NCBI RefSeq assembly: GCF_023008545.1
Contig: NZ_CP095398.1
Location: 1 to 64,000 of the forward strand
Direction of reading: 5' to 3'
DNA length: 64,000 nt
Source: Natribaculum luteum
Lineage (GTDB): Archaea; Halobacteriota; Halobacteria; Halobacteriales; Natrialbaceae
Positions within the stretch are counted from its first letter, which is position 1, and each line of letters starts with the position of its first letter. A program made the translations under genes and the position numbers. The notes below the pieces were generated by a model. It ran no database searches, was not told the DNA's origin, and was given only the letters and a program-made list of their open reading frames with translations. Shown in pieces: positions 1 through 64,000 of the stretch.

Positions 1-137
1 CTACACCACCTATTGTAGCTACTGCGGTAGAGTTAAGCACCTCGCGTATGATGATTCTCACGTCCGTTGATACTGCCGCACGAGATCCAATAGGTACCTA
101 CTGAACCTCGTGTGGCTACAGCGGGTGGTGTCATACG
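1..137 (+). promoter_or_regulatory. Upstream region of the parA operon
   Basis: No gene is seen here. A short inverted repeat CTACA/TGTAG (1-5 and 14-18) encloses the core ACCTATT, which resembles the CTATT-headed repeats found after the operon at 1564-1653. The leftmost bases could be the end of a similar array outside the window, or an operator bound by the partition proteins. Both readings are inference. Confidence 0.3.
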
Positions 138-1010
138 ATGGGAACAAACGTCGAAACTCCGCGCGCGGTAAGCGTAGTGATCCTGAAAGGCGGTGTCGGC
201 AAGTCGACTATCTCGATGAATCTCGCTCGCCAGCTCAGCGAGCGCGGTCGCGTCCTGTTTGCCGACCTCGATCCGAACGGCCACGCGACGAACGGGCTCG
301 GATTCGAGGACGCATACCAGAGCGACACGAACCTCGGCGACGTCATCCTCGACAACGGCACCGCGACGTTGTCGGATCTGATCCAGCCGACGGAGTTCGA
401 ATTCGACCTCCTCCCGTCGTCGGATACGCTCGAGGACGTCGAGAAAGATCTCGCCGGCGCACTCCAGGGGTCGGCGCGAGTGAAGACGAAGATCGTCGAT
501 CCGCTGCTGGGCGATCGCTACGACTACATCGTCTTCGACTGTCCGGCGTACCCGGGGATGTTGAACAACAACGCGCTGGTCGCGACGGGCAACGTCGTCA
601 TCCCGATCGCACCCGGCTCGAGTTCCATCGGCGGCTACAAGCGGACGATGGAGCGACTCATCCTGCCAGCTCGAGAGTACATCGACGTCGACGTGCTCAC
701 GATCGTCCCCAACCAGATCCAGAACCGGATCGATCAGCAGACCGAGGATCGCGAACTGCTCGAGAACCTCAACACGGCCGATGCGACCGCCGACAAGGTG
801 CCGAGTTTCGCGCGGATCACGGCCGACGAGTTCGACGCGATCGACGCTGGCGAGCGTCGACCACCGAAACCGGGCATCCGTCACCGGGCCGCGATCTCCA
901 AGTCGCTCAAGTACAACCAGCCGCTCCAGGACTACGACCCGGACAACGATCAGATACCGCACTTCGAGGAGCTCGCCGACATCGTCGCAACGGGTGGTGT
1001 CGATCGATGA
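138..1010 (+). CDS. parA: ParA/Soj-type partition ATPase
   Basis: A 290-residue deviant-Walker ATPase of the ParA/MinD superfamily. Near the N-terminus it has the signature KGGVGKST with the extra lysine that defines the family. The Walker A' stretch YIVFDCPAYPGM lies around residue 130, and a Walker B-like VLFADLDP around residue 40. Such proteins bind DNA non-specifically with ATP and move plasmids or secondary replicons away from mid-cell together with a centromere-binding partner. The next gene overlaps its stop by 4 bp (ATGA), so the two are one operon, and an 18-bp-period repeat follows them. This arrangement suggests a segregation cassette. A fixed chromosomal orphan ParA is the alternative. 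Confidence 0.9.
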   Translation: MGTNVETPRAVSVVILKGGVGKSTISMNLARQLSERGRVLFADLDPNGHATNGLGFEDAYQSDTNLGDVILDNGTATLSDLIQPTEFEFDLLPSSDTLEDVEKDLAGALQGSARVKTKIVDPLLGDRYDYIVFDCPAYPGMLNNNALVATGNVVIPIAPGSSSIGGYKRTMERLILPAREYIDVDVLTIVPNQIQNRIDQQTEDRELLENLNTADATADKVPSFARITADEFDAIDAGERRPPKPGIRHRAAISKSLKYNQPLQDYDPDNDQIPHFEELADIVATGGVDR

Positions 1011-1417
1011 CGGACAATCCGTTCGACGACCTCGGGACCGTCTCCGACGACGACTCGCCGTCGGACTCGAACGACTCAGCCGGAGAGACGCCGACGACGG
1101 ACGAACCAACGACGGCCTCGGCGACAGATGCGGACGAGTCGGTGACCTCGAGTGCGGAGCCGGAACGAGATGCCACTGACGCAGCCGACGAGTCGTCGGG
1201 TCCGGCCTTCGAGTACTCCGAAGTCCGCCAGCGGCCGTTATACGCTCGCGGCGAGACGTGGGACGAGTTCGAGGACGCCGTCGGCATCACGGTCGTTCCG
1301 GAACTCCGGAAAGCAGGCATTCGCGACGAAGAAAAGCGCGAGATTCACGACGCCGTCCTTCGGCTGGCCGCACAGGAACCAGACCGGATCGCCGAACTGA
1401 TCAAATCGGAACGATAA
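1007..1417 (+). CDS. Small acidic partner of ParA (putative centromere binder)
   Basis: A 136-residue protein translationally coupled to parA through an ATGA overlap. The first ~70 residues are a low-complexity acidic Ser/Thr/Asp-rich tail, probably disordered. The last ~65 residues, from about YSEVRQRPLYARGETW to the C-terminus, look like a compact helical domain with many charged residues (DEEKREIHDAVLRLAAQEPD). Haloarchaeal ParA genes are commonly followed by a small gene of this kind. By position it may be the ParB-like adaptor, but no ParB or ribbon-helix-helix motif is recognisable, so the role is inference. Confidence 0.75.
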   Translation: MTDNPFDDLGTVSDDDSPSDSNDSAGETPTTDEPTTASATDADESVTSSAEPERDATDAADESSGPAFEYSEVRQRPLYARGETWDEFEDAVGITVVPELRKAGIRDEEKREIHDAVLRLAAQEPDRIAELIKSER

Positions 1418-1563
1418 CGCCGCGGCTGTACCGGCGGCTGTGCTTCTCGAGATTGGTACCACGATACTGGTGAGGTCGACCTGGAGTTGGATCTCACACT
1501 TACTGATGTGGAGTGATACCGACGGTCTCGAGACATCTCCTGGAATCACTTCCCTCGAGGTGC

Positions 1564-1653
1564 CTATTTTGTAAATCCCCACTATTCCACCCCATGTAAC
1601 TATTCTATCTCACGCACCTATTTTGCCTCGTGCAGCTATTATTCCGAGATTCC
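1564..1653 (+). repeat. Five 18-bp-period direct repeats (CTATT-headed)
   Basis: CTATT begins at 1564, 1582, 1600, 1618 and 1636, always exactly 18 bp apart. The bases just before it are also partly conserved (GTGC, CGCAC and GTGCAG before units 1, 4 and 5). The array lies in the 404-bp non-coding stretch (1418-1821) right after the ParA operon. Spacing of this kind is typical of iterons or ParB/centromere arrays. Nothing else recognisable lies in the rest of the stretch. Confidence 0.7.
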
Positions 1654-1821
1654 CGCATCTGTGCCGTCAGTCCGAGTCCGATACGACCGACAGGACGAGC
1701 TTAGAATCCAGACCCACTGAAATTGCAGCGACAACGCAGATAAAGGCCGCTCACCTATCGCCAGCGTGGACGCTCACGTAGTACTCACCTTGCGAAGACG
1801 AGGCTCATAACTAAGATCACT

Positions 1822-2607
1822 ATGGCTATCGACTGGCTCATTTCAGGCTTGACAGCGCTGGTCATTCTTGTTGCGTCGGTCGTTCACGGCATTGCAGGCT
1901 TCGGGTTTGCCCAGGTGTCGATGGGATTGTTACCGCTGTTCCGATCGCCGACGAGTGCCTCCATCATCTTCACCGTGGCTGCAGTCGTCAGCAATGGCAG
2001 AGTCTGGTGGAGTGTCCGCGACGCTTTCGACTGGCGGAAGTGGATCGTTCCGATGGCCGGCCTAGTCGTCGGTATGCCGCTGGGGATCTACGTCTTCCAG
2101 CAGTTCAACAGGGCACAGATGCGAGCAGCTATCGGTGTCGTACTGGTAATCGCAGTTATCGTCGTCGGTGCGATGCGACAGATTGACGCCGTCACCGACT
2201 GGATAGATCGGAAGGGATACAGACCCGGTAGGCTTACCGGTGCTACCGCGGGCCTGTTCGCTGGCATCTTGGGTGGAGCAGTCGCAGTACCCGGACCGCC
2301 GATGATCGTCTATGGCGCGTTCATGGCCGCCGGCGGGTTCTGGAGTGACAAGGAAATGAAGGCGGTGTTCACCGCGTTTTTCGGGACCCTGATGCTGTAC
2401 CGCTTTGGTAGCCTGACGTACACCGGGTCTGTCGAGATGCCGTTGCTAATCGAGACAGCAATCGCGCTCCCGATGGTGTTCCTTGGTGCCTGGATCGGCG
2501 TCTGGATTTTTGACAACATCTCCGAACGTCTGTTCGGCTGGCTCGTACTCGTGCTCCTGACAGTGAACGCGTTCGTGCTCTTGTCGACGTCTCTTCCGAA
2601 ACTGTAG
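1822..2607 (+). CDS. TauE/SafE-family permease
   Basis: A 261-residue integral membrane protein of the TauE/SafE (DUF81) family, with about eight hydrophobic segments in two halves. The N-terminal VVHGIAGFGFAQ and the mid-protein LTGATAGLFAGILGG are the paired glycine-rich motifs of this family. Members export sulfite, sulfoacetate or other organosulfur anions, but the substrate cannot be read from the sequence. It converges on the antiporter gene downstream with only ~23 bp between stops and has no obvious operon partner. It was probably transcribed from the A/T-richer stretch just upstream of its start. Confidence 0.85.
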   Translation: MAIDWLISGLTALVILVASVVHGIAGFGFAQVSMGLLPLFRSPTSASIIFTVAAVVSNGRVWWSVRDAFDWRKWIVPMAGLVVGMPLGIYVFQQFNRAQMRAAIGVVLVIAVIVVGAMRQIDAVTDWIDRKGYRPGRLTGATAGLFAGILGGAVAVPGPPMIVYGAFMAAGGFWSDKEMKAVFTAFFGTLMLYRFGSLTYTGSVEMPLLIETAIALPMVFLGAWIGVWIFDNISERLFGWLVLVLLTVNAFVLLSTSLPKL

Positions 2608-2630
2608 CGCAAATCGACTCAAAGCGGTCG

Positions 2631-4373
2631 TCACGAACTCGAGTCACGGTCCGACCGTTCGTCGTCAGCCGACGTCCCTTCCGAGTGTCCGTCGTCGAAC
2701 GTAGTATCCATCGCTTCCCACTCCGTTTCGTCGTACGTTCTGGTATCGAGTACGTGCTTGTCGGCGTCGACGCGCTCGAGTCGCCGTTCCGTTTCCGCGA
2801 GGAGACGGTCACCGACGTCGGGACTAATGATTCCTCGCTCGACTGCCGTCCTGATACCGAGAATTTCGCGCCGAAGAATTTCACTCTCTGCGGCGAGTTC
2901 CTCTTTCTCGCGCAGGTGCGGATGTTCGTCGAGCAGTTCCGAGATGGAACGATTCAGTCGCCGTTTCTGGGTCGCATACCGCATAACGATATCCTCGTAG
3001 AACTCCTGTGGGATGTCGTCTCGTTGGTGCAGTTCCTCAGCCCCCGCGAGAGCCGCGTCGACGCCGTGAAGTCGGCCCATCAACAGTTCGTAGCGCTGTT
3101 CTGCCGTCGATTTCGTGACGATCCCGAGGCGATCGAGGAGCCCGTCCATCGTGAGCCCGCTGACGACGAGGGAGATCGCCGCGATGCCGAAGACGAGTGC
3201 GTCGAGTTCCTCCTGGAGTCCTACCGAAAGGCTCTCCGGAAGGCCGAGGACGAGAGCGATCGGAACGGAGGCGTGGATCCCACTCCAGACCATCACGTGC
3301 TGGTACGATCGTGGAATCGAGTCCGTTAGCCATCTGTTCGTCACCCCGACCAGCGGATAGATAACGACGGCTCGCGCCAGGAACACGAGAACGACGGCAA
3401 TCAGAATCCCCCCGGCGTACTGCGCGAGCAGGCCAAGTGGGGTAGCGACGCCGATCGCGACGAAGATGACCGTGTTCGCGATGAATGCCGCACTCGACCA
3501 GACCGTTCCGAGCGTCAACCGTGTCCGTGCACTCACTTGATCGCTGGTCTTCTGAGTCCCAATGACGAGTCCTGCACCGAGTGTCGCGATGACGCCGCTG
3601 ACCTCGAGCTGTTCCGCGAGTATGTACACCCCGTAGGCGAGTACCACGGTGAACACGATTCCGGTCATCGGGTCGTTGACGGCCTCGAGGAGGCGATATG
3701 CAGCGTACCCGGCGACCACGCCGATGAGCGTACCGCCGGCGATCGCTGCCACGATGCCGAATACTACCTCTCTGCCGAGAAAGCCGGGCGTGACTACCCC
3801 CGCAGTGTCGACCCCTTCTACCTGCGTTTGCGACAGGACAGACAGAAGAACGGAGTAGAGAACGATCGAGACGCCGTCGTTCAGAATGCTCTCTCCTTCG
3901 ACGAGGACCGAAAGCCGTTCGGGTGCGCCGAGTTCCTCGAACAGGGCGACGACCGAAACGGGGTCGGTCGGCATCGCGATCGATCCGAACAGGAGGGCGA
4001 CGATGATGGGGAATCCGAACACGGCCGACCCGACGACGCCAACGACCGCGACCGAAAGGACGAGTCCGACCACGGCCAGCAGCAGGATGGGGACGATATC
4101 CTCGCGCAACCGTTCGACGTCGATGTTCATCGCACTCTGGAATATCAACGTCGGAAGAATAACGAGCAGAATAAACTCGCCCGTAAGCGGCGTCGCCAGC
4201 GGCAGGTGGAGAATAGACACCGCTAGCCCCGCAAGTACGAGACCGACGGTGTACGGGATGCGGACGAATCTCGTCGTGAGCGTGCCGACGACCCCTGCGA
4301 TGGTGAACACGGCGAGGAGCGTGAGTAGTTGTTCCTCGACGCCTCCCGCCGGTTGAATCCCCTCGACCGCCAT
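2631..4373 (-). CDS. Na+/H+ antiporter, CPA1 (NhaP-like) family
   Basis: A 580-residue protein with about twelve membrane helices in the first ~400 residues and a long charged cytoplasmic tail. The motifs TDPVSVVALFEELG and EGESILNDG, with the acidic residues that bind the cation, are diagnostic of CPA1/NhaP exchangers. The tail (about 410-580) is helical and acidic and probably regulatory. It extrudes Na+ in exchange for protons, an expected function in a halophile. It is encoded alone. The roughly 260-bp gap upstream (4374-4635) holds no gene and should contain its promoter. Confidence 0.9.
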   Translation of the reverse strand: MAVEGIQPAGGVEEQLLTLLAVFTIAGVVGTLTTRFVRIPYTVGLVLAGLAVSILHLPLATPLTGEFILLVILPTLIFQSAMNIDVERLREDIVPILLLAVVGLVLSVAVVGVVGSAVFGFPIIVALLFGSIAMPTDPVSVVALFEELGAPERLSVLVEGESILNDGVSIVLYSVLLSVLSQTQVEGVDTAGVVTPGFLGREVVFGIVAAIAGGTLIGVVAGYAAYRLLEAVNDPMTGIVFTVVLAYGVYILAEQLEVSGVIATLGAGLVIGTQKTSDQVSARTRLTLGTVWSSAAFIANTVIFVAIGVATPLGLLAQYAGGILIAVVLVFLARAVVIYPLVGVTNRWLTDSIPRSYQHVMVWSGIHASVPIALVLGLPESLSVGLQEELDALVFGIAAISLVVSGLTMDGLLDRLGIVTKSTAEQRYELLMGRLHGVDAALAGAEELHQRDDIPQEFYEDIVMRYATQKRRLNRSISELLDEHPHLREKEELAAESEILRREILGIRTAVERGIISPDVGDRLLAETERRLERVDADKHVLDTRTYDETEWEAMDTTFDDGHSEGTSADDERSDRDSSS

Positions 4374-4635
4374 CCTACAGCCAATACACGTTACCTACCG
4401 TCTTAACCGCCTGCCATCGGTAGCACAGAACGATGGTGCCAACCTCCATCCACAAGGATCGAACGACGAACGCCGTACGAAAGGGATGGGAGAGACGGCA
4501 CCGACACGGTGCAGTAGACACACCACACGGACACGAACGGAGCAACTCCCTAACTCTACTTGCACCGCTTTCGGCGTATCGCGGGAAGGAAACGCGAACC
4601 AGTCCTCGCCTCGAGGCTCGCCCGCTGAGCGTTAG

Positions 4636-5220
4636 TCATTTCGCCCCGAGCGCCTCGCTATCTTCCCGGTTCCCGATCCGATACCGCGTCTCGAGCGGGA
4701 CTCCCTCGTGTCGGGCGAGCACCAGGTGGACGGCGAGGGCCACGCCGATCAACCCGAAGTTCCAGAGTGGCGAGTCGTAATAGATGACGTCGACGATCAC
4801 CGGCTCCGGATAGAAGGGCCAGAATGGCGAGAGCGGTGGCGCGATGTCCGGCGCGGAAAGCACGTCCGCGAACAGGTGGCTGGTTCCGCCGACGAGCAAG
4901 CCGGTCGTCGCAAAGACGAAGACCGTCTCGCTCGCGATGTCGGTGCTTCGTATCCGGCTGTGGGTGTTGAAATAGTCGGTGAGCCACCTGGCGGCGACGA
5001 ACCCGCCGAGGGTACTCAGTAGAACGACGAACAGGAGGGTGTGGGTCACGCCGTGGTGGGTGATCGGAAGGACCTGCTGGAGGACCAGGTCGGAATCCGG
5101 AAGCATCGCCGTCACTAGCGCGAACGCCGTGAAACCGAGCGCACCTCGTCGACCCCAGACGAACCACGCTGGCGCGGCGAACAACAGCGCCATCCCGAAG
5201 TGTCCAGTCACGTCGACCAT
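4636..5220 (-). CDS. Membrane-bound metal-dependent hydrolase, YdjM/DUF457-like
   Basis: A 194-residue membrane protein starting MVDVTGHFGMALLF. The early TGH, the later SDL and HHGVTHTLLF, and GGTSHLFADVL form the His/Asp pattern of the YdjM/DUF457 (LexA-regulated, membrane-bound hydrolase) family. The histidines are thought to bind metal. About five hydrophobic segments are visible. A longer reading frame continues upstream, but its extra residues are arginine/serine-rich and look non-coding, so the start at 5220 is preferred. It lies just downstream of a small membrane gene read in the same direction. The function of the family is poorly known. Confidence 0.8.
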   Translation of the reverse strand: MVDVTGHFGMALLFAAPAWFVWGRRGALGFTAFALVTAMLPDSDLVLQQVLPITHHGVTHTLLFVVLLSTLGGFVAARWLTDYFNTHSRIRSTDIASETVFVFATTGLLVGGTSHLFADVLSAPDIAPPLSPFWPFYPEPVIVDVIYYDSPLWNFGLIGVALAVHLVLARHEGVPLETRYRIGNREDSEALGAK

Positions 5221-5233
5221 ACGATCACTCGAG

Positions 5234-5428
5234 CTATCGAAGCCGCCGACCGAGTCGGAGGAATAGCGAGACCACCGTCCCGAGGCCGGGGACTCGAGTC
5301 GAAAGTGCGGCCGCTGCGAGGAGCAAGATCCCGCTCTTCCGACGCCCACGCAGAAACGCCAGTGCACTGTCGATCAACGTCGAAGCGATGCTTACTCTAT
5401 TCGCCGACTGCACGTCGAAGCGAGTCAT
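5234..5428 (-). CDS. Small membrane protein, paralogue of the one at 53.5 kb
   Basis: A roughly 64-residue protein (start MTRFDVQSANR chosen, another Met lies five codons earlier). Its core GRRKSGILLLAAAALSTR is followed by VPGLGTVVSLFLRLGRRLR. The gene at 53533 encodes the same layout: GRRLSGFLLIGAAALSSR then LPGAGTVASLLLRAYRRFR. Both also share the preceding TLID. One hydrophobic hairpin flanked by arginines suggests a small membrane protein. It precedes the YdjM-like gene by 13 bp and may be co-transcribed. No function is known to me. The duplication itself is the main evidence that it is a real gene. Confidence 0.65.
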   Translation of the reverse strand: MTRFDVQSANRVSIASTLIDSALAFLRGRRKSGILLLAAAALSTRVPGLGTVVSLFLRLGRRLR

Positions 5429-5547
5429 AGCCGTGTACACCACACTGTCTCAGCGCGTAAACAGGACGTCCTTGCAGGGGAAGGCAGGAGAAGAATATTT
5501 GTCTGTGGGTGATGGTAACAGCCTACTTGCAGACACACTATGAGACC

Positions 5548-6483
5548 ATGACAACACCCTCACCAGCAATCACGGTAGAGAATCTCGTCAAGCAGTTCGA
5601 CGGCCTCACGGCCGTGGACGGTATCTCCTTTCAAATCGAGGAGGGCGAAGTGTTTGGCTTTCTCGGTCCGAACGGTGCGGGGAAGTCGACCACGATCCGG
5701 ATGCTGACCGGCATTTTGCGGCCCGACGCGGGAACTGCTCGGATCACAGGCTGGGACATTCGTGCCGATACCGAAGTGGCGAAGTCGGAAATCGGGATCG
5801 TGCCCGAGCAGTTCAACGCCTATCCAGACCTGACAGCCTGGAAAAACCTGATGCTCGTCGGCGAACTGTACAGTGTTCCTCGACAGACGCGGAAATCCAG
5901 GGGGACGGAACTACTACGCTCTTTCGGGTTGTTCGAGCGACGTCACACCACCACGGCCGAGTTCAGCAAGGGAATGAAACAGCGGCTGATGTTGACGATG
6001 GCACTGTTACACGACCCGGCAGTCCTCTTTTTGGACGAGCCGATTACCGGGCTCGATGTCGAGAGTCAGCAACTCATCCGAGAGCGGATAACAGAGTTGA
6101 ATCGGGAGGGAAAAACCGTGTTTCTGACGACCCACAATATCGGAGAAGCAGACCGGTTGTGCGACAGAGTCGCGATCATCAATCGAGGCGAGATTGCCGC
6201 GATCGACGCGCCCGAAGCACTGAAGCAGACGATCGAGCGAACCCGTGCTGTCGAGGTGAGTTTCGCCGAGGAACTCGAGCGGGAAGTCCTGGCCGGGCTC
6301 AGTGCAGTCGAAGAGACTGAAAAGCGCGGCGACACGTTTCGTCTCGCGACGCCCGATCCAGATGCCGTCGTCAAAGCCGTCGCAAACGTCGCGCAGGAAG
6401 AGGACCTGACGCTACGTTCGCTCCGGACACTTGGCCCGAGCCTCGAGGACGCATTTACCGCACTCACGGAGGGGACCCGATGA
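5548..6483 (+). CDS. ABC transporter ATP-binding protein (ABC-2 exporter type)
   Basis: A roughly 311-residue ATPase. Walker A is GPNGAGKST, the signature is FSKGMKQR (a common variant in ABC-2 exporters), Walker B is LFLDEPITGLD, and the switch His lies in FLTTHNIGEADRLCDR. The last ~90 residues form the extra C-terminal domain seen in DrrA/CcmA-like proteins. I start it at MTTPSPAITVENL, and an in-frame Met lies 13 codons upstream. It overlaps the permease gene by 4 bp (ATGA), so the two form a two-gene exporter operon. The substrate is unknown. Confidence 0.9.
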   Translation: MTTPSPAITVENLVKQFDGLTAVDGISFQIEEGEVFGFLGPNGAGKSTTIRMLTGILRPDAGTARITGWDIRADTEVAKSEIGIVPEQFNAYPDLTAWKNLMLVGELYSVPRQTRKSRGTELLRSFGLFERRHTTTAEFSKGMKQRLMLTMALLHDPAVLFLDEPITGLDVESQQLIRERITELNREGKTVFLTTHNIGEADRLCDRVAIINRGEIAAIDAPEALKQTIERTRAVEVSFAEELEREVLAGLSAVEETEKRGDTFRLATPDPDAVVKAVANVAQEEDLTLRSLRTLGPSLEDAFTALTEGTR

Positions 6484-7208
6484 GATTGCACCGGGTATTG
6501 GCCGTCGCGAAGAAAGACGTTCGAATTTATTACGCCAAGGGCCCAGTCATCATCTCTGGCCTCCTCCTCCCGGCGTTTTTCTTTCTCGCGTTCACTATGG
6601 GCCGAGAGATGTCCGGAACACAACTCGTCGCAGGTCTCGTCGGGATGACGCTCTGGTTTACCTCTACGTCGATCTCGCCGGTTATTGCGCCGTGGGAAAC
6701 ACGAGATGGCACGCTGGAGCGCCTCGTTTCTGCTCCAATCACGGTCGTCGAGATACTGTTCGGGGACGTCTTGGCGTCCGCCGTCGTCGGCGTTGCTATC
6801 ACTGGCTTTGCTACCGTGGCACTCTCTTTTGCCCTCGGGTTCTCGATAGCCCACCCCGTTACCTTTGGTACTGGTCTGGTTCTCGCTGCGATTGGATTTT
6901 CGGCGCTTGGCGTCCTACTAGCCGCCGTCCCGACGGATCAGACGGCGAACGTGATGATGCTTGCCACCCTGGTCAAGTTCTCTGTAATTTTCGTCAGTGG
7001 CATCTTCGTTCCCGTCGAGAATTTGCCGTCGTGGGGCCGTGTGGTGGCCTACGTGTCCCCGCTGACCTACTTCGTCAAGGTGACGAAATTCGGCCTCGGA
7101 GCCGACGGTGGTGTGAGCAGATGGCTCGTGGGGCTTCTCTGCTTCTTTCTCGTGGCCTTCGGTCTTGCGGTCGTCGTTCACCGGAGAACGCTTCCGAGAC
7201 GTCTGTAG
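6480..7208 (+). CDS. ABC-2 type transporter permease
   Basis: A 242-residue permease with about six membrane helices, belonging to the ABC-2 transporter family. A short cytoplasmic N-terminus (MRLHRVLAVAKKDVRIYYAK) precedes the first helix. The mid-protein segment around ETRDGTLERLVSAP is the typical cytoplasmic loop contacted by the ATPase, and the last helix ends in RRTLPRRL. It is translationally coupled to the ATPase gene upstream. The pair probably forms a dimeric exporter for a hydrophobic compound or ion, with substrate undetermined. Confidence 0.85.
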   Translation: MRLHRVLAVAKKDVRIYYAKGPVIISGLLLPAFFFLAFTMGREMSGTQLVAGLVGMTLWFTSTSISPVIAPWETRDGTLERLVSAPITVVEILFGDVLASAVVGVAITGFATVALSFALGFSIAHPVTFGTGLVLAAIGFSALGVLLAAVPTDQTANVMMLATLVKFSVIFVSGIFVPVENLPSWGRVVAYVSPLTYFVKVTKFGLGADGGVSRWLVGLLCFFLVAFGLAVVVHRRTLPRRL

Positions 7209-7353
7209 TGTCGTCTTGATCTCCATCCGCGGTTCGAACTGTGGGCTGTCGCCGCGGAAGTCAGACTCTCTTCTGGGTACCTAGTTCGAGACGTCTCCGA
7301 CGTCGCCACTGAACGACGGAAAGATTCTATCCGGGGATGACGTACCACGACAC

Positions 7354-7665
7354 ATGACGGCAATTGGCGAGCTAAACGTCGTTCCCATTCGGGAGGGGAG
7401 CATGTCGGAAGAGATCGCGAAGGCAGTCGACGCACTCGAGGCGTTCGACGTCGCCTACGAGACCAATCCGATGGGGACGATCGTGGAGGCCGACGACGCG
7501 AGTGAGCTGTTTGCGGCCGCAGAAGCCGCACACGCGGCCGTCGACGAAGATCGGGTGATCACGACGCTGAAAGTCGACGACAAACGGACGGTCGACCAGC
7601 GTGCCAGCGAGAAGGTCGACGCCGTCGAACGACGACTCGGACGAGAAGCCAGACAGGGCGAGTGA
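7354..7665 (+). CDS. MTH1187/UPF0045-family thiamine-binding protein
   Basis: A 103-residue ferredoxin-like-fold protein. The N-terminal strand IGELNVVPIREG, the conserved YETNPMGTIVEAD in the middle, and the C-terminal helix around KVDAVERRL are those of the MTH1187/YkoF-like UPF0045 family. Members bind thiamine or a similar small ligand as tetramers. It stands alone and converges on the proteasome-like gene with no intergenic bases. Its physiological role is not established. Confidence 0.85.
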   Translation: MTAIGELNVVPIREGSMSEEIAKAVDALEAFDVAYETNPMGTIVEADDASELFAAAEAAHAAVDEDRVITTLKVDDKRTVDQRASEKVDAVERRLGREARQGE

Positions 7666-8319
7666 CTAGCGGTCGTCGATCGACTCGTACTCGTGGAGAT
7701 CGACGCCAGCGGCCGTGATCTCGGCGACGCGCACCCCGACACCGGTCTGGGCGTCACGCTTGGCACTGCTCTCGAGGACGCGACCGGCGATCCGTGGTGC
7801 CTCGGCCATCGTGAGCGATTCCGTCGCTTCGGCCTCGAGGACGCCGGCGGCGAGTTGCTGTCCGCTGCCGACCACGACGTACTCGTCCTCGAGGACGCCG
7901 CCGTCCCGACGCAGGCTGAAGACGTGCGAACCGTCGTCGTCGACGCCTCCGAGAACGAACGTCCCCGGAGCGGACGCCGACCGAAGCTCCTCGGCTGCGA
8001 CCGTACCGAGTTCTGCCAGCGTCATCGGCTCGCCACGATCCGTCTCGTAGCGGCCGGCCTCGAGACGGATCGTTCGGATAAAGGACTGCACAGTGCCGAG
8101 GTGGTCGGTCGATCCCATTGCGGCAGTCGGATGAACTCGTTCGATCTTCTGGACGCGCTCGCTGCGAACGACGGTGCCCTCACTCGTGCGCGTGTCGGCT
8201 GCCAGGAGGACGCCGCCTCGCGTGGTGAGTCCCACGAGCGTGCCAGCCATCCCGGAGCCGCCGTCGGCCACCGGGTCTTCGCTCCGCAATCGTCGATCGC
8301 CTGGGTAAGACGCGTTCAT
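7666..8319 (-). CDS. Divergent proteasome beta-subunit-like protein
   Basis: A 217-residue Ntn-hydrolase-fold protein. LVGLTTRGGVLLAADTRTS followed by VQKIERVHPTAAMGS aligns well with archaeal proteasome beta subunits, retaining Asp17 (AADT) and Lys33 (VQKI). In beta subunits the mature protein starts G/TTTVG. Here the segment is MAGTLVGL, so the position of catalytic Thr1 is a glycine and only the next residue (Thr27 of this protein) is a threonine. A short Ser/Gly-rich leader (residues 1-25) could be a propeptide, and Met24 is an alternative start. It may be an inactive paralogue or a register-shifted enzyme. It lies 30 bp downstream of the methionine adenosyltransferase gene on the same strand. 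Confidence 0.75.
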   Translation of the reverse strand: MNASYPGDRRLRSEDPVADGGSGMAGTLVGLTTRGGVLLAADTRTSEGTVVRSERVQKIERVHPTAAMGSTDHLGTVQSFIRTIRLEAGRYETDRGEPMTLAELGTVAAEELRSASAPGTFVLGGVDDDGSHVFSLRRDGGVLEDEYVVVGSGQQLAAGVLEAEATESLTMAEAPRIAGRVLESSAKRDAQTGVGVRVAEITAAGVDLHEYESIDDR

Positions 8320-8349
8320 CGTCGATCCTCGAGGTGTCGACGCCCAGCG

Positions 8350-9510
8350 TTAAAATAGTTGCACGTCACCTGCCACGAGATCGCGAGACAGCGAGTCGAT
8401 GTCCTCGAGTTCGGCAGTGACGAGACGTCGAATCGCCTCGTCGTCGCGTGCCGTCGTCTCGACGTCGACAGCCTGCGGATCCGTCACCGGTGTGCCGATC
8501 TGAGAGAGGAGTTTGACCTCGGTATACTCGGCGTCGAGTTCTCGATGGATCCGTGCTGCGGCGTTCGTCGCGACGAGGTTGTAGAGCTTGCCGACGTGAG
8601 TGACCGGGTTCTTGCCAGCCGCTGCCTCGAGACTCATCGGCCGGTGGGGCGTGATGAGTCCGTTGACGCGGTTGCCCCGTCCGACGTTTCCGTCGTCGCC
8701 CATCTCCGCGGAGAGGCCGGTTTCGGTGAGGTAGACGGTCCCGGTGTCGACGTCGTCGGCCGCGTTGACGTCTACCTGCACGGCTCTCTCGGTTCGCTCG
8801 CTTGCGTACCGTCTGGTCAGGTCTGCCACCTGCTCTTTGACGTCGACGTACTCCTCGACGCTTGCGACGTACCGGGAGACGACGGCGGCAGCGACGGTGA
8901 GCCGAAGCGTATCGTCCGTGCGCCAGCCCATCAGCTTGACGTCCTCACCGACTGCCGGAATTTCCTCGCGGATCTCCGACTCGAGTCCGCGGACGATGCG
9001 ATCCGTCTCGGACAGGGGGGCGTAGCCGACGCCGATGCTGGTGTCGTTCGCTCGAAGAACGGCCCGGTTGTCGAACAGCGCCTTCAGGTCTGCGGACGTC
9101 TCACCGATGCGTGGGTCGAACTCGACCGCGTCGGCGGGCAGCTCGTCGAAGTTCGCGTCGACGTAGTCTCTGGCGGCGTCGACTGCGAGTTCGTCGACCG
9201 GCACGTCCCGTCCATCGACGGTTCTGGTCGCCCGCCCGCTGATGAGGACGTAGATCGGGTCGACGATGTCCCCGCCGCCGAACGCTGGCTCCGTCGTTCC
9301 CGCGACGAGTTGTACGCTGTCGGTGTTGTGGTGGAGAATCTGCCCGAACTCGTCGAGATAGTGTCGCGAGAGACGACGCGAGATCGCTTCGGCGATGCCA
9401 TCGCAGATCGTGTCCGGATGCCCGAGTCCCTTCCGTTCGACGAACTCCGTCGACCGTGCGGAGATGGGACTTCGCTCGAGGTGACGAACGGTGACCGAGG
9501 ATTTCACCAT
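8350..9510 (-). CDS. mat: Archaeal S-adenosylmethionine synthase
   Basis: A 386-residue enzyme making S-adenosylmethionine from methionine and ATP. It belongs to the archaeal-type methionine adenosyltransferase family. The N-terminus has [20 protein letters not shown], the archaeal counterpart of the bacterial GHPDK motif, then [12 protein letters not shown], and [18 protein letters not shown]. Length is close to the usual ~400 residues. A leaderless-type start at [13 protein letters not shown] is reasonable. A long open frame on the opposite strand is a GC-bias shadow. Confidence 0.92.
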
Positions 9511-9722
9511 AGACAGAGATACAATCGTCGTGGTGACTTGAGTTACCCGCCCCTAAAGCAGTAGTTCCGAATGCTAGAATCTTCGCATGGCTTGTTTTCA
9601 CGCTCTTCGAATTGAATTATCCACTCAATATCAGTAGTTGGTAGCGCGATTTCTTTATTCAGTTCTCTTCTCGAAACTGAACTCAATCGTTAGGCGAGAT
9701 AGTAGCGGTGAGCTGCCCCTGC

Positions 9723-10181
9723 CTACTCACCGCTGTATCTTTTTTGTCGCGTAACGAGAGTGGTGACTGTTGCAGAGATTCCCGTGATAACAAGTGAGAT
9801 ACTGCCAACAATTACTGCCACCATACCACCAAGTACCACGTACCACATTGCAAACCAAACGGCTGAAATAAATGCGAGACCCTCGGTTAACGCGACCATC
9901 ATAAGATAGGTGACAAGAACAAGACAGAAAAACACAATCGAACTCAATACATCCGCAATAGCCGCATAGACAATAATGGTGAAGAGTCGCTCTTCAGATA
10001 AGTATGCCACAGTAATGCCACAGCCGATCGCACCGACAAGCCCTCCTAGAGGATTCCCCTCCCAAAGTGTTGCTATTGCGAATAGACCCATTAGTCCAGT
10101 TAAGAATCTGACAACGACGCCAGCCGCTATCGGGTGTCCCCCCAAAATCCGCAGGTGGCCGACGAAGCTCTCACACTTCAT
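9723..10181 (-). CDS. Haloarchaeal multi-pass membrane protein (DUF5518-like?)
   Basis: A roughly 152-residue very hydrophobic protein, beginning MKCESFVGHLRILGGHP. There are four hydrophobic stretches, two short ones with glycine-rich turns (EGNPLGGLVGAIGCGI) and two long ones toward the C-terminus, which ends RQKRYSGE. The layout recalls the small haloarchaeal DUF5518 membrane proteins, but I see no diagnostic motif. Its base composition is lower in GC than the preceding genes, marking the start of the accessory region. The longer frame upstream of 10181 is arginine-rich and not credible. Confidence 0.6.
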   Translation of the reverse strand: MKCESFVGHLRILGGHPIAAGVVVRFLTGLMGLFAIATLWEGNPLGGLVGAIGCGITVAYLSEERLFTIIVYAAIADVLSSIVFFCLVLVTYLMMVALTEGLAFISAVWFAMWYVVLGGMVAVIVGSISLVITGISATVTTLVTRQKRYSGE

Positions 10182-10596
10182 AACAATTGATGAATCACTA
10201 ATCACAAAAAACAGTGCTATAACTTGTCCCCCACACCGTTTGCGTCGTCGACGATTCGAGTCCTGCTCGAGTCGACGAGGACGAGGACCGTCACCGGCAT
10301 CGAGCGTTTCAGGGTAGGTGTGTCGGTGCTGTGCCTCCCGCCCCAATCCCATTACCGCGTGCTGTGGTACGACCCCGTCTGGCCACAGAGCAGACGGCGG
10401 ACGCTGCGTTCGGGCTCCTGTCTAACGAGATACGCGTCGACGTTTTACGGGCCGTTGCCACCGCACAAAACGAGGCGGAACAGTCCGGTGGTGGGATCGC
10501 CGAACTGCCGTTCTCGGAGATTTACGATCGGTACTTCCCAACTGGTGTGAGAGCTGAAGCTAAAGCGTTGGTCTCATGAGGAAGATGTCTGGCTAA

Positions 10597-11775
10597 GTGA
10601 ATGTGTTCAGCGTCCCTCAACCAGACGGTGTTCTTTCAGACTCAGACGTGAAAGATCTAGCGGAAGACGTCATTTGCCAGCTCCCTTTGCCAGGGATCGA
10701 GGGCTCGCCCCTCGATCCCGGCGATATCTGGGCGGTCGTCATTCTTGCAGCAGTCAATCAGACCTCCATCTGGGAGACGTGCAAGGACAATGACAACGCT
10801 GTCTGTGACGATACTGTCATGGACTGGCTCCATACGCTCAACCGAGAGTGGCTTGAGCAGGTTGCTAACCGCCTTCTCAGGGAGGTAGCGATGACGATCC
10901 TCGACCCTAATCGGTCGAGGATCGTCTCCATTGACTTCGTCGATAATCCCTACCACGGAACGTACGCCGATGAAGAAGGTGAACTCTGCCGCATGCACGC
11001 GAAAGACGGAACAACGACGTGCCACCGGTACTGCACAGCGTATCTCGTCTCGAACGGAAAGCCAGTGACGTTGGCGATGACGTACGTCCGTAGCGATGAG
11101 AAAGAGGCCGACGCGGTCGAGCGCGTCCTCGACCGCGTCGAAGCCTATCCCTTCGACATAGAGCTTCTGTTGGCTGATCGTGGCTTCTACAACGAACGTA
11201 TTCTGCGTCGTTCTCAGGAGATTGCTGCGACTGTCGTTCCCGTCCAAAAGAAGGGAGAACGCATGAAGGAAAAGTTGGACACGCACCGTTCGTACATGAC
11301 AACCTATCGGATGTACAAAGACCGCGAGCGGGAACTAGAATTCCCGCTCGCGGTCGCTGTGTCCTATCACGCTGGAGATCGAGGGAAAAGCGGGGAGGTT
11401 GTGCGAGGGTATGTGGCGTGCGATCTGGCTGATCGCACGCCCAAGCAGGTCGAACAGCTGTACCGGAAACGGTCAGCGATTGAAACAAGCTACCGGGTGT
11501 TTCGCCAAGCACGAGTGGTAACGACGACACAAGATCCAGTCGTCCGCTTTGCATTCGTCTTGGTCGGGTTCTTGCTGGAGAACCTCTGGCTCGTGCTTCG
11601 GTGGGCGGTCGTCGCCCGCCCGCGTCGGGGCGGGCGCGACCTGCCCGAGGAATTCACGTTCAAGACCTTCTCTGACTGGATCAGACATGCATTAGAGGAA
11701 GAGCTAGAGCGGAGTTGGGAGATCGAGATGAACGGAACAGGTGTGCCAGAAGCATACGCGCCGGCCGCGGGCTGA
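10597..11775 (+). CDS. ISH3-family DDE transposase, copy 1
   Basis: A 392-residue transposase starting at GTG (MNVFSVPQPDGVLSDSD). The catalytic acidic residues are probably in VSIDFVDNPYHGTY (first Asp), LLLADRGFYN (second Asp) and RKRSAIETSYR (Glu), the order DDE expected for ISH3/IS4-like enzymes. The second copy differs at only scattered positions, e.g. EKLDTHRS versus KKLDTHCS. The stop codon lies inside a 12-bp-stem hairpin (11763-11790). The coding sequence itself contains several long perfect hairpins. Probably active: frame and both termini are intact. Confidence 0.9.
   Translation: MNVFSVPQPDGVLSDSDVKDLAEDVICQLPLPGIEGSPLDPGDIWAVVILAAVNQTSIWETCKDNDNAVCDDTVMDWLHTLNREWLEQVANRLLREVAMTILDPNRSRIVSIDFVDNPYHGTYADEEGELCRMHAKDGTTTCHRYCTAYLVSNGKPVTLAMTYVRSDEKEADAVERVLDRVEAYPFDIELLLADRGFYNERILRRSQEIAATVVPVQKKGERMKEKLDTHRSYMTTYRMYKDRERELEFPLAVAVSYHAGDRGKSGEVVRGYVACDLADRTPKQVEQLYRKRSAIETSYRVFRQARVVTTTQDPVVRFAFVLVGFLLENLWLVLRWAVVARPRRGGRDLPEEFTFKTFSDWIRHALEEELERSWEIEMNGTGVPEAYAPAAG
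10693..11636 (+). repeat. Series of long hairpins inside transposase gene, copy 1
   Basis: Perfect inverted repeats with short loops: 10693-10703/10709-10719 (11 bp), 10893-10906/10913-10926 (14 bp), 11109-11121/11128-11140 (13 bp), 11320-11334/11341-11355 (15 bp), 11416-11425/11431-11440 (10 bp) and 11613-11621/11628-11636 (9 bp). Corresponding stems exist in copy 2, where several of the substitutions fall in loops. Confidence 0.85.
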
Positions 11776-11790
11776 CGCCAGCCCGCGGCC
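11763..11790 (+). terminator. Strong hairpin at the transposase stop codon, copy 1
   Basis: A perfect 12-bp GC stem (11763-11774 with 11779-11790) and 4-base loop ACGC. The TGA stop lies at the loop edge. No T-run follows, so it may protect the mRNA 3' end or block read-through rather than be a classical archaeal terminator. Confidence 0.6.
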
Positions 11791-12006
11791 TTGGGCAAGC
11801 TCTTGGTGAGCAACAGCATTCGCCTAGAACAGCGTATCTCAGCCTTCTTACTTCACTTCTCCTCATCCGTGGATTCTATTTCCTGTTCACTCGGTTACCA
11901 CACCGGCATTCGCTCTGTTCGTCAATGACTCAGCACAGTTCACGAAGCGACTTTCGGGAAGTACCGACGATCGAGTCGACGTGGACAGTACGTCCAAACT
12001 GTCGTA

Positions 12007-12399
12007 TCAGGCGACGGGCTGGAGAAACATGACGTTCACCCGTCCGACAGCGTCGAAGTCACGGAGCTGGTACACCAGTTCGCGGATCCGGCCCGCGGAA
12101 CCAGTGCAGAAAATCGTCTCGAGACACCAGTCTCCGCGGTGCATGTGCTGTGTCGTTCCGATGACGTCTTCGAACTCGTGTTGGATCGTGTGGAGGTCTC
12201 CGATGACGAGAGTGTGTTCGTAGTCGAACGCAATCGCCGCGACGGCTTCCCCCTCGAGATCCTCTAGCTGCGTGTGTTGCTCGACGTACTCCTGCATCGC
12301 TTCGCGGACGGCCCGTGAGCGCGATTCCAGTCCCTCTGCCTTCCACGTCTCGTCGAACGTCTCCAGTACTTCCTGTGGGACGTTGAGGCTCGTTCGCAT
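12007..12399 (-). CDS. NikR/CopG-family ribbon-helix-helix regulator
   Basis: A 130-residue protein. Residues 1-45 (MRTSLNVPQEVLETFDETW then SRSRAVREAMQEYV) are a CopG-type ribbon-helix-helix DNA-binding domain. Residues ~50-130 match the NikR ACT-like metal-binding domain. The ligands His-x10-His-x-His and Cys are visible in QHEF...TTQHMHRGDWCLE, with the Cys one residue closer than in E. coli NikR. It is probably a metal-responsive repressor, but nickel specificity is inferred. The divergent MFS transporter gene starts 100 bp away and is a likely target. Its 3' end abuts the remains of the broken HTH gene. Confidence 0.8.
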   Translation of the reverse strand: MRTSLNVPQEVLETFDETWKAEGLESRSRAVREAMQEYVEQHTQLEDLEGEAVAAIAFDYEHTLVIGDLHTIQHEFEDVIGTTQHMHRGDWCLETIFCTGSAGRIRELVYQLRDFDAVGRVNVMFLQPVA

Positions 12400-12499
12400 A
12401 CGCGCCCTTGCGTCGGGCGATACTTAGCCTCCGTTATTACGATACTCGAAAATCGAAATAACGGAACGCAATTGAAGGGCTCTCGTCGATTTCTCTGCA

Positions 12500-13723
12500 A
12501 TGAATATTCGCTCTCGAGGTCGGTGGTGGGGTTCGACGAGTGGGAGCGTCCTGAAGTACTACCTCTATAAATCCACCAAAGCAGTCGAGTTCTACCGGCC
12601 GATCATGTACCTCTTCTTTCTGGCACAGGGGCTCAATTTCACGCAGATCGCGATGCTCGAGGCGATCTACAATCTGACGACGCTGTTCGGCGAGATCCCA
12701 ACCGGATACGTCGGCGACCGCATCGGTCGTCGGAATAGCCTCCTCATTGGGACCGTGCTGATCGCCGTGACGCTACTCGGTATCGGCTTCGCTGGGTCGT
12801 TTCCAACGTTGGCGGTCCTCTACGTCTTCTGGTCTGCAGGGTACAACTTTCGATCGGGGAGCGAAGACGCCTGGCTCTACGACACGCTCACCGACGACCT
12901 CTCGGAAGACGAGTTCGCCCACGTCCGAGGACGTGGCGAAGCCGCTTCGCTGGCAGTCGGCGCTGGCGCAGCCATCGTCGGTGGGTATCTCGGGACCATC
13001 GATCTCTCGTACCCGTGGTTCGTCGCCGCCGCCGTCACCGGACTCGGTGCGGTCGTCCTTCTCACACTGGACGAACCAGAGACGTACAGGGAGACCGACA
13101 CCGACGCGTTGAGTTTCCGCAGGACAGTCGGTATCGTCAGGGAGGCCCTCTCACGCCGGAATCTTCGAGCGTTCATCCTCTACTACTACGTCCTCTACGC
13201 CGCCGTCACGTACCTCGTGTTCGTGTTCCTCCAGCCGATCTTCCAGACGGTCGTCGTCGATCTCGGTGTGTCACCCGCTCGAGTCGAGTCGCTGCTAGGG
13301 TGGTTCTACGCGGCGTACAGTCTCGTCGGTGCGGTGCTCAGCTACTACACCGGCGCGATAAAAGCTCATCTGGGCATCCGGACGTGGTTTCTCGTCTTGC
13401 CGTTCGTCGTTGGCGCGGCGCTGATCGGGATGTACTACGTTCCCGTCCTTGCGCTGCCGACGTTTCTGGTCGCCCGCGGGCTCTCCGACGTCACGCGGTC
13501 GTTCGCCGGCCAGTACGTGAACGATCACGTCGAAACGCTCGGTCGAGCCACCGTGTTGAGCGCGATGGCGATGGTCAGCGGCCTGGCCGTCGTTCCGTTC
13601 CAGCTCGGCAGCGGCGTCATTTCTGACATCGTGTCCCCATTGTTTGCGCTCGCCGTCGCAGGAGCCGTCCTCGTCGTTGGATCTGGCGCAATTCTCTCGT
13701 GGGAGGCACCAGTGACCGAGTGA
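12500..13723 (+). CDS. MFS transporter
   Basis: A 407-residue major facilitator with about twelve helices. The loop 2-3 motif GEIPTGYVGDRIGRRNSLL is the classic MFS signature, followed by the GSEDAWLYDTL segment seen in a group of prokaryotic MFS proteins annotated as drug or metal exporters. The intergenic region shared with the NikR-like gene (12400-12499) suggests metal-dependent control. Substrate unknown. A GC hairpin without T-run (13746-13765) follows. Confidence 0.85.
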   Translation: MNIRSRGRWWGSTSGSVLKYYLYKSTKAVEFYRPIMYLFFLAQGLNFTQIAMLEAIYNLTTLFGEIPTGYVGDRIGRRNSLLIGTVLIAVTLLGIGFAGSFPTLAVLYVFWSAGYNFRSGSEDAWLYDTLTDDLSEDEFAHVRGRGEAASLAVGAGAAIVGGYLGTIDLSYPWFVAAAVTGLGAVVLLTLDEPETYRETDTDALSFRRTVGIVREALSRRNLRAFILYYYVLYAAVTYLVFVFLQPIFQTVVVDLGVSPARVESLLGWFYAAYSLVGAVLSYYTGAIKAHLGIRTWFLVLPFVVGAALIGMYYVPVLALPTFLVARGLSDVTRSFAGQYVNDHVETLGRATVLSAMAMVSGLAVVPFQLGSGVISDIVSPLFALAVAGAVLVVGSGAILSWEAPVTE

Positions 13724-13745
13724 CGCTCTCACCGACCGTCGTCTC

Positions 13746-13765
13746 GCCGCCCCGATACGGGCGGC
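13746..13765 (+). terminator. GC-rich hairpin after the MFS gene
   Basis: A perfect 7-bp stem GCCGCCC/GGGCGGC with a 6-base loop, 23 bp past the MFS stop. It is terminator-like in position, with no T-run. Confidence 0.45.
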
Positions 13766-13786
13766 AAAGCGGAGCTCTCCGCGTTC

Positions 13787-14073
13787 GTGCCAGCGTCGCC
13801 GTACACTGTTCATCGCAGTGCGCTGACGATCTTGCCGATCTACTTCGTCGTAATGTTGTTCGCGAGTTTCGGTATGGGCAACGGAGTCGGTGCGGACTAC
13901 TCGACGACGGCGATCGAGTTCACGGACGCCTTGAACAGCTTCGAGTTGGCGGTTGCGGTCTTCGGCGTCGGTTCTGGCGTCGCCTTCACAACCGTCGTCG
14001 GTCCGCTCATCGACTGCCCGTACTACTCGCGCTGGTTAACGTCGCGCTGTACTTCAAGCGCACATTCGACTGA
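13787..14073 (+). pseudogene. C-terminal remnant of ACR3 arsenite efflux permease
   Basis: One frame encodes LTILPIYFVVMLFASF, FTDALNSFELAVAVFG and GSGVAFTTVVGPLI, which are the last helices of ACR3-type arsenite permeases. The family's ending then continues in another frame as PVLLALVNVALYFKRTFD to a stop at 14073. So there is a 1-2 base loss near 14018. The N-terminal two-thirds of the gene is missing. A dead arsenic-resistance gene. Confidence 0.75.
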
Positions 14074-14343
14074 AGTAGTGCCACAACCGGACAACTCGAG
14101 ACATCTGTTTCAGAACCGACTCCGGACGACGACTAAGTCGGTGACGGAGCAACGATGCTCTGGCGAGCGCTCCCGCAACGGTCGGTATCGCGATGAGAGC
14201 GGCGAGGACGGACGTAGCGATCAAAGCCGTCGACGTTACAGCGGAAACAGCGCGAACGCCCACGACTGTAACGGAACTGGTGGTTTGCTGGGTCAGCAAA
14301 ACGGAGTCGGAGATTTTAGTCAGTGTTGCGTTTGTTTACTCGA

Positions 14344-14658
14344 ATGATCTCGTACGACTCGATCAGGGGGTGTCTCTCGAACTGCTCTGTAGCGTTCTCG
14401 TACCTGTTCAAACCGTGGCGATGGATGCTCGAGCCGGTACTCGCGGTGATTGCCATCTACGGTCTGCCGACGCGGGAACTCTCGGTTCGAACGCTCGGAG
14501 ACGGACGTCGTCGTCTCGAGTACATCCGTGTCTCGCTCACTCAGATGGCGTACGGCGGTGCACTACTTCGCGTCAGCGGCGTCGTCATGTCGCTGTTCGT
14601 GTCGGGATGGGCGAGCAATCTCGAACGGTGTTCGTTTACCACGGAGACAACGCCATGA
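14344..14658 (+). CDS. Hypothetical protein, possibly degraded
   Basis: About 104 residues starting MISYDSIRGCLSN, with two hydrophobic stretches (MLEPVLAVIAIYGLP and YGGALLRVSGVVMSLFV). It ends with an ATGA overlap onto the next gene, which argues for a real coupled reading frame. No family is recognised, and it could equally be the remnant of a broken membrane protein. Its surroundings (ACR3 remnant, cysteine-rich membrane protein) suggest a former metal-resistance locus. Confidence 0.35.
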   Translation: MISYDSIRGCLSNCSVAFSYLFKPWRWMLEPVLAVIAIYGLPTRELSVRTLGDGRRRLEYIRVSLTQMAYGGALLRVSGVVMSLFVSGWASNLERCSFTTETTP

Positions 14659-15131
14659 CTGGGCTCCTCCAACCGATCCGATCGGATCGACGGGCGATCG
14701 CGTGGGGGACAGTTGCCGGAATCGGCGTGTTCCTGCTGTTCGGAATCGTCACCGGTCTCATTCCGAACCCGCTCTACGTCCGGATGGTTCCCCGAACGCC
14801 GATCGATTACCTGTTTCTCGTGCTGACCGCGCTACTGGCGGGCGTCTACACTGCGCAACGATTGGCGACCGAGGTGGCCGAATCGCGACTCGAGGGTGAG
14901 GACGACCGAACGAGCAGTGAGGACCGGTGGGCGATGGGAGGGCTAATCGGGGGGTTCCTCGCGGTCGGCTGTCCGATCTGTAACGTCTTCCTGCTCACCC
15001 TGTTCAGTTCGTCCGCACTCATGACGTACTTCGATCCACTCCGTCCACTCCTCGGCACGATTTCCGTCGGGATCCTGGTGGGACTGATCTACGTCCGTCA
15101 CGGACGGACGTGTTCAGTCTGTGAATCGTAG
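14655..15131 (+). CDS. Cysteine-motif membrane protein
   Basis: A 158-residue protein with about four membrane helices. The third helix carries GCPICN and the C-terminus ends CSVCES, giving two CxxC pairs, one in the membrane and one facing the cytoplasm or exterior. Similar small membrane proteins with a GCP.C motif occur in prokaryotes beside metal-resistance genes, but the role is not established. It is translationally coupled to the preceding small reading frame. Heavy-metal handling is an inference from the cysteines and the ACR3 remnant next door. Confidence 0.65.
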   Translation: MTGLLQPIRSDRRAIAWGTVAGIGVFLLFGIVTGLIPNPLYVRMVPRTPIDYLFLVLTALLAGVYTAQRLATEVAESRLEGEDDRTSSEDRWAMGGLIGGFLAVGCPICNVFLLTLFSSSALMTYFDPLRPLLGTISVGILVGLIYVRHGRTCSVCES

Positions 15132-15280
15132 CGTCGTAGAGAGAATTTTCTCAGCCTCGAGCGATCTGCTGTAGTCTCGTCTCGAGAAGCACGGGCAGAA
15201 GTTGAGACTGGCCGTCTCCATGCATATGGCAGTCTGGCACAGTTCATAAATAGTATGAAGGCGTAGTCAGAAATAGAACG

Positions 15281-15649
15281 ATGGCGCGAATTACCGGCTC
15301 CTATCCCGATGACCTCGATCTCCTTATCGAAGGTGCTGTCGAGGCTGGTGTGTTTGGTGGCAAGAGCGATGCGTTGCGGGAGTTTGTGCGAGAGTACTTC
15401 GAGGACCACGAGAACGAACGGATTGCAGCTGCGGTCGCCCTCTACGAACGCGAGCGAATCACGCTCGGTGATGCTGCGAGACTCGCTGATGTCGACCGCT
15501 GGACGATGAGAGACATTCTCCGCGAGCATGGCGTTGAACTTCGCCTCGGACTCATTGACGAAGACGACGCAGCCTACGAGGCAGAGGCAGCACACGAACT
15601 CGAATTCGATGATGAGGACTCAGACGACATGGAATCACCTGCGAAATGA
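15281..15649 (+). CDS. UPF0175-family antitoxin-like protein
   Basis: A 122-residue protein: an N-terminal ribbon-like part (MARITGSYPDDLDLLIEG, then KSDALREFVREYFED) and a UPF0175 helix-turn-helix (ITLGDAARLADVDRWTMRDIL) in the middle, followed by an acidic tail. UPF0175 proteins are commonly the antitoxin half of pairs with DUF3368 PIN-like nucleases. Here the next reading frame starts with an ATGA overlap and begins like a DUF3368 protein but breaks off, so this antitoxin appears orphaned. Confidence 0.8.
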   Translation: MARITGSYPDDLDLLIEGAVEAGVFGGKSDALREFVREYFEDHENERIAAAVALYERERITLGDAARLADVDRWTMRDILREHGVELRLGLIDEDDAAYEAEAAHELEFDDEDSDDMESPAK

Positions 15650-15801
15650 CAGGTGACGGTATTCCAGCGACCCCGGGTGTTCTCAACACGACTCTCGATT
15701 TGAACACGGAGTGCGTACGTCTCAGCCATATCGGCTGTTCATTCGAGACACGCATCAGACTGTCTGTTACGGATTCTGCCACCAGTGGGGCCGGATCGTG
15801 A
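15646..15801 (+). pseudogene. Truncated DUF3368-like PIN toxin
   Basis: A 51-codon frame coupled to the UPF0175 gene. The first ~16 residues (MTGDGIPATPGVLNTT) match the characteristic start of haloarchaeal DUF3368 PIN-like toxins. The following residues are unrelated and the frame soon stops. The catalytic acidic residues of the rest of the PIN domain are absent, so no toxin can be made. Confidence 0.65.
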
Positions 15802-15837
15802 ACAAGATTTAGTCTGTCTGGAGCACAACCACGGCAT

Positions 15838-16809
15838 ATGTCTTTCACCGCCAGCTGGCACACGCTTCTCGACGAACTCGACGACCTTCCCGAGAGTGCG
15901 CCGCTCATCACGTCGCTCTCCCATCACCGATTTCGTATTACTGACGTCCAGGAAGCTCGCGTCATCATCCAGTTCGAAGACAGAGACGAGACCCGCCCGC
16001 TCCAGCGCGACCAGTTCGAAACGCTCTATCGACGAATCCAAGACGCCCAGGACGGGTTTGAACTTGATCGTCTTCCCGCGGATGCCGGTCCATATCCGGC
16101 GGTGTGGAGTGTCCATCCACGGTTCGAGGTTGATGAGGATGCTGGTGTCATCACCCAATCAGAGGCTGCGACGGCGACGCAGGTGGTCGGTGCGGAACAG
16201 GAATCCACGGACGAGGACCGAACTGAACCCGACGGACTGGATGTCTACTCGGACGCGCTCCTCCTCATCGACGCACTCGAACGCCACGATGTGACTGACC
16301 TCTCTGAGCTGGAGACGAACGCGCTGGTGAATCTCTACACCCTGCTTTCGGACGTCCAGCGAGATGCCAACGATTTCCGCCAGGAGGTCGCGGATATCCT
16401 CCTCGCTCGACTCCATCACGACCGTCCAGTCTCCGGGCAGTATGGCTCCGTCCAACGGACGAGTCGCCGCAACCGCTCGCTCAAAGACGACGAGGAGGTA
16501 CTGGAACGCCTCGAGAGCGCTGGCATCGACCGCGAACGTGTGCTGGGCGTCGACCGCTCGAAAGTCGATGAAGCACTTGAAGTCACCACGCTCTCCGAAT
16601 CCGATGTGTACGAGGTCGAAGAAAGCGAATACGTTCGCAAAGCGGAGGTCGATGAAGACGTCAAAGAGTCCCGATTGCAGGGGTTGAAAGACCGCCTCGC
16701 TGCCAGCGAGGATGATGAGGCAAACCAGCTCCGATCGGAGATCGAGGAGCTCGAACAGCGTATCGACGACCTCACCAGTTTCCGCACAGGTACGGAGATG
16801 CAAGGATGA
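15838..16809 (+). CDS. Hypothetical acidic protein with C-terminal coiled coil
   Basis: A 323-residue acidic protein of unknown family. The N-terminus (~1-100) looks like a small folded domain (LITSLSHHRFRITDVQEA then IIQFEDRDETRPLQ). The middle has LSELETNALVNLYTLL, and the C-terminus (~255-320) is a charged coiled coil (SRLQGLKDRLAASEDDEAN). It overlaps the next gene by 4 bp (ATGA) and so forms a two-gene operon with a pRiA4b ORF-3-like protein. I know of no function. Confidence 0.7.
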   Translation: MSFTASWHTLLDELDDLPESAPLITSLSHHRFRITDVQEARVIIQFEDRDETRPLQRDQFETLYRRIQDAQDGFELDRLPADAGPYPAVWSVHPRFEVDEDAGVITQSEAATATQVVGAEQESTDEDRTEPDGLDVYSDALLLIDALERHDVTDLSELETNALVNLYTLLSDVQRDANDFRQEVADILLARLHHDRPVSGQYGSVQRTSRRNRSLKDDEEVLERLESAGIDRERVLGVDRSKVDEALEVTTLSESDVYEVEESEYVRKAEVDEDVKESRLQGLKDRLAASEDDEANQLRSEIEELEQRIDDLTSFRTGTEMQG

Positions 16810-17690
16810 CTGCCTACCGCTTTCGCGTCAAATTCGACCCCGATCCGACATCACTGTGGCGGGATATCGTTGTCGGCGCGGGTAGAACGATCGCCGAGTT
16901 CCAGTTGGCGATCAACCCTGCAGTCGGACTCGATCAGGGTCACCTCTGGTTCGTTGGGGAGGATGAAGACTACTGGGACAGTGCTGTCAAATACCAGTGC
17001 CCGCAGGAGTACGAGGAGTCGCTTGGTGGCGATCCAGTACTGCGTACCGAGCGGATCGAGAACGCCGGTGACGTGACGATCGGCGAGATGACCCGCCAGC
17101 TTGGTCTCGAACAGTACGATCGCATCTGCTATCTCTACGACTATGGCGACGAATGGCGCTTCTACGCTATCTTGAAGGAAGTTCTCAGCGACGAGCCGAA
17201 CGGCAAAGAACCGGAGATCGTGAAAGAGAAAGGCGAGTCCATTGACGCCCAGTACGCCTCTCCGGGAACCAATGAAAGCGGTCCTCCCCTCCCTGATCCA
17301 CTCTATTCAGTGCTCCCCGAAACTGCTGTCCCCGTCGCGGAACTTCGTGAGCTAGAGAAGCGCGATGATGTCGTCCACGTTATTCCATTACTCAGTCTCG
17401 AAACGGGGTTTGGAGCGGTTTGCGAGCGGTTTGCGATTCAGCTCGAGGATAGGGGATACGTCCTCGAAAACTTTCAGCCGGGCTGGCAGGTCGTCGAGGA
17501 AGTTGACGGGGCAGGCAAGACGGAGGAAGAACTCCTCGCTGCCCTTGCGGACGCAGTACGCGAGTGGCACGCTGAAATCGCGGAGATCTCGGGTGCGATG
17601 ACGGGACAGTATTTCGACGAGGAGACCGTCGAAGCGATGCACGTCGAACTGGAGGCGGAACTCGAACGCAGGGGGTACGGCCACCTGTAA
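16806..17690 (+). CDS. Plasmid pRiA4b ORF-3-like protein
   Basis: A 294-residue protein. The N-terminal half has the pRiA4b ORF-3/IS1096 TnpR-like fold: YRFRVKFDPDPTSLWRDIVV at the start, AINPAVGLDQGHLWFV, and the hallmark YLYDYGDEWRFYAIL near residue 115. The rest (about 180-294) is an unassigned helical extension ending ELERRGYGHL. The family is widespread on plasmids and near mobile elements, but its biochemical role is unknown. It is coupled to the preceding coiled-coil gene. Confidence 0.75.
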   Translation: MTAYRFRVKFDPDPTSLWRDIVVGAGRTIAEFQLAINPAVGLDQGHLWFVGEDEDYWDSAVKYQCPQEYEESLGGDPVLRTERIENAGDVTIGEMTRQLGLEQYDRICYLYDYGDEWRFYAILKEVLSDEPNGKEPEIVKEKGESIDAQYASPGTNESGPPLPDPLYSVLPETAVPVAELRELEKRDDVVHVIPLLSLETGFGAVCERFAIQLEDRGYVLENFQPGWQVVEEVDGAGKTEEELLAALADAVREWHAEIAEISGAMTGQYFDEETVEAMHVELEAELERRGYGHL

Positions 17691-17755
17691 CATATTCTTT
17701 TGACTGTCTGTCGAAGAGAACGAGTTCTTGGCTGTGACGTGTCCAGCGTTCCGTA

Positions 17756-19228
17756 GTGGCACCAACCTGTAGGTCTCGCCGGAGTGTCTTTCGTCAGATC
17801 GCCCGAAAGTCGCACGCTGAGTGGTCGGAGTACGACTCAACGCCGTTGTATGACAGAGTTCCCTAGCCGGCTTGGAGTCGGACATTCGTACTGTTTCGGA
17901 GGCGTGGTTCGATCACGACGCCCATACCTCCGTCGAGCTGTTCGTCTGTACGTGCCCGTTGGCCTACTTTCGATTCGATCCTCACGATCGCTATGCGAAC
18001 TCGACACGCTATGAGATGGCCACCCTCTTTCGCGTGTTCGTGCTGAAAGAACTCCACGGGTGGGACCACGAGACAGCACTCGTCGAGTACCTCGATCGTC
18101 GATCTGATATGCGTGAACAACTGGGTATCGAGCCGATTCCCGATCAGTCAACGCTGTGGCGAAGCTGGCACACACACGCTTCACGACTGATCTCCGCGAG
18201 ACTATCGAGACGGTTGCTCGAACGATCCTCATCACCGCCCAGAATGCGGGCATCACAGTCCCGCGTGAACCGGATCGAACGCTCCGGCACCACGATACTG
18301 AACCCGGTCAACCGGACCCAGACAATAGGGCCGTTCTCGAGCAGGCGAGCGAGATCACCGACCACGTCAGCCGCATCATCCTCCCTGCTTTCTCGCTTAA
18401 TCGTAGTGAGGGCTGTGAGATCCACGAGAATGCGTACTGGGACTTGCGAACGTATTTTGATTTGCGAGCAAATCTCGCCGCGAACGAGGGAGCTCGCAGT
18501 TTCATCCACGAGTCGACTCGTGACCGAACCCCGCTAGGGCACGCGCATCGTGACCATCTTCGTGATCTCTCGTTCGAACAGATTCGAGAGATGTACCGGC
18601 AGGCAGTGGGCCGCATCTTAGAGGAGGTCGCAGCGACGGAGGCGTTCTATCGTACCGGAATCGTGGCGATCGATATCACTGAAGCCGATCCCTTCACAGG
18701 CGACCGCAAGGGCCACGAGGACGAGATTATCGGGACGAAGGGGCAGACCGACGAGTACGTTTACCAGTGGGCAACAGTCCAGTTGGTCGGCAACGCTGTT
18801 CCACTGGTACTCGATGCACGGCCAGTTCGGCGGGGTGAGTCACGGAAGGAAATCGTCGAGGACTTGCTCGATTCGGCTGAGGACCTCGTTCACGTCGAAA
18901 ACGTACTGATGGACCGTGAGTTCAATAGTCAGCACGTTCTGGAGATGATCAGCCAGCGCGGGCTTTGATACGTGGTCCCAAAGCGGATGCAGACGAGTGA
19001 GAAGGCCCAGGCCAAGCGGTTGCTCCAACGGGGCCAGGACCGATACGAGACCGACCGGAAGCTGCACCTCGGGAAGAACGAATGGCACCAGACCACGCTG
19101 ATCTACCGCCGGAAAGAGAATCCAGAGCACGACGATCACCGGCAGTACTCGGTGTTTATGACGAATAGAGGGAGTGGACACCTCACAGAGTATGGCTACA
19201 GGTGGGAAATCGAGAGCGGGATCAACTT
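17756..19228 (+). pseudogene. Degenerate transposase gene (same family as 31645-33321)
   Basis: Homologous to the transposase at 31645. The start GTG is at 17756 (SRRSVFRQIA). A frameshift and stop lie near 17860, and a second frameshift at 18166-18176 where a CAC run has slipped to CACACACAC. An in-frame TGA follows RGL at 18966, and the 3' end is lost after EIESGINFP near 19228. The readable parts share long motifs with the other copy (FRFDPHDRYA, GWDHETALVEYL, DITEADPFTGDRKG, VPKRMQTSEKAQAKRLL). A dead element fragment abutting the ABC exporter genes. Confidence 0.85.
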
Positions 19229-19252
19229 CCCATGACTGGAGGGAGTCTTGGA

Positions 19253-20170
19253 CTACTGTACTTTGATTCTGGCAGCGCGACGCAGTAGACGGATTGTGAT
19301 CGAACCTAATAGAACGTTGAATCCAACGAGAATGACTACTGCGGGCACGACCGTGTTCCAGATTCCACCGAATGCCGTCATCTCGAAGACCGTCATCACG
19401 TCCTGTCCCAGCATGATAGCACGGACGCCGTCGACACCGTACGTGATCGGGTTGAACACGGCGACAGTTCTGATCCATCCCGGGAGTACGCTGAGAGGGA
19501 GGAAGGCGCTCGAAATGAATACCAGCGGGAACGTGAGCAGGTTCGCGAACATGATCGTCGCCTCCTGATCGCGGGAAACCAGGGCAACGATGTTCGAGTA
19601 CGCCATGAACGCGCCGCCAAAGATCACCGTGACGAGAACGACGCCGAAAATACCAGCGGCGCCGGTACGGAGGTACTGATCGAACGCTGCGCCATCTTTG
19701 AGAACCAATAGTAGATATCCAAGGAGGAGAATTATCACCGTCTGGACGACGATTCGGGCCACCTCGGACAGGACTTTGCCGAAGAACATGGCCGACCGGT
19801 TCATCGGCGAGACGAGCATCTTCTCGAACATTCCCTCCTCCATATCGTCGACGAGTCCGATGCCGGAGGTGGCTGCCGACGAGAGTGTGGACATAATGAT
19901 GATAGCCGGAGACAGATACGTGACGTAACTGATGTCGGGGCCAAGCGCCGTCGCGAGCGCGCTGCCGGCGATCGCCCCGAATACCTCGACGAACAGGACG
20001 AAGAAGATGACCGGTTGTACCAGCGACGTGAATATGACGTAGGGGTTTCGCAAGTTCTTGACCAGCCACCGCTTGAAACTGATGCGAATGTCAGCTGTTA
20101 CGCTGTTGCCTGATGCTTCCTGTGCGGTGTCGTTCACGACAAGACCTTCGTCAGCCGAGTGACTGCTCAT
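19253..20170 (-). CDS. ABC-2 permease, DrrB-like
   Basis: A 305-residue permease. A roughly 60-residue cytoplasmic N-terminus ends in FKRWLVKNLRNPYVIFTSLV, followed by six hydrophobic helices. The loop EDMEEGMFEKMLVSPMNRSA-like region (MEEGMFEKMLVSPM) is typical of daunorubicin-type DrrB permeases. It starts with a 4-bp overlap on the ATPase gene. Export of a hydrophobic drug or lipid is the family role. The substrate here is unknown. Confidence 0.88.
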   Translation of the reverse strand: MSSHSADEGLVVNDTAQEASGNSVTADIRISFKRWLVKNLRNPYVIFTSLVQPVIFFVLFVEVFGAIAGSALATALGPDISYVTYLSPAIIIMSTLSSAATSGIGLVDDMEEGMFEKMLVSPMNRSAMFFGKVLSEVARIVVQTVIILLLGYLLLVLKDGAAFDQYLRTGAAGIFGVVLVTVIFGGAFMAYSNIVALVSRDQEATIMFANLLTFPLVFISSAFLPLSVLPGWIRTVAVFNPITYGVDGVRAIMLGQDVMTVFEMTAFGGIWNTVVPAVVILVGFNVLLGSITIRLLRRAARIKVQ

Positions 20171-21231
20171 GTCGACACCTCCTGAGCGGAGAGCGACGCC
20201 ATACCTGTGTCTGCCCTGCCAGCGGTGTCGGACGAGTCGTCCGTCAGCGCGAGGAAGACATCGTCGAGCGTGGGCGAGCGAACGTCGAAGTCGCTGACCG
20301 AAACGCCTGCGTCGTCGAGGGCAGCGAAAAGATCGCTTGCAGCCTCGCGGGCCCGCGCCGACCTGACGGTGAATCCGTCCTCGGTCGTTCGTATCGTTGG
20401 TTCACCGAGTGTTTCGATGCGACGAACGGCCTGCACGGCGCGTTCGATTCGGTCTTCGACCGGATTATCGAGTGCAATCTCGAAGACGTCCGTCCCAAAT
20501 TCGGACTTGAGTGTGTCCGGCGATCCAGTTACGATGATCTGCCCGTCTTGGAGCAGGGAGAGTCGGTCACACAGTTGGTCGGCTTCTTCCAGGTACTGCG
20601 TCGTGAGGAACACTGTCGTCCCTTGCTCGTTGATCCGTTCGAAGTAGTTCCAGAGGCGCAATCGTGCTTCTGGATCGAGACCGGTCGTTGGTTCGTCGAG
20701 AAAGACCACCGGGGGGCGATGCACCAAGACACTCGCGGCATCCAGTCGCTTTTTCATCCCGCCGGAGAACTTCTCCGACCGCGTGTCAGCGACGTCCTGC
20801 AGATCCACCAGATCAAGCAGCGCCTCGATGCGGTCCTCGCGCTGGTCTCCCGGAACGCCGTACAGTTTACAGGCCAACTGGAGGTTCTCTCGCGGCGTCA
20901 ACTCTCTGTCGATACTCGTTTCCTGGGCCATATACCCGATTGATCGCCGGACCTTCTCGGGCTCCGTCGCGGTGTCATAGCCATTGATTCGTACCGACCC
21001 CTCCGTTGGATGCAGGAGTGTGACGAGCGATTTGATAGTGGTCGTCTTTCCGGCTCCGTTCGGCCCGAGGAAGCCGAAGAACTCGCCGTTCTCGATGCGT
21101 AAGGAGACGCCACGAACTGCCTCGGTTCCGTCTTCGTAAGTGACAGTGACGTTCTGCGCGTCAATTGCGAGGTCTGTTTCCTGAGACTGGTTGGCGGCAT
21201 TCTGTTGTAGGTGTGTTTGTCGGCTCGTCAT
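20167..21231 (-). CDS. ABC exporter ATP-binding protein, DrrA-like
   Basis: A 354-residue ATPase: Walker A GPNGAGKTTT, signature FSGGMKKRLD, Walker B VVFLDEPTTGLD, switch region FLTTQYLEEADQLCDR with Gln replacing the usual switch His, a feature common in DrrA proteins. A C-terminal extension of ~110 residues carries the DrrA-type domain (VRSPTLDDVFLALTD). It forms an operon with the DrrB-like permease and is divergent from an HTH_10 regulator, which probably controls it. Confidence 0.9.
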   Translation of the reverse strand: MTSRQTHLQQNAANQSQETDLAIDAQNVTVTYEDGTEAVRGVSLRIENGEFFGFLGPNGAGKTTTIKSLVTLLHPTEGSVRINGYDTATEPEKVRRSIGYMAQETSIDRELTPRENLQLACKLYGVPGDQREDRIEALLDLVDLQDVADTRSEKFSGGMKKRLDAASVLVHRPPVVFLDEPTTGLDPEARLRLWNYFERINEQGTTVFLTTQYLEEADQLCDRLSLLQDGQIIVTGSPDTLKSEFGTDVFEIALDNPVEDRIERAVQAVRRIETLGEPTIRTTEDGFTVRSARAREAASDLFAALDDAGVSVSDFDVRSPTLDDVFLALTDDSSDTAGRADTGMASLSAQEVST

Positions 21232-21367
21232 CGCACTGTATCGTTTCAGTCGGGACTGGGTAGCGCCTTCTCGAATTGGTGGTGCTCTTTATAAATCCGC
21301 CCTTGCAGCAGGTACCGGTGATCATCTCAATCGCCATCTCCATTATCGTTGATATAAACCGGTTGGT
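21232..21367. promoter_or_regulatory. Divergent promoter region, exporter operon and regulator
   Basis: A 136-bp spacer with two A/T-rich TATA-like boxes: TTTATAAAT at 21290-21298, readable in both directions, and GATATAAACC near 21350. The regulator probably binds here, an inference from the divergent arrangement. Confidence 0.45.
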
Positions 21368-22063
21368 ATGGGAATTGTCGCTGAATTCAAAATCTATTGC
21401 GATGCGCTCCCCCTCGTCGACGTAGTCGCTGCAGTACCCGAAGCGAGGGCGATTCTCAATCTCCAATACAATCACGGCAAGCGACCATTGTTCCTCATCA
21501 CGGTGAATGGCGGGTCCGAGCAAACACTCGAGACAGCACTCACTGACACGTACGACGTAGGGGACTGGACTCAGATCGGGCAGGCCGGTGATACCAGCCG
21601 GTATCAGATCCAACCGGCACTCAGTTTCGAGGAGCAACTCGGGGACGATATCGACGATCTTGCTGGACTTGAAGAGCTAGCCACAGCAGATGCGTTCATC
21701 GACCGGATTAAGGTCGAACCGGATGGCTGGCGACAAACAGGCTGGTTCGCTGACCGAGAGGAACTCAGCAAATTCTCATCGTTCTGGCAGCACAACGCTG
21801 ACTTTCAACTGGACCGTCTCAATCGGGACGAGACGCCAGAACCGCCAGGGGAAGGGCTAACTAACCGGCAATACGAGGCACTCCGGATTGCTTACGAGCG
21901 GGGGTACTTCGAGATTCCGAGACAAGTCTCACTCGAGGAGATCGCTACGGAGTTGGATATCACTGCCTCGTCGGTAACAGAGCGGTTGCGTCGTGCTCAA
22001 ACACAGCTCATCGAGGAAATAGTAGCGACGACGTGGCCGACGCTCCCTGAGTCAACCCAGTAG
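21368..22063 (+). CDS. HTH_10 (bacterioopsin activator-type) regulator
   Basis: A 231-residue transcription factor. Residues ~160-220 are an HTH_10 domain: LTNRQYEALRIAYERGYFEI then EIATELDITASSVTERLRRA. The N-terminal ~150 residues form the variable sensor part (MGIVAEFKIYCDALPLVDVV). Such regulators are characteristic of haloarchaea and usually control adjacent genes. This one is divergent from a DrrAB-type exporter and may sense its substrate. Confidence 0.88.
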   Translation: MGIVAEFKIYCDALPLVDVVAAVPEARAILNLQYNHGKRPLFLITVNGGSEQTLETALTDTYDVGDWTQIGQAGDTSRYQIQPALSFEEQLGDDIDDLAGLEELATADAFIDRIKVEPDGWRQTGWFADREELSKFSSFWQHNADFQLDRLNRDETPEPPGEGLTNRQYEALRIAYERGYFEIPRQVSLEEIATELDITASSVTERLRRAQTQLIEEIVATTWPTLPESTQ

Positions 22064-22238
22064 CAGCGGGAGTACAGTCTCAGGAAGCAGACTCTGAGAT
22101 CTCTTGAAGCCACCACAGAGAAGTTAACAGATATTTCCGATATCGGCGACCGGACCGATGGGCATATTATCGGTACTTCCCGACTGGTGTGAGAGCTGGA
22201 GCTAAAGCGTTGGTCTCATGAGGAAGATGTCTGGTTGA

Positions 22239-23417
22239 GTGAATGTGTTCAGTATCCCTCAGCCAGACGGTGTTCTTTCGGATTCGGACGTGAAAGATTT
22301 AGCGGAAGACGTCATCTGCCAGCTCCCCTTGCCAGGGATCGAGGGCTCGCCCCTCGATCCCGGCGATATCTGGGTTGTTGTCATTCTTGCAGCAGTCAAT
22401 CAGACGTCCATCTGGGAGACGTGCAAGGACAACGACAACGCTGCCTGTGATGATACTGTCATGGACTGGCTCCATACGCTCAACCGAGAGTGGCTTGAGC
22501 GGGTTGCTAACCGCCTTCTCAGGGAGGTGGCGATGACGATCCTCGACCCTGATCGGTCGAGGATCGTCTCCATTGACTTCGTCGATAACCCCTACCACGG
22601 AACGTACGCCGATGAAGAAGGTGAACTCTGCCGCATGCACGCGAAAGACGGAACAACGACGTGCCACCGGTACTGCACGGCGTATCTCGTCTCGAACGGA
22701 AAGCCAGTGACGCTGGCGATGACGTACGTCCGTAGTGATGAGAAAGAGGCCGACGCGGTCGAGCGCGTCCTCGACCGCGTCGAAGCCTATCCCTTCGAGA
22801 TAGAGCTTCTGTTGGCTGATCGTGGCTTCTACAACGAACGTATTCTGCGCCGCTCACGGGAGATTGCTGCGACTGTCGTTCCCGTCCAAAAGAAGGGCAA
22901 GCGCATGAGGAAGAAGCTGGATACGCACTGCTCGTACATGACAACCTATCGGATGTACAAAGGCCGCGAGCGGGAACTGGAATTCCCGCTCGCGGTCGCT
23001 GTATCATATCACGCCGGAGATCGCGGGAAAAGCGGCGAGGTCGTTCGAGGCTATGTGGCGTGCGATCTGGCCGATCGCACGCCGAAACAAGTCGAACGGC
23101 TCTATCGAAAACGGTCAGCGATCGAAACGAGCTACCGTGTATTTCGCCAAGCACGAGTGGTAACGACGACACAAGACCCAATCATCCGCTTCGCGTTCGT
23201 CCTGGTTGGATTCCTGTTGGAGAACCTCTGGCTTGTGCTTCGATGGGCGGTCGTCGCCCGCCCCCAGCGGGGCGGGCGCGACCTGCCCGAGGAATTCACG
23301 TTCAAGACCTTCTCTGACTGGATCAGACATGCATTAGAGGAAGAGCTAGAGCGGAGTTGGGAGATCGAGATGAACGGAACAGGTGTGCCAGAAGCATACG
23401 CGCCGGCCGCGGGCTGA
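22239..23417 (+). CDS. ISH3-family DDE transposase, copy 2
   Basis: A 392-residue transposase nearly identical to that of copy 1, with a GTG start. The same DDE residues lie in VSIDFVDNPYHGTY, LLLADRGFYN and RKRSAIETSYR. Differences are few (GKRMRKKLDTHCS for GERMKEKLDTHRS, PQRGG for PRRGG). Intact frame and intact element ends suggest it can still move. Confidence 0.9.
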   Translation: MNVFSIPQPDGVLSDSDVKDLAEDVICQLPLPGIEGSPLDPGDIWVVVILAAVNQTSIWETCKDNDNAACDDTVMDWLHTLNREWLERVANRLLREVAMTILDPDRSRIVSIDFVDNPYHGTYADEEGELCRMHAKDGTTTCHRYCTAYLVSNGKPVTLAMTYVRSDEKEADAVERVLDRVEAYPFEIELLLADRGFYNERILRRSREIAATVVPVQKKGKRMRKKLDTHCSYMTTYRMYKGRERELEFPLAVAVSYHAGDRGKSGEVVRGYVACDLADRTPKQVERLYRKRSAIETSYRVFRQARVVTTTQDPIIRFAFVLVGFLLENLWLVLRWAVVARPQRGGRDLPEEFTFKTFSDWIRHALEEELERSWEIEMNGTGVPEAYAPAAG

Positions 23418-23432
23418 CGCCAGCCCGCGGCC
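23405..23432 (+). terminator. Strong hairpin at the transposase stop codon, copy 2
   Basis: The same perfect 12-bp stem and ACGC loop as in copy 1, overlapping the TGA stop. The stem is unchanged between copies although the base directly after it differs. Confidence 0.6.
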
Positions 23433-23946
23433 GTGGGCAAGCTCCTGGTGAGCAACAGCATTCGCCTAGAACAGCGTATCTCAGCCTTCTTACTTCACTT
23501 CTCCTCATCCGTGGATTCTATTTCCTGTTCACTCAGTTACCACACCGGCATTCGCTCTGTTCGTCCATGACTCAGCACAGTTCACGAAGCGACGTTCGGG
23601 AAGTACCGATTATGGTAGTTACGTAGAAAATCCAAACGAGCGGCATATGACCCGGCGACTGGTCGGTCGGCCGTATTTTGTACCTCTCCCGCGTCCGGCC
23701 GCAAATTAGGCCGGATAGCTGCAGCACCCGGGTCGCTTCGCTACGGACTCCGTAGTTGCAACGTCGCCCCACCGATCATCCACGTAAATGTCGCTCGCCA
23801 CCACGTCCTCGAGACGTCACGACCAGGACGGAAAAAGAGACGTATCGATACACAGCACTGACCGACCTCGGTGGACACATCGTAAGCAGCCACCACTAGG
23901 ACAACCCCACGTAGCCTCGTTTGCCCGAACTCGAGGTGTTGGAGCG

Positions 23947-24219
23947 ATGAGTGAGTACAGAGAGACGTCCAAAGCCAGCGAAGGTGAGTATCCGCCACTC
24001 TGGCAAAATCGAGATTTTCTGCGGTTTTTCTTTGGGCAGTTCGTAACGAACGCCGGAGATAGTCTCTACAGTGTCGCTATCCTGTGGGCGGTCTTCGAAC
24101 TCAGCGGGTCGACGTTCCTCACTGGGGTTGCGAACTCGCTGTTGCTCCTCCCATTCCTGCTGCAAATCGTTGCCGGACCTCTCGTTGACCGGCTCCCATT
24201 GACCTCCTCCACGCCCTGA
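23947..24219 (+). pseudogene. N-terminal fragment of an MFS transporter
   Basis: Ninety residues from MSEYRETSKASEGEYPPLW. The helix-1 region NRDFLRFFFGQFVTNAGDSL and the end of helix 2 with AGPLVDRLP are typical of the MFS_3/macrolide-type subfamily. The frame ends a few codons after the conserved loop, where the 3' end of an IS200/IS605-type element begins. The remaining ten helices are not found downstream. Confidence 0.75.
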
Positions 24220-24228
24220 AGGTCGTGG

Positions 24229-24266
24229 AATCCCACCATGGGATTTCGGCCTCTCGCTGGGAGGCC
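24229..24266 (-). repeat. Hairpins at the 3' end of the TnpB remnant
   Basis: Two adjacent stems: AATCCCA/TGGGATT (24229-24245) and GGCCTC/GAGGCC (24248-24266). They lie just downstream of the tnpB-like stop, where IS200/IS605 elements carry their subterminal hairpins and the omega-RNA 3' part. Confidence 0.55.
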
Positions 24267-24301
24267 TTCACGGTTTCAAGACGCATACGCGCTCGCATCA
24301 T

Positions 24302-24660
24302 CTACCTCGTCCCCGCAGTGCCAGTTTCGCTCTGGTTGCTAGACTCAGTATCTGCGAGCGTGTCTTGTGGCCCGGTCAAACAGGCCCCATCCCCGCCAGA
24401 GTCATCGCCAGCCACCTTCTCACTCGAATCCGAGTGCGTTTGGGGCTGGCTCTCTCCAGCGGGGTCGTATCTATCCGCAATATTGAGCGCGGCGTTGATA
24501 TCCGCCTGATACTCAGACACCCAACACTCCTCGTTCGTACACTTGAACGTGCCCTGTCGCGGGCGATAGCCTTTCTCGCCACACGCGTGGCACGTCTTCG
24601 ACGTGTACGCTGGTTCGACGGTCGCCACGGGAATCCCGTGTTCGGTCGCTTTGTACTCGA
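24302..24660 (-). pseudogene. C-terminal remnant of TnpB (IS200/IS605 family)
   Basis: The readable protein has PAYTSKTCHACGEKGYRP and FKCTNEECWV, the four-cysteine zinc ribbon of TnpB, followed by EYQADINAALNIADR, the RuvC-III motif with its aspartate. It ends with a Ser/Gly/Asp-rich tail. Everything upstream of IEYKATEHGIP is missing. At about 24655 the sequence switches into the tail of an unrelated transposase. TnpB is an RNA-guided nuclease in intact form, so this piece cannot be active. Confidence 0.8.
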
Positions 24661-24778
24661 TTTGGCGAGCAGTGGATCTGCTCGTGCAGGTCGATTGAGG
24701 GGTGAATATGAACATTCACCGATCGTGACGGCGGATAATACACTCACGCTGCTGAAGAAGAAAACCGGAATTGGGTAG
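24652..24778 (+). pseudogene. 3' tail of the 31-kb-type transposase
   Basis: Nucleotide and protein similarity to the last ~40 codons of the 33-kb copy: the readable end GEYEHSPIVTADNTLTLL with KKKTGIG matches GEYERSPILTADNTLTLV with KKETGIG. Similarity continues past the stop into the element end near 24975. Confidence 0.75.
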
Positions 24779-24879
24779 AGAGGCACTCGGTCTGAGTTAG
24801 CCCGGTGGCTGAGTGGCTACACTACCAGACGTCTTCGAAATTCGACGATATAGTTGGTAGTACAACAGGAAAGGATGGT

Positions 24880-24977
24880 TGAGAGCTGATCTGGTGCTGT
24901 TCTCGATTACTGATTCGGCCGAAACCACACATCACAGGCCCGCTAAACCTGCTGTAGTCTCAACTTCTCAACGGTCT
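24880..24977 (+). repeat. Right-end sequence of the 31-kb-type element
   Basis: Shares GATTCGGCC, CATCACAGGCCCGCTA and GTAGTCTCAACTTC in the same order with 33450-33519, both downstream of transposase tails. A related, more divergent copy lies in reverse orientation at 26519-26562. Confidence 0.6.
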
Positions 24978-25034
24978 GGTAGTTGAGACCGATCATCTCA
25001 ATGCATACGCCTCAAGGCTTCTCTGCTCAGTCGT

Positions 25035-26207
25035 TCAGAGTTGGTCGATCGGCTTGTTGATGATCTTGAAGACTTCGCTCGCCCGGTAGAACCGATTCCG
25101 GTCTTTGCCGGTGAGTTCTTCGAGTATTCTATCATCTTCGAGCTGCCCGATCAGTCGGTTGGCCGTACTGTATTCGACATCCAACCACTCGGCCGCCGTA
25201 TTCACGTCGAGGTACGGATCTTCGAAAAGCCGCATCACCAGTTCCAGAATGTTCATAGACCGCTCGTTCTGGTAGCGCTGTTGATAGTCTTCTCGGAGGT
25301 CGACTAGCAGGTTGGCCCGCTGGTGGGCCTCGTCTGCTTGCGACTGCACGCCACGCAGGAAAAACAGGAGCCACTCTTCCCATTCACCGTGCTGACTGAC
25401 TGCCAAGAGATGATCGACGTACGCTGAACGTCGTGCGTTGAAATAGGAACTCAGGTAGAGATACGGCTCGGGCAAGAGACCATCTCGTTGCAGAAGGAGA
25501 CTGATCAATAGCCGCCCGAGTCGTCCGTTCCCATCGAGAAACGGGAGAATCGTCTCGAACTGGTAGTGGATCAGCCCGATTCGGAGAAGTGGATGCAGAT
25601 TTGTCTCTTGGTTCGCATACTCGAGCAAGTCTTCGAGAAGGTCGGGGATCTCGTTCGGGGGCGGCGGCACGTACCTGGCGTCTTGGATGTATGGCGTACT
25701 GCCGATAAAGTTCTGAGTCGTACGGAGTTCTCCTGGGTCAGCCTCATCCCCACGGACACCCGAAAGCAACCGGTCGTGCATCTCGCATAGCAATTCGACG
25801 GTGATTGGATCGCCAGCTGTGATCGCATCCAATCCGTGCGTCAGCGCGTATAGATAGTTCACGACTTCTTGGGTTCCCTGCTGTCTGTCTTCACCGATGA
25901 GGGCCTCCTGTCCTGCCTCATAGGCGTAGATATCCGAGAGAGTAGCATGTGTCCCCTCGATTTGGGAGGATTCCAGCGCTTCTTTTCGGATGAACGGCTC
26001 GATAAGGATTTCTCTCGAGCCGACACGTGGACCAATGCCATGGAGTCGACCGAGTGCCTGTGTTGCCTCCGCTAGCGGCGTAATGAGCTGTTCAGTATTG
26101 ATTGAGGGCGGAAGCGGGTCAGGTCGAAATGCCGAATACGTCCCCTTCGATGTCGTCGTGGGAATGATCTCACCGGGTGCTGCCTCGTCGAAGTCATCTC
26201 GCTCCAT
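25035..26207 (-). CDS. Fic-domain protein with an altered catalytic motif
   Basis: A 390-residue protein starting MERDDFDEAAPGEI (an earlier Met 10 codons upstream is possible). It has an N-terminal inhibitory helix SSQIEG around residue 70, a Fic core, and a C-terminal winged-helix (DVNTAAEWLDVEYSTANRLI). Fic enzymes transfer AMP to target hydroxyls using the motif HPFxDGNGRxxR. Here it reads LPFLDGNGRLGR: the essential His is Leu221 (codon CTC, one base from CAC). The rest of the nucleotide-binding loop is intact. It is probably catalytically dead or a regulator. It is flanked by inverted copies of a transposon end. Confidence 0.85.
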   Translation of the reverse strand: MERDDFDEAAPGEIIPTTTSKGTYSAFRPDPLPPSINTEQLITPLAEATQALGRLHGIGPRVGSREILIEPFIRKEALESSQIEGTHATLSDIYAYEAGQEALIGEDRQQGTQEVVNYLYALTHGLDAITAGDPITVELLCEMHDRLLSGVRGDEADPGELRTTQNFIGSTPYIQDARYVPPPPNEIPDLLEDLLEYANQETNLHPLLRIGLIHYQFETILPFLDGNGRLGRLLISLLLQRDGLLPEPYLYLSSYFNARRSAYVDHLLAVSQHGEWEEWLLFFLRGVQSQADEAHQRANLLVDLREDYQQRYQNERSMNILELVMRLFEDPYLDVNTAAEWLDVEYSTANRLIGQLEDDRILEELTGKDRNRFYRASEVFKIINKPIDQL

Positions 26208-26667
26208 TAGTGGTATCCCTACGAATATGCCCGCCACTATTGGTATTTTTGGTGCTAAATCAAAATAACTGTCTGGCTGATTGCGCTGTTACAACTACTC
26301 AGGATCTTTGGGGACAGGTTTGGAGGCACATATCTTTTCGCTGGTTTTGCGGGGGGAACACCTGCTCAGAGTGTCTGCGTACTTACCGACCATCTGCACA
26401 CCTCTCTTTAGCTGAGGGATTCTGTAGAGTCCCTCGAATAGGTACCATCACCGAGTAACCTGTCTAGACCCATCTGCCGGGAAGAGAAGGCACGTATCAC
26501 TCCCATCCTCCGAGATTGTGGGAGTTGAGACTAAACTGGGTTTAGGAGGCCTATGATTCGTGATTCGGCTGAGCCGAGAAGGCTTGACGCGCATGCACTG
26601 AGACAGCCGGACTCCATTACTGCCGATTCCCCTCAGATTTATAATTATTCAATAAATTCCTTATGCC
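26208..26667. other. Non-coding, contains a transposon-end remnant
   Basis: This 460-bp stretch has no credible gene. At 26519-26562 the sequence GAGTTGAGACTA with GGCCTATGATTCG is a reverse-oriented, degenerate version of the element end at 24880-24977. The last 40 bases are A/T-rich and should hold the promoter of the GH99-like gene. Confidence 0.5.
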
Positions 26668-28263
26668 GTGAAAGAGTCAATTCCGCGCCGACGATTTCTT
26701 CAATTTGGGACTTTGGGCATTGCCGGTCTCGCCGGGTGCTCTACCCGTGATGATTCGGGAAGCGAACAACCAACGGACACTCCATCTTCTACGCCATCGG
26801 TAACCCAGAACGCTACATCAGCGGAGCCATCAGAGACCGATCAACCAACAGAGACACCAGATTCGCTAGACATCCTAGATCACGAAAACCTAGTGGGCGC
26901 GCACTACTATGCGTGGTACCGCGGTGAGGATGGATTTGCTGGCCAAGGGTTCGGCGGTGACCAATCAAATGGATGGCTTTCGCAAACGCCTGGAGTGCCC
27001 GAACTGGGAGCATATGATTCACGAAATCCTGACGTGGTAAATCAGCATATGCGCTGGAGCCTGGAACATGGCATCAATTGGTGGATAATCACTGTTGGGG
27101 GACGAAATACAGCAACACACGAAGCGATTACTGATGTGATTTTTGAGGCCGATTTGGCTGATCATATGGCATTTACCATACTCACCGGGTTTGTTCCCTC
27201 TCAGCAAAACGAAAAGGGTCAATATGATCTTGACGACCCCAGTCTCCAAGAGAACCTACAAGAATTTGTGAAGTTCTGGAAAGACGAGTTCGTCTCTGAT
27301 TCGAATTATCTTCACCTTGATGGTCGTCCGACTCTCTACTTTTGGGATTCTGAAGCGTACGTCGGTGGTGTAGTAAATAAATTTAAAGAATCATTTGAAA
27401 AGCAACAGGTTGACCCATACGTTATTGGCGGCCCGAAATATTACTCACAGCCGGCAGCCATGGGAGATAAGCACGAGATCTATGATGCAATTCTCGATTA
27501 CCACGGCATCTATCCAGATGATGAGTATATGCGTAATTATCGGGACTTGATTGTTAATCGCCATCGACGATGGCGGGTTGCAGCTGATGTGTACGACCTC
27601 GACTTTATCCCCACAGTTACACCGGGTTACAATACGTCAGCACGGACATCTGAGATCGGTTCCGGTGCGTTTTCGACCTTCCTTGACCGCAGTCCGGAAG
27701 CATTCCGAAATGAATGTCGCTCCCTCAGTGGGCTGGGGGATAGAAATGCGACAGTAGTGACGTCATTCAATGAGTGGCCAGAGTATTCAGTAGTCGAACC
27801 GACGGTATCGGAGGGTACGACATTTTTGGAAATCATCGGCGAAGAGCTCACCTCTCAGTCGGATACACCTCTAAGCACAGACAAATTCACTCGTGTCAGG
27901 ATTGATTTCAACAAGACAATCACACCAGATTCTGCTGACGATCGCAAACTTGCGTTCATGTGCCGTTCTATTATATTGGGGACAAGAACGGGAACTGTTG
28001 ATCTAGACGTCGGTTCTGTCGATGAATCCTTTATTTGTCTTTCCGGGAGCTATGGGCCGGAATCCGATTCGAACTCCACTTTTCGATGGTTTGGGGGGGC
28101 AAACTCGAAAACAGAGCTATTTGTGAACCAGGGAGATATTGATCAAATACGATTCGCTGGCAGAGCACCTGCTAATAATATTCAAGCGGTAATTAGTGTC
28201 GAAGATGAGGAGATCGGCACCGTAGAGTTTGGAAGAGGGGATGGCGTTTATTCGACTAGTTAA
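26668..28263 (+). CDS. GH99-like (WbsX-type) secreted lipoprotein
   Basis: A 531-residue protein with a GTG start. A Tat lipoprotein signal opens it: IPRRRFLQFGTLGIAGLAGC, lipidated Cys about residue 24, then a Thr/Ser-rich linker to ~70. The domain VGAHYYAWYRGEDGFAGQGF, then HGINWWIITVGG, LDGRPTLYFWD and VVTSFNEWPEYSVVEP resembles the GH99/WbsX glycan-hydrolase-like TIM barrel. The C-terminal ~150 residues are a beta-rich domain. It probably acts on surface or environmental polysaccharide. Codon use is A/T-richer than the core genes, suggesting transfer. Confidence 0.75.
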   Translation: MKESIPRRRFLQFGTLGIAGLAGCSTRDDSGSEQPTDTPSSTPSVTQNATSAEPSETDQPTETPDSLDILDHENLVGAHYYAWYRGEDGFAGQGFGGDQSNGWLSQTPGVPELGAYDSRNPDVVNQHMRWSLEHGINWWIITVGGRNTATHEAITDVIFEADLADHMAFTILTGFVPSQQNEKGQYDLDDPSLQENLQEFVKFWKDEFVSDSNYLHLDGRPTLYFWDSEAYVGGVVNKFKESFEKQQVDPYVIGGPKYYSQPAAMGDKHEIYDAILDYHGIYPDDEYMRNYRDLIVNRHRRWRVAADVYDLDFIPTVTPGYNTSARTSEIGSGAFSTFLDRSPEAFRNECRSLSGLGDRNATVVTSFNEWPEYSVVEPTVSEGTTFLEIIGEELTSQSDTPLSTDKFTRVRIDFNKTITPDSADDRKLAFMCRSIILGTRTGTVDLDVGSVDESFICLSGSYGPESDSNSTFRWFGGANSKTELFVNQGDIDQIRFAGRAPANNIQAVISVEDEEIGTVEFGRGDGVYSTS

Positions 28264-29223
28264 GGGCGATAGGCTCTGTAGAAACTCTATTGGTTTGATG
28301 CCTTCTCGCTGAAACAGCCGTTAGTTAGAATGCTTGTCTAATATTTCCCGCCATAACTGATTGTTGCAAGAGCCCTATTACAGTATCAATAGCATAGATG
28401 AAAGAGGAGTAACAAGACCGTCTTTATTACTTATCACATTATCCGGGCTGGGTGTGGTTGGATTTGTGATTAGCAGTAGCCCAAAACAGTTCGAACTCTC
28501 AGGGCTCCGAGACAAACTCTACGTCCCCTTTGGTGACGATCCCTGAACCTAACACATCTCTAAACTCCTCAACGACGAGCCCGGTGACTGGTTGTTCGCG
28601 CCCGTTAATGAACAGTGCTTCGCGGCCGGAACGCATCTCGACATTGCGAATCCTGCAGTTCGAAATCGGGCGATTGATAGCCTTTATCCTGAATCCGAAG
28701 AATTCCTCTACCTCTTTGGGAACAGAAACCTCCTCGATATCGACATCTGACCCGTAGATGTCGAAAAGGGCATGGCCAGGGAACTGGGTTTCTGCAGTCT
28801 CAACATCCAGCGTGATGTCTGAAATCGTCGTTTTCTCTACGGAGACATCTGTCGCCGGATTCCCGATCTCAATTACGTTCGGCGTGTAGCCCACGGGACT
28901 AGTTATCGTGAGCCCTTCAATAGTCGTTTCAGGTTGTAGGACACGAACCCGATGGCTCAGATCGTCTTTCGGCGGACGGATTTCGACGTTTCTAATCGTG
29001 TTACCACGGCCTTCTCCGTCCGGCCGGAAGACGATTGGTGACAGTGGCGCAATTGCTTCGAGATTCTCGCGCCCAGCTGCCTCATCGAACGGCGTCCGTT
29101 TGGTGTCTTCAATCACCAACCCCGAAACCGTGTTCTCGACTGCTGTATGGTTCGGCGTCGAGAACACGATTCCTTCCCGGGCGAACCCGCTTGCCCGAAT
29201 GTTCTGCGCTCATTGGTCTTTAG

Positions 29224-30560
29224 CTAAGCCTCAGCAGCCGGTTGGATGGTAGTAGCGAGCTGTTCTTGCAGGATTGGTCGTTGCCTGTGGATCTTCTGAG
29301 CGTCTTCGATCAGTCGTTGTAGCAGTGGCGGCGGTGAGTAGGCGAGATACTCTCTCAGTTCGCGGAGGATGAGCTGGGCGTGCGACCGAAAGGTCGCCGC
29401 CCAGCGTTCCGGCGGAAACACGATCCCATCATCAGCGTGCTCTATGACCAGACCGAGTAAATCACGACTCACGACCAAGGATAACAACGCTGCGTACAGC
29501 AGAATCTCTACGATGTGCTTCTTCGTCGTGTCGAACTCGTCCAGTTCGTACTGCGTCTTCAGTTCACGGAACAACAGCTCTACTTCCCATCTACATCGGT
29601 AGATCGTCGCTAGATCGGCCGGGAGAAACTCTTCCCGAGAAAGGTTCGTGATGTACAGATGGTAGTCGTCGGCGTCCTCGTTGCGGACGCCGACGACGCG
29701 GAACCGTTTCGTATCACGTGACTGCGTGCCCGCGTACTCTCGTCGGTCAAACTCGACCTCGACTTCCACGTCGATGTACTTCCGGGAGAGATCATCCACG
29801 ATGTCGAAGATCTTCTCGCCTTCTAAGGGAATGGCGCGGCCGCGCCATTCCCGTAATTCCTCCGTTACAACCGGGTTCGCGCTCTTTTTCAGTCGGCTCA
29901 CGAAGTAGCCGTCGTTCTCGTCGATCAACGCGAACCGCCGGTACTTGAAATAGGCGAGGTCGAAGATCGCTAGCCGTCCTTCCAGCCACGATCCTGTGTT
30001 AAACAACGTGCTGTCGTGGTTTTCTCGTCTGTGACGTTGAAATGTTCGACTGTCTGGTCAGTGACGTTGTGGAGCAGGTGGAGCTTCGCTCCAGCCTGCT
30101 CCTCGTGACGTGCTTTGTACGCTTCAGAGAGCAACTCGTGCAACCGCAGGACGGTTCCATCAGCGATCATCACGTCTCGAAACCGGTCGAACTCATCAGA
30201 GACGGTGTGAGGGACAGCGACCTCGTCGAACCCGTATTCGACGAGGTCGCGGAGGTACTCTGCGAGCGTCGGAGTCAACCGCTGGTAGAAGCCGCCCGGA
30301 GAAAGTGACTCGTCAGCGGTAGAGTTGTAGGTACGTCTGAAGGCCGCAAGCGTTCGGCTTTCGCCTGCGGCGAAGCCGAACGCAAACGACCAGACAAGTG
30401 GCGGGAGCTGAAGCTTCCCCTCGCGCTCGACCACGCCGACGGCATCGGCGTGGTCTTCGAGCGCTTCAGAGGGAAGGAGGTTAGTGAGACGGCGTTCAAT
30501 GTGACGTGAGGAGGTTTCGGTGTGCACAGCTGTCACCTCCTCATTCCTTCCGAAAAGCAA
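29224..30560 (-). pseudogene. IS4-family transposase, frameshifted
   Basis: The N-part (ends near 29970) includes FRDVMIADGTVLRLHEL with the first catalytic Asp. The C-part includes LAIFDLAYFKYRRFALIDEN (second Asp) and YRCRWEVELLFRELKTQYEL, the YREK-type region with the Glu. Near 30010 the first frame reads DEKTTTARCL, whereas one base back gives DEKTHDSTLFNTGSWLEGR, the expected continuation. A single C missing from a CCC run explains this. No canonical slippery heptamer is seen, so it is probably a mutation rather than programmed frameshifting. Confidence 0.85.
29373..30455 (-). repeat. Series of long hairpins inside the ISH8-type transposase gene
   Basis: Stems found: 29373-29405 (14 bp with one bulge, GAAA loop), 29665-29677/29685-29697 (13 bp perfect), 29827-29852 (26-bp perfect palindrome containing GCGGCCGC), 30071-30102 (14 bp, one bulge), 30217-30230/30237-30250 (14 bp perfect), 30350-30360/30373-30383 (11 bp plus an inner 4 bp), and 30429-30439/30445-30455 (11 bp, extended by 6 bp after a bulge). 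Confidence 0.85.
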
Positions 30561-31392
30561 CTCCGATAAGCCGCCGCTGTCATGCGGTTCTTGGCTTAGC
30601 TAAAGACGGATGGTTCTGCGCTGTACACTCCTCAGCCCGAGCGAAGTAGAGCCAGTGATCAACCGCTGCGTTGGCGAGTGTAGCGGAGTTGATCTGGCAC
30701 TTGACCCCACCCAGAACGATATTTGATCGTATCGTATCGTGAACGTGTACGTTCTCAACGGTCGTCCGCTTCGGTTTCACCCCCTCGCTAGACTCATGAA
30801 TCAGAAGACCGTGACTGTGGGGGGCGTCTGGGAATGGTTTGATATCTCGATTATTCGCTTCATTCCCGTGAATTTCGAGGTCACGAACTGTTACATCGTC
30901 ATCTCCACTCCGAACCGCGACGACAGAATGGGCTTCCTCATGGAGACCTCCCGGGAGTGTAAACACGGTTTCTCCTGGCCCTGCACCAGCGAGCGTCACT
31001 CCTTCAGTCACTCGAACAGGCCTGTCTTCGATGGGGTACGTACCTTTCGTGACATCGACTGTTCCGCCTGGTGCCACCGTCTGAATCGCAGTTTGAATTG
31101 CCCGCCGGGCGTTCGTGTCTTCGGTGAGGAGTGTCTCGAACTCGGCAGACACAAGTTGAACGACCCCATCGCCATGTTGAACCCGGACAGTCGAGACATC
31201 TCGCTCGGTTGTCGTCGTATCGTCTGTCGTGGATGGCTCCGTCTCGGTGGCCGTCGTTGAGTGCTCTGTCTTTGATGGCTGGTTTATCGACCGGGTAGCC
31301 TGTTGATCGGTCTCGTTGTTTTCTCGGGTACAGCCCGCTATCCCGGCTAACAGGGACCCCATCCCTATTGAGAGGAAGTGACGTCTGTCCAC

Positions 31393-31644
31393 ACGGCCTC
31401 TTATTTCAGATGGTTAATCAATTTAATGATGAAGTACTAGATACTACTACAGGGGCTCCTCATCGCCCTGTCCCAGACAATTAAATCAGGAATAGCGGGT
31501 GGGATTGTTTCCATACTCTCGATTCGATAGATGGATTATCGCCCATAGTCATAGATTAGGTTGACATTGGCCAGAATACTGGATAGTTCCTCTATATCGA
31601 GCAGTTAGACGAATACTTGAGCGTGTCGTGGTCAACCTCTCGTC
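31393..31644. other. Spacer between lipoprotein gene and transposase
   Basis: A/T-rich, without a credible gene. It should contain the promoter of the former lipoprotein gene and the left end of the 31-kb element. I could not place that left end because no matching inverted terminal repeat was found. Confidence 0.4.
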
Positions 31645-33321
31645 GTGGCTCCAACCCGTGAGTCTCGCCGTACCGTCTTCCGACAGATCGCCCAGCTATC
31701 CTACATCGACTGGCCCACGTACAAGTCGAGTCCACTGTTCGATCGCACGTCACTCCCCGGATTAGAGTCGGATGTTCGTCTCGTTGCGAAAATATGGTTC
31801 CAGCTTGACGATCACGATGGCGTTGATCCATTCATCCACGCAGTGCCGCTCGCATACGTTCAGTTCGATGCCCATGACCGATACGCAGGCTCGACGAGCT
31901 ACGAGATGGAGACACTATTTCGCCTGTTCCTGCTGAAAGAATGCCACGGATGGGACCACGAAACTGCCCTCGTCGAATACCTCACTCAGCACCCCGATCT
32001 CTGTGATCAACTTGGCTTGGAGTCGGTCCCCGATCAGTCCACGCTGTGGCGCAGCTGGCACCACCGATTCACAGCTACTCTCCAAGATACTGTTGAGACC
32101 GCAGCGCGAACCATCCTCATCAAAGCACAGAACGCGGGCGTCACGGTCCCACGCGAGCCGAACCGACAGAGTCGCAGACACTGTGACGAGGGTCGGGAAT
32201 CGGACCCCGATGACCAGACCGTATTGAAACAGGCCGAGACAGTCACTGAGCAGATCGGTGATGTTGCGTTCCCAGCGTTCTCACTGGACCGTGGCGAGGG
32301 CTGTGAAATCCACGAGAACGCCTACTGGGGCCTCCAGACCCATCTCGGACTTCGCGAGAACTTGGCTGTCAACGAAGGCGCTCGGAGCTTTATTCACGAG
32401 TCGAACCGAGACCGTACACCACTTGGCCACGCCCATCGCGAGCATGTACGCGACCTCTCAATCGAACAGATACGGAAGATGTATCGCCAGGCGGTGAGTC
32501 GACTGCTGGACCGGGTAGCAGACACAGAGGAGTTCTTCCGGGCCGGCATCGTCGCCATCGACATTACCGAGTCCGACCCGTTCACCGGCGATAGGACGGA
32601 CCACAAAGACGAGATTATCGGGACGAAGGAGAAAACCGACGAGTATGCCTACCAGTGGGCGACGGTCCAGCTGGTCGGGAATGCTGTTCCGATAGTCCTC
32701 GATGCGCGCCCAGTTTGGAAAGGCGACACGCGGAAGGAGATCGTCAAGGACCTCTTGGACTCGGCAGAGGCGGCTGTTCATGTCGATAATGTGCTGATGG
32801 ACCGCGAGTTCGACAGCCAGCATATCCTGGAGATGATCAGCCAACGCGGCCTCTCCTACGTCGTCCCGAAGCGGATGCAGACCAGTGAGAAAGCGCAGGC
32901 GAAACGGCTCCTCAAGAAGGGAAAGGACCGCTACGAGACCGATCGGAAGTTACATCTCGGCGATAACGAGTGGCATTCGACGATACTGATCTACCGACGC
33001 AAAGAGAACTCCGAACACACCGATCATCGGCAGTACTCGGTCTTCATGACGAACCGAGGCAGCGGCCTGCTCACAGAGTACGAGTACCGATAGGAAATTG
33101 AGAGCGGGTACAAGTCGATCAAGCGGTTCATGGCCGCGACAACCTCGAAGAACTTCGGCCTGCGGTTCTTCTACTTCGCGTTTGCGTGTCTTCTGTACTC
33201 GATCTGGCGGGCTGTGGACCTGCTTGTGCAGGTCGAATTAACCGGTGAATACGAACGCTCGCCCATTTTGACAGCCGATAATACGCTGACGCTGGTGAAG
33301 AAGGAAACGGGAATCGGATAG
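31645..33321 (+). pseudogene. Full-length transposase with one in-frame amber codon
   Basis: A GTG-started frame runs 482 codons to TAG (33091-33093) and then continues in the same frame for 76 more codons (EIESGYKSIKRFMAATTSKN, to KKETGIG). The degenerate copy at 17.7 kb has Trp (YRWEIESG) at the amber position, so TGG has mutated to TAG here. Motifs include DITESDPFTGDRTDHKDE, DNVLMDREFDSQHILEM and IESGYKSIKRF, which probably hold the DDE residues. Truncation at the amber codon would remove the last motif. IS family not assigned. Confidence 0.82.
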
Positions 33322-33760
33322 TATAGCGGTACTCACCCCGTGGTAGCCCGACTCTGAGTGGCTACGCTGTCGAAAGTGGCCAAAATTCGCGTATATAGTT
33401 GAGATTTCAACAATATTGGCCGTTTGGAGAGCAATCTGAGTCAGATTCCGCTCTCCGATTCGGCCAAAACTGTGCATCACAGGCCCGCTATACCCACTGT
33501 AGTCTCAACTTCCCCAACGGTCGATTTGATATAGCAGTATGTGATATACACTTCTGGGATACCCCGCAACAGCATCCGTAGACGCCGAATTCGGGCAATA
33601 TGTCGGTCTTGAGTGATGGTCGTGATTACTCTGATAATCACGATCACTTTTATGTTGGTCGACGCCCTCCCCGACACACGAACGATGAAATCACCTGAAA
33701 TCGCCGTTTCACCCCGGTCGGAGGCTCGAGTCTTACAGGCTGTGCTCTTCGGAGGCGAGT
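33322..33760. other. Right end of the 31-kb element and integrase upstream region
   Basis: Bases 33322-33519 parallel the sequence after the 24.7-kb transposase tail, including CATCACAGGCCCGCTA and GTAGTCTCAACTTCC, and so belong to the element end. From 33520 on I see no gene. A TTTATGTTGG box near 33650 may be part of a promoter for the integrase. Confidence 0.5.
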
Positions 33761-35032
33761 ATGTCTGAGCGGTCGGCACGGAGCAGCCTCGAGGAGTCGT
33801 TCGAGCGCTATCTCCAGGACAAAGGGAAAGGTCGGGGCGGCGACGGCGGAAACTACCGTCGGAACGCCGAACGCGAACTCGAGCGTTTCCGGGAGTGGAC
33901 GCGAGGGGAACGCGGTGAGTACAACGACGGGATCGCTCCCGACGGCCGGAAACCGGAGTTTCGCGACCTCGAGACCGGCGTCTTCCGCGACTACGCACGC
34001 CACCTCGCCAGTGATCGTGGACTGAAACAGAACACCGTGAAGACGTACTACGCCTACGTCTCTGCGTGGTGTGGCTGGTGCGTCGACGAGGGCTATCTCC
34101 CCGTCCACTACGCGAAACGGGCGAGCGCGACCGAGCCGCTTCCGGACGACGACGGCCGAAAACCGGGAGATCAGCAAGCCTGGGACTCCGAGCAACGCCT
34201 CGCGTTCACGAGATACGTCGACGAACAGGCCAGAGAGGCCATCGAGGCGTACACGACGCTACCGGCCGAGACGGACCCACTGGACCGAAAACGAGCGCGA
34301 TACGACGCCATTCGGGCAGCTCGAGATCGCGCACTCGTCTTCGTGATCGCCTTCACCGCCGTCCGGATCGGCGAACTGCTTCGCGATCCGAACGATCCTC
34401 GACGACGAGGAGTCAGGTGGGACGAACTCGACCTCGAGGAGGGCAGTATGGACGTCTACCGGAAGAAACAGCAGTGGGATTCGGCGAGCCTGCCCGATCC
34501 GGTGATCACGCCACTGCGGTCGTACAGACGCCTGCTCGACCCGCCGTCCGATCGGTGGCCGGTTTTCCCGACGTTCGACCAGCGAACGCTCGCCGAACTC
34601 GTTCGGAACGCACTCGAGGATCACGGGCTGAAACCGACCGAGATCGACGAGCGCCGCGAGGAGTATCCCCGTGATCTCCTGCTGGCGGTCGACGAGGGCG
34701 TTCGACCGCCGTCGTTGACGACGGACGGATCCCGGCGCGTGTTACAGCGGTTGACAGCCGACGCGGGCATCGACGTCGACCATCCCAAACACGACTATCT
34801 CGCTCCTCACGGTGGCCGCCGCGGAATGGGCGAAGTACTCGTCCGTGCGTTCGGCTACACGGTCGCGGCGCGGTATCTCGACAACAGCGAGGAGATGGTC
34901 CGCGAACGGTACTCACACATCGAGGCAGGCGAGCTCGGCGACCTCGCGACGGAAGCGCTCGGCGAAGTCGACGACAGGGTCGTTACGTCCACCAGTTCGG
35001 GCCCGTCGGAGAGCGATCGCTACTCGATCTGA
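33761..35032 (+). CDS. Tyrosine recombinase / phage-type integrase
   Basis: A 423-residue site-specific recombinase. Residues ~10-110 form the SAM-like core-binding domain (ESFERYLQDKGKGRGG then DYARHLASDRGLKQNTVKTY). The catalytic domain shows Arg I in FTAVRIGELLRDP, the HxxR-like PHGGRRGMG, and the nucleophilic Tyr in VRERYSHIEAGEL. A long acidic linker of ~60 residues sits between. Such proteins integrate or resolve plasmids and islands in haloarchaea. No tRNA or obvious att repeat lies beside it. Confidence 0.9.
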   Translation: MSERSARSSLEESFERYLQDKGKGRGGDGGNYRRNAERELERFREWTRGERGEYNDGIAPDGRKPEFRDLETGVFRDYARHLASDRGLKQNTVKTYYAYVSAWCGWCVDEGYLPVHYAKRASATEPLPDDDGRKPGDQQAWDSEQRLAFTRYVDEQAREAIEAYTTLPAETDPLDRKRARYDAIRAARDRALVFVIAFTAVRIGELLRDPNDPRRRGVRWDELDLEEGSMDVYRKKQQWDSASLPDPVITPLRSYRRLLDPPSDRWPVFPTFDQRTLAELVRNALEDHGLKPTEIDERREEYPRDLLLAVDEGVRPPSLTTDGSRRVLQRLTADAGIDVDHPKHDYLAPHGGRRGMGEVLVRAFGYTVAARYLDNSEEMVRERYSHIEAGELGDLATEALGEVDDRVVTSTSSGPSESDRYSI

Positions 35033-35179
35033 AATCGATCGACGTGTCGCGTCACTCCGAATCGCTCGTGGATAGCAGCCTTCGTAGTAGCTTTCGCTAC
35101 CTCGAGACAGCAGCTCCATACAGCCATCAATAAACTATTATATGCTATATCAATTTCGTCACCCTGACGTTGGGCAGTT

Positions 35180-35596
35180 TCACAAGACAGTGTCGTACCC
35201 GTTGCCATCGATGAGACGCCGAATTGACCGTCTCGCAGCAGAGTCAAGAATCGATACGATCTGATACGACGAACCGTGTTCAGAAAGTTCCTGCTTGAGC
35301 GATTGCTCGCCTGCATCTTGTCCATGCGGGCGGGGAACGACAGTGACGCACGACCACGGCGATGAATCCTCGTCTAGATGTTCAAGAACGCGTTGGCTCC
35401 CTCGTTTCAAATAGTGCTCACGGCTGCCCTCAGGCGGGTATTTGTTCGAGTTGACGTGGTTTTGAAGTTCGTGCTTGCAGACGTTTGTCGTTGTAAGGTG
35501 GATCGCGTCTTTCAGTCGTTTCCACTGAGTGGTGTTTGCAACCGCGATCAAGGAACTCGTATCAGCCAGTATCGGATAGCGAGCCTCACTCGCCAT
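35180..35596 (-). CDS. PIN-like toxin, probably C-terminally truncated
   Basis: A 138-residue protein. YPILADTSSLIAVANTTQW carries the first conserved Asp, TTNVCKHEL the Glu, DAGEQSLKQEL the third acidic position and ILDSAARRSIRRLI the fourth, as in PIN/DUF3368-like nucleases. It then stops at NGYDTVL, where relatives continue with more helices, so its 3' end may be lost. It overlaps the upstream antitoxin-like gene by 11 bp. Predicted RNase half of a VapBC-like pair. Confidence 0.65.
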   Translation of the reverse strand: MASEARYPILADTSSLIAVANTTQWKRLKDAIHLTTTNVCKHELQNHVNSNKYPPEGSREHYLKRGSQRVLEHLDEDSSPWSCVTVVPRPHGQDAGEQSLKQELSEHGSSYQIVSILDSAARRSIRRLIDGNGYDTVL

Positions 35597-35912
35597 CGCT
35601 GCCCGTCAAGAATTCAGACGTGTCTCGTTCCATAGCCGCCTCGAACGACTCTTTCTCTTCTTCCATCCTATCGAGTTTCTCACCGAGAAGGACACGGGCC
35701 ACGTCCTCGCCGATCTCACCACGACTGTATCGTTCGTACACCGCAATCTTGTCTTGTTCATCTAATGACTGTCGGAGCATTTCGACCAAGCCGACACGGG
35801 CGAGTTCGCTCACGTTGACGCCACCGATGTGAATCTCATCGAGGAGCTCCGCGGCCTCTTTTTCAGCTCCGGCACGGAACTGAATCGTCTTATCATAGCT
35901 TGACCCACTCAT
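35586..35912 (-). CDS. Antitoxin-like small protein
   Basis: A 108-residue acidic protein: an N-terminal strand-like KTIQFRAGAEKEAAELLDEI, then VNVSELARVGLVEMLRQSL and an alpha-helical charged tail. The ribbon-helix-helix-like pattern followed by ERYSRGEIGEDVARVLLG is typical of haloarchaeal VapB-type antitoxins. It lies immediately upstream of the PIN-like gene and would neutralise it and autoregulate the operon. Confidence 0.7.
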   Translation of the reverse strand: MSGSSYDKTIQFRAGAEKEAAELLDEIHIGGVNVSELARVGLVEMLRQSLDEQDKIAVYERYSRGEIGEDVARVLLGEKLDRMEEEKESFEAAMERDTSEFLTGSDGE

Positions 35913-36396
35913 ACGGTGACGTTCGGCGTGGAGAGTAATATATGTTATGACGTGTATTTACTTGTCATTACAAACGGTCGGGAACGTAGCACTACCATAC
36001 AGGCCTCTCACTCGCAAAGGGTTCGGTTTGAGGTAGATGACGTGCAGAACCAATATGATCTAATGAAATGAGCGAAAGCTAGTGAACCCGTCCGTCGCCT
36101 CTGGTGCACAACTTCGGGATCTCAAATTCTACAAACCACCATACCGTTGACAGCCGTTACGATCGTCCTCAACGACCCCGTTGAGTATCGCGGCGCTCGT
36201 TATCTGTTGGCCTATTGCGTATTAGTTCGTCTATTATCGAGAAGGCGAGGCCCCGTTCAATTCTGGTCCATAAGTAGACTTATCTACAGCTGTTTCACCA
36301 AATCGCGACTCGAACAAACCATCGGAGAAGCTATTGTAGCTCTTCGACGAGCGCAGTCACCGCCTCGTCAACAAGATCACTGTCAAGGCGGCCCTG
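35913..36396. other. Non-coding gap with one copy of a direct repeat
   Basis: No convincing gene in these 484 bp. Bases 36073-36098 match 37199-37224 at 22 of 26 positions (core GCTAGTGAAC then CGTCCG), and the two copies bracket the toxin-antitoxin pair at 36.4-37.0 kb. Confidence 0.5.
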
Positions 36397-36681
36397 TCAG
36401 AAGTCGATGTCCTCGTGATCTATCGATTGGACGCCCCACGGGACGATCCGACTCTCATCCGGCATCCCACCACGAAGCCAACGCTCTTCAGGGATGTCGA
36501 TGAGGCCGTCCATCCAAGATTTTGACGTCAACGTTAGCGCGATATACTGGTCGCCGTGGAACGGACGGCCTTCGTGGTTCGAGAGGATCAGCCAGGGCCG
36601 AGCGTCTTCCTCGCCTTTGAAGGGATCATCACCGTAGACGACGTCGCCCCGCTCGAAAATCGGTGTCTCTTCGTCGGTCAC
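36397..36681 (-). CDS. PemK/MazF-like toxin
   Basis: A 94-residue protein with a GTG start overlapping the upstream stop by 4 bp (GTGA). FERGDVVYGDDPFKGEEDAR then PWLILSN and QYIALTLTSKSW is the PemK/MazF beta-barrel pattern, in which the conserved Arg/Pro/Ser-Thr residues form the RNA-cleaving site. It ends SIDHEDIDF. A longer upstream frame is arginine-rich and rejected. Predicted mRNA interferase paired with the HTH protein before it. Confidence 0.75.
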   Translation of the reverse strand: MTDEETPIFERGDVVYGDDPFKGEEDARPWLILSNHEGRPFHGDQYIALTLTSKSWMDGLIDIPEERWLRGGMPDESRIVPWGVQSIDHEDIDF

Positions 36682-37049
36682 TGTTCGTCCTCGACGCTCG
36701 GGTGGGGTTCCTGCGGTGCGTGCTCGCGCCACGCTTCCTTGTCCTCTGTACCGAGTTGGTCGTTGAACAGAGCCGTTGCTCGTTCGTACCCGCTGTATCC
36801 GTCGAGGCGCTCAGCGTCGTCAGTCACCGCCCAGTACGTCGCCTTGTGTTCGACCAGACCACGGTCCTTCAACCGTGAGAGCGCGGTGCTGACTGCGCCC
36901 TCGTCGACGCCGATCTGGGAGGCGATTTCGCGGGCCTTGAACGCTCGATCCTGGTTGGCGGCGAGAAATCCGAGGACTTGATCAGGCACGGAGAGTTCTT
37001 CGAGCTCGTCTTCGCTCGTGTTCTCGAAGGTGTCTCGGTCGATGGACAT
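36678..37049 (-). CDS. MarR-like winged-helix protein, probable antitoxin
   Basis: A 123-residue protein. Residues ~25-85 are a winged helix: VLGFLAANQDRAFKAREIAS, then VDEGAVSTALSRLKDRGLVE and a wing HKATYWAVTD. It is translationally coupled to the PemK-like gene, an order (DNA-binding antitoxin first) usual for toxin-antitoxin operons. It likely represses its own promoter, which lies in 37050-37354. That spacer has no gene, a TATATATACT box near 37182 and the second copy of a 26-bp repeat. Confidence 0.75.
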   Translation of the reverse strand: MSIDRDTFENTSEDELEELSVPDQVLGFLAANQDRAFKAREIASQIGVDEGAVSTALSRLKDRGLVEHKATYWAVTDDAERLDGYSGYERATALFNDQLGTEDKEAWREHAPQEPHPSVEDEQ

Positions 37050-37354
37050 CGTTGAATGGGGTACGTCATCCGCTGTAAAGAGTGTTAGGTGTGAAAGCTA
37101 CGAAAACTCCGAAGGAGAAATCACTATTGACCACGAAGCGGTTCGAGAACCGTATGCATTGAGACGGCTAGCTGAGGTGTTATATATACTGGCATGGCCG
37201 AGGGCTAGTGAACTCGTCCGACGCTGTCGACGTCGTGCGCTCGAGCGATCGTGACGACGGGTCCGGACTGTTCGGACTGAACGTATATGGTCGGCGTCGA
37301 GAACGGTGACACGATGAGCGACAGGCGAGTCGAAACGAGTCGAGGGTGTGCGTG

Positions 37355-38545
37355 ATGAAGGGTCGAACGCGGAATCTCGGGGCGATCTGTGGGATGCTGG
37401 CGCTCTCGTCGCTGCTGTGGTTCAATTACTCCGCGGTGCTCCCGCTGGTCGTCGACGACTGGGACCTCTCGAGCGTCCAGGCGGGCGTCGTCTACAGCGC
37501 GTTCCAGGCTGGCTACCTCCTGCTCGTGGTTCCTGTGGGATTGCTCGCGGATCGTCGATCGACGCGCCACGTCATCGCGGTCGGTGCGACCGTCTCGGCG
37601 GTTGCGACCCTCGCGTTCGCGCTCCTCGCTCGAGGATTCCTCACCGGGACGGTCCTGCGGTTCGTCGCCGGCCTCGGGATGGCGGCCGTCTACGTGCCGG
37701 GAATGCGATTCGTCAGCGACTGGTATCCCGTCGATCGGGGCCGTGCCATGGGCGTCTACGTCGGGACGTTCTCGGTCAGCAGCGGTTTCTCGTTCGTTCT
37801 CGCGTCGTCGGTGGCCGCCCGGTTCGGATGGCGGGCGGCACTGGCGGCGACCGGCCTGCTCGCACTCGGTGCCGGCCCCCTCCTTCTCGGTGTCGGGAGC
37901 GATCCCGACGTGCCCGATCGCTCGACGGCGTCGATCGACTTCTCGGTGCTTCGCAACCGGGCGTACCTGCTGACCGTCGGGGTCTACTCGGCACACAACT
38001 GGGAGTTGTTCGGGGTTCGCAACTGGCTGCCGGCCTTTCTCGTTTCGACGACCGCGATCGCTGCGACGGGCCAGCCGGCGACCATCGCCGGCGCGGTCGC
38101 GGGTGCAGTGACGGCGATGAGCGGCGTCGGCAACCTCGCCGGCGGCTGGATCTCGGACCGCGTCGGTCGACCTCGAGTCATCGCGGTCGGTCTCGGTGCG
38201 AGCGCGCTCGTGAGCCTCACGCTCGGCGCGTTCGCTCGACTGCCGTTCTGGCCGCTCGTCGGCCTCGTCCTCGGGTACGGCGTCGTCATCTCGCTCGACA
38301 GCGCGCCTACCTCGACGACGATCACCGAGGTCGTCGCCGCCGACCGCGTCGGCACTGCCCTCGCGGTCCAGTCGCTCGTCGGAACGATCCCGGGCGTCCT
38401 CGCACCGGTCGTCTTCGGCGCGGCACTCGATGCCGGCGGATACGGACTGGCGTTTCAGACGCTCGGCGTCGCGGCGGCACTCGGGGTGGTCGCGACGCTC
38501 GCGCTTCGGAACGACGCGACGGAGAGCCGACCCGGAGGGGCGTGA
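37355..38545 (+). CDS. MFS transporter
   Basis: A 396-residue major facilitator. Twelve helices are visible. Loop 2-3 is LLADRRSTRHVIAVG, the shortened MFS motif, and loop 8-9 is GGWISDRVGRPRVIAVG. The start ATG at 37355 is preferred over GTG three codons earlier. It has no operon partner and returns to the GC-rich composition of the core chromosome, marking the end of the accessory region. Substrate unknown; nitrate/oxalate-type or drug carriers are possible. Confidence 0.85.
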   Translation: MKGRTRNLGAICGMLALSSLLWFNYSAVLPLVVDDWDLSSVQAGVVYSAFQAGYLLLVVPVGLLADRRSTRHVIAVGATVSAVATLAFALLARGFLTGTVLRFVAGLGMAAVYVPGMRFVSDWYPVDRGRAMGVYVGTFSVSSGFSFVLASSVAARFGWRAALAATGLLALGAGPLLLGVGSDPDVPDRSTASIDFSVLRNRAYLLTVGVYSAHNWELFGVRNWLPAFLVSTTAIAATGQPATIAGAVAGAVTAMSGVGNLAGGWISDRVGRPRVIAVGLGASALVSLTLGAFARLPFWPLVGLVLGYGVVISLDSAPTSTTITEVVAADRVGTALAVQSLVGTIPGVLAPVVFGAALDAGGYGLAFQTLGVAAALGVVATLALRNDATESRPGGA

Positions 38546-38581
38546 GGGGCGGCTGGCCGACGACGGGATGAATCGGGCGAG

Positions 38582-39598
38582 CTATCGGTCGACGACGTTC
38601 CGCCGGGTGATCTGCTGGAGGGCGATCTCGGCCACGTTCGCGCCGTACTCGGCCGTCCGGCGTAGACTGTCGAGCAAGAGACCGAGCACGTAGGCCTCGC
38701 CCGGCACGTCGTGGTCGTAGAGGTCACGGTCGAGGTCCTCGAGGCGGTTCATCAGCTGGTCGCGTCCGGCGAGTGCCTCGTTTGCGGCCTCGATGCCGGC
38801 GTCGGTGAGGATCGCGTCGGCGGCGTCGTCGACGACCTGCCGAGAGGAAGTTCCGAGTGCCGAGATCCTGTCGGCGTACGCGTCGCGGATCGACGCGTCC
38901 GGTTCGAGCGTAAATTCGGCGATCTTCTCGGCGTGGTCGGCGATGCGCTCGAACTGCCGAGCGGCGTAGTAGTACTCGAAGAGATCGTCCCGGCCCCACT
39001 CGAGTTTCTCGACTTCGCGGAGGTCGGTTAGCGAGCGTCGGAAGTGACGCGTGATCATTGCGAACAGTTTGTCGGCCTCGCCGTCGCGTTCGATGACCCG
39101 CCGGGCCAGTTCTTCGTCACCCTCGATGACGGCCGTCACCGCGTCCCGGTGCATCGCGAGCATCACCAGCCGGAGCCGGAGGGTGCTCTTTCTGACGTCC
39201 ACGTTCTCGGCGTCGATGAGGTTCGTCAGCCGGATGCGCGTGTCGGTCGCCTCGAGGAGTTCGAACCCCGAGAGTTCCGACAGCGTTCGCTCGATCAGTT
39301 TGCGGCGTCCCTCCGGATGTCCCGTCGTGTCGACGAGTGTCACCGAGTCGAAGCCGACCGCGTGGACGGCGTGAATGCGCTGGCGGATCGCGTCGTCGCT
39401 ATCGGTCGCGACGTCGATCGACGTCGTGCGGTCGGCGGTGTCACAGCCTGCCGCCGCCTCGACGAGCAGCGAGGCGTCCCCGTTCGGGTGTAAGGAGAGG
39501 ACCGATCCGGCTTTGATACCGTGTTCTCGCGCCCAGGACTTCGGGAGCGAGACGGTGTACGTCGTGCCACCGGAGAGCTGAACCTTGCGTGTCTCCAT
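38582..39598 (-). CDS. AbrB-PhoU fusion regulator
   Basis: A 338-residue protein starting METRKVQLSGGTTYTVSLPK: residues ~1-45 are a SpoVT/AbrB-type domain (PKSWAREHGIKAGSVL), and ~120-330 contain two PhoU three-helix repeats (LRLRLVMLAMHRDAVTAVIE, and FERIADHAEKIAEF with its metal-binding Glu/Asp). PhoU proteins repress or modulate high-affinity phosphate uptake. It is divergent from another PhoU-type gene, close to the phosphonate locus, consistent with a phosphorus-regulated neighbourhood. Confidence 0.88.
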   Translation of the reverse strand: METRKVQLSGGTTYTVSLPKSWAREHGIKAGSVLSLHPNGDASLLVEAAAGCDTADRTTSIDVATDSDDAIRQRIHAVHAVGFDSVTLVDTTGHPEGRRKLIERTLSELSGFELLEATDTRIRLTNLIDAENVDVRKSTLRLRLVMLAMHRDAVTAVIEGDEELARRVIERDGEADKLFAMITRHFRRSLTDLREVEKLEWGRDDLFEYYYAARQFERIADHAEKIAEFTLEPDASIRDAYADRISALGTSSRQVVDDAADAILTDAGIEAANEALAGRDQLMNRLEDLDRDLYDHDVPGEAYVLGLLLDSLRRTAEYGANVAEIALQQITRRNVVDR

Positions 39599-39792
39599 AT
39601 ATCGAGACGACTGGTCGACTCCTTCATTACGTCTTATATGAGAGGAAACATCCACTATAGGCAGCTACATATCGGTACTGTCGCCACGTGTGTCGGATGG
39701 CGACTCGAGGACGCACCGGACGTCCGGATGCTATATAGTCGTCTGGACAGTCTGTTGCACAGGGCTATCCTCGTCGGTCGAGTCCCACCGGT

Positions 39793-40734
39793 ATGTCCCG
39801 GGAAATGTGGCACCGACCGCGAGATGCGATCCGACAGGGTCGCGACGCGACGCTCGCGCAGGTCGTCGAAGCTATCGACCGCACCGCGCCGGAGACGAAA
39901 GCGCGACTGGCAGCGGAAGTCGGCATCTCCGAACAGTACCTCTCCGAACTGCTCCAGGAACTGAAACGGGACGACGTCGTCCGGAAGGCGTACGTCGTCG
40001 ACGACGCCGCAGTGTACGCCAACGCAGACGCCGTCTCGCCGCTCCACGCTGGCCGTCGCGTCGGCGGTGCGACCGCCGACGGGGAGCGAAGCGAACGTGC
40101 GACTGACTCGACGACGGACCCCGGCGATCGAGCCCAGACCGTACTGGACCTGCTGGCACGACTCGACGACGTGACGGCGACCCAGTACGCGGCTGCCCGC
40201 CAGTCGTTCGTCGGCGAGGAACCCGACCGGCCGGCGGGCGCGCTCGAGTCGCTGGCAAACGAACGCTACTCGGCGGTCCTCTCGGAGCTCAAGTCGTACA
40301 CGCTGACGACGGACTGGCCGGGCAACCGTGTCGCCGCCGATCTCGCGACGATCGCGACGAACCTCGAGATCGTCGGCGACCGCGCCTGCTTCGTCGCCGA
40401 CGTCGTCGACAGCCAGGCGGTGGCGACCTCCGGCGTCGTTGAGGAGCGCGTCTGTGACATCTTCGAGGCGGGCGAGACGATCAACGGCCACCTCAGATCC
40501 ATCCTCTTCGAGTGCGACCTCGCGGCTCACGACGACCTCATCGTCCAGGAGGAGACCGTCCACCGCGACTTAGACGAACTGTTCGAACTGGTCACGGCGT
40601 ACGACCAGGAGATGTACGGCTACCTGGTGACGGTGACGCGGGCGCTCGAGCGCGCCATCTACTACTGGGTCCACGCCGCCGAGATCGCGGTTCACCTCCA
40701 CTCCGGCGTCCAGCCCGATCACGTGCTGATCTGA
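39793..40734 (+). CDS. Winged-helix PhoU-like regulator
   Basis: A 313-residue protein. Residues ~15-65 form a winged helix (TKARLAAEVGISEQYLSELL). The rest carries PhoU-like helices (DLATIATNLEIVGDRACFVA and the C-terminal TRALERAIYYWVHAAEIAVH). Related haloarchaeal proteins pair DNA binding with a PhoU sensor. It is divergent from the AbrB-PhoU gene (spacer 39599-39792 with TATATAG near 39732), suggesting shared control by phosphate. Confidence 0.8.
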   Translation: MSREMWHRPRDAIRQGRDATLAQVVEAIDRTAPETKARLAAEVGISEQYLSELLQELKRDDVVRKAYVVDDAAVYANADAVSPLHAGRRVGGATADGERSERATDSTTDPGDRAQTVLDLLARLDDVTATQYAAARQSFVGEEPDRPAGALESLANERYSAVLSELKSYTLTTDWPGNRVAADLATIATNLEIVGDRACFVADVVDSQAVATSGVVEERVCDIFEAGETINGHLRSILFECDLAAHDDLIVQEETVHRDLDELFELVTAYDQEMYGYLVTVTRALERAIYYWVHAAEIAVHLHSGVQPDHVLI

Positions 40735-40785
40735 GTGCCCCACAAAACTACCACCATCGAGGTCGTAGCGAAGGCGTGATTCCGG

Positions 40786-41523
40786 ATGGTATCGTTTCTC
40801 ATCGCGTACGGAACCGACGAGGGACAGACGGCGACCGTCGCCGAGTACATCGAAACCGTTCTCATCGGCCGTGGACACGACGTCACAACGCGAGACGTGA
40901 CGGAGGCGTCGGACGCGCTCGTCGACGACGCCGACGCGGTGCTCGTCGGCTCGCCTGTCATCAATCGCAAACACCTGCCGGAAGTCGTCGCGTTCGTCGA
41001 GCGAAACAGCGAGACGCTCGCGACGCGGCCAACCGCGTTTTTCCAGCTGTCCTTTGCCTCGGCCATTCCAACCGACTGGGCTCGAGACGGCGCTCAGGAG
41101 TGGGTGGATGGCCTCGTCGAACGCACCGGATGGCAGCCCGGCCGCGTCGGGCTCTTTGCCGGTGCGGTCAAATACACGCAATACGGGGCCTTCACGCGGC
41201 TCTTTTTTAGGCTGTTTTCGGCGATAACGACCGGCGATACGGATACCTCACGGGATTACGAGTACACCGACTGGGACGAGGTCGAGTCGTTCGCCACCGA
41301 CTTCGCCGCGCTCGTCGAACGGCGTGTCGCTGCCGAAACGTCACAGACCGACGACCGTACCGCCACGGTGCAAGAGTGGAAGTCGGTAACGACGAACCGC
41401 GAGCACGAGTCGTCGCCCCGGGAACGCGGGCGTGGTCGTCGGCTCGCCGAAATCGGACTCTTCGCCGGACTCCTCGGCGTCGTATACTGGCTAGTCCGCA
41501 GGCAATCGCTTCGACAGTCCTGA
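40786..41523 (+). CDS. Flavodoxin-domain protein (HemG-like) with C-terminal anchor
   Basis: A 245-residue protein. The FMN phosphate-binding loop is AYGTDEGQTATVAEY (residues ~6-20). The second loop VGSPVINRKHLPEV and the segment KYTQYGAFTRLFFRLF, with EYTDWDEVESFA, resemble the HemG-type protoporphyrinogen oxidase/flavodoxin family. A charged linker precedes a C-terminal hydrophobic helix (GLFAGLLGVVYWLV) that could anchor it to the membrane. Exact electron partner unknown. Confidence 0.8.
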   Translation: MVSFLIAYGTDEGQTATVAEYIETVLIGRGHDVTTRDVTEASDALVDDADAVLVGSPVINRKHLPEVVAFVERNSETLATRPTAFFQLSFASAIPTDWARDGAQEWVDGLVERTGWQPGRVGLFAGAVKYTQYGAFTRLFFRLFSAITTGDTDTSRDYEYTDWDEVESFATDFAALVERRVAAETSQTDDRTATVQEWKSVTTNREHESSPRERGRGRRLAEIGLFAGLLGVVYWLVRRQSLRQS

Positions 41524-41727
41524 CTGACGGGGACAGATCCACTCGAGGAGTACTCGAGCCGATCGTCGGCACAACGGGTTGCTGACGGAAAACGCGTGGA
41601 TCGAGACATCTCGACTCCGAAAGTGTGAGACGGAGACGGAGACGGAGACGAACCCCGTGGTGTCGCTGCATGGAAGCAGGAGACACACTAGAGGCCCGCG
41701 ACGCCAACCGTACGGCTCTGGACGCGA

Positions 41728-42426
41728 TCAGTCGGTCCGGGACGACTCGGGCTGCTCGGGCGCGTACGTCGAGAGGAACGTCTCGAGGTCGCGAAAGTCC
41801 GCGAGCCGGTCTGCGAGCGTCTCGTGGTCCCAGTGCCACCATTCGGTGGCCTCGAGTCGTGCGGCGACGTCTTCGGGGAAGCGCCGGCGGATCGGTTCGG
41901 CGGGGACGCCGCCGACGATGGTGTACGGGGGAACGTCGTCGACGACGACCGCGCCGGCGGCGACGACGGCCCCGTTGCCCACGGTGGTCCCCGGAAGGAC
42001 CGTCGCGCCGTGACCGATCCAGACGTCGTGACCGACTTCGACCGGCTGGTCGGCCCGCCACTCGAAGATGGCGTCGTCGTCTTCACCGAGTCCGTACATC
42101 GCCGCCCGGTAGGTGAAGTGGTGGGCGGTCGGGCGATCGATGGGGTGGTTCGTCGGCCCGAGGCGAGCGTCGGAGGCGACGTTGCCGAACTTGCCGATCG
42201 TGGTGTAGTCGAGCTGGACCCGCTCCATGAGGTACGTGTAGTCGCCCAGGTCCGACTCGAGGAGACGGCAGCCAGGACGCACTTCCGTCCACGATCCGAG
42301 GCTGCTGTCGCTGATCTGAACTGACTCGTGTACGGTCGGTTCGGGCGACAGCTCGTCGACGCTTCGCGCGTTGTGCGACGCAACGTAGTACCCGTCGTCT
42401 CGTCGTTCGAAGTCGATAGACGTCAT
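41728..42426 (-). CDS. Hexapeptide-repeat transferase of phosphonate loci
   Basis: A 232-residue left-handed beta-helix protein: repeats from [17 protein letters not shown] through [20 protein letters not shown] and [17 protein letters not shown]. It matches the phosphonate-metabolism hexapeptide transferase family that accompanies many C-P lyase operons (the acceptor is unknown). It is the last gene of the leftward operon, 4 bp after phnE. It could acetylate an aminophosphonate or a pathway intermediate, in place of the missing PhnO acetyltransferase. That is inference. Confidence 0.8.
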
Positions 42427-42430
42427 CGAA

Positions 42431-43444
42431 TCACCGCCGGCCGGCCGTCGACTCGAGGATCTTCCTGGGAGCCGTCCAGAGCGCCTCCAGGATCCCGGTC
42501 TGTTCGACCTCGTCGTCGTCGCGAAGGTACGACCGAACGCGCTGGCTCGCGAGTTCGACAGAACCCGCCAGCACGACGATGAGGATGATGCAGGCCATCA
42601 TCTCCGTGTAGTTGAAGGTCCGCCGCTGGATGTCCAGCTCCAGTCCCAGCCCGCCGGCGCCGATCAGGCCGAGGCTGATCGCGACCCGGACGTTGTGTTC
42701 GAGGTCGAACGCGATCCAGGCGATGAACTGGCGGAAGACCTGGCTCAGCATCCCGAACGAGATGACCTGGGGTTTGCTCGCGCCCGTGCTCTCGACACCC
42801 TCGATCGGGCCGTCCGCGATCTCCTCGAGTTCGTCGGTGAACAGTCGCCCGAGATACCCGGTCGTGTCGACCATGATCGCGAGCACGCCCGTGAACGGCG
42901 AGACGCCGCCGAGCGGGATGAAGATGAGCGCCCAGACGAGTGCCGGAATCGCCCGGATGAAGCTCATCGTCGCGCGAAAGAGGAAGTTGAAGGGGTACGG
43001 GACGACGCGCTCGCTCGCGAGGATGCCAAAGAGGAGCGCACCCGGCAGACCGAGAACGGTCCCCGCGAACGCGATCGCCATCGTCACGCCCGACGCGCGG
43101 AACAGTTCCGCTTCCTGCATGAAGTTCCAGTACTGTCCGACGTCGATGAAGGGGATACCGTAGTAGGTAGTCGGCGGAAAGTACTCGGCGAGCGCGTCGA
43201 GGAAGAACGGAAACTGCGTGAACAGCTGGCTGAGGGTAAACTCGGTCGTCAGGAGGCTCTGGTAGAACACGATCCCGCCAACGACGACACCCAGGACGGT
43301 CCAGAGCCGTCGGATCGTCTTCCGGCGCTTCAGTTCGGTCAACTTCCGGTCGACGGCCGATCCGCCGGCGTCGTCGAATCCGAAGTACTCTCGGAGACTC
43401 CGGCTGTCGGACGGCGAGCCGGAACTCACGCTTCGACCCTCCAC
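42431..43444 (-). CDS. phnE: Phosphonate ABC transporter permease PhnE
   Basis: A 337-residue membrane protein with about six helices, longer than the usual ~260 residues because of a ~60-residue charged N-terminus. The EAA-like loop [20 protein letters not shown] contacts the ATPase PhnC, and the ending segment [20 protein letters not shown] is typical of PhnE. It overlaps phnC by 19 bp, showing tight coupling. It imports phosphonate across the cell membrane with PhnD and PhnC. Confidence 0.9.
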
Positions 43445-44223
43445 TCGGTGTGGGGCTCTGTCCGGTCGCCGGGGCCGTCACCCGAGTTCTGCTCGGCGAG
43501 CCCGACCGTCTCGACGCTGCCGTACAGGTCGTCGATCAGCGAGGGCGTGAGTTCGCCCTGTCCGACGTCGAAGAGCAGTTGGCCGTCTCGCAGCCCGATG
43601 AATCGATCGCCGAAGTGTGCGGCGATGTTGACCTGGTGGAGGCTCACGAGCGCCGTCACCTCGTGGACGCCCGCAGCCTTCCGCAGGTAGCCCATCACGG
43701 TCTCGGCACTTGCGGGATCGAGGCTCGCGACGGGTTCGTCGGCGAGCAACAGGTCGGGATCCTGCACGAGCGCTCGCGCGATGCCGACGCGCTGCTGTTG
43801 GCCGCCGCTCATCTGCGAGACGCGCTGGTGGGCCTCGTCCAGGAGGCCGACGGTCTGGAGGGCTTCGAGCGCCCGAAGCTTGTCGGCTCGATCCTGCCAC
43901 TGGAACACGCTGGACAGGAACCCCGTCCGTTCCAGCGAACCGGTGAGCGCGTTGAGGTACGCAGAGACGCCGTCGACGAGGTTGTGCTGCTGGAAGATCA
44001 TCCCGATCGACGGCTGGGACTCCTCGAGAGGGTTCCCGTCGAGGTAGATGCCGCCGCTGGTCGGTTCGGTGAGGCCGTTGATACACCGCAGCATCGTCGA
44101 CTTTCCGGCGCCGGACTCCCCGAGAAGGACGACGAACTCGTCCTCGATCTCGAAGGAGACGTCGTCTAGCGCCGTCACGTCTCCGTACTCCTTCGTCAGG
44201 TTCTCCACTGTGAGTGTACTCAT
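43426..44223 (-). CDS. phnC: Phosphonate ABC transporter ATPase PhnC
   Basis: A 265-residue ATPase: Walker A GESGAGKSTMLRCINGL, Q-loop IGMIFQQHNLVDGVSAYLNA, signature MSGGQQQRVGIARAL, Walker B LLLADEPVASLDP, switch His in LVSLHQVNIA. The Q-loop followed by NLV..VS.. is characteristic of PhnC. It is second in the operon, 25 bp after phnD. It energises phosphonate uptake. Confidence 0.92.
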   Translation of the reverse strand: MSTLTVENLTKEYGDVTALDDVSFEIEDEFVVLLGESGAGKSTMLRCINGLTEPTSGGIYLDGNPLEESQPSIGMIFQQHNLVDGVSAYLNALTGSLERTGFLSSVFQWQDRADKLRALEALQTVGLLDEAHQRVSQMSGGQQQRVGIARALVQDPDLLLADEPVASLDPASAETVMGYLRKAAGVHEVTALVSLHQVNIAAHFGDRFIGLRDGQLLFDVGQGELTPSLIDDLYGSVETVGLAEQNSGDGPGDRTEPHTEWRVEA

Positions 44224-44248
44224 TGTGAGAAATTGTCGCGGTCGGTCG

Positions 44249-45271
44249 TTACCCGAGTTCGATACCGAGGTCGTCGAGCCGCGTGATGACCGGCTCGTAG
44301 TTGTCCATCCCCGTCTCCTCGAGCGTCGTGAACGGCAGGTCGGTCTCGTTGTAATCGTCGGGCATGTACTCCTGGATCAGCTCCTCGTCGGACGCGAGCA
44401 GCGTCTCGCGGATCTTCTCTTTCATCGGCGAGTCCCACGAACTCCTCGCGTAGATCGGCTGTTTCGGAATGGGGAACGACCACCAGAACGGACGGAGCGT
44501 CTCCTCTTTCTCCCCGCGGTTATCGATGAACGAGTCCTCCTCTTCGACCCGTTCAGGGAGTTCCTGGCCCTCGGCGAGGTACGACATCCCGTTGCCGCTC
44601 CACGTACAGCACGCGTCGGCGTCGTCGTTTATCACCCGCTGGACGGCGTCTGCGTGGTTCGACCAGGTCCCGTCGAAATCGACGGGATCGCCGTCGGGGG
44701 CGTCCCCGACGTCGAGCCCGGCCTCTTTCAGGGCGTAGACGGCGAAGATCGACCCGCTCGTGGAGAGGCGGTCGGCGAACGCGACATTTTTGCCCTCCAG
44801 ATCGGTCCGCTCCTGGATGTTGGAGTCGGGTTTGGTGAGCATCATCGAGAAGTAAAACGCAGTCCCGCCGGTCACTGCCGTGCCGAAGAGGTCCATCACG
44901 TCCGGATTCGAGATGAGCGTCACGTCGTCCATCCCGATCTCGCCCTGTTCGCTGTTCAGGGCCTGTCGGACCGCCGAGTAGTCGTTGGGCACTTCCATCT
45001 CCAGGTCGAGACCGTCGATCTCGCCCTCCAGCATGTCGTGGACCGGTTCGTACTGCGGACGGACGTCCGAGGGCGTATCCGGCGTCAGCAACATCGTCAC
45101 GACGTCGCCGTCGTCACTGGAAATGACGCCCGAACAGCCGGCCAACCCGGTCAACGCCGCGGTGCCTGTCGCGGCACCGATCGCGAATCGGCGACGGCTC
45201 AGCCGTTCGGTCATCGTCCGTTCTCGCCCGTCCTGCATGGTAGATGCGTCAGCGCTGGTCTCGTCTGACAT
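44249..45271 (-). CDS. phnD: Phosphonate-binding lipoprotein PhnD
   Basis: A 340-residue substrate-binding protein. A Tat motif SRRRFAIGAATG and lipobox LTGLAGC lie near residues 25-47, so it is a membrane-anchored lipoprotein. The mature part (PDTPSDVRPQYEPVHDMLEG, FADRLSTSGSIFAVYALKEA) is the phosphate/phosphite/phosphonate binding family. Three in-frame starts exist (45271, 45238, 45214). I chose 45271 because a TATA-like TTATTC lies about 27 bp upstream, fitting a leaderless mRNA. First gene of the uptake operon. Confidence 0.88.
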   Translation of the reverse strand: MSDETSADASTMQDGRERTMTERLSRRRFAIGAATGTAALTGLAGCSGVISSDDGDVVTMLLTPDTPSDVRPQYEPVHDMLEGEIDGLDLEMEVPNDYSAVRQALNSEQGEIGMDDVTLISNPDVMDLFGTAVTGGTAFYFSMMLTKPDSNIQERTDLEGKNVAFADRLSTSGSIFAVYALKEAGLDVGDAPDGDPVDFDGTWSNHADAVQRVINDDADACCTWSGNGMSYLAEGQELPERVEEEDSFIDNRGEKEETLRPFWWSFPIPKQPIYARSSWDSPMKEKIRETLLASDEELIQEYMPDDYNETDLPFTTLEETGMDNYEPVITRLDDLGIELG

Positions 45272-45506
45272 CACCTGAAGGCTGGCAACGGGATCGAATA
45301 ACCCTTGACTGAGTAAAGTCCGGAGCGTCTCGAACGGGACCCGAAACGAGAACCGACACCTCGCTGGAGTACCGAGCGTCCGTACCAGTCTGGACCGGTC
45401 CGGACTGTCAGTTACGATCCCGGGAAGCGTCCAGGATCGCCGGCGGGGAATAGAGAGTACCCAGCGAAGCCTTACACTGGTGTTGTGGTTCTCACCGAGT
45501 GACTGC
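45272..45506. promoter_or_regulatory. Divergent phn promoter region with a 22-bp palindrome
   Basis: A 235-bp spacer between phnD (leftward) and phnG (rightward). Bases 45386-45407 form a palindrome matching at 10 of 11 pairs, centred on GGACCGGTCC. A TATA-like box on the minus strand near 45298 serves phnD. The palindrome sits roughly midway and is a candidate operator controlling both operons. Confidence 0.6.
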
Positions 45507-45950
45507 ATGGAAAATCCACACGACCGTTCGGATCGGTTCGAGCTCATCGCTGCGTGTGACGGCGACGTGCTCGCCCGGTTGGCGAACCAGGTGCTGGCGG
45601 ACGATCCCTCCCTGTCCGTCCTGCAGGAACCGACACCACAGCTCGTGATGCAACAGGTCGTCGAACCCGTCGAGCGGCGGCCGTTCAACCTCGGCGAGGT
45701 CGTCGTCACCCCGGCCGAAGTGAAACTGGGCGACGAACGCGGGTTCGCGATGGTCTCCGGCAAAGACGAGCGAGGCGCACTCTCGGGTGCCATCGTCGAC
45801 GCAGCGGTCGCCGGCGGTCATCGACTCGCCGACGACATCGCGACGCGGCTGGGCGAGGTCGCCACAAACCATCAGGAAGAACGCGCCCGCGAGTGGGCGG
45901 AGAGCAAACACACCGCCGTCGAGTTCGAAACCATGGAGGACGACCTGTGA
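45507..45950 (+). CDS. phnG: C-P lyase subunit PhnG
   Basis: A 147-residue subunit of the ribose-1-methylphosphonate-5-triphosphate synthase complex (PhnGHI with PhnL). The family pattern RFELIAACDGDVLARLANQV, PTPQLVMQQVVEPVERRPFN and LGEVVVTPAEVKLGDERG, then GYA-type GFAMVSGKDERGALSGAIVDA, is clear. Start at MENPHDRSD preferred over an upstream Met. The 3' end overlaps phnH by 4 bp (GTGA). Cytoplasmic. Confidence 0.92.
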   Translation: MENPHDRSDRFELIAACDGDVLARLANQVLADDPSLSVLQEPTPQLVMQQVVEPVERRPFNLGEVVVTPAEVKLGDERGFAMVSGKDERGALSGAIVDAAVAGGHRLADDIATRLGEVATNHQEERAREWAESKHTAVEFETMEDDL

Positions 45951-46540
45951 GAGCGATCGACGTCGACCCCGTCCACGGGACGCGACGGACGTTCCGCACG
46001 CTGTGTGACGCGATGAGTCGTCCCGGAACCGTCCACCGAACGCGGACTGCGCCTGCCGACTACGCCGTCGTCGCCGCCCTGGTCGACCACGAGGTGACGT
46101 TCCACTCGAGCGACGAGGAACTCACCGAGGCGCTGGCCAGCCAGGGACGACTCGAGGCGGCCCCTCCGGCCGAGGCGGACGTCGTCCACACGAAGGGAGT
46201 GCCCTCGTGGGACGTCCGGGACCTCGAGCGCGGGTCACTCGTCGAGCCGAGCGAGGGTGCGACGGTCGTCTACCGGGTCGACGGGCTGGCGGCGAGTCCG
46301 GAAGACGGACAGACCGCGGTCACCGTCACCGGCCCTGGCGTCGACGGAGCGACGACGTTCGGTGTCGGACTGCCCGAAGCGGAGGTGACCGCGCTCGCGG
46401 ACGCACAATCGGACTATCCGTGCGGCGTCGACGCCGTCTTCACGAGCGGCGACGCAGTCGCCGCCCTCCCGCGATCGGTCACCTTTCGGGTCGCGAACGA
46501 CGGCGAACGCGGTTCCGAGGACGACGGAGGTGAGCGCTAG
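45947..46540 (+). CDS. phnH: C-P lyase subunit PhnH
   Basis: A 197-residue protein with a GTG start. HGTRRTFRTLCDAMSRPGTV at the N-terminus is the PhnH signature, followed by ALVDHEVTFHSSDEELTEAL and, near the C-terminus, YPCGVDAVFTSGDAVAALPR. PhnH is a structural subunit of the core complex that couples ATP to methylphosphonate. It is coupled upstream to phnG and abuts phnI. Confidence 0.92.
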   Translation: MRAIDVDPVHGTRRTFRTLCDAMSRPGTVHRTRTAPADYAVVAALVDHEVTFHSSDEELTEALASQGRLEAAPPAEADVVHTKGVPSWDVRDLERGSLVEPSEGATVVYRVDGLAASPEDGQTAVTVTGPGVDGATTFGVGLPEAEVTALADAQSDYPCGVDAVFTSGDAVAALPRSVTFRVANDGERGSEDDGGER

Positions 46541-47719
46541 ATGGGCTACGTCGCCGTCAAGGCTGGCGAGGAGCTCATCCAGCGGGCCGAAGACCTCTTC
46601 GAGAAACAGCGCCTCGCCGACGAGGACGCCCCCATAACCGTCGACCAGCTCGAGGGACAGCTCGAGCGACTCACCGCCCAGGCGATGAGCGAGGCAGGAC
46701 TGTACGCACCGCGACTGGCCGCACTCGCCGTGAAGCAGGCGCAAGGCGACACCGTCGAGGCGGCCTTCCTGCTGCGTGCGTACCGCTCGACGCTGGAGCG
46801 GTGGGACGAGTCGGTCCCCGTCGAACCGTCGGCGATGTTCGCCACCCGGCGCGTCTCGCCAGCGTTCAAAGACGTCCCTGGCGGACAGATCCTCGGGCCG
46901 ACGAAAGACTACACGCAGCGGCTGCTCGACTTCGAACTCGAGGACGAGGACGAGGGCGAAGACCCGACGGCAGACTGGGACCTCGAGGACGCCGAGCCGA
47001 CGACGCTCACAAACGTCGTGGACGTGCTCCGCGAGGAGGGGCTGGTCTCCGAACCCGACGAACCGGACGTCGACGCGCCGACGGACACCACCCGCGAGCC
47101 GGTCACGTTCCCGGTCGAGCGCGACGCCGTCCTCCAGGAACTCGCACGCGGAGAGACGGGTGCGGTGACCGCGCTCGGCTACTCCGCGCTGCGAGGGTAC
47201 GGACAGGTCCATCCGACGCTGGCGGAAGTCCGCGTCGGAAAGCTACCGCTGACAATCGAGCACCCCTACACGGGCGACGAGGTGACCGTCGCGGACGTCG
47301 CGGTCAGCGAGAGCGAGGCGGTCGTCCCGGTGTACGCGAAACGAGACGACCCCCAGTTCGCCTTCGGCTACGGGCTGACGTTCGGGCGAAACGAGCGCAA
47401 GGCCATCTCGATGACCATCCTCGACGCCTCGATCCAGCTCGAAAGCGAGGACGAACCCGCGGAGAACGCCGAGTTCGTCCTCGACGTGGTCGACGGGATG
47501 GACTCGTTTGGCTTCATCGAGCACCTCAAACTCCCTCACTACGTCACGTTCCAGTCGATCCTGGACCGCATCCGCGCCATTCGCGAGCGGAAGGTCGCGG
47601 GGACCACGGACGACGAAGCCGAACCCGCAACCGACGACGGCACGGACCCGACCGAGCGCGAGTCGAGCGAAAGCGAACCGAGCGATCGAGAGACGATCGA
47701 GGCGAGCGACGATGACTGA
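46541..47719 (+). CDS. phnI: C-P lyase subunit PhnI
   Basis: A 392-residue catalytic nucleosidase-type subunit which, with PhnGHL, displaces adenine from ATP to form ribosyl phosphonate triphosphate. MGYVAVKAGEELIQRAEDLF is the family start, QAMSEAGLYAPRLAALAVKQ and FLLRAYRSTL follow, and FGYGLTFGRNERKAISMTIL and LPHYVTFQSILDRIRAIRER mark the C-terminal part. About 40 residues longer than the E. coli protein, mostly in a Thr/Ser/Glu-rich tail after ~365. It overlaps phnJ by 8 bp. Confidence 0.93.
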   Translation: MGYVAVKAGEELIQRAEDLFEKQRLADEDAPITVDQLEGQLERLTAQAMSEAGLYAPRLAALAVKQAQGDTVEAAFLLRAYRSTLERWDESVPVEPSAMFATRRVSPAFKDVPGGQILGPTKDYTQRLLDFELEDEDEGEDPTADWDLEDAEPTTLTNVVDVLREEGLVSEPDEPDVDAPTDTTREPVTFPVERDAVLQELARGETGAVTALGYSALRGYGQVHPTLAEVRVGKLPLTIEHPYTGDEVTVADVAVSESEAVVPVYAKRDDPQFAFGYGLTFGRNERKAISMTILDASIQLESEDEPAENAEFVLDVVDGMDSFGFIEHLKLPHYVTFQSILDRIRAIRERKVAGTTDDEAEPATDDGTDPTERESSESEPSDRETIEASDDD

Positions 47720-48746
47720 AACCGACGATATCGACGTGGAGACGGCAGTATCGACCGACTCCATCGAGGCCGCCCTCGAGGACCTCGAGGGGGAGGGTCT
47801 CGAGGGGTACAACTACGCCTACCTGGACGAACACACCAAACGCGAGGTCAGACGGGCGATCCTGAAGGCGATCGCCATCCCGGGCCACCAGGTGCCGTAC
47901 GCATCGCGGCCGATGCCGCTGGCTCGCGGCTGGGGAACCGGCGGCATCCAGGCGTCGCTGTCGCTACTCGGACCCGAAGAGACGTTCAAGGTCATCGACC
48001 AGGGCTCCGACGAGTCCGTCAACGCGGCCAACATCCGCCGGCTGGCGGTGGACACTGCCGAGGTGGCGACGACCACCGACACGACCGACGCCGACGTGAT
48101 CCAGACGCGCCATCGCATTCCCGAGGAGGTGCTGACTGACGAGCAGATCCTCGTCTTGCAGGTGCCGGTCACCGACGCGCTCCGCAAAGTCGACTCCTCG
48201 GACGCGGCGAATCGTCGGCGACACGCCCACAAGAACTACGGGAAGATGTGGGTCCACCTCTACGAGAACGTCGTCGAATGGGGCGAGATCAACATCGCCG
48301 CCCGCTACCCGACGATGGTCGCCGGCCGCTACCTGATGGACCCGTCGCCGATCCCGCGGTGGGACGTCCCCAAACTCGACGACGCGGACAACCTCTTCGT
48401 GTTCGCCGCGGGCCGGGAGGCGCGCATCTACGCCGTCCCGCCACACACCGACGTCGAACCGCTCGCGTTCGAGGATCGGCAGTTCCAGGTCGAACGCTTC
48501 CCCGAGCAGTCGTGTGCCGCCTGTGGCTCGACCGACACCTACCTCACCGAAGTCGAGACAGACGACGGCACGCGCCACTTCGCGTGCAACGACGCGAGTT
48601 TCTGCCTGAAACGCCAGGACGATCCCACACTCCCGAAAGACCACCACCTCGAGCGATCCGGGGTGGACTGGGGACCGGGCACTCCCGACGCCGACGGCGA
48701 TGGCGGTGTCGCTGGAGATGCTGACGATGGAGGTGACGACGAATGA
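47712..48746 (+). CDS. phnJ: C-P lyase radical SAM subunit PhnJ
   Basis: A 344-residue radical-SAM enzyme that cleaves the carbon-phosphorus bond, releasing the alkane. AYLDEHTKREVRRAILKAIA and VPYASRPMPLARGWGTGGIQ open the fold. Iron-sulfur and catalytic cysteines are C268, C271 (CAAC), C292 and C298 (ACNDASFCLKRQ), the spacing of E. coli PhnJ apart from one residue in the first loop. It overlaps phnK by 4 bp. The acidic N-terminal ~35 residues and Gly/Asp-rich C-terminus are halophile additions. The [4Fe-4S] cluster makes it oxygen-sensitive in vitro. Confidence 0.95.
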   Translation: MTETDDIDVETAVSTDSIEAALEDLEGEGLEGYNYAYLDEHTKREVRRAILKAIAIPGHQVPYASRPMPLARGWGTGGIQASLSLLGPEETFKVIDQGSDESVNAANIRRLAVDTAEVATTTDTTDADVIQTRHRIPEEVLTDEQILVLQVPVTDALRKVDSSDAANRRRHAHKNYGKMWVHLYENVVEWGEINIAARYPTMVAGRYLMDPSPIPRWDVPKLDDADNLFVFAAGREARIYAVPPHTDVEPLAFEDRQFQVERFPEQSCAACGSTDTYLTEVETDDGTRHFACNDASFCLKRQDDPTLPKDHHLERSGVDWGPGTPDADGDGGVAGDADDGGDDE

Positions 48747-49573
48747 GCCTGCTCGAGGCGACCGGCCTGAGCAAGGTCTACGGCGAGAGCTGTCCGGTCT
48801 GTCGCGAGCGCACCGGCGATGGAGCGGGCACCAACCAGTGTCCGGTCTGTGGAAGCGTCGTCGCCTGTGCCGACGTCGACCTCGACCTCGAGGCCGGCGA
48901 GGTGCTCGGCATCGTCGGCGAGTCCGGCAGCGGCAAGTCGAGTCTCGCCGAGATGCTGGCGCTCGAGCCCGAACGGGAGGGAACCCAGGCGGGGACGGTT
49001 CGACTCGCCGGCCACGACGGAAACTTGCTCGAGGCGGACTACCAGACACGCCACGAACTCCGCAACGGTGAGGTCGGCCTCGTCCACCAGCACGTCCGCG
49101 ACGGGCTGAACCTCGAGTTCACCGGCGGCGGCAACGTCGCCGAGAAGCTGCTGTCCTCGGGCTGGCGCAGTTACGAGGACGTCCGCGAGCGGGTCCGAGA
49201 ACTCTTCTGTGAGACGGAGATCCCGGTCGACCGGATGGACGATCCGACGCACACGTACTCCGGCGGGATGCAACGGCGCGTCCAGATCGCCCGCGCGCTG
49301 GCGAACGATCCCGAACTCGTCATCCTCGACGAGCCCACGACTGGACTGGACGTGAGCGTCCAGGCCCGCGTCCTCGACGTGTTCCGGCGGATCCAGCGAG
49401 AGGAGGGCGTCGCCGCCATCGTCGTCTCCCACGACCTCGGCGTCGTCCGCCTGCTGGCCGACCGAACCCTCGTGATGCGCCACGGCCGGGTCGTCGAATC
49501 CGGCCTGACCGACCGCGTCATGGAGGACCCACACCACGAATACACGCAGACGCTCATCAACTCGGTGATATAA
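48743..49573 (+). CDS. phnK: C-P lyase ABC-type ATPase PhnK, with a cysteine-rich insertion
   Basis: A 276-residue ABC-type ATPase that docks on the PhnGHIJ core and is needed for turnover. Walker A is GESGSGKSSLAE, the PhnK-specific EVGLVHQHVRDGLNLEFTGG follows, then the signature YSGGMQRRVQIARAL, Walker B LVILDEPTTGLDVSVQA and switch VVSHDLGVVRL. Between the first strand and the Walker strand lies an unusual segment with C17, C20, C33, C36 and C42 (CPVC and CPVC), likely a zinc-binding loop that E. coli PhnK lacks. It overlaps phnJ by 4 bp. Confidence 0.92.
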   Translation: MSLLEATGLSKVYGESCPVCRERTGDGAGTNQCPVCGSVVACADVDLDLEAGEVLGIVGESGSGKSSLAEMLALEPEREGTQAGTVRLAGHDGNLLEADYQTRHELRNGEVGLVHQHVRDGLNLEFTGGGNVAEKLLSSGWRSYEDVRERVRELFCETEIPVDRMDDPTHTYSGGMQRRVQIARALANDPELVILDEPTTGLDVSVQARVLDVFRRIQREEGVAAIVVSHDLGVVRLLADRTLVMRHGRVVESGLTDRVMEDPHHEYTQTLINSVI

Positions 49574-50308
49574 ATGACGGTACTGACCGTCGATGGTCTC
49601 TCGAAGACCTTCGACATGCACGTCCTCGGGGAAACGCGCGTCGTCGGGCTCGACGACGTCTCCTTCGAGGTGGACGGCGGAGAGTTCCTCGCCATCGTCG
49701 GCGAGTCCGGCAGCGGCAAGTCCTCGCTACTGAAGTGTATCTACCGGACCTACCAGCCGACCGCCGGGCGCGTCGTCTATCACGGCGCTGACGGCGACGT
49801 CGACCTGGCGACGTGTGGCGAACGCGACGTCATCGCCCTGCGCGACGACGCCATCGGCTACACGTCGCAGTTCCTGGACGAGATTCCCCGCGTTCCGGCC
49901 GTGGACGTCGTCGCCCGACCGCTACGCGAGAGTGGGATTCCGATCGAGCAGGCACGGAAGACGGCAGAGACGCTGCTCTCGCGGCTCGGCCTGCCCGAGG
50001 AACTGTGGGACGCCTATCCCGCCACCTTCTCCGGCGGTGAGCGTCAGCGGATCAACCTCGCCCAGGCGATCGCGCCGAAGCCGCGACTGCTATTGCTGGA
50101 CGAACCGACCAGCGCGCTCGATCCGGAGACGCGAGCGGCTGCGATCGACCTGCTCCACGAGTACCTCGACGAGGAGACGACCATCGTTGGCGTCTTCCAC
50201 GACCGCGACGTCGTCGAGGCGGTCGCAGATCGCGTCGTCGTCCTCGAGGACGCGCGCGTCGAGCGGATCGTTCCGATCGAGGAGTACGCAGGGGAGGTCG
50301 TCGTATGA
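49574..50308 (+). CDS. phnL: C-P lyase ABC-type ATPase PhnL
   Basis: A 244-residue ATPase: Walker A GESGSGKSSLLKCIYRTYQP, signature FSGGERQRINLAQAI, Walker B LLLLDEPTSALDPETR, switch GVFHDRDVVEAVADRV. PhnL takes part in the first step with PhnGHI. It starts directly after the phnK stop and overlaps phnM by 4 bp. Confidence 0.92.
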   Translation: MTVLTVDGLSKTFDMHVLGETRVVGLDDVSFEVDGGEFLAIVGESGSGKSSLLKCIYRTYQPTAGRVVYHGADGDVDLATCGERDVIALRDDAIGYTSQFLDEIPRVPAVDVVARPLRESGIPIEQARKTAETLLSRLGLPEELWDAYPATFSGGERQRINLAQAIAPKPRLLLLDEPTSALDPETRAAAIDLLHEYLDEETTIVGVFHDRDVVEAVADRVVVLEDARVERIVPIEEYAGEVVV

Positions 50309-51465
50309 GCCATCAACGCGCGGCCGGCGAGGCGACGACGGTCCTCGAGAACGCCCGCATCGTCACTCCCGAGGCGGTCGTCGAGGGGGCGCTGCGTATC
50401 GAGGGCGATCGGATCGTCGGCGTCGGCGACGTCGGGCGGAGCGCGGACGAAACCGTCGACGCTCGAGGACGGCTCGTCTGCCCCGGGCTGATCGACCTCC
50501 ACGGCGACGACATCGAGTCGCATCTCCACCCACGGTCGGGCGCGCGCGTCGATACGCACATGGCGCTTGCGTCTGCCGACCGGGCGAACGTCGCCGCCGG
50601 TATCACGACGAAGTTCCACGCCATCTCCTTCGAGGTCGACCCCGACGAGAACCGCTCGCCGGAACTGGGTGCGGAGATCGCCGACGCCGTCGAGTGCGCC
50701 GACGACCTCATGGCCGACCACCGCATCCACGCCCGCTGTGAGGTGACACAGGCACGGTGCGTCGATGCCGTCGAGGAGGTCGTCGCGGCCGGCGACGCCG
50801 ACCTCGTCTCCGTGATGAGCCACGTTCCGGGCAAGGGCCAGTTCCGGGATCAGGAGGCGTTCCTCGAGTACTACCGCAACTCCCAGAATCACACCGTCGA
50901 GGAAGCCCACAGGCTGATCGAAGAGCGAGGCGACCTCGACCTGTCTACGATTCGCGAGCGAGTAAACCGCGTCGTGGAAACGGCCCACGCCCACGGCGTT
51001 CCGACGGCCTCGCACGACGACGAGGAGGTGACGGAGGTCGAACGGCTCTCCGACGTCGGCGTGGACATCAGCGAGTACCCGATCACCCTCGAGACGGCCG
51101 CGCGCGCACACGACCTGGGAATGACCGTCACGATGGGCGCGCCCAACCTCGTCCGCGGCGGCAGCCAGTGGGGCAATCTGCGGACGGCGGACGCCATCGA
51201 CGCCGGCGTCGTCGACGCCCTGGTCGCCGACTACCACCCCACGTCGCTGCTCGCCGCGCCGTTCGTCGACACCGGCGAACCCCTGCCGGAGCGGGTGGCC
51301 CGCGTCACGAAACGGCCGGCCGACGCCGTCGGGCTCACGGAGCGCGGTCGGATCGTCGAGGGCTGTCGGGCCGACCTGGTCGTGATCGACGAGGAGCCGA
51401 CGCCGACGGTCACGCGGGCGTTCGTCGCGGGCGAGCCGATCTATCGCGCGGAGGGATCGCCGTGA
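50305..51465 (+). CDS. phnM: PhnM amidohydrolase (RPnTP diphosphatase)
   Basis: A 386-residue metal-dependent hydrolase of the amidohydrolase superfamily that removes pyrophosphate from ribose-1-methylphosphonate-5-triphosphate. The metal site is LIDLHGDDIESHLHPR with His66 and its partner His, plus KFHAISFE, VSVMSHVPGKGQFRD and PTASHDDEEV. The final VADYHPTSLLAAPFVDTGEP is typical of PhnM. It overlaps the next gene by GTGA. Confidence 0.92.
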   Translation: MSHQRAAGEATTVLENARIVTPEAVVEGALRIEGDRIVGVGDVGRSADETVDARGRLVCPGLIDLHGDDIESHLHPRSGARVDTHMALASADRANVAAGITTKFHAISFEVDPDENRSPELGAEIADAVECADDLMADHRIHARCEVTQARCVDAVEEVVAAGDADLVSVMSHVPGKGQFRDQEAFLEYYRNSQNHTVEEAHRLIEERGDLDLSTIRERVNRVVETAHAHGVPTASHDDEEVTEVERLSDVGVDISEYPITLETAARAHDLGMTVTMGAPNLVRGGSQWGNLRTADAIDAGVVDALVADYHPTSLLAAPFVDTGEPLPERVARVTKRPADAVGLTERGRIVEGCRADLVVIDEEPTPTVTRAFVAGEPIYRAEGSP

Positions 51466-52265
51466 GCCGACTCGGTGCGGCCATGGACGTCCGCTTTGGT
51501 GCTTCCGTCGAGGAGTTTCTCGCCTACCTCACCGACCTCGGCCTCGATCACGTCGAACTCAAGCGCGAGTACCTCGAGGGACACCCCGACGCGCCGACGC
51601 CCGACGATCTCGGCGAGCTGGCCGACAGGTACGACGTCTCGATCACGTACCACGCCCCGTTTCGCGACTGGAACATGGGCAGTTTCAACGACGACGTCCG
51701 GCGGGCGAGCGTCGACCAGGTCAAGGCGAGTCTCGACGACGCGGTGACCGCCGGGGCCGGTGCCGTCGTCGTTCACGGGGGGTCCGTTCCCCACCGCTAC
51801 CCCGAGTGGGTTCGCGAGAAGGCGGCCGAGAACGCCCGACAGTCGCTCCTCGAGTGCGCCGAGTACGCCCGGGAGGTCGGCGTGGCGCTCTGTCTGGAGA
51901 ACCAGCCCCGGAGCGGCGACAAACGCCGCTACACGACCACCCCGGACGACCTCGCCGACGCGCTCGCGGCCGTCCCAGTCGACGGCGAACACCTCGGCGT
52001 CACGCTGGACGTGGGCCACGCGAAGGTCAACGGGTACGACTGGCGCGAGTTCGTAGACCGGTTCGGCGACCGCATCCGCGTCTGCCACCTCCACGACAAC
52101 GACGGGACTGCAGACCAGCACGACCCGCTGACGGAGTACCGGGAGATCCTCGAGACGGTGCCAGCAGCGTACTTCGTCTTCGAGATGAAAGCCGCCGACG
52201 ACGTGGCACGCAGCGTGGGGGCGGACGTTCCGCCACTCGATGCCGAACTCGCCGTCGACGGGTGA
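51462..52265 (+). CDS. Sugar-phosphate isomerase/epimerase-type TIM-barrel protein
   Basis: A 267-residue AP-endonuclease-2/xylose-isomerase-like barrel, with GTG start overlapping phnM. DVRFGASVEEFLAYLTDLGL, SITYHAPFRDWNMGSF, VVVHGGSVPHRYPEWVREKA, LCLENQPRSGDKRRY, GVTLDVGHAKVNGYDWREF and VCHLHDNDGTADQHDPL carry the His/Glu/Asp metal ligands of the family. It is the last gene of the C-P lyase operon. PhnN and PhnP, which process the product ribosyl cyclic phosphate in E. coli, are absent, so this enzyme may take over a late step. Function is inferred only from position. Confidence 0.82.
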   Translation: MSRLGAAMDVRFGASVEEFLAYLTDLGLDHVELKREYLEGHPDAPTPDDLGELADRYDVSITYHAPFRDWNMGSFNDDVRRASVDQVKASLDDAVTAGAGAVVVHGGSVPHRYPEWVREKAAENARQSLLECAEYAREVGVALCLENQPRSGDKRRYTTTPDDLADALAAVPVDGEHLGVTLDVGHAKVNGYDWREFVDRFGDRIRVCHLHDNDGTADQHDPLTEYREILETVPAAYFVFEMKAADDVARSVGADVPPLDAELAVDG

Positions 52266-52419
52266 GGTGCGCTCCCGACGGGGCCCGATCGCGCGTGCGA
52301 GTCGTTCGACGGCGACGCGTACCCGACACTCCCCCAGCCACCCGCCGTTGCGAAACGCTGGCGATTTGCCAGTTCCTTTCTCTAGAATCTACCTCATCCG
52401 ATATTTTACTTGTTATCCC

Positions 52420-52468
52420 ATAATATCATTAAATAAATATTTGCCACCACGTGTGGTAGCACGCGGCT
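52420..52468 (+). promoter_or_regulatory. Promoter of the creatininase-family gene
   Basis: A strongly A/T-rich block with AAATAAATATTTGCC (52426-52444 region) is followed by an inverted repeat ACCAC-GT-GTGGT at 52446-52457, between TATA and ATG. The position suits an operator. Confidence 0.5.
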
Positions 52469-53287
52469 ATGCCGCAGCGAGAACTCGAGCAGATGCGACT
52501 ACCAGAAGTAGAATCGTACATCGACGAAACCGACGTGCCGACCGTACTCGTCCCCGTCGGAACGACCGAACAGCACGGCCAGCACCTGGCGCTTGGCACC
52601 GACGCGTTCATTCCCGAGGAGATCTGCCGGCGCATCGCGTCGGAGGTGGACGCACTCGTCGCCCCCCGGATGAGTTACGGGGCCTCGGACATGCACGCGG
52701 GCTACAATGCGGTGACGTACGTCAACTACGAGACGCTGGCGACGACGCTTCGAGACGTCGCCTACTCGTTCTGTGAGAACGGCTTTACGGACGTCGTCCT
52801 CATTTCGGGCCACCTCACGAACGACTACGCGGCCAAGGTCGGCGCGAACAAAGCGAGCCACGATCTCCCGCCCGAAAAGTACGTCTACGCGTTCCCGTAC
52901 TGGGACGCTCTCGATCCAGAGGACATGGCCGAATACCTCTCGTTCGACACGGGATGGCACGCGAACGTCGGCGAAACGGCGGCGGTGATGGCGATAGACG
53001 AAGACCTCGTCGACCTCGACGCCGCCGAACACGACGATCCGGAGATGCCACGAGATATCTCGAATCCGGGCGCACTCCTGGACCACCTCCTGATCGGGAA
53101 ATCGTCGTTCTACCGGGTGAGCGAATCCGGAACGTGGGGCGATCCGAGCGAGGCGACTCCCGAACGGGGCGAGGAGTACTTCGAGACGATCACGACCGCC
53201 GTCGCGGAACTGATCAACACGTTCCAGGCCGAGCGCGACGAGATCTACAAGCGAGAAAAGCCGACAGACGAGGAGTACTTCGGGTGA
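52469..53287 (+). CDS. Creatininase-family amidohydrolase
   Basis: A 272-residue member of the creatininase (creatinine amidohydrolase) family. Conserved metal residues appear in VPVGTTEQHGQHLALGTDAF (Glu, His, Asp), and in VVLISGHLTNDYAAK (His). DTGWHANVGETAAVMA corresponds to the HAxxxETS-type motif. Members hydrolyse creatinine, formamide-type compounds or act in pterin or mycofactocin-like pathways, so the substrate is not determined. It has its own A/T-rich promoter, 200 bp after the C-P lyase operon. Confidence 0.85.
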   Translation: MPQRELEQMRLPEVESYIDETDVPTVLVPVGTTEQHGQHLALGTDAFIPEEICRRIASEVDALVAPRMSYGASDMHAGYNAVTYVNYETLATTLRDVAYSFCENGFTDVVLISGHLTNDYAAKVGANKASHDLPPEKYVYAFPYWDALDPEDMAEYLSFDTGWHANVGETAAVMAIDEDLVDLDAAEHDDPEMPRDISNPGALLDHLLIGKSSFYRVSESGTWGDPSEATPERGEEYFETITTAVAELINTFQAERDEIYKREKPTDEEYFG

Positions 53288-53532
53288 CGCGAGGTCGTCC
53301 CGACGTCGACGACGACTCGAGAACGCCCGCCCCGATCGTCGAGGGCCGGCCGAGGCGGCGTCGCCGCCGTCGAATCCGTTCTCCGGCTCCGTCGAGTTCC
53401 TCCGAGGTGGTGGCTGGCAGCTCGGCGGTGAGCACAGGGGAACGCAATTGGAACGAAAATCGCCGTATCGCACCCGGCGAGCGCAAGCCTGCCGTGTTTT
53501 TTCGGTCGGGGTCGTTGTCCAATCCGATAGCA

Positions 53533-53733
53533 ATGACAGTAACGAGTGATCGGTCCGAGATGCTCAAGAACGCAAGTACCGTGACGACGCTGATCGATGC
53601 GATGCTGGAATTTGCGAACGGGCGGCGATTGAGCGGATTCCTGTTGATCGGTGCCGCTGCGCTTTCCTCGCGTCTTCCCGGCGCCGGGACGGTCGCTTCG
53701 CTTCTCCTGCGAGCGTACCGCCGCTTCCGCTGA
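53533..53733 (+). CDS. Small membrane protein, paralogue of the one at 5.2 kb
   Basis: A 66-residue protein, start MTVTSDRSEMLKN. TLIDAMLEFANGRRLSGFLL then AAALSSRLPGAGTVASLLLR and AYRRFR align with the gene at 5234-5428 over nearly its whole length. A single hydrophobic region with glycine/proline turn and an arginine tail suggests a membrane peptide. It lies between the creatininase and UspA genes without an operon context. A longer frame upstream is arginine-rich and is not part of it. Confidence 0.6.
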   Translation: MTVTSDRSEMLKNASTVTTLIDAMLEFANGRRLSGFLLIGAAALSSRLPGAGTVASLLLRAYRRFR

Positions 53734-53834
53734 GTTCGCATCCGGCGCGAGCAGGCGTTTCGCGCCACGGTGCGCCCGGAGAGCGGGATTTCGACGGCGC
53801 CCTACGCCGCCTGCGTCGAACGTGGAAAGGCCCC

Positions 53835-54275
53835 TCAATCGGCAAGAGATGGATTCACGCGCACCGTGTGCACCGGAACGGACGACGTTCGGACCACCTT
53901 TTCCGTGACGCTCCCCAGTACGTACCGTCTGAACCCCGTCCGACCGTGCGTCGCCATCACGATCAGATCGACGTCGTGTTCGTCGACGTACTCGAGGATC
54001 GTCTCGGACGGAATCCCGCGCTCGACGGCCGTCTCGACCCGCTCCAGGCCGTGATCCGACGCCATCTCCGCGAATTCGTCGACCGCCCGTCGTCCTCGTT
54101 CCTCGAGGCCGTCGATGACCACCGACGTGATCCCCTCGGTGTCGTACGCTCTCGTGTCGACGACGGAGAGGACGTCGAGCGTCGCGTCGTACTTCTCGGC
54201 GAGGTCGATCGCGTGGTCGGCCGCCTGCTTCGCTTCGTCGCTCCCGTCGGTCGGAAGAAGAATGCGCTCGTACAT
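53835..54275 (-). CDS. UspA-type universal stress protein
   Basis: A 146-residue cytoplasmic protein, start MYERILLPTDGSDEAKQ. The ATP-binding loop VDLIVMATHGRTGFRRYVLG with GSVTEKVVRTSSVPV at the C-terminus is the canonical GxxGxxxxxxxxGS motif of ATP-binding USPs. The internal DTEGITSVVIDGLEERG is ordinary. Encoded alone, divergent from the diphthamide-type gene. Confidence 0.9.
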   Translation of the reverse strand: MYERILLPTDGSDEAKQAADHAIDLAEKYDATLDVLSVVDTRAYDTEGITSVVIDGLEERGRRAVDEFAEMASDHGLERVETAVERGIPSETILEYVDEHDVDLIVMATHGRTGFRRYVLGSVTEKVVRTSSVPVHTVRVNPSLAD

Positions 54276-54364
54276 CGGTCGTCTTTCGCGACAGAGACAG
54301 AAATACGTGAGCGTCCGTTGCCGACCGACCAAAGGTGTTTACTCTCCGATAGAAAAGAAGGCGT

Positions 54365-55132
54365 ATGTCCGGATCCGACGGCGGATGGGTCGCGCTCTTC
54401 TCCGGCGGCAAGGAGTCCTCGTGGGCGCTCTATCGGGCTCTCGAGGCCGGGCACGACGTCCGCAGACTCGCGATCGTTCACCCACCGGCGGGATCGCACA
54501 GGTACCACGCGCCCGCGACGTCGGTCGCCCGACTGGCCGCACAGAGCATCGGGATTCCCGTCGTCGACGTCGGCATCCCCATCACCGACGTCGAACCTCC
54601 CAACGTCGCACGGGAGGCCGACCACGACTCGAGCGCAGAGCGTGACACAGAGATCGAACCGCTCGAGTCCGCCCTCCGGACGCTCGACGCCGAATTCGAC
54701 GATGGGCTGGGTGGTGTCGTCGCCGGGACCGTCGAGAGCGAGCACCAGGCCGATCGCCTCCGATCGATGTGCGACCTGCTCGGCTGTGACTTCTTCGCGC
54801 CGCTGTGGCAGGCAGACCCGCGCGAACTCGCGGAAACGATGATCGACGGCGGCCTCGAGATACTCGTCGTCGAGGTGACGGCACCCGGATTCGACGAGTC
54901 GTGGCTCGGTCGGCGACTGGATCGCGACGCGCTGGCCGACCTGGACGACCTCCACCGCGAATACGGCGTCCACCTCCTGGGCGAGGGCGGGGAGTTCGAG
55001 ACGATCGTCACCGACGGCCCGCACATGTCACGTCCCATCACACTCGAGTTCGAACGGGAGTGGTCCGGGACCTGGGGACGGGTTCGGATTACCGACGCCC
55101 GACTCCAACCGCCGGCATCGGACGAGGCGTGA
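54365..55132 (+). CDS. Diphthine-ammonia ligase-type ATPase (DUF71/Dph6)
   Basis: A 255-residue PP-loop ATPase of the Dph6 family. FSGGKESSWALYRALE is the PP-loop, GTVESEHQADRLRSMCDLLG and PLWQADPRELAETMIDGGLE form the conserved middle, and HLLGEGGEFETIVTDGPHMS is the family's C-terminal motif. In archaea it amidates diphthine on EF-2 to make diphthamide. Length is slightly above the usual 220-230. Confidence 0.9.
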   Translation: MSGSDGGWVALFSGGKESSWALYRALEAGHDVRRLAIVHPPAGSHRYHAPATSVARLAAQSIGIPVVDVGIPITDVEPPNVAREADHDSSAERDTEIEPLESALRTLDAEFDDGLGGVVAGTVESEHQADRLRSMCDLLGCDFFAPLWQADPRELAETMIDGGLEILVVEVTAPGFDESWLGRRLDRDALADLDDLHREYGVHLLGEGGEFETIVTDGPHMSRPITLEFEREWSGTWGRVRITDARLQPPASDEA

Positions 55133-55207
55133 CACCACGACGTGACGAACGCTGTTTCGACGGCGATCACCGCCATCGTTATTGTTCATGTTATCATACG
55201 CCACGAT

Positions 55208-55795
55208 ATGACGTCCAGGATTGACGTCCTCGAGCCAGGTGAAACGGACGACGAAGAGGCCAATCGACGGCTCGAGGAAGCCAGAGAGGGGTGGTACGGC
55301 GATTCGGCGTTCTTCGGGGCGATGGCACACCAGCCAGGGCTTCTCACGCAGTTGATGGACACGTTCGACGCGTTTCCAGCGAGTGAGACGATAGATACGG
55401 AACTGCTCGAGTTGATGCGACTTCGCGTCGCGGAGGTCCACAGGTGTGCCTACTGTGCGACGGTCAGGACCCAGGCCGTCGCCGAGGACGTCGCACCGAG
55501 AGAGGAGGCAGTGTTCGGCGAGGAACTCGACGCCGACGAACTGAGTCGACGCGAGGAGCTGGCCGTCCGACTGGCCGACCAGATGTCCGAAGACCCCCAC
55601 CGAATTACGGACGAGTTCTTCGACGAACTCCGGACAGTGTTCAGCGAGGAAGAGATCGTCGAACTGGCGCTGTTCGCGAGCATCGAGGTCGGTCTCGATC
55701 GATTCTCGATCGCCCTCACGCTCGACACGACCGACGAGAGTCCGTATCCGAGTGGGCTGGAGTACCCGTTCGACCGATCTGAGGTCGACCAGTGA
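55208..55795 (+). CDS. Carboxymuconolactone decarboxylase/AhpD-like protein
   Basis: A 195-residue helical protein (start MTSRIDVLEPGET chosen, since the upstream frame begins in a hydrophobic stretch of no relation). ELMRLRVAEVHRCAYCATVR carries the CxxC of AhpD-like enzymes, although the downstream His of the AhpD active site is not present (Arg follows). It may be a peroxidase-type or unrelated CMD-fold protein. No partner gene nearby. Confidence 0.78.
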   Translation: MTSRIDVLEPGETDDEEANRRLEEAREGWYGDSAFFGAMAHQPGLLTQLMDTFDAFPASETIDTELLELMRLRVAEVHRCAYCATVRTQAVAEDVAPREEAVFGEELDADELSRREELAVRLADQMSEDPHRITDEFFDELRTVFSEEEIVELALFASIEVGLDRFSIALTLDTTDESPYPSGLEYPFDRSEVDQ

Positions 55796-55972
55796 CGACG
55801 GGGAGGCGCAGGCCGGAGCCATCCACCTTCGATCGGTGGCGGTGCCGTCTCGCCGCTGCCAGACAGCGAGCGGCGGTCACGTCCGACGCCCGGCGTCGAC
55901 TCCGAAGCGTGGCTGATACGAGCTGTGACCGTTCCAGAAATTCTTTGGAAGAGAAGCGTCCCGTATCAGGAG

Positions 55973-56359
55973 ATGGCAATCCAGTCCCGGTTCGCTGACC
56001 TCGAGGTTCCGTTACTCGTCGCCGTCGGTGGCTTTTTCGGGGCGAACGCGCGGTACGCCGTCGGGCTCGCCGCTCCTGGACTGACCGGCACGTTCGTCGC
56101 GAACGTGACGGGAAGTTTCGTCCTCGGATTCGTCGTCTACGAGGCGATGTACACCGACTACCTCACGGAGCGAGGACGACTCCTCCTCTCGACTGGTTTC
56201 GTCTCGTCGTACACGACCTACAGTACGTTCGCCTTCGAGTCGGTGTCGGCGGGACCGCTGGTGGGTCTGCTGAACGTCGGCGTGAGTTACGGCTTTGGCT
56301 TCGCAGGGGTCGTCGCTGGACGTGCGCTGGCGTTACGGCTGCGAGGTGACTCGCGATGA
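55973..56359 (+). CDS. crcB: Fluoride exporter CrcB/Fluc, subunit 1
   Basis: A 128-residue four-helix membrane protein starting MAIQSRFADLEVP, with a GGAG close upstream. GGFFGANARYAVGLAAPGL, TFVANVTGSFVLGFVVYEAM and GFVSSYTTYSTFAFESVS include the conserved Asn and the TYSTF phenylalanine motif of Fluc channels. The next crcB gene overlaps by 4 bp, so the two probably assemble a hetero-dimer that expels fluoride. Confidence 0.9.
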   Translation: MAIQSRFADLEVPLLVAVGGFFGANARYAVGLAAPGLTGTFVANVTGSFVLGFVVYEAMYTDYLTERGRLLLSTGFVSSYTTYSTFAFESVSAGPLVGLLNVGVSYGFGFAGVVAGRALALRLRGDSR

Positions 56360-56709
56360 CGGCCGTGATCGATCCCGTCTACGTCGGTCTGGGCGGTGCG
56401 GTCGGGGCCGTGCTCCGATACACGGTCGGACGGATCGTCGAGACGAGTCGGTTTCCGCTCGCGACGCTTCTGGTGAACGTGCTGGGGAGTTTCGTCCTGG
56501 GTCTCGTCATGTTCTCTGGCCCGTCGGAGGCGACTCGACTGTTCGTCGGCGTCGGCGTCTGTGGTGGTTTCACCACGTTCTCGACGTTCTGCGTCGACAC
56601 CGTCCAGCTCGCCGAAGAGGGGGAGTCGATGCTCGCTACCGGCTACGCACTCGGTAACATCGCTCTCTCGGCGACCGCGATCGGGATCGCGTGGGTACTG
56701 ATCGCGTGA
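56356..56709 (+). CDS. crcB: Fluoride exporter CrcB/Fluc, subunit 2
   Basis: A 117-residue four-helix protein, shorter than its partner. GGAVGAVLRYTVGRIVETSR, LATLLVNVLGSFVLGLVMFS and GVCGGFTTFSTFCVDTVQLA carry the same family residues (Arg-Tyr, Asn, TTFSTF). It is coupled by ATGA overlap to the first gene. No fluoride riboswitch was recognised upstream. Confidence 0.9.
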   Translation: MTAVIDPVYVGLGGAVGAVLRYTVGRIVETSRFPLATLLVNVLGSFVLGLVMFSGPSEATRLFVGVGVCGGFTTFSTFCVDTVQLAEEGESMLATGYALGNIALSATAIGIAWVLIA

Positions 56710-56744
56710 CCGGCGATCCGTGAGCCTCGAGCAGTCGCGTCATT

Positions 56745-57284
56745 TCATGCCCACGGCCAGAATCCCGCCGCCATCAGATACCCGGCTGCACCGGTTACGA
56801 CGCCGACGGCCGTCGTAAACCAGGCGATCGACTCCGTGTACTCCGTCCGTTCCAGTCCGAGGAGGATCCAGAACGTCGCCCAGAGGACGGCCCAGATCCA
56901 CCAGAGTGCGGCCAGTCCCACGTCACCGCCGGTGAACACCAGATAGCCGGTCGGGATCGCGACGACGGTGACGAAGATGCAGTACCAGCCGAACGACCGC
57001 TGGTCGCCGATCCCCCGGATGGCGTTCGCGCCGATCCACAGATAGGTAAACGAGAAGAGCAGGGTGCCCGACGCCGTGAACGCGTCGCCGAACTGGTACT
57101 CCCCGAACGCCCACAGCTCTCCGAATGCCCACCACATCGCGATCAGGAAGGTCAGAACTCCGACGAAGAAGTTCAGTATCGCGACGTCCCTGTCCGATCC
57201 CTTGCCGAGTAGCCAGATCCCGTTTACGATCAGTACCGCTCCAACGAAGACCAGCCCCATGCCGAGGATTGCGTACAGCGTCAT
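56745..57284 (-). CDS. AmiS/UreI-family amide/urea channel
   Basis: A 179-residue protein with about six helices, start MTLYAILGMGLVFVGAVLIV. The pattern GVLTFLIAMWWAFGELWAFG, the repeated short-turn membrane spans and FTYLWIGANAIRG, DQRSFGWYCIFVT and GDVGLAALWWIWAVLWATFW match the AmiS/UreI family of short-chain amide or urea channels. Two acetamidase/formamidase genes lie within 6 kb, supporting amide uptake. It is encoded singly, opposite to the small gene at 57.5 kb. Confidence 0.85.
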   Translation of the reverse strand: MTLYAILGMGLVFVGAVLIVNGIWLLGKGSDRDVAILNFFVGVLTFLIAMWWAFGELWAFGEYQFGDAFTASGTLLFSFTYLWIGANAIRGIGDQRSFGWYCIFVTVVAIPTGYLVFTGGDVGLAALWWIWAVLWATFWILLGLERTEYTESIAWFTTAVGVVTGAAGYLMAAGFWPWA

Positions 57285-57489
57285 TGATGGTCGTGCCTCC
57301 ATTGCGTGATAGATACACGCAAATGTCTGATTCGGTATGGGAAACAATAACCCTGATCCCTGTAGATTCGGAATGTCACCGTTCGAAGTACGTACACGCC
57401 CAGGAAACCGGTGCGAGCGTAGTCCGTCGACTCGTTCGTCTCCCGACGGGAGCTACGATTTTTGTCGACGGATCTCGAACTGACCCAGT

Positions 57490-57756
57490 ATGTCACGGGA
57501 CGAAACGGGAACTGCCAAAGAGCGGTCGGGCCTCCCCCCGAAAACGATCACCGACCGACTCGAGGACGTCGACGTCGGAGACAGACTGGTGGTCAACAAT
57601 CGAGAGACGGCGTACGAAGTCGTCGACACGGACACGTACTCGGTCACTGTCGCCGATCCGGACGGCAATCACATCACGCTCTCGCAGAACCTCCAGACGG
57701 GCGGGTGGGTCGTTCACGAGGAGATCTGGTGGGTGTCGAGCGACTCGCTGGAGTAG
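57490..57756 (+). CDS. Small haloarchaeal hypothetical protein
   Basis: An 88-residue acidic protein, MSRDETGTAKERSGLPPKTI at the start, then a beta-rich domain: VGDRLVVNNRETAYEVVDTD, YSVTVADPDGNHITLSQNLQ, and GGWVVHEEIWWVSSDSLE. Small SH3-like or barrel proteins of this kind are frequent in haloarchaea. Function unknown. Divergent from the amide channel gene. Confidence 0.7.
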   Translation: MSRDETGTAKERSGLPPKTITDRLEDVDVGDRLVVNNRETAYEVVDTDTYSVTVADPDGNHITLSQNLQTGGWVVHEEIWWVSSDSLE

Positions 57757-57827
57757 CTATCGCTCTCGAGCGGTCGAGTTCCGCTCCCGGCCTCGACGCG
57801 GGGACTGTCCGCGCGACGGACTGGCGA

Positions 57828-58466
57828 TCAGGCTCGAGTGGTACGCAAGAAGAGTCGGAACTCGAGGTCGTCTTTGTGCTCGCCGACGAGGTCGGAGGAC
57901 TCCTTTTCGAGCGACCCCGACCGTCCGGGCGGATCGGCTCGGTCACACAGCGAATCGGCGAGCTGCTGGACGTGACCCGCGGCGTCGCCCGACGAACGGA
58001 GAACGACGCCGGCGACGCGCTCGCTCGAGTCGAACACGTTCGCGACCGTCGTGGCGACGGCGTCGACGTCGTCCCCCTCTGTGACGAAGACGCTCGCGAA
58101 CGACGCCCCGTCGTACTCGAGGGGCTCCGCCTCGGACTCGGTTGCTGCTCGGCCGTCGTCTCTCGCCGCTGTCACCGCGCGGCGTAACGTTTCGGCGCGT
58201 AATTTGGCTCGTTCGTTCCATCTCGAGACGTCGTCGTCAGGTGAACATCGAACTCGGTACTGGTCGTCGTCGGTTCGTTCGACGAGTCCGTAGGCGACGA
58301 GCAAGGAGAGCAGTTGCTCGAGGTTGGCGTCTGACGATTCCGACGACGACGTCCAGTAGTCGGCGATGCTGGCACTCGAGAACGGGTCGTCGCCGAAGCG
58401 CCCGTACGCGGTGAGGTACAGATCGATACAGCGATCGATTGCTGGGAGCGAACTGGACGTCGCCAT
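57828..58466 (-). CDS. Hypothetical protein with N-terminal winged helix
   Basis: A 212-residue protein. The first ~75 residues look like a winged-helix domain (SIADYWTSSSESSDANLEQL then LVAYGLVERTDDDQYRVR). The middle and C-terminal parts are acidic with a beta/alpha segment (ASFASVFVTEGDDVDAVATT). It is divergent from the first amidase gene across a 247-bp spacer and might regulate it. No family recognised. Confidence 0.65.
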   Translation of the reverse strand: MATSSSLPAIDRCIDLYLTAYGRFGDDPFSSASIADYWTSSSESSDANLEQLLSLLVAYGLVERTDDDQYRVRCSPDDDVSRWNERAKLRAETLRRAVTAARDDGRAATESEAEPLEYDGASFASVFVTEGDDVDAVATTVANVFDSSERVAGVVLRSSGDAAGHVQQLADSLCDRADPPGRSGSLEKESSDLVGEHKDDLEFRLFLRTTRA

Positions 58467-58675
58467 AGGAGTATCTGGAGTACCGACGACCGGGTAAAAA
58501 ACGTTACCGGCCAGTTTCGTCGATTGGATCCGTGTCGGAGTGGCGGGTCCACTGGCCCCGACGTCGCACGCGTCGATACGAGTCGATCGTTCCGACCGCT
58601 CGCCCCCACCGTGAGCCCCGAGATCGGGCTGCTCGAGATCTATTGCCCGTTTTGAACTAGTGTTCTGGCTGAATT

Positions 58676-58713
58676 AGCCATAAATAGAGGTACGTTGATA
58701 GGCAACACGCGAC
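58676..58713 (+). promoter_or_regulatory. TATA-type promoter of amidase gene 1
   Basis: The box CCATAAATAGAGG lies around 58677-58690, about 25 bp before the expected start of transcription next to the ATG at 58714, as for a short-leader haloarchaeal mRNA. Confidence 0.5.
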
Positions 58714-59973
58714 ATGCCAGAGACGATCTTCGAGGTCGACGTCGACGCATCGATAGAGGAACAGCCAGATCCGATCGTGAACCGCTGGCATCCGGACGTC
58801 CCACCGGCGGCGACGATCGAACCCGGTGAGAAGGTCCGGATCGAGTGTCTCGACTGGACGGGCAACCAGGTCGTAAACGACGACAGCGCAAACGACATCC
58901 GGGACATGCGACTCGATCCGAACCACCACCTGAGCGGTCCGTTCGAGGTCGAGGGTGCCGAACCCGGCGACATGCTCGTCATCGACATCCTGGACCTCGG
59001 GCCGTTTCCGGAAAACGAGTGGGGCTTTACCGGCATCTTCGAACTGGACAACGGTGGCGGGTTCCTGACCGATCACTTCCCCGAAGCCCGGAAAGCGATC
59101 TGGGAACTCGACGGCGTGATGACCCACTCGCGGCACATCGAGGACGTCAGGTTCCCGGGCTGTACCCACCCCGGTATCGTCGGCACCGCACCGTCACACG
59201 AACTGCTCGAGGAGTGGAACGAGCGCGAACAGGCGCTCATCGATCGGGGAGCGGAGGCCGAAACGGCGGTCAACCACGAGACGCGCGAGGACGAGCCGCC
59301 GCTCGCGTTGCCACCGGAGCCCAACGAGGTGTTCCTCGGCGACATGGACGAAGAGGACGTCGAGGAGGCAGCGGAGGAGGCCGCCAGAACGATCCCGCCC
59401 CGCGAGAACGCTGGCAACTGCGACATCAAGAACCTCGGTCGCGGATCTCGAGTCTACCTCCCGGTCTTCGTCGAGGGGGCGAACTTCATCACCGGCGACC
59501 TCCACTTCTCCCAGGGCGACGGCGAGATCACCTTCTGCGGGGCCATCGAGATGGCCGGGTGGATCGACATGAAGGTGGACGTGATGAAAAACGGGATGGA
59601 GCAGCTGGGAACCGACTACGCGATGTTCAAGCCGGGATACCAGGATCCCGACTTCTCGGACTACGTCGTTTTCGAGGGCTACTCCGTGGACGAGGACGGC
59701 ACCCAGCACTACAAGAACGCCAACGTCGGTATGCGGCGGGCCTGTCTGGACGCGATCGACTATCTGACGAACTTCGGGTACACCGAAGAACAGGCGTACG
59801 TCCTCCTGAGTACGATTCCGGTCGAGAGCCGCATCGCCGGCATCGTCGACCTGCCGAACACCTGTGTGACGGTGTCGGTCCCCAACGAGGCGTTCGACAT
59901 CGACATCGATCCGGACACGTTCGAAGAGGGCGCTACCGTCAGCAACAGAGGCGACGTCGCGAAACCGTCCTGA
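58714..59973 (+). CDS. Acetamidase/formamidase, paralogue 1
   Basis: A 419-residue enzyme of the FmdA/AmdA family, hydrolysing formamide or acetamide to the acid and ammonia. MPETIFEVDVDASIEEQPDP, WHPDVPPAATIEPGEKVRIE, CLDWTGNQ, FTGIFELDNGGGFLTDHFPE, GIVGTAPSHELLEEWNERE, RENAGNCDIKNLGRGSRVYL and FCGAIEMAGWIDMKVDVMKN match the family through its whole length. A close paralogue lies at 62.4-63.6 kb on the other strand. It has a clear TATA promoter and no operon partner. Confidence 0.93.
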   Translation: MPETIFEVDVDASIEEQPDPIVNRWHPDVPPAATIEPGEKVRIECLDWTGNQVVNDDSANDIRDMRLDPNHHLSGPFEVEGAEPGDMLVIDILDLGPFPENEWGFTGIFELDNGGGFLTDHFPEARKAIWELDGVMTHSRHIEDVRFPGCTHPGIVGTAPSHELLEEWNEREQALIDRGAEAETAVNHETREDEPPLALPPEPNEVFLGDMDEEDVEEAAEEAARTIPPRENAGNCDIKNLGRGSRVYLPVFVEGANFITGDLHFSQGDGEITFCGAIEMAGWIDMKVDVMKNGMEQLGTDYAMFKPGYQDPDFSDYVVFEGYSVDEDGTQHYKNANVGMRRACLDAIDYLTNFGYTEEQAYVLLSTIPVESRIAGIVDLPNTCVTVSVPNEAFDIDIDPDTFEEGATVSNRGDVAKPS

Positions 59974-60079
59974 ACGTCGATTCACACCCCGCTTTGGTCC
60001 GTTCCCACACGGAAGACGACACGATCAGCGTTCCGTAGAGAGCGATCAGCGATCCGTAGAGAGAAGACGACGAGGCGGA

Positions 60080-61780
60080 CTAGTGTCCCATCGAGTGACC
60101 GACCGCCCACGGATAGCCCTCGGTACTCTCGACGATGCCACCCGGACCGTGATCGTGGTCGTGCTCGTCGTCGGCGTGGGCAGCCCCGTCACGCGTGACC
60201 GAGACGACCTCGTCGACGCGGACGAGGGTGTTCGCCGCCTCGGTCGCGCTGGCTATCGCCTGTTTTTTCACCGCGAGCGGTTCGACGACGCCGCGAGCGA
60301 CCGCGTCGGCGATCGTCCCCGACTCGAGTGCCAGTCCCGCCGTCCGATCGCCGTCGTAGTGGCGGGCGCGTAACTCGACGACGGCGTCGATCGGATTCAG
60401 TCCGGAAGATTCGGCCAGAATACGGGGAATCACCTCGATCGCGTCCGCGAACGCCTCGACGGCGAGTTGCTCCCGGTCGGACACGCTCGAGGCGAACTCC
60501 CGGAGATCCCGTGCGACGTGTATCTCGGCTGCGCCGCCACCGGGGACGACGACGCCGTCTTCGATCGCACGAGTGAGCACCCGCAGGCAGTCGTCGATTA
60601 CTCGTTTCGTCTCGTCGGCGACGTGCTGTGTCCCGCCTCGCAGGACCAACGACACCTGTTCGACGTCGTCCCGTCCCTCGACGACGGCCAGTTCCGTCGC
60701 ACCGACGTCACGTCGTTCGACGCGTCGCGCTCGCCCGGTCGCCTCGGGCGTCAGGTCGTCGATCGTTCCGACCGGCCGCGCCCCCGTCGCGCGGCCGAGT
60801 TTCTCGAGTTCGTCCTGTCGCGTCCGTTCGACGGCGAGGATCCCCTCTCTGGCCAGCAGGTACCGGACGCGGTCGTCGATCGACTTCTGACAGAACACGA
60901 CGTCCGCGCCGGCGTCGACGATTCGCCGGACGTGAGTCTCGTAGACGTCCTCTTCGTACTCCCTGAACGCGTGCAGGTCCTCGGGCGACTCGACGCTGAC
61001 CGCACCCTGCCCGGTGGCCGTCTCGATCGTGAGTTGACCGTCGATCAGCGCGACGGTAGCGTCTGCTATCGCGTCGGGTGGCCCCGGTTCCGGCGAGACC
61101 GACGTCGTCGACGAGGTGTCCATGTCGATGACGAGTCCGTCGACGACCTCCGAGTCGTAGTACGAACTGCCCGGAATCGCCTTGCGCGTGATCTTCGCGG
61201 CGTCGATCGCTCCGTCCTGCTCGATCGCGAGGACGACGTCGACCGCCTTCGCGGCGAGGAACGTGCTCGCCCGCTCGTCCCACTTGCCCGTGATCACCGT
61301 CTTCGCGACGTCTCGCAGCTGGTCTTCGTCGGTCGGGTCGACCGTCGTCGTCTGTTCGTCGAGCGCGTCCAGCGCCCGTTCGGCCGCGCGGGCGTACCCC
61401 CGCGTGATGGTCGTCTGGTGGACGCCGTCCTCGAGGAGCCCTTCTGCGTTCGCGAGCAGTTCGCCGGCCAGCACGATCGCGGAGGTCGTTCCGTCGCCGA
61501 CCCGCGACTGCTGTCTCTCCGCGACGTCGACGATCGACTGTGCGGCCGGATGAGTGATTTCCATCCGATCGACGATGCTCGCCCCGTCGTTGGTCACGAC
61601 GACGTGCCCGTCCGACGTCACCAGGAGTTTGTCGAGCCCGTTCGGCCCGAGCGTCGTCTTGATCGTCTCCGAGAGCGCCTTCCCCGCCGCGAAATTTGCA
61701 CTCTGTGCATCTCGCCCCTCGAGGCGCTGGACGTCGTCGCCGCCCGACAGCACTGACTGGTACCCACCATTGTGCACCAT
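60080..61780 (-). CDS. Thermosome subunit with a His-rich C-terminal tail
   Basis: A 566-residue group II chaperonin. ATP-site motifs: TLGPNGLDKLLV, VVTNDGASIVDRMEITHPAA, and GDGTTSAIVLAGELL. The catalytic Asp of the intermediate domain lies in DETKRVIDDCLRVLTRAIED, and VVPGGGAAEIHVARDL and ATEAANTLVRVDEVVSVT complete the equatorial domain. The tail (~525-566) has DDEHDHDHGPGG and ends AVGHSMGH, instead of the usual GGM repeats. It probably forms the hexadecameric folding chamber with other subunits. Spacer from amidase gene 1 is ~107 bp. Confidence 0.9.
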   Translation of the reverse strand: MVHNGGYQSVLSGGDDVQRLEGRDAQSANFAAGKALSETIKTTLGPNGLDKLLVTSDGHVVVTNDGASIVDRMEITHPAAQSIVDVAERQQSRVGDGTTSAIVLAGELLANAEGLLEDGVHQTTITRGYARAAERALDALDEQTTTVDPTDEDQLRDVAKTVITGKWDERASTFLAAKAVDVVLAIEQDGAIDAAKITRKAIPGSSYYDSEVVDGLVIDMDTSSTTSVSPEPGPPDAIADATVALIDGQLTIETATGQGAVSVESPEDLHAFREYEEDVYETHVRRIVDAGADVVFCQKSIDDRVRYLLAREGILAVERTRQDELEKLGRATGARPVGTIDDLTPEATGRARRVERRDVGATELAVVEGRDDVEQVSLVLRGGTQHVADETKRVIDDCLRVLTRAIEDGVVVPGGGAAEIHVARDLREFASSVSDREQLAVEAFADAIEVIPRILAESSGLNPIDAVVELRARHYDGDRTAGLALESGTIADAVARGVVEPLAVKKQAIASATEAANTLVRVDEVVSVTRDGAAHADDEHDHDHGPGGIVESTEGYPWAVGHSMGH

Positions 61781-61921
61781 AGCTCGTTCGGGTATCTCTC
61801 TTGCTACGTGTTACCAAAAAGGTACTGGCGGTTTTCGTGGCGGGCGACGAACGGGACGGAGACACTCGAGACCTGCGAACGCACCGAACACTTACGTCGC
61901 TGTCTCACCACTCACTATCCC

Positions 61922-62263
61922 ATGACGGACGAGGAAATCGCGTCCGCAGCGGCCCAGTTCCACGAGGATGTCCCACACCAGTTCCAGGTTTCGCTGACGA
62001 TGTCGATGGAGACGCGAGAGCGGCTCCGAGCCGTCAAAGAGGAACTCGACCAGGCGATTGGCGAGCGCGTGGTCACGACGAACGACGTCATGAGCGTCGC
62101 ACTGCTCGCTGCTGCCAGATACCACGCCGTGGCGACCGGAGACGTCCCGGAACTGGAGACGATCGACGAAGAATACCTGCTCCCGCTCACGTCCGTGGTG
62201 CGGCAGGTCCTCGAGGACGAAGACGAGGCACTGTTCGAGTCGGTGGCGACGGATCGAGAGTGA
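61922..62263 (+). CDS. Conserved haloarchaeal hypothetical protein
   Basis: A 113-residue acidic protein, MTDEEIASAAAQFHEDVPHQ. A central helix-turn region (LTMSMETRERLRAVKEELDQ, RVVTTNDVMSVALLAAARYH) may be a ribbon-helix-helix or winged fold. The tail is acidic. It is divergent from the thermosome gene, sharing a 141-bp spacer. Role unknown. Confidence 0.65.
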   Translation: MTDEEIASAAAQFHEDVPHQFQVSLTMSMETRERLRAVKEELDQAIGERVVTTNDVMSVALLAAARYHAVATGDVPELETIDEEYLLPLTSVVRQVLEDEDEALFESVATDRE

Positions 62264-62365
62264 TCAGTGTCGCGGAGGGTGCGGGAGAGTACGACCGCGC
62301 TCGTCGCCGCTCGAGGTGACGATGCGTCGACCGAAGTGACTGGAAAGAAAATGGATGGTGACGAC

Positions 62366-63637
62366 TCAACTCAGCGGGTCGTCAGTGATGGGAACTTGAC
62401 CTTGACCACCGTGTTCGTCGAGGGCGTCCGGGCTGACGTCGAACTCGAAGACCGCTTTCGGAAGGGCGAGCGTCGAACACGCGTTCGGGATGTCGACGAT
62501 GCCGCTCTGTCTTCCTTCGATGGGGACTGTCCCGAGGATCATGTACGCCTGCTCGCGCGTGTACCCGAACTTCGTCAGGTAGTCGATCGCGTCGAGTGCC
62601 GCCCGACGGTACGCCACGTGCGGGTCCATGTAGTGTTGTTCGCCGTCCTCGGTGACGGAGTAGCCCTCGAAGACGACGTAATCCGAGAAGTTTGGACCGC
62701 GGTGGCCGGGTTCGAAGATGGGGTGGTCGACGCCGAACTTGTTCATTCCGCCTTCGACGAGTTCGAACTTCACGTCGACGTAGCCGGCCATCTCGATGGC
62801 CCCACAGAAGGTGATCTCGCCGTCGCCCTGGGAGGCGTGCAGGTCGCCGATACCGAACTTCGCCCCCTCGACGAAGACGGGGAAGTAGATCTTCGACCCG
62901 AGCGAGAGGTCCTTGATGTCACAGTTGCCGCCGTGTTCCCGCGGTGGAACGGTCCTGGCTCCCTCCGTCGCGATCCGGTCGGCGCTGTCGCCTGTCGCTT
63001 CGCCAGGTAGCGCGCCGTCTTCCGTCGGCGGTGACGCGACCGGCGGTTCCGACTCACCTGTCGGATGGTTGTGAATCGACTCCGGATCCTCCTCGTGTTT
63101 GTCGATCAGTTCCTGTTCCCGTTCGTTCCACTCCTCGAGCAGTTCCTGGGACGGTGCCGTCCCGATCAATCCCGGATGGATCTTCCCCTCGTAGTACACG
63201 TCGGGAATGTGTCTCGAAGAGACGTACGTGCCGTCGAGATCCCAGATCGCTTTCGCCGCGTCGGGGAAGTGATCGGTCAGGAACCCGCCGCCGTTTTGCT
63301 GTGAGAAGATTCCCGTGAATCCGTACTCCCAGCGGTCGTTCAGCGGCCCGATGTCGAGCAGCGTTACTTTCAGCAGGTCGCCCGGCTGTGCGCCTTCGAC
63401 TTCGACCGGTCCGCTCAGGTAGTGGACCTGGTTGAGATCCACGTCGCGAACCTCGTTTGCGTCGTCGTTGTCCCGTATCTGACCGCCCGTCCAGTCGAGA
63501 CACTCGAGGCGCGCCGTCTCGCCAGGTTCGACGCTTATCACCGGCTCGATCTCCGGATGCCACCGATTGAACGGATTGTCACCCGGCTGGTCGTCGGGTG
63601 GACGTTCCACGTCCACCTCGAAATGAACTTCCGGCAT
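62366..63637 (-). CDS. Acetamidase/formamidase, paralogue 2
   Basis: A 423-residue homologue of the enzyme at 58.7 kb, start MPEVHFEVDVERPPD (an earlier Met 13 codons upstream is less likely). Shared motifs: WHPEIEPVISVEPGETARLE, CLDWTGGQIRD, FTGIFSQQNGGGFLTDHFPD, PGLIGTAPSQELLEEWNERE, REHGGNCDIKDLSLGSKIYF and FCGAIEMAGYVDVKFELVEG. Differences are spread throughout, so it is an old duplicate and may have another substrate. Its promoter and a GC-rich hairpin lie at 63646-63720. Confidence 0.93.
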   Translation of the reverse strand: MPEVHFEVDVERPPDDQPGDNPFNRWHPEIEPVISVEPGETARLECLDWTGGQIRDNDDANEVRDVDLNQVHYLSGPVEVEGAQPGDLLKVTLLDIGPLNDRWEYGFTGIFSQQNGGGFLTDHFPDAAKAIWDLDGTYVSSRHIPDVYYEGKIHPGLIGTAPSQELLEEWNEREQELIDKHEEDPESIHNHPTGESEPPVASPPTEDGALPGEATGDSADRIATEGARTVPPREHGGNCDIKDLSLGSKIYFPVFVEGAKFGIGDLHASQGDGEITFCGAIEMAGYVDVKFELVEGGMNKFGVDHPIFEPGHRGPNFSDYVVFEGYSVTEDGEQHYMDPHVAYRRAALDAIDYLTKFGYTREQAYMILGTVPIEGRQSGIVDIPNACSTLALPKAVFEFDVSPDALDEHGGQGQVPITDDPLS

Positions 63638-63645
63638 TGGTATCT

Positions 63646-63663
63646 CCGGGCCAGCAGGCCCGG
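63646..63663 (-). promoter_or_regulatory. GC hairpin in the 5' leader of amidase gene 2
   Basis: A perfect 7-bp stem CCGGGCC/GGCCCGG with loop AGCA lies 8-26 bp before the start codon, between a TATA-like A/T block (about 63675-63710) and the ATG. It may be an operator or an mRNA leader hairpin. Confidence 0.5.
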
Positions 63664-64000
63664 GGTGAGAGTCCACAGATACACTATTAAAAATTACATA
63701 TGTTAATCTCTATAGAAGAGTAAAGTATTGTGAACGACGGGTCAAAATCGTCTCCGTAATCGAAGAACACTTTCACGCATCTCTCACGATAGAAATTGTG
63801 TCAGTACGACCGATACCGGTGCTGACTTGGCGTCGTTCACAGGCGGTGCGAGGCGGATGCTTCGGGGCTCGACCCCAAGCAGTTGACGACCGTAGCAGTG
63901 GTCTACGGTGGTTCCGAACCTCAGACGACCCCTGCGATTGCGATTATGATGTGGTTACGTTTTCGTGTACCTCCGCAAAAATTCGTTACTGCAGGACCAG
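63664..64000. other. Window end, no gene recognised
   Basis: The first ~60 bases are A/T-rich and are probably the amidase promoter. The remainder shows no frame with family features. A gene may begin beyond the edge. Confidence 0.4.

Follow-up and report, generated by a model that had tools for sequence, protein, structure and literature searches.

A CTATT repeat array on a 9-bp lattice as part of a putative parS-like centromere beside a haloarchaeal ParA operon

In this analysis, we have found that arrays of short repeats set on a 9-bp lattice recur beside the same two-gene operon, which encodes a ParA ATPase and a small acidic partner, on plasmids and megaplasmids throughout the Halobacteria. 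The window (the whole 64,000-nucleotide stretch that was analysed) comprises bases 1 to 64000 of C2, an 861,699-bp contig of the three-contig Natribaculum luteum genome. Its CTATT array is very probably one arm of a split, parS-like centromere that also serves as an operator for the partner protein, within a ParA operon on a megaplasmid.

The CTATT array, the ParA operon and the replicon

The downstream array (1564..1640, plus strand) consists of five CTATT cores, which start at 1564, 1582, 1600, 1618 and 1636 and fill alternate positions of a 9-bp lattice, giving a step of exactly 18 bp. The first-pass annotation had reported these five cores, and the observation holds: across the 64-kb window, CTATT is the sole 5-mer with at least five occurrences at one fixed period between 9 and 40 bp, and none of 40 dinucleotide shuffles of the window contained any 5-mer repeated in this manner. 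The sister species Natribaculum breve and N. longum both keep the array, each with a single altered core (CTATC and CTTTT). Analysis of RNA structure in the region downstream gave no signal (z 0.99).

The parA gene (138..1010, plus strand) encodes a Walker-type ParA ATPase of 290 amino acids, as indicated by Pfam (AAA_31, 4.7e-29; CbiA, 6.9e-13), by PHROG 164, 'ParA-like partition protein' (1.7e-41), and by a Walker A motif of the deviant type, KGGVGKST, that is unchanged in 29 ParA homologues. The partner gene (1007..1417, plus strand), which encodes an acidic protein of 136 amino acids, was recognized from its homologues, from conserved alignment columns and from a model of the C-terminal domain. 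A 4-bp overlap joins the start of this gene to the parA stop, both in the window and in the loci grouped below as clade I, and clade II starts fit an 8-bp overlap; the two genes are predicted to form one operon. Judged from sequence, the combination of a ParA with a deviant Walker A motif, an operon partner and an adjacent cis-acting repeat array is that of a type I partition system.

A plasmid record from N. breve that starts near the same place aligns unbroken over the junction between the end and the start of C2, which indicates that C2 is circular and that its last 2 kb lies directly upstream of parA. The similar core that had been noted upstream of parA is real, as seen in CTATT at 10..14 (plus strand) and in AATAG, which is CTATT on the minus strand, at 89..93, between the upstream array and parA; however, it is merely the tail of an upstream array whose remainder lies at the other end of the contig. 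The same spacing continues upstream of position 1, as the first-pass annotation had proposed to check: cores are present at the C2 end, for example at C2:861691, 18 bp before the core at 10 over the circular junction. Together, the last 2 kb of C2 and window positions 1 to 100 contain 23 CTATT/AATAG cores, about 20 of which sit in the last 2 kb of C2, outside the window. The parA-proximal end of this putative upstream centromere/operator occupies 1..137, with the remainder at C2:859630-861699, and the window array is the downstream part of this larger site.

An insertion sequence of ~0.94 kb (L007:18948-19880; C2:~860623-861566) divides the upstream site. It carries ORFs for a putative ISXO2-like transposase, a name given from sequence, and is flanked on both sides by the 9-bp ATTCACCTA. 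The N. breve upstream site is uninterrupted, without the insertion.

The 9-bp lattice across the Halobacteria and along C2

Scanning the genome collection, we obtained 80 loci, 78 of which were taken for core density (33 from clade I and 45 others); owing to common ancestry among the loci and near-identity among some clade II cassettes, these counts are not independent and serve to show breadth. Partner homologues were found in 78 of the 125 family genomes. Clade I comprises the Natrialbaceae and some Haladaptatus, and clade II comprises Haloarcula, Halorubrum, Halorussus, Halobacterium and others. In the 33 clade I loci, the interval from -200 to -100 relative to the parA start had 31 cores per kb, with a background of roughly 0 to 1.5 per kb in most more distant bins. 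The 45 other loci reached 41 cores per kb immediately upstream of parA, and 31 per kb shortly beyond the partner gene (+1300 to +1400). Clade I loci seldom have a downstream arm, which argues that it is not required everywhere.

Upstream of parA in clade I, same-strand distances between cores were 9 (48 times), 18 (56 times), 27 (26 times), 36 (23 times), 45 (13 times) and 54 bp (14 times), with few others; same-strand distances in clade II resembled these, and opposite-strand distances there preferred multiples of 9. Short repeats in both orientations on a fixed lattice, a trait of type Ib systems, are present here with a 9-bp step. When each locus was tested separately, the 9-bp periodicity was above all 200 dinucleotide shuffles in most loci, and the same test gave nothing comparable at periods of 7, 8, 10 or 11. 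The exceptions to the 9-bp result were weak loci with few cores (L060, L061, L062 and L065), two truncated loci (L100 and L110) and L112, in which a haloarchaeal ParA is accompanied by an unrelated partner and the 9-bp lattice is absent. The search for the array in related plasmids and chromosomes, which the earlier annotation had recommended, thus found the spacing conserved at ParA loci across the class. Helical phasing, the term originally used for the 18-bp step, is the wrong description of a 9-bp step and its multiples, since 18 bp corresponds to about 1.7 turns and to two 9-bp steps, and neither distance is a whole number of turns.

Cores beside other partners were read by eye and from the commonest lattice 5-mers. 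Where the partner belongs to neither clade I nor clade II, CTATT cores are scarce or absent and the 9-bp step is retained: L108 and L109 (Halocatena marina, YIM A00010) have CTAAG/CTCAG cores, L107 has a GGTAG-type core and L106 has a weaker G(T/C)AC series. Several annotated plasmids gave this step too. On pNRC100 (clade II), which has 14 CTATT cores, the score at period 9 was 69 versus 0 to 24 at other periods. Scores at the 9-bp step were 53 for Hbt. salinarum R1 PHS3 (TCTAC core), 35 for Haloferax lucentense (CTTAG/CTAAG) and 27 for Halolamina (GGTAG/TAGCT), and were lower in Halobaculum (15) and Haloarcula JP-L23 (12); the lattice scan gave no clear result for Salinigranum, Halomarina and Natronorubrum bangense plasmid 1. 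The core sequence varies between diverged partners while the 9-bp spacing persists.

The clade II pair of Halobacterium salinarum NRC-1 lies within pNRC100:60907-69155 (L233), with the 14 CTATT cores upstream; the pNRC100 partner is WP_010890437.1, and the genes next to the arrays are VNG_RS12540/12535. A CTATT-type ParA is also encoded on pNRC200 (NC_002608), together with a second ParA of the PHS3 type.

Along C2, on-lattice CTATT chains of at least three cores occur at five places, two of which are at par (1564 and 859728) and three of which are distal (526845, 534769 and 634599). Of 19 alternative arrangements of the core letters examined on C2, 17 formed no chain, and TATCT and TCTAT formed one each. 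The distal arrays (L176:6845-6894, L176:14769-14836 and L181:14599-14639) are intergenic and far from parA, and no par or rep gene was recognized among the ORFs listed near them; it is possible that they are secondary centromere sites. No array was found on the chromosome of the source genome by the patterns searched.

Across the 125 family genomes, the pattern CTATT-N4-CTATT-N(0-24)-CTATT gave at least 150 matches, and the third core was at +9, +18 or +27 in 135 of the 150 matches listed. In genomes with no more than 10 contigs, 69 of the 70 on-lattice matches listed share a contig with a par homologue, compared with none of the five off-lattice matches, although many of the 70 overlap or sit at the par locus, so that they mix proximal and distal arrays and are not independent sites. 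The exception is an on-lattice array in a genome of three contigs, on G072:C1, which lacks the operon.

The source genome encodes two further ParA-partner pairs besides that of the window. The chromosomal pair (L119, C1:813255) has CTTAG/CTAAG flanks at 13-bp steps, which apparently represent a different centromere class within the same genome. The other pair (L118, C3:1-2381, on a 93.9-kb contig) adjoins Orc1-like fragments, and a clear repeat lattice was not found there.

The partner protein

The window partner consists of an N-terminal NPFDDL motif, an acidic low-complexity linker and a conserved C-terminal domain (residues ~65-136). This layout is common to the partners, which have an NPF.DL- or DPF.DL-like N terminus, a variable acidic linker and, over about 70 residues, a C-terminal domain, with invariant alignment columns in the N-terminal and C-terminal parts. 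Clade I and clade II partners are clearly homologous (HHalign probability 98.3). Where the partner is annotated in PLSDB, it is a 'hypothetical protein' among the matches listed, and the clade II partner was unmatched in phage records.

Searches of Pfam, NCBIfam, PHROG and PDB sequence families gave no credible match to the partner, which matches none of the known DNA-binding families. Matches to TFIIE-alpha in the PDB were dropped, because they come largely from the acidic linker. No ParB/CTPase domain was matched in Pfam or NCBIfam; the partner is not a ParB with CTPase and HTH domains, as is characteristic of type Ia and chromosomal ParABS systems.

A model of the full-length partner was of low quality (pLDDT 60.8), whereas that of the C-terminal domain (pLDDT 91.7) contains an extended segment followed by helices at 22-42, 50-63 and 65-75 of the fragment. 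This predicted order of strand and helices would suit a ribbon-helix-helix dimer. The partner has no match to Pfam RHH, its HHalign probability against 13 haloarchaeal RHH_1 sequences was 0.1-0.2 percent, and it was not among the hits of a PF01402 search of the source genome. Neither Foldseek nor VIA-align found a PDB fold match for the C-terminal monomer model, which is weak evidence against ribbon-helix-helix, since a monomer lacks the intermolecular strand pair. The same replicon carries an RHH_1-domain gene at window positions 12277-12396 (minus strand), about 11 kb from the par operon.

Proposed function, alternatives and relation to known systems

We propose that the partner would bind, as repeated units, a lattice with a 9-bp step, the core here being CTATT in either orientation, and that, by analogy with pSM19035, it would coat the lattice or oligomerize along it. 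At about 0.86 helical turn per step, successive units would be expected to wind round the DNA and not to lie along one face. It can be envisioned that nucleoid-bound ParA-ATP would engage the assembled complex via the partner, whose N-terminal NPFDDL motif is a candidate ParA contact, that the complex would stimulate the ParA ATPase, and that the ParA cycle would move and space the plasmid copies. In addition, binding of the partner over the promoter region of parA would keep the operon repressed; such autoregulation is likely, since the arrays overlap that region.

The coverage of the parA promoter region by the upstream arrays, and the position of the distal arrays between genes, would also be expected if the array were a transcriptional operator only, used by the partner or by ParA to repress parA along with other genes of the plasmid, and had no role in segregation. 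We consider this explanation unlikely, since the downstream arm follows the operon instead of preceding it and the distal arrays track the replicon; furthermore, small bacterial ParA partners usually double as repressor and centromere binder. Still less probable is an origin of replication at which an initiator binds the repeats as iterons, which had been named initially alongside a parS-like centromere. Iterons are short repeats at even spacing, an orc1 gene adjoins the par pair on PHS3, and a Cdc6 gene lies about 3 kb from the par pair on pNRC100; however, the Orc1/Cdc6 genes of C2 (64800-65924 and 504102-505229) are remote from the arrays, at 65 kb and 504 kb, so that neither of them stands beside the repeats. 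In addition, the lattice goes with the ParA-partner pair and has different cores where partners have diverged, both of which argue against an origin. A chance or low-complexity effect can be practically dismissed as the source of the even spacing: the array is AT-richer than the neighbouring coding sequence, but the window shuffles, the core permutations, which gave no comparable lattices, and the class-wide conservation of the spacing all stand against it.

The reading as a parS-like site for the acidic partner, which the first-pass annotation had suggested, is favoured by the comparative evidence: the lattice is found across the class and is tied to the operon and the partner family, the core differs where the partner has diverged, and extra arrays lie on the same replicon. 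On the other side stand the negative family and fold searches with the partner, the scarcity of the downstream arm in clade I, the shared descent of the loci and the array on G072:C1.

In its components, the haloarchaeal system is most readily compared with delta-omega/parS of pSM19035, a type Ib system with a ribbon-helix-helix ParB, since both have a ParA ATPase, a small partner, and short direct and inverted repeats on a fixed lattice. The ParB of pSM19035 recognizes 7-bp repeats irrespective of their orientation, and at least four contiguous heptads are needed for activation of the ParA ATPase (PMC9499535). The haloarchaeal lattice differs in that its step is 9 bp instead of 7 bp, its positions are often skipped and its arrays lie on both sides of the operon; moreover, the partner has an acidic linker and no recognizable ribbon-helix-helix sequence. 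Among archaeal systems, SegAB of the Sulfolobales pairs a ParA orthologue with an archaea-specific protein that binds at specific sites and whose gene overlaps on the downstream side (PMC5120986). The haloarchaeal operon shares this arrangement, but SegB was not found when the partner profile was compared with sequences of solved structures up to E = 5 or 10. The AspA-ParB-ParA cassette of the archaeal plasmid pNOB8 also partitions with a ParA (PMC5120986); its three genes include one for an AspA adaptor, and the C terminus of its ParB is histone-like, whereas the haloarchaeal system has two genes and a different partner. Likewise, bacterial ParABS systems with a CTPase ParB have a ParA and a cis-acting centromere, and the haloarchaeal partner lacks the ParB/CTPase domain.

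Canonical ParAB is generally absent from archaeal chromosomes, according to a 2025 survey (PMC12704722), and a 2016 review listed the segregation of halophilic archaeal chromosomes and megaplasmids and the nature of archaeal centromeres among outstanding questions (PMC5120986). The open-access literature searched contained no description of a haloarchaeal partition site or partner of this kind; a match to 'parS' in a Natrinema vector paper concerned primer names (PARS) only. The system resembles a type I partition system in its working, and the partner family and the 9-bp centromere appear to be undescribed. The recurring array beside the operon points to an undescribed means of DNA sorting at division in salt-loving archaea, and provides the haloarchaeal ParA with a candidate partner and a candidate centromere of simple, readable layout. 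The presence of the system on pNRC100 and pNRC200 of Halobacterium salinarum NRC-1 makes these segregation questions directly testable.

We lean, with moderate confidence, towards a partition system common to the whole haloarchaeal class, with a fixed lattice and a core that drifts along with the partner, thereby generating many mutually orthogonal centromeres by which a single cell could keep its megaplasmids separate. Two such pairs, with apparently different cores, are present on one replicon, pNRC200. If the core does follow the partner, these loci would constitute a naturally occurring collection of orthogonal centromeres, and plasmid compatibility would follow a rule readable in the sequence.

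On the Halolamina CBA1230 plasmid (L238, 575-3938), rdfA and a gene for an archaea-specific SMC-related protein come after the ParA-partner pair, and these neighbours may hint at a link with DNA organization.
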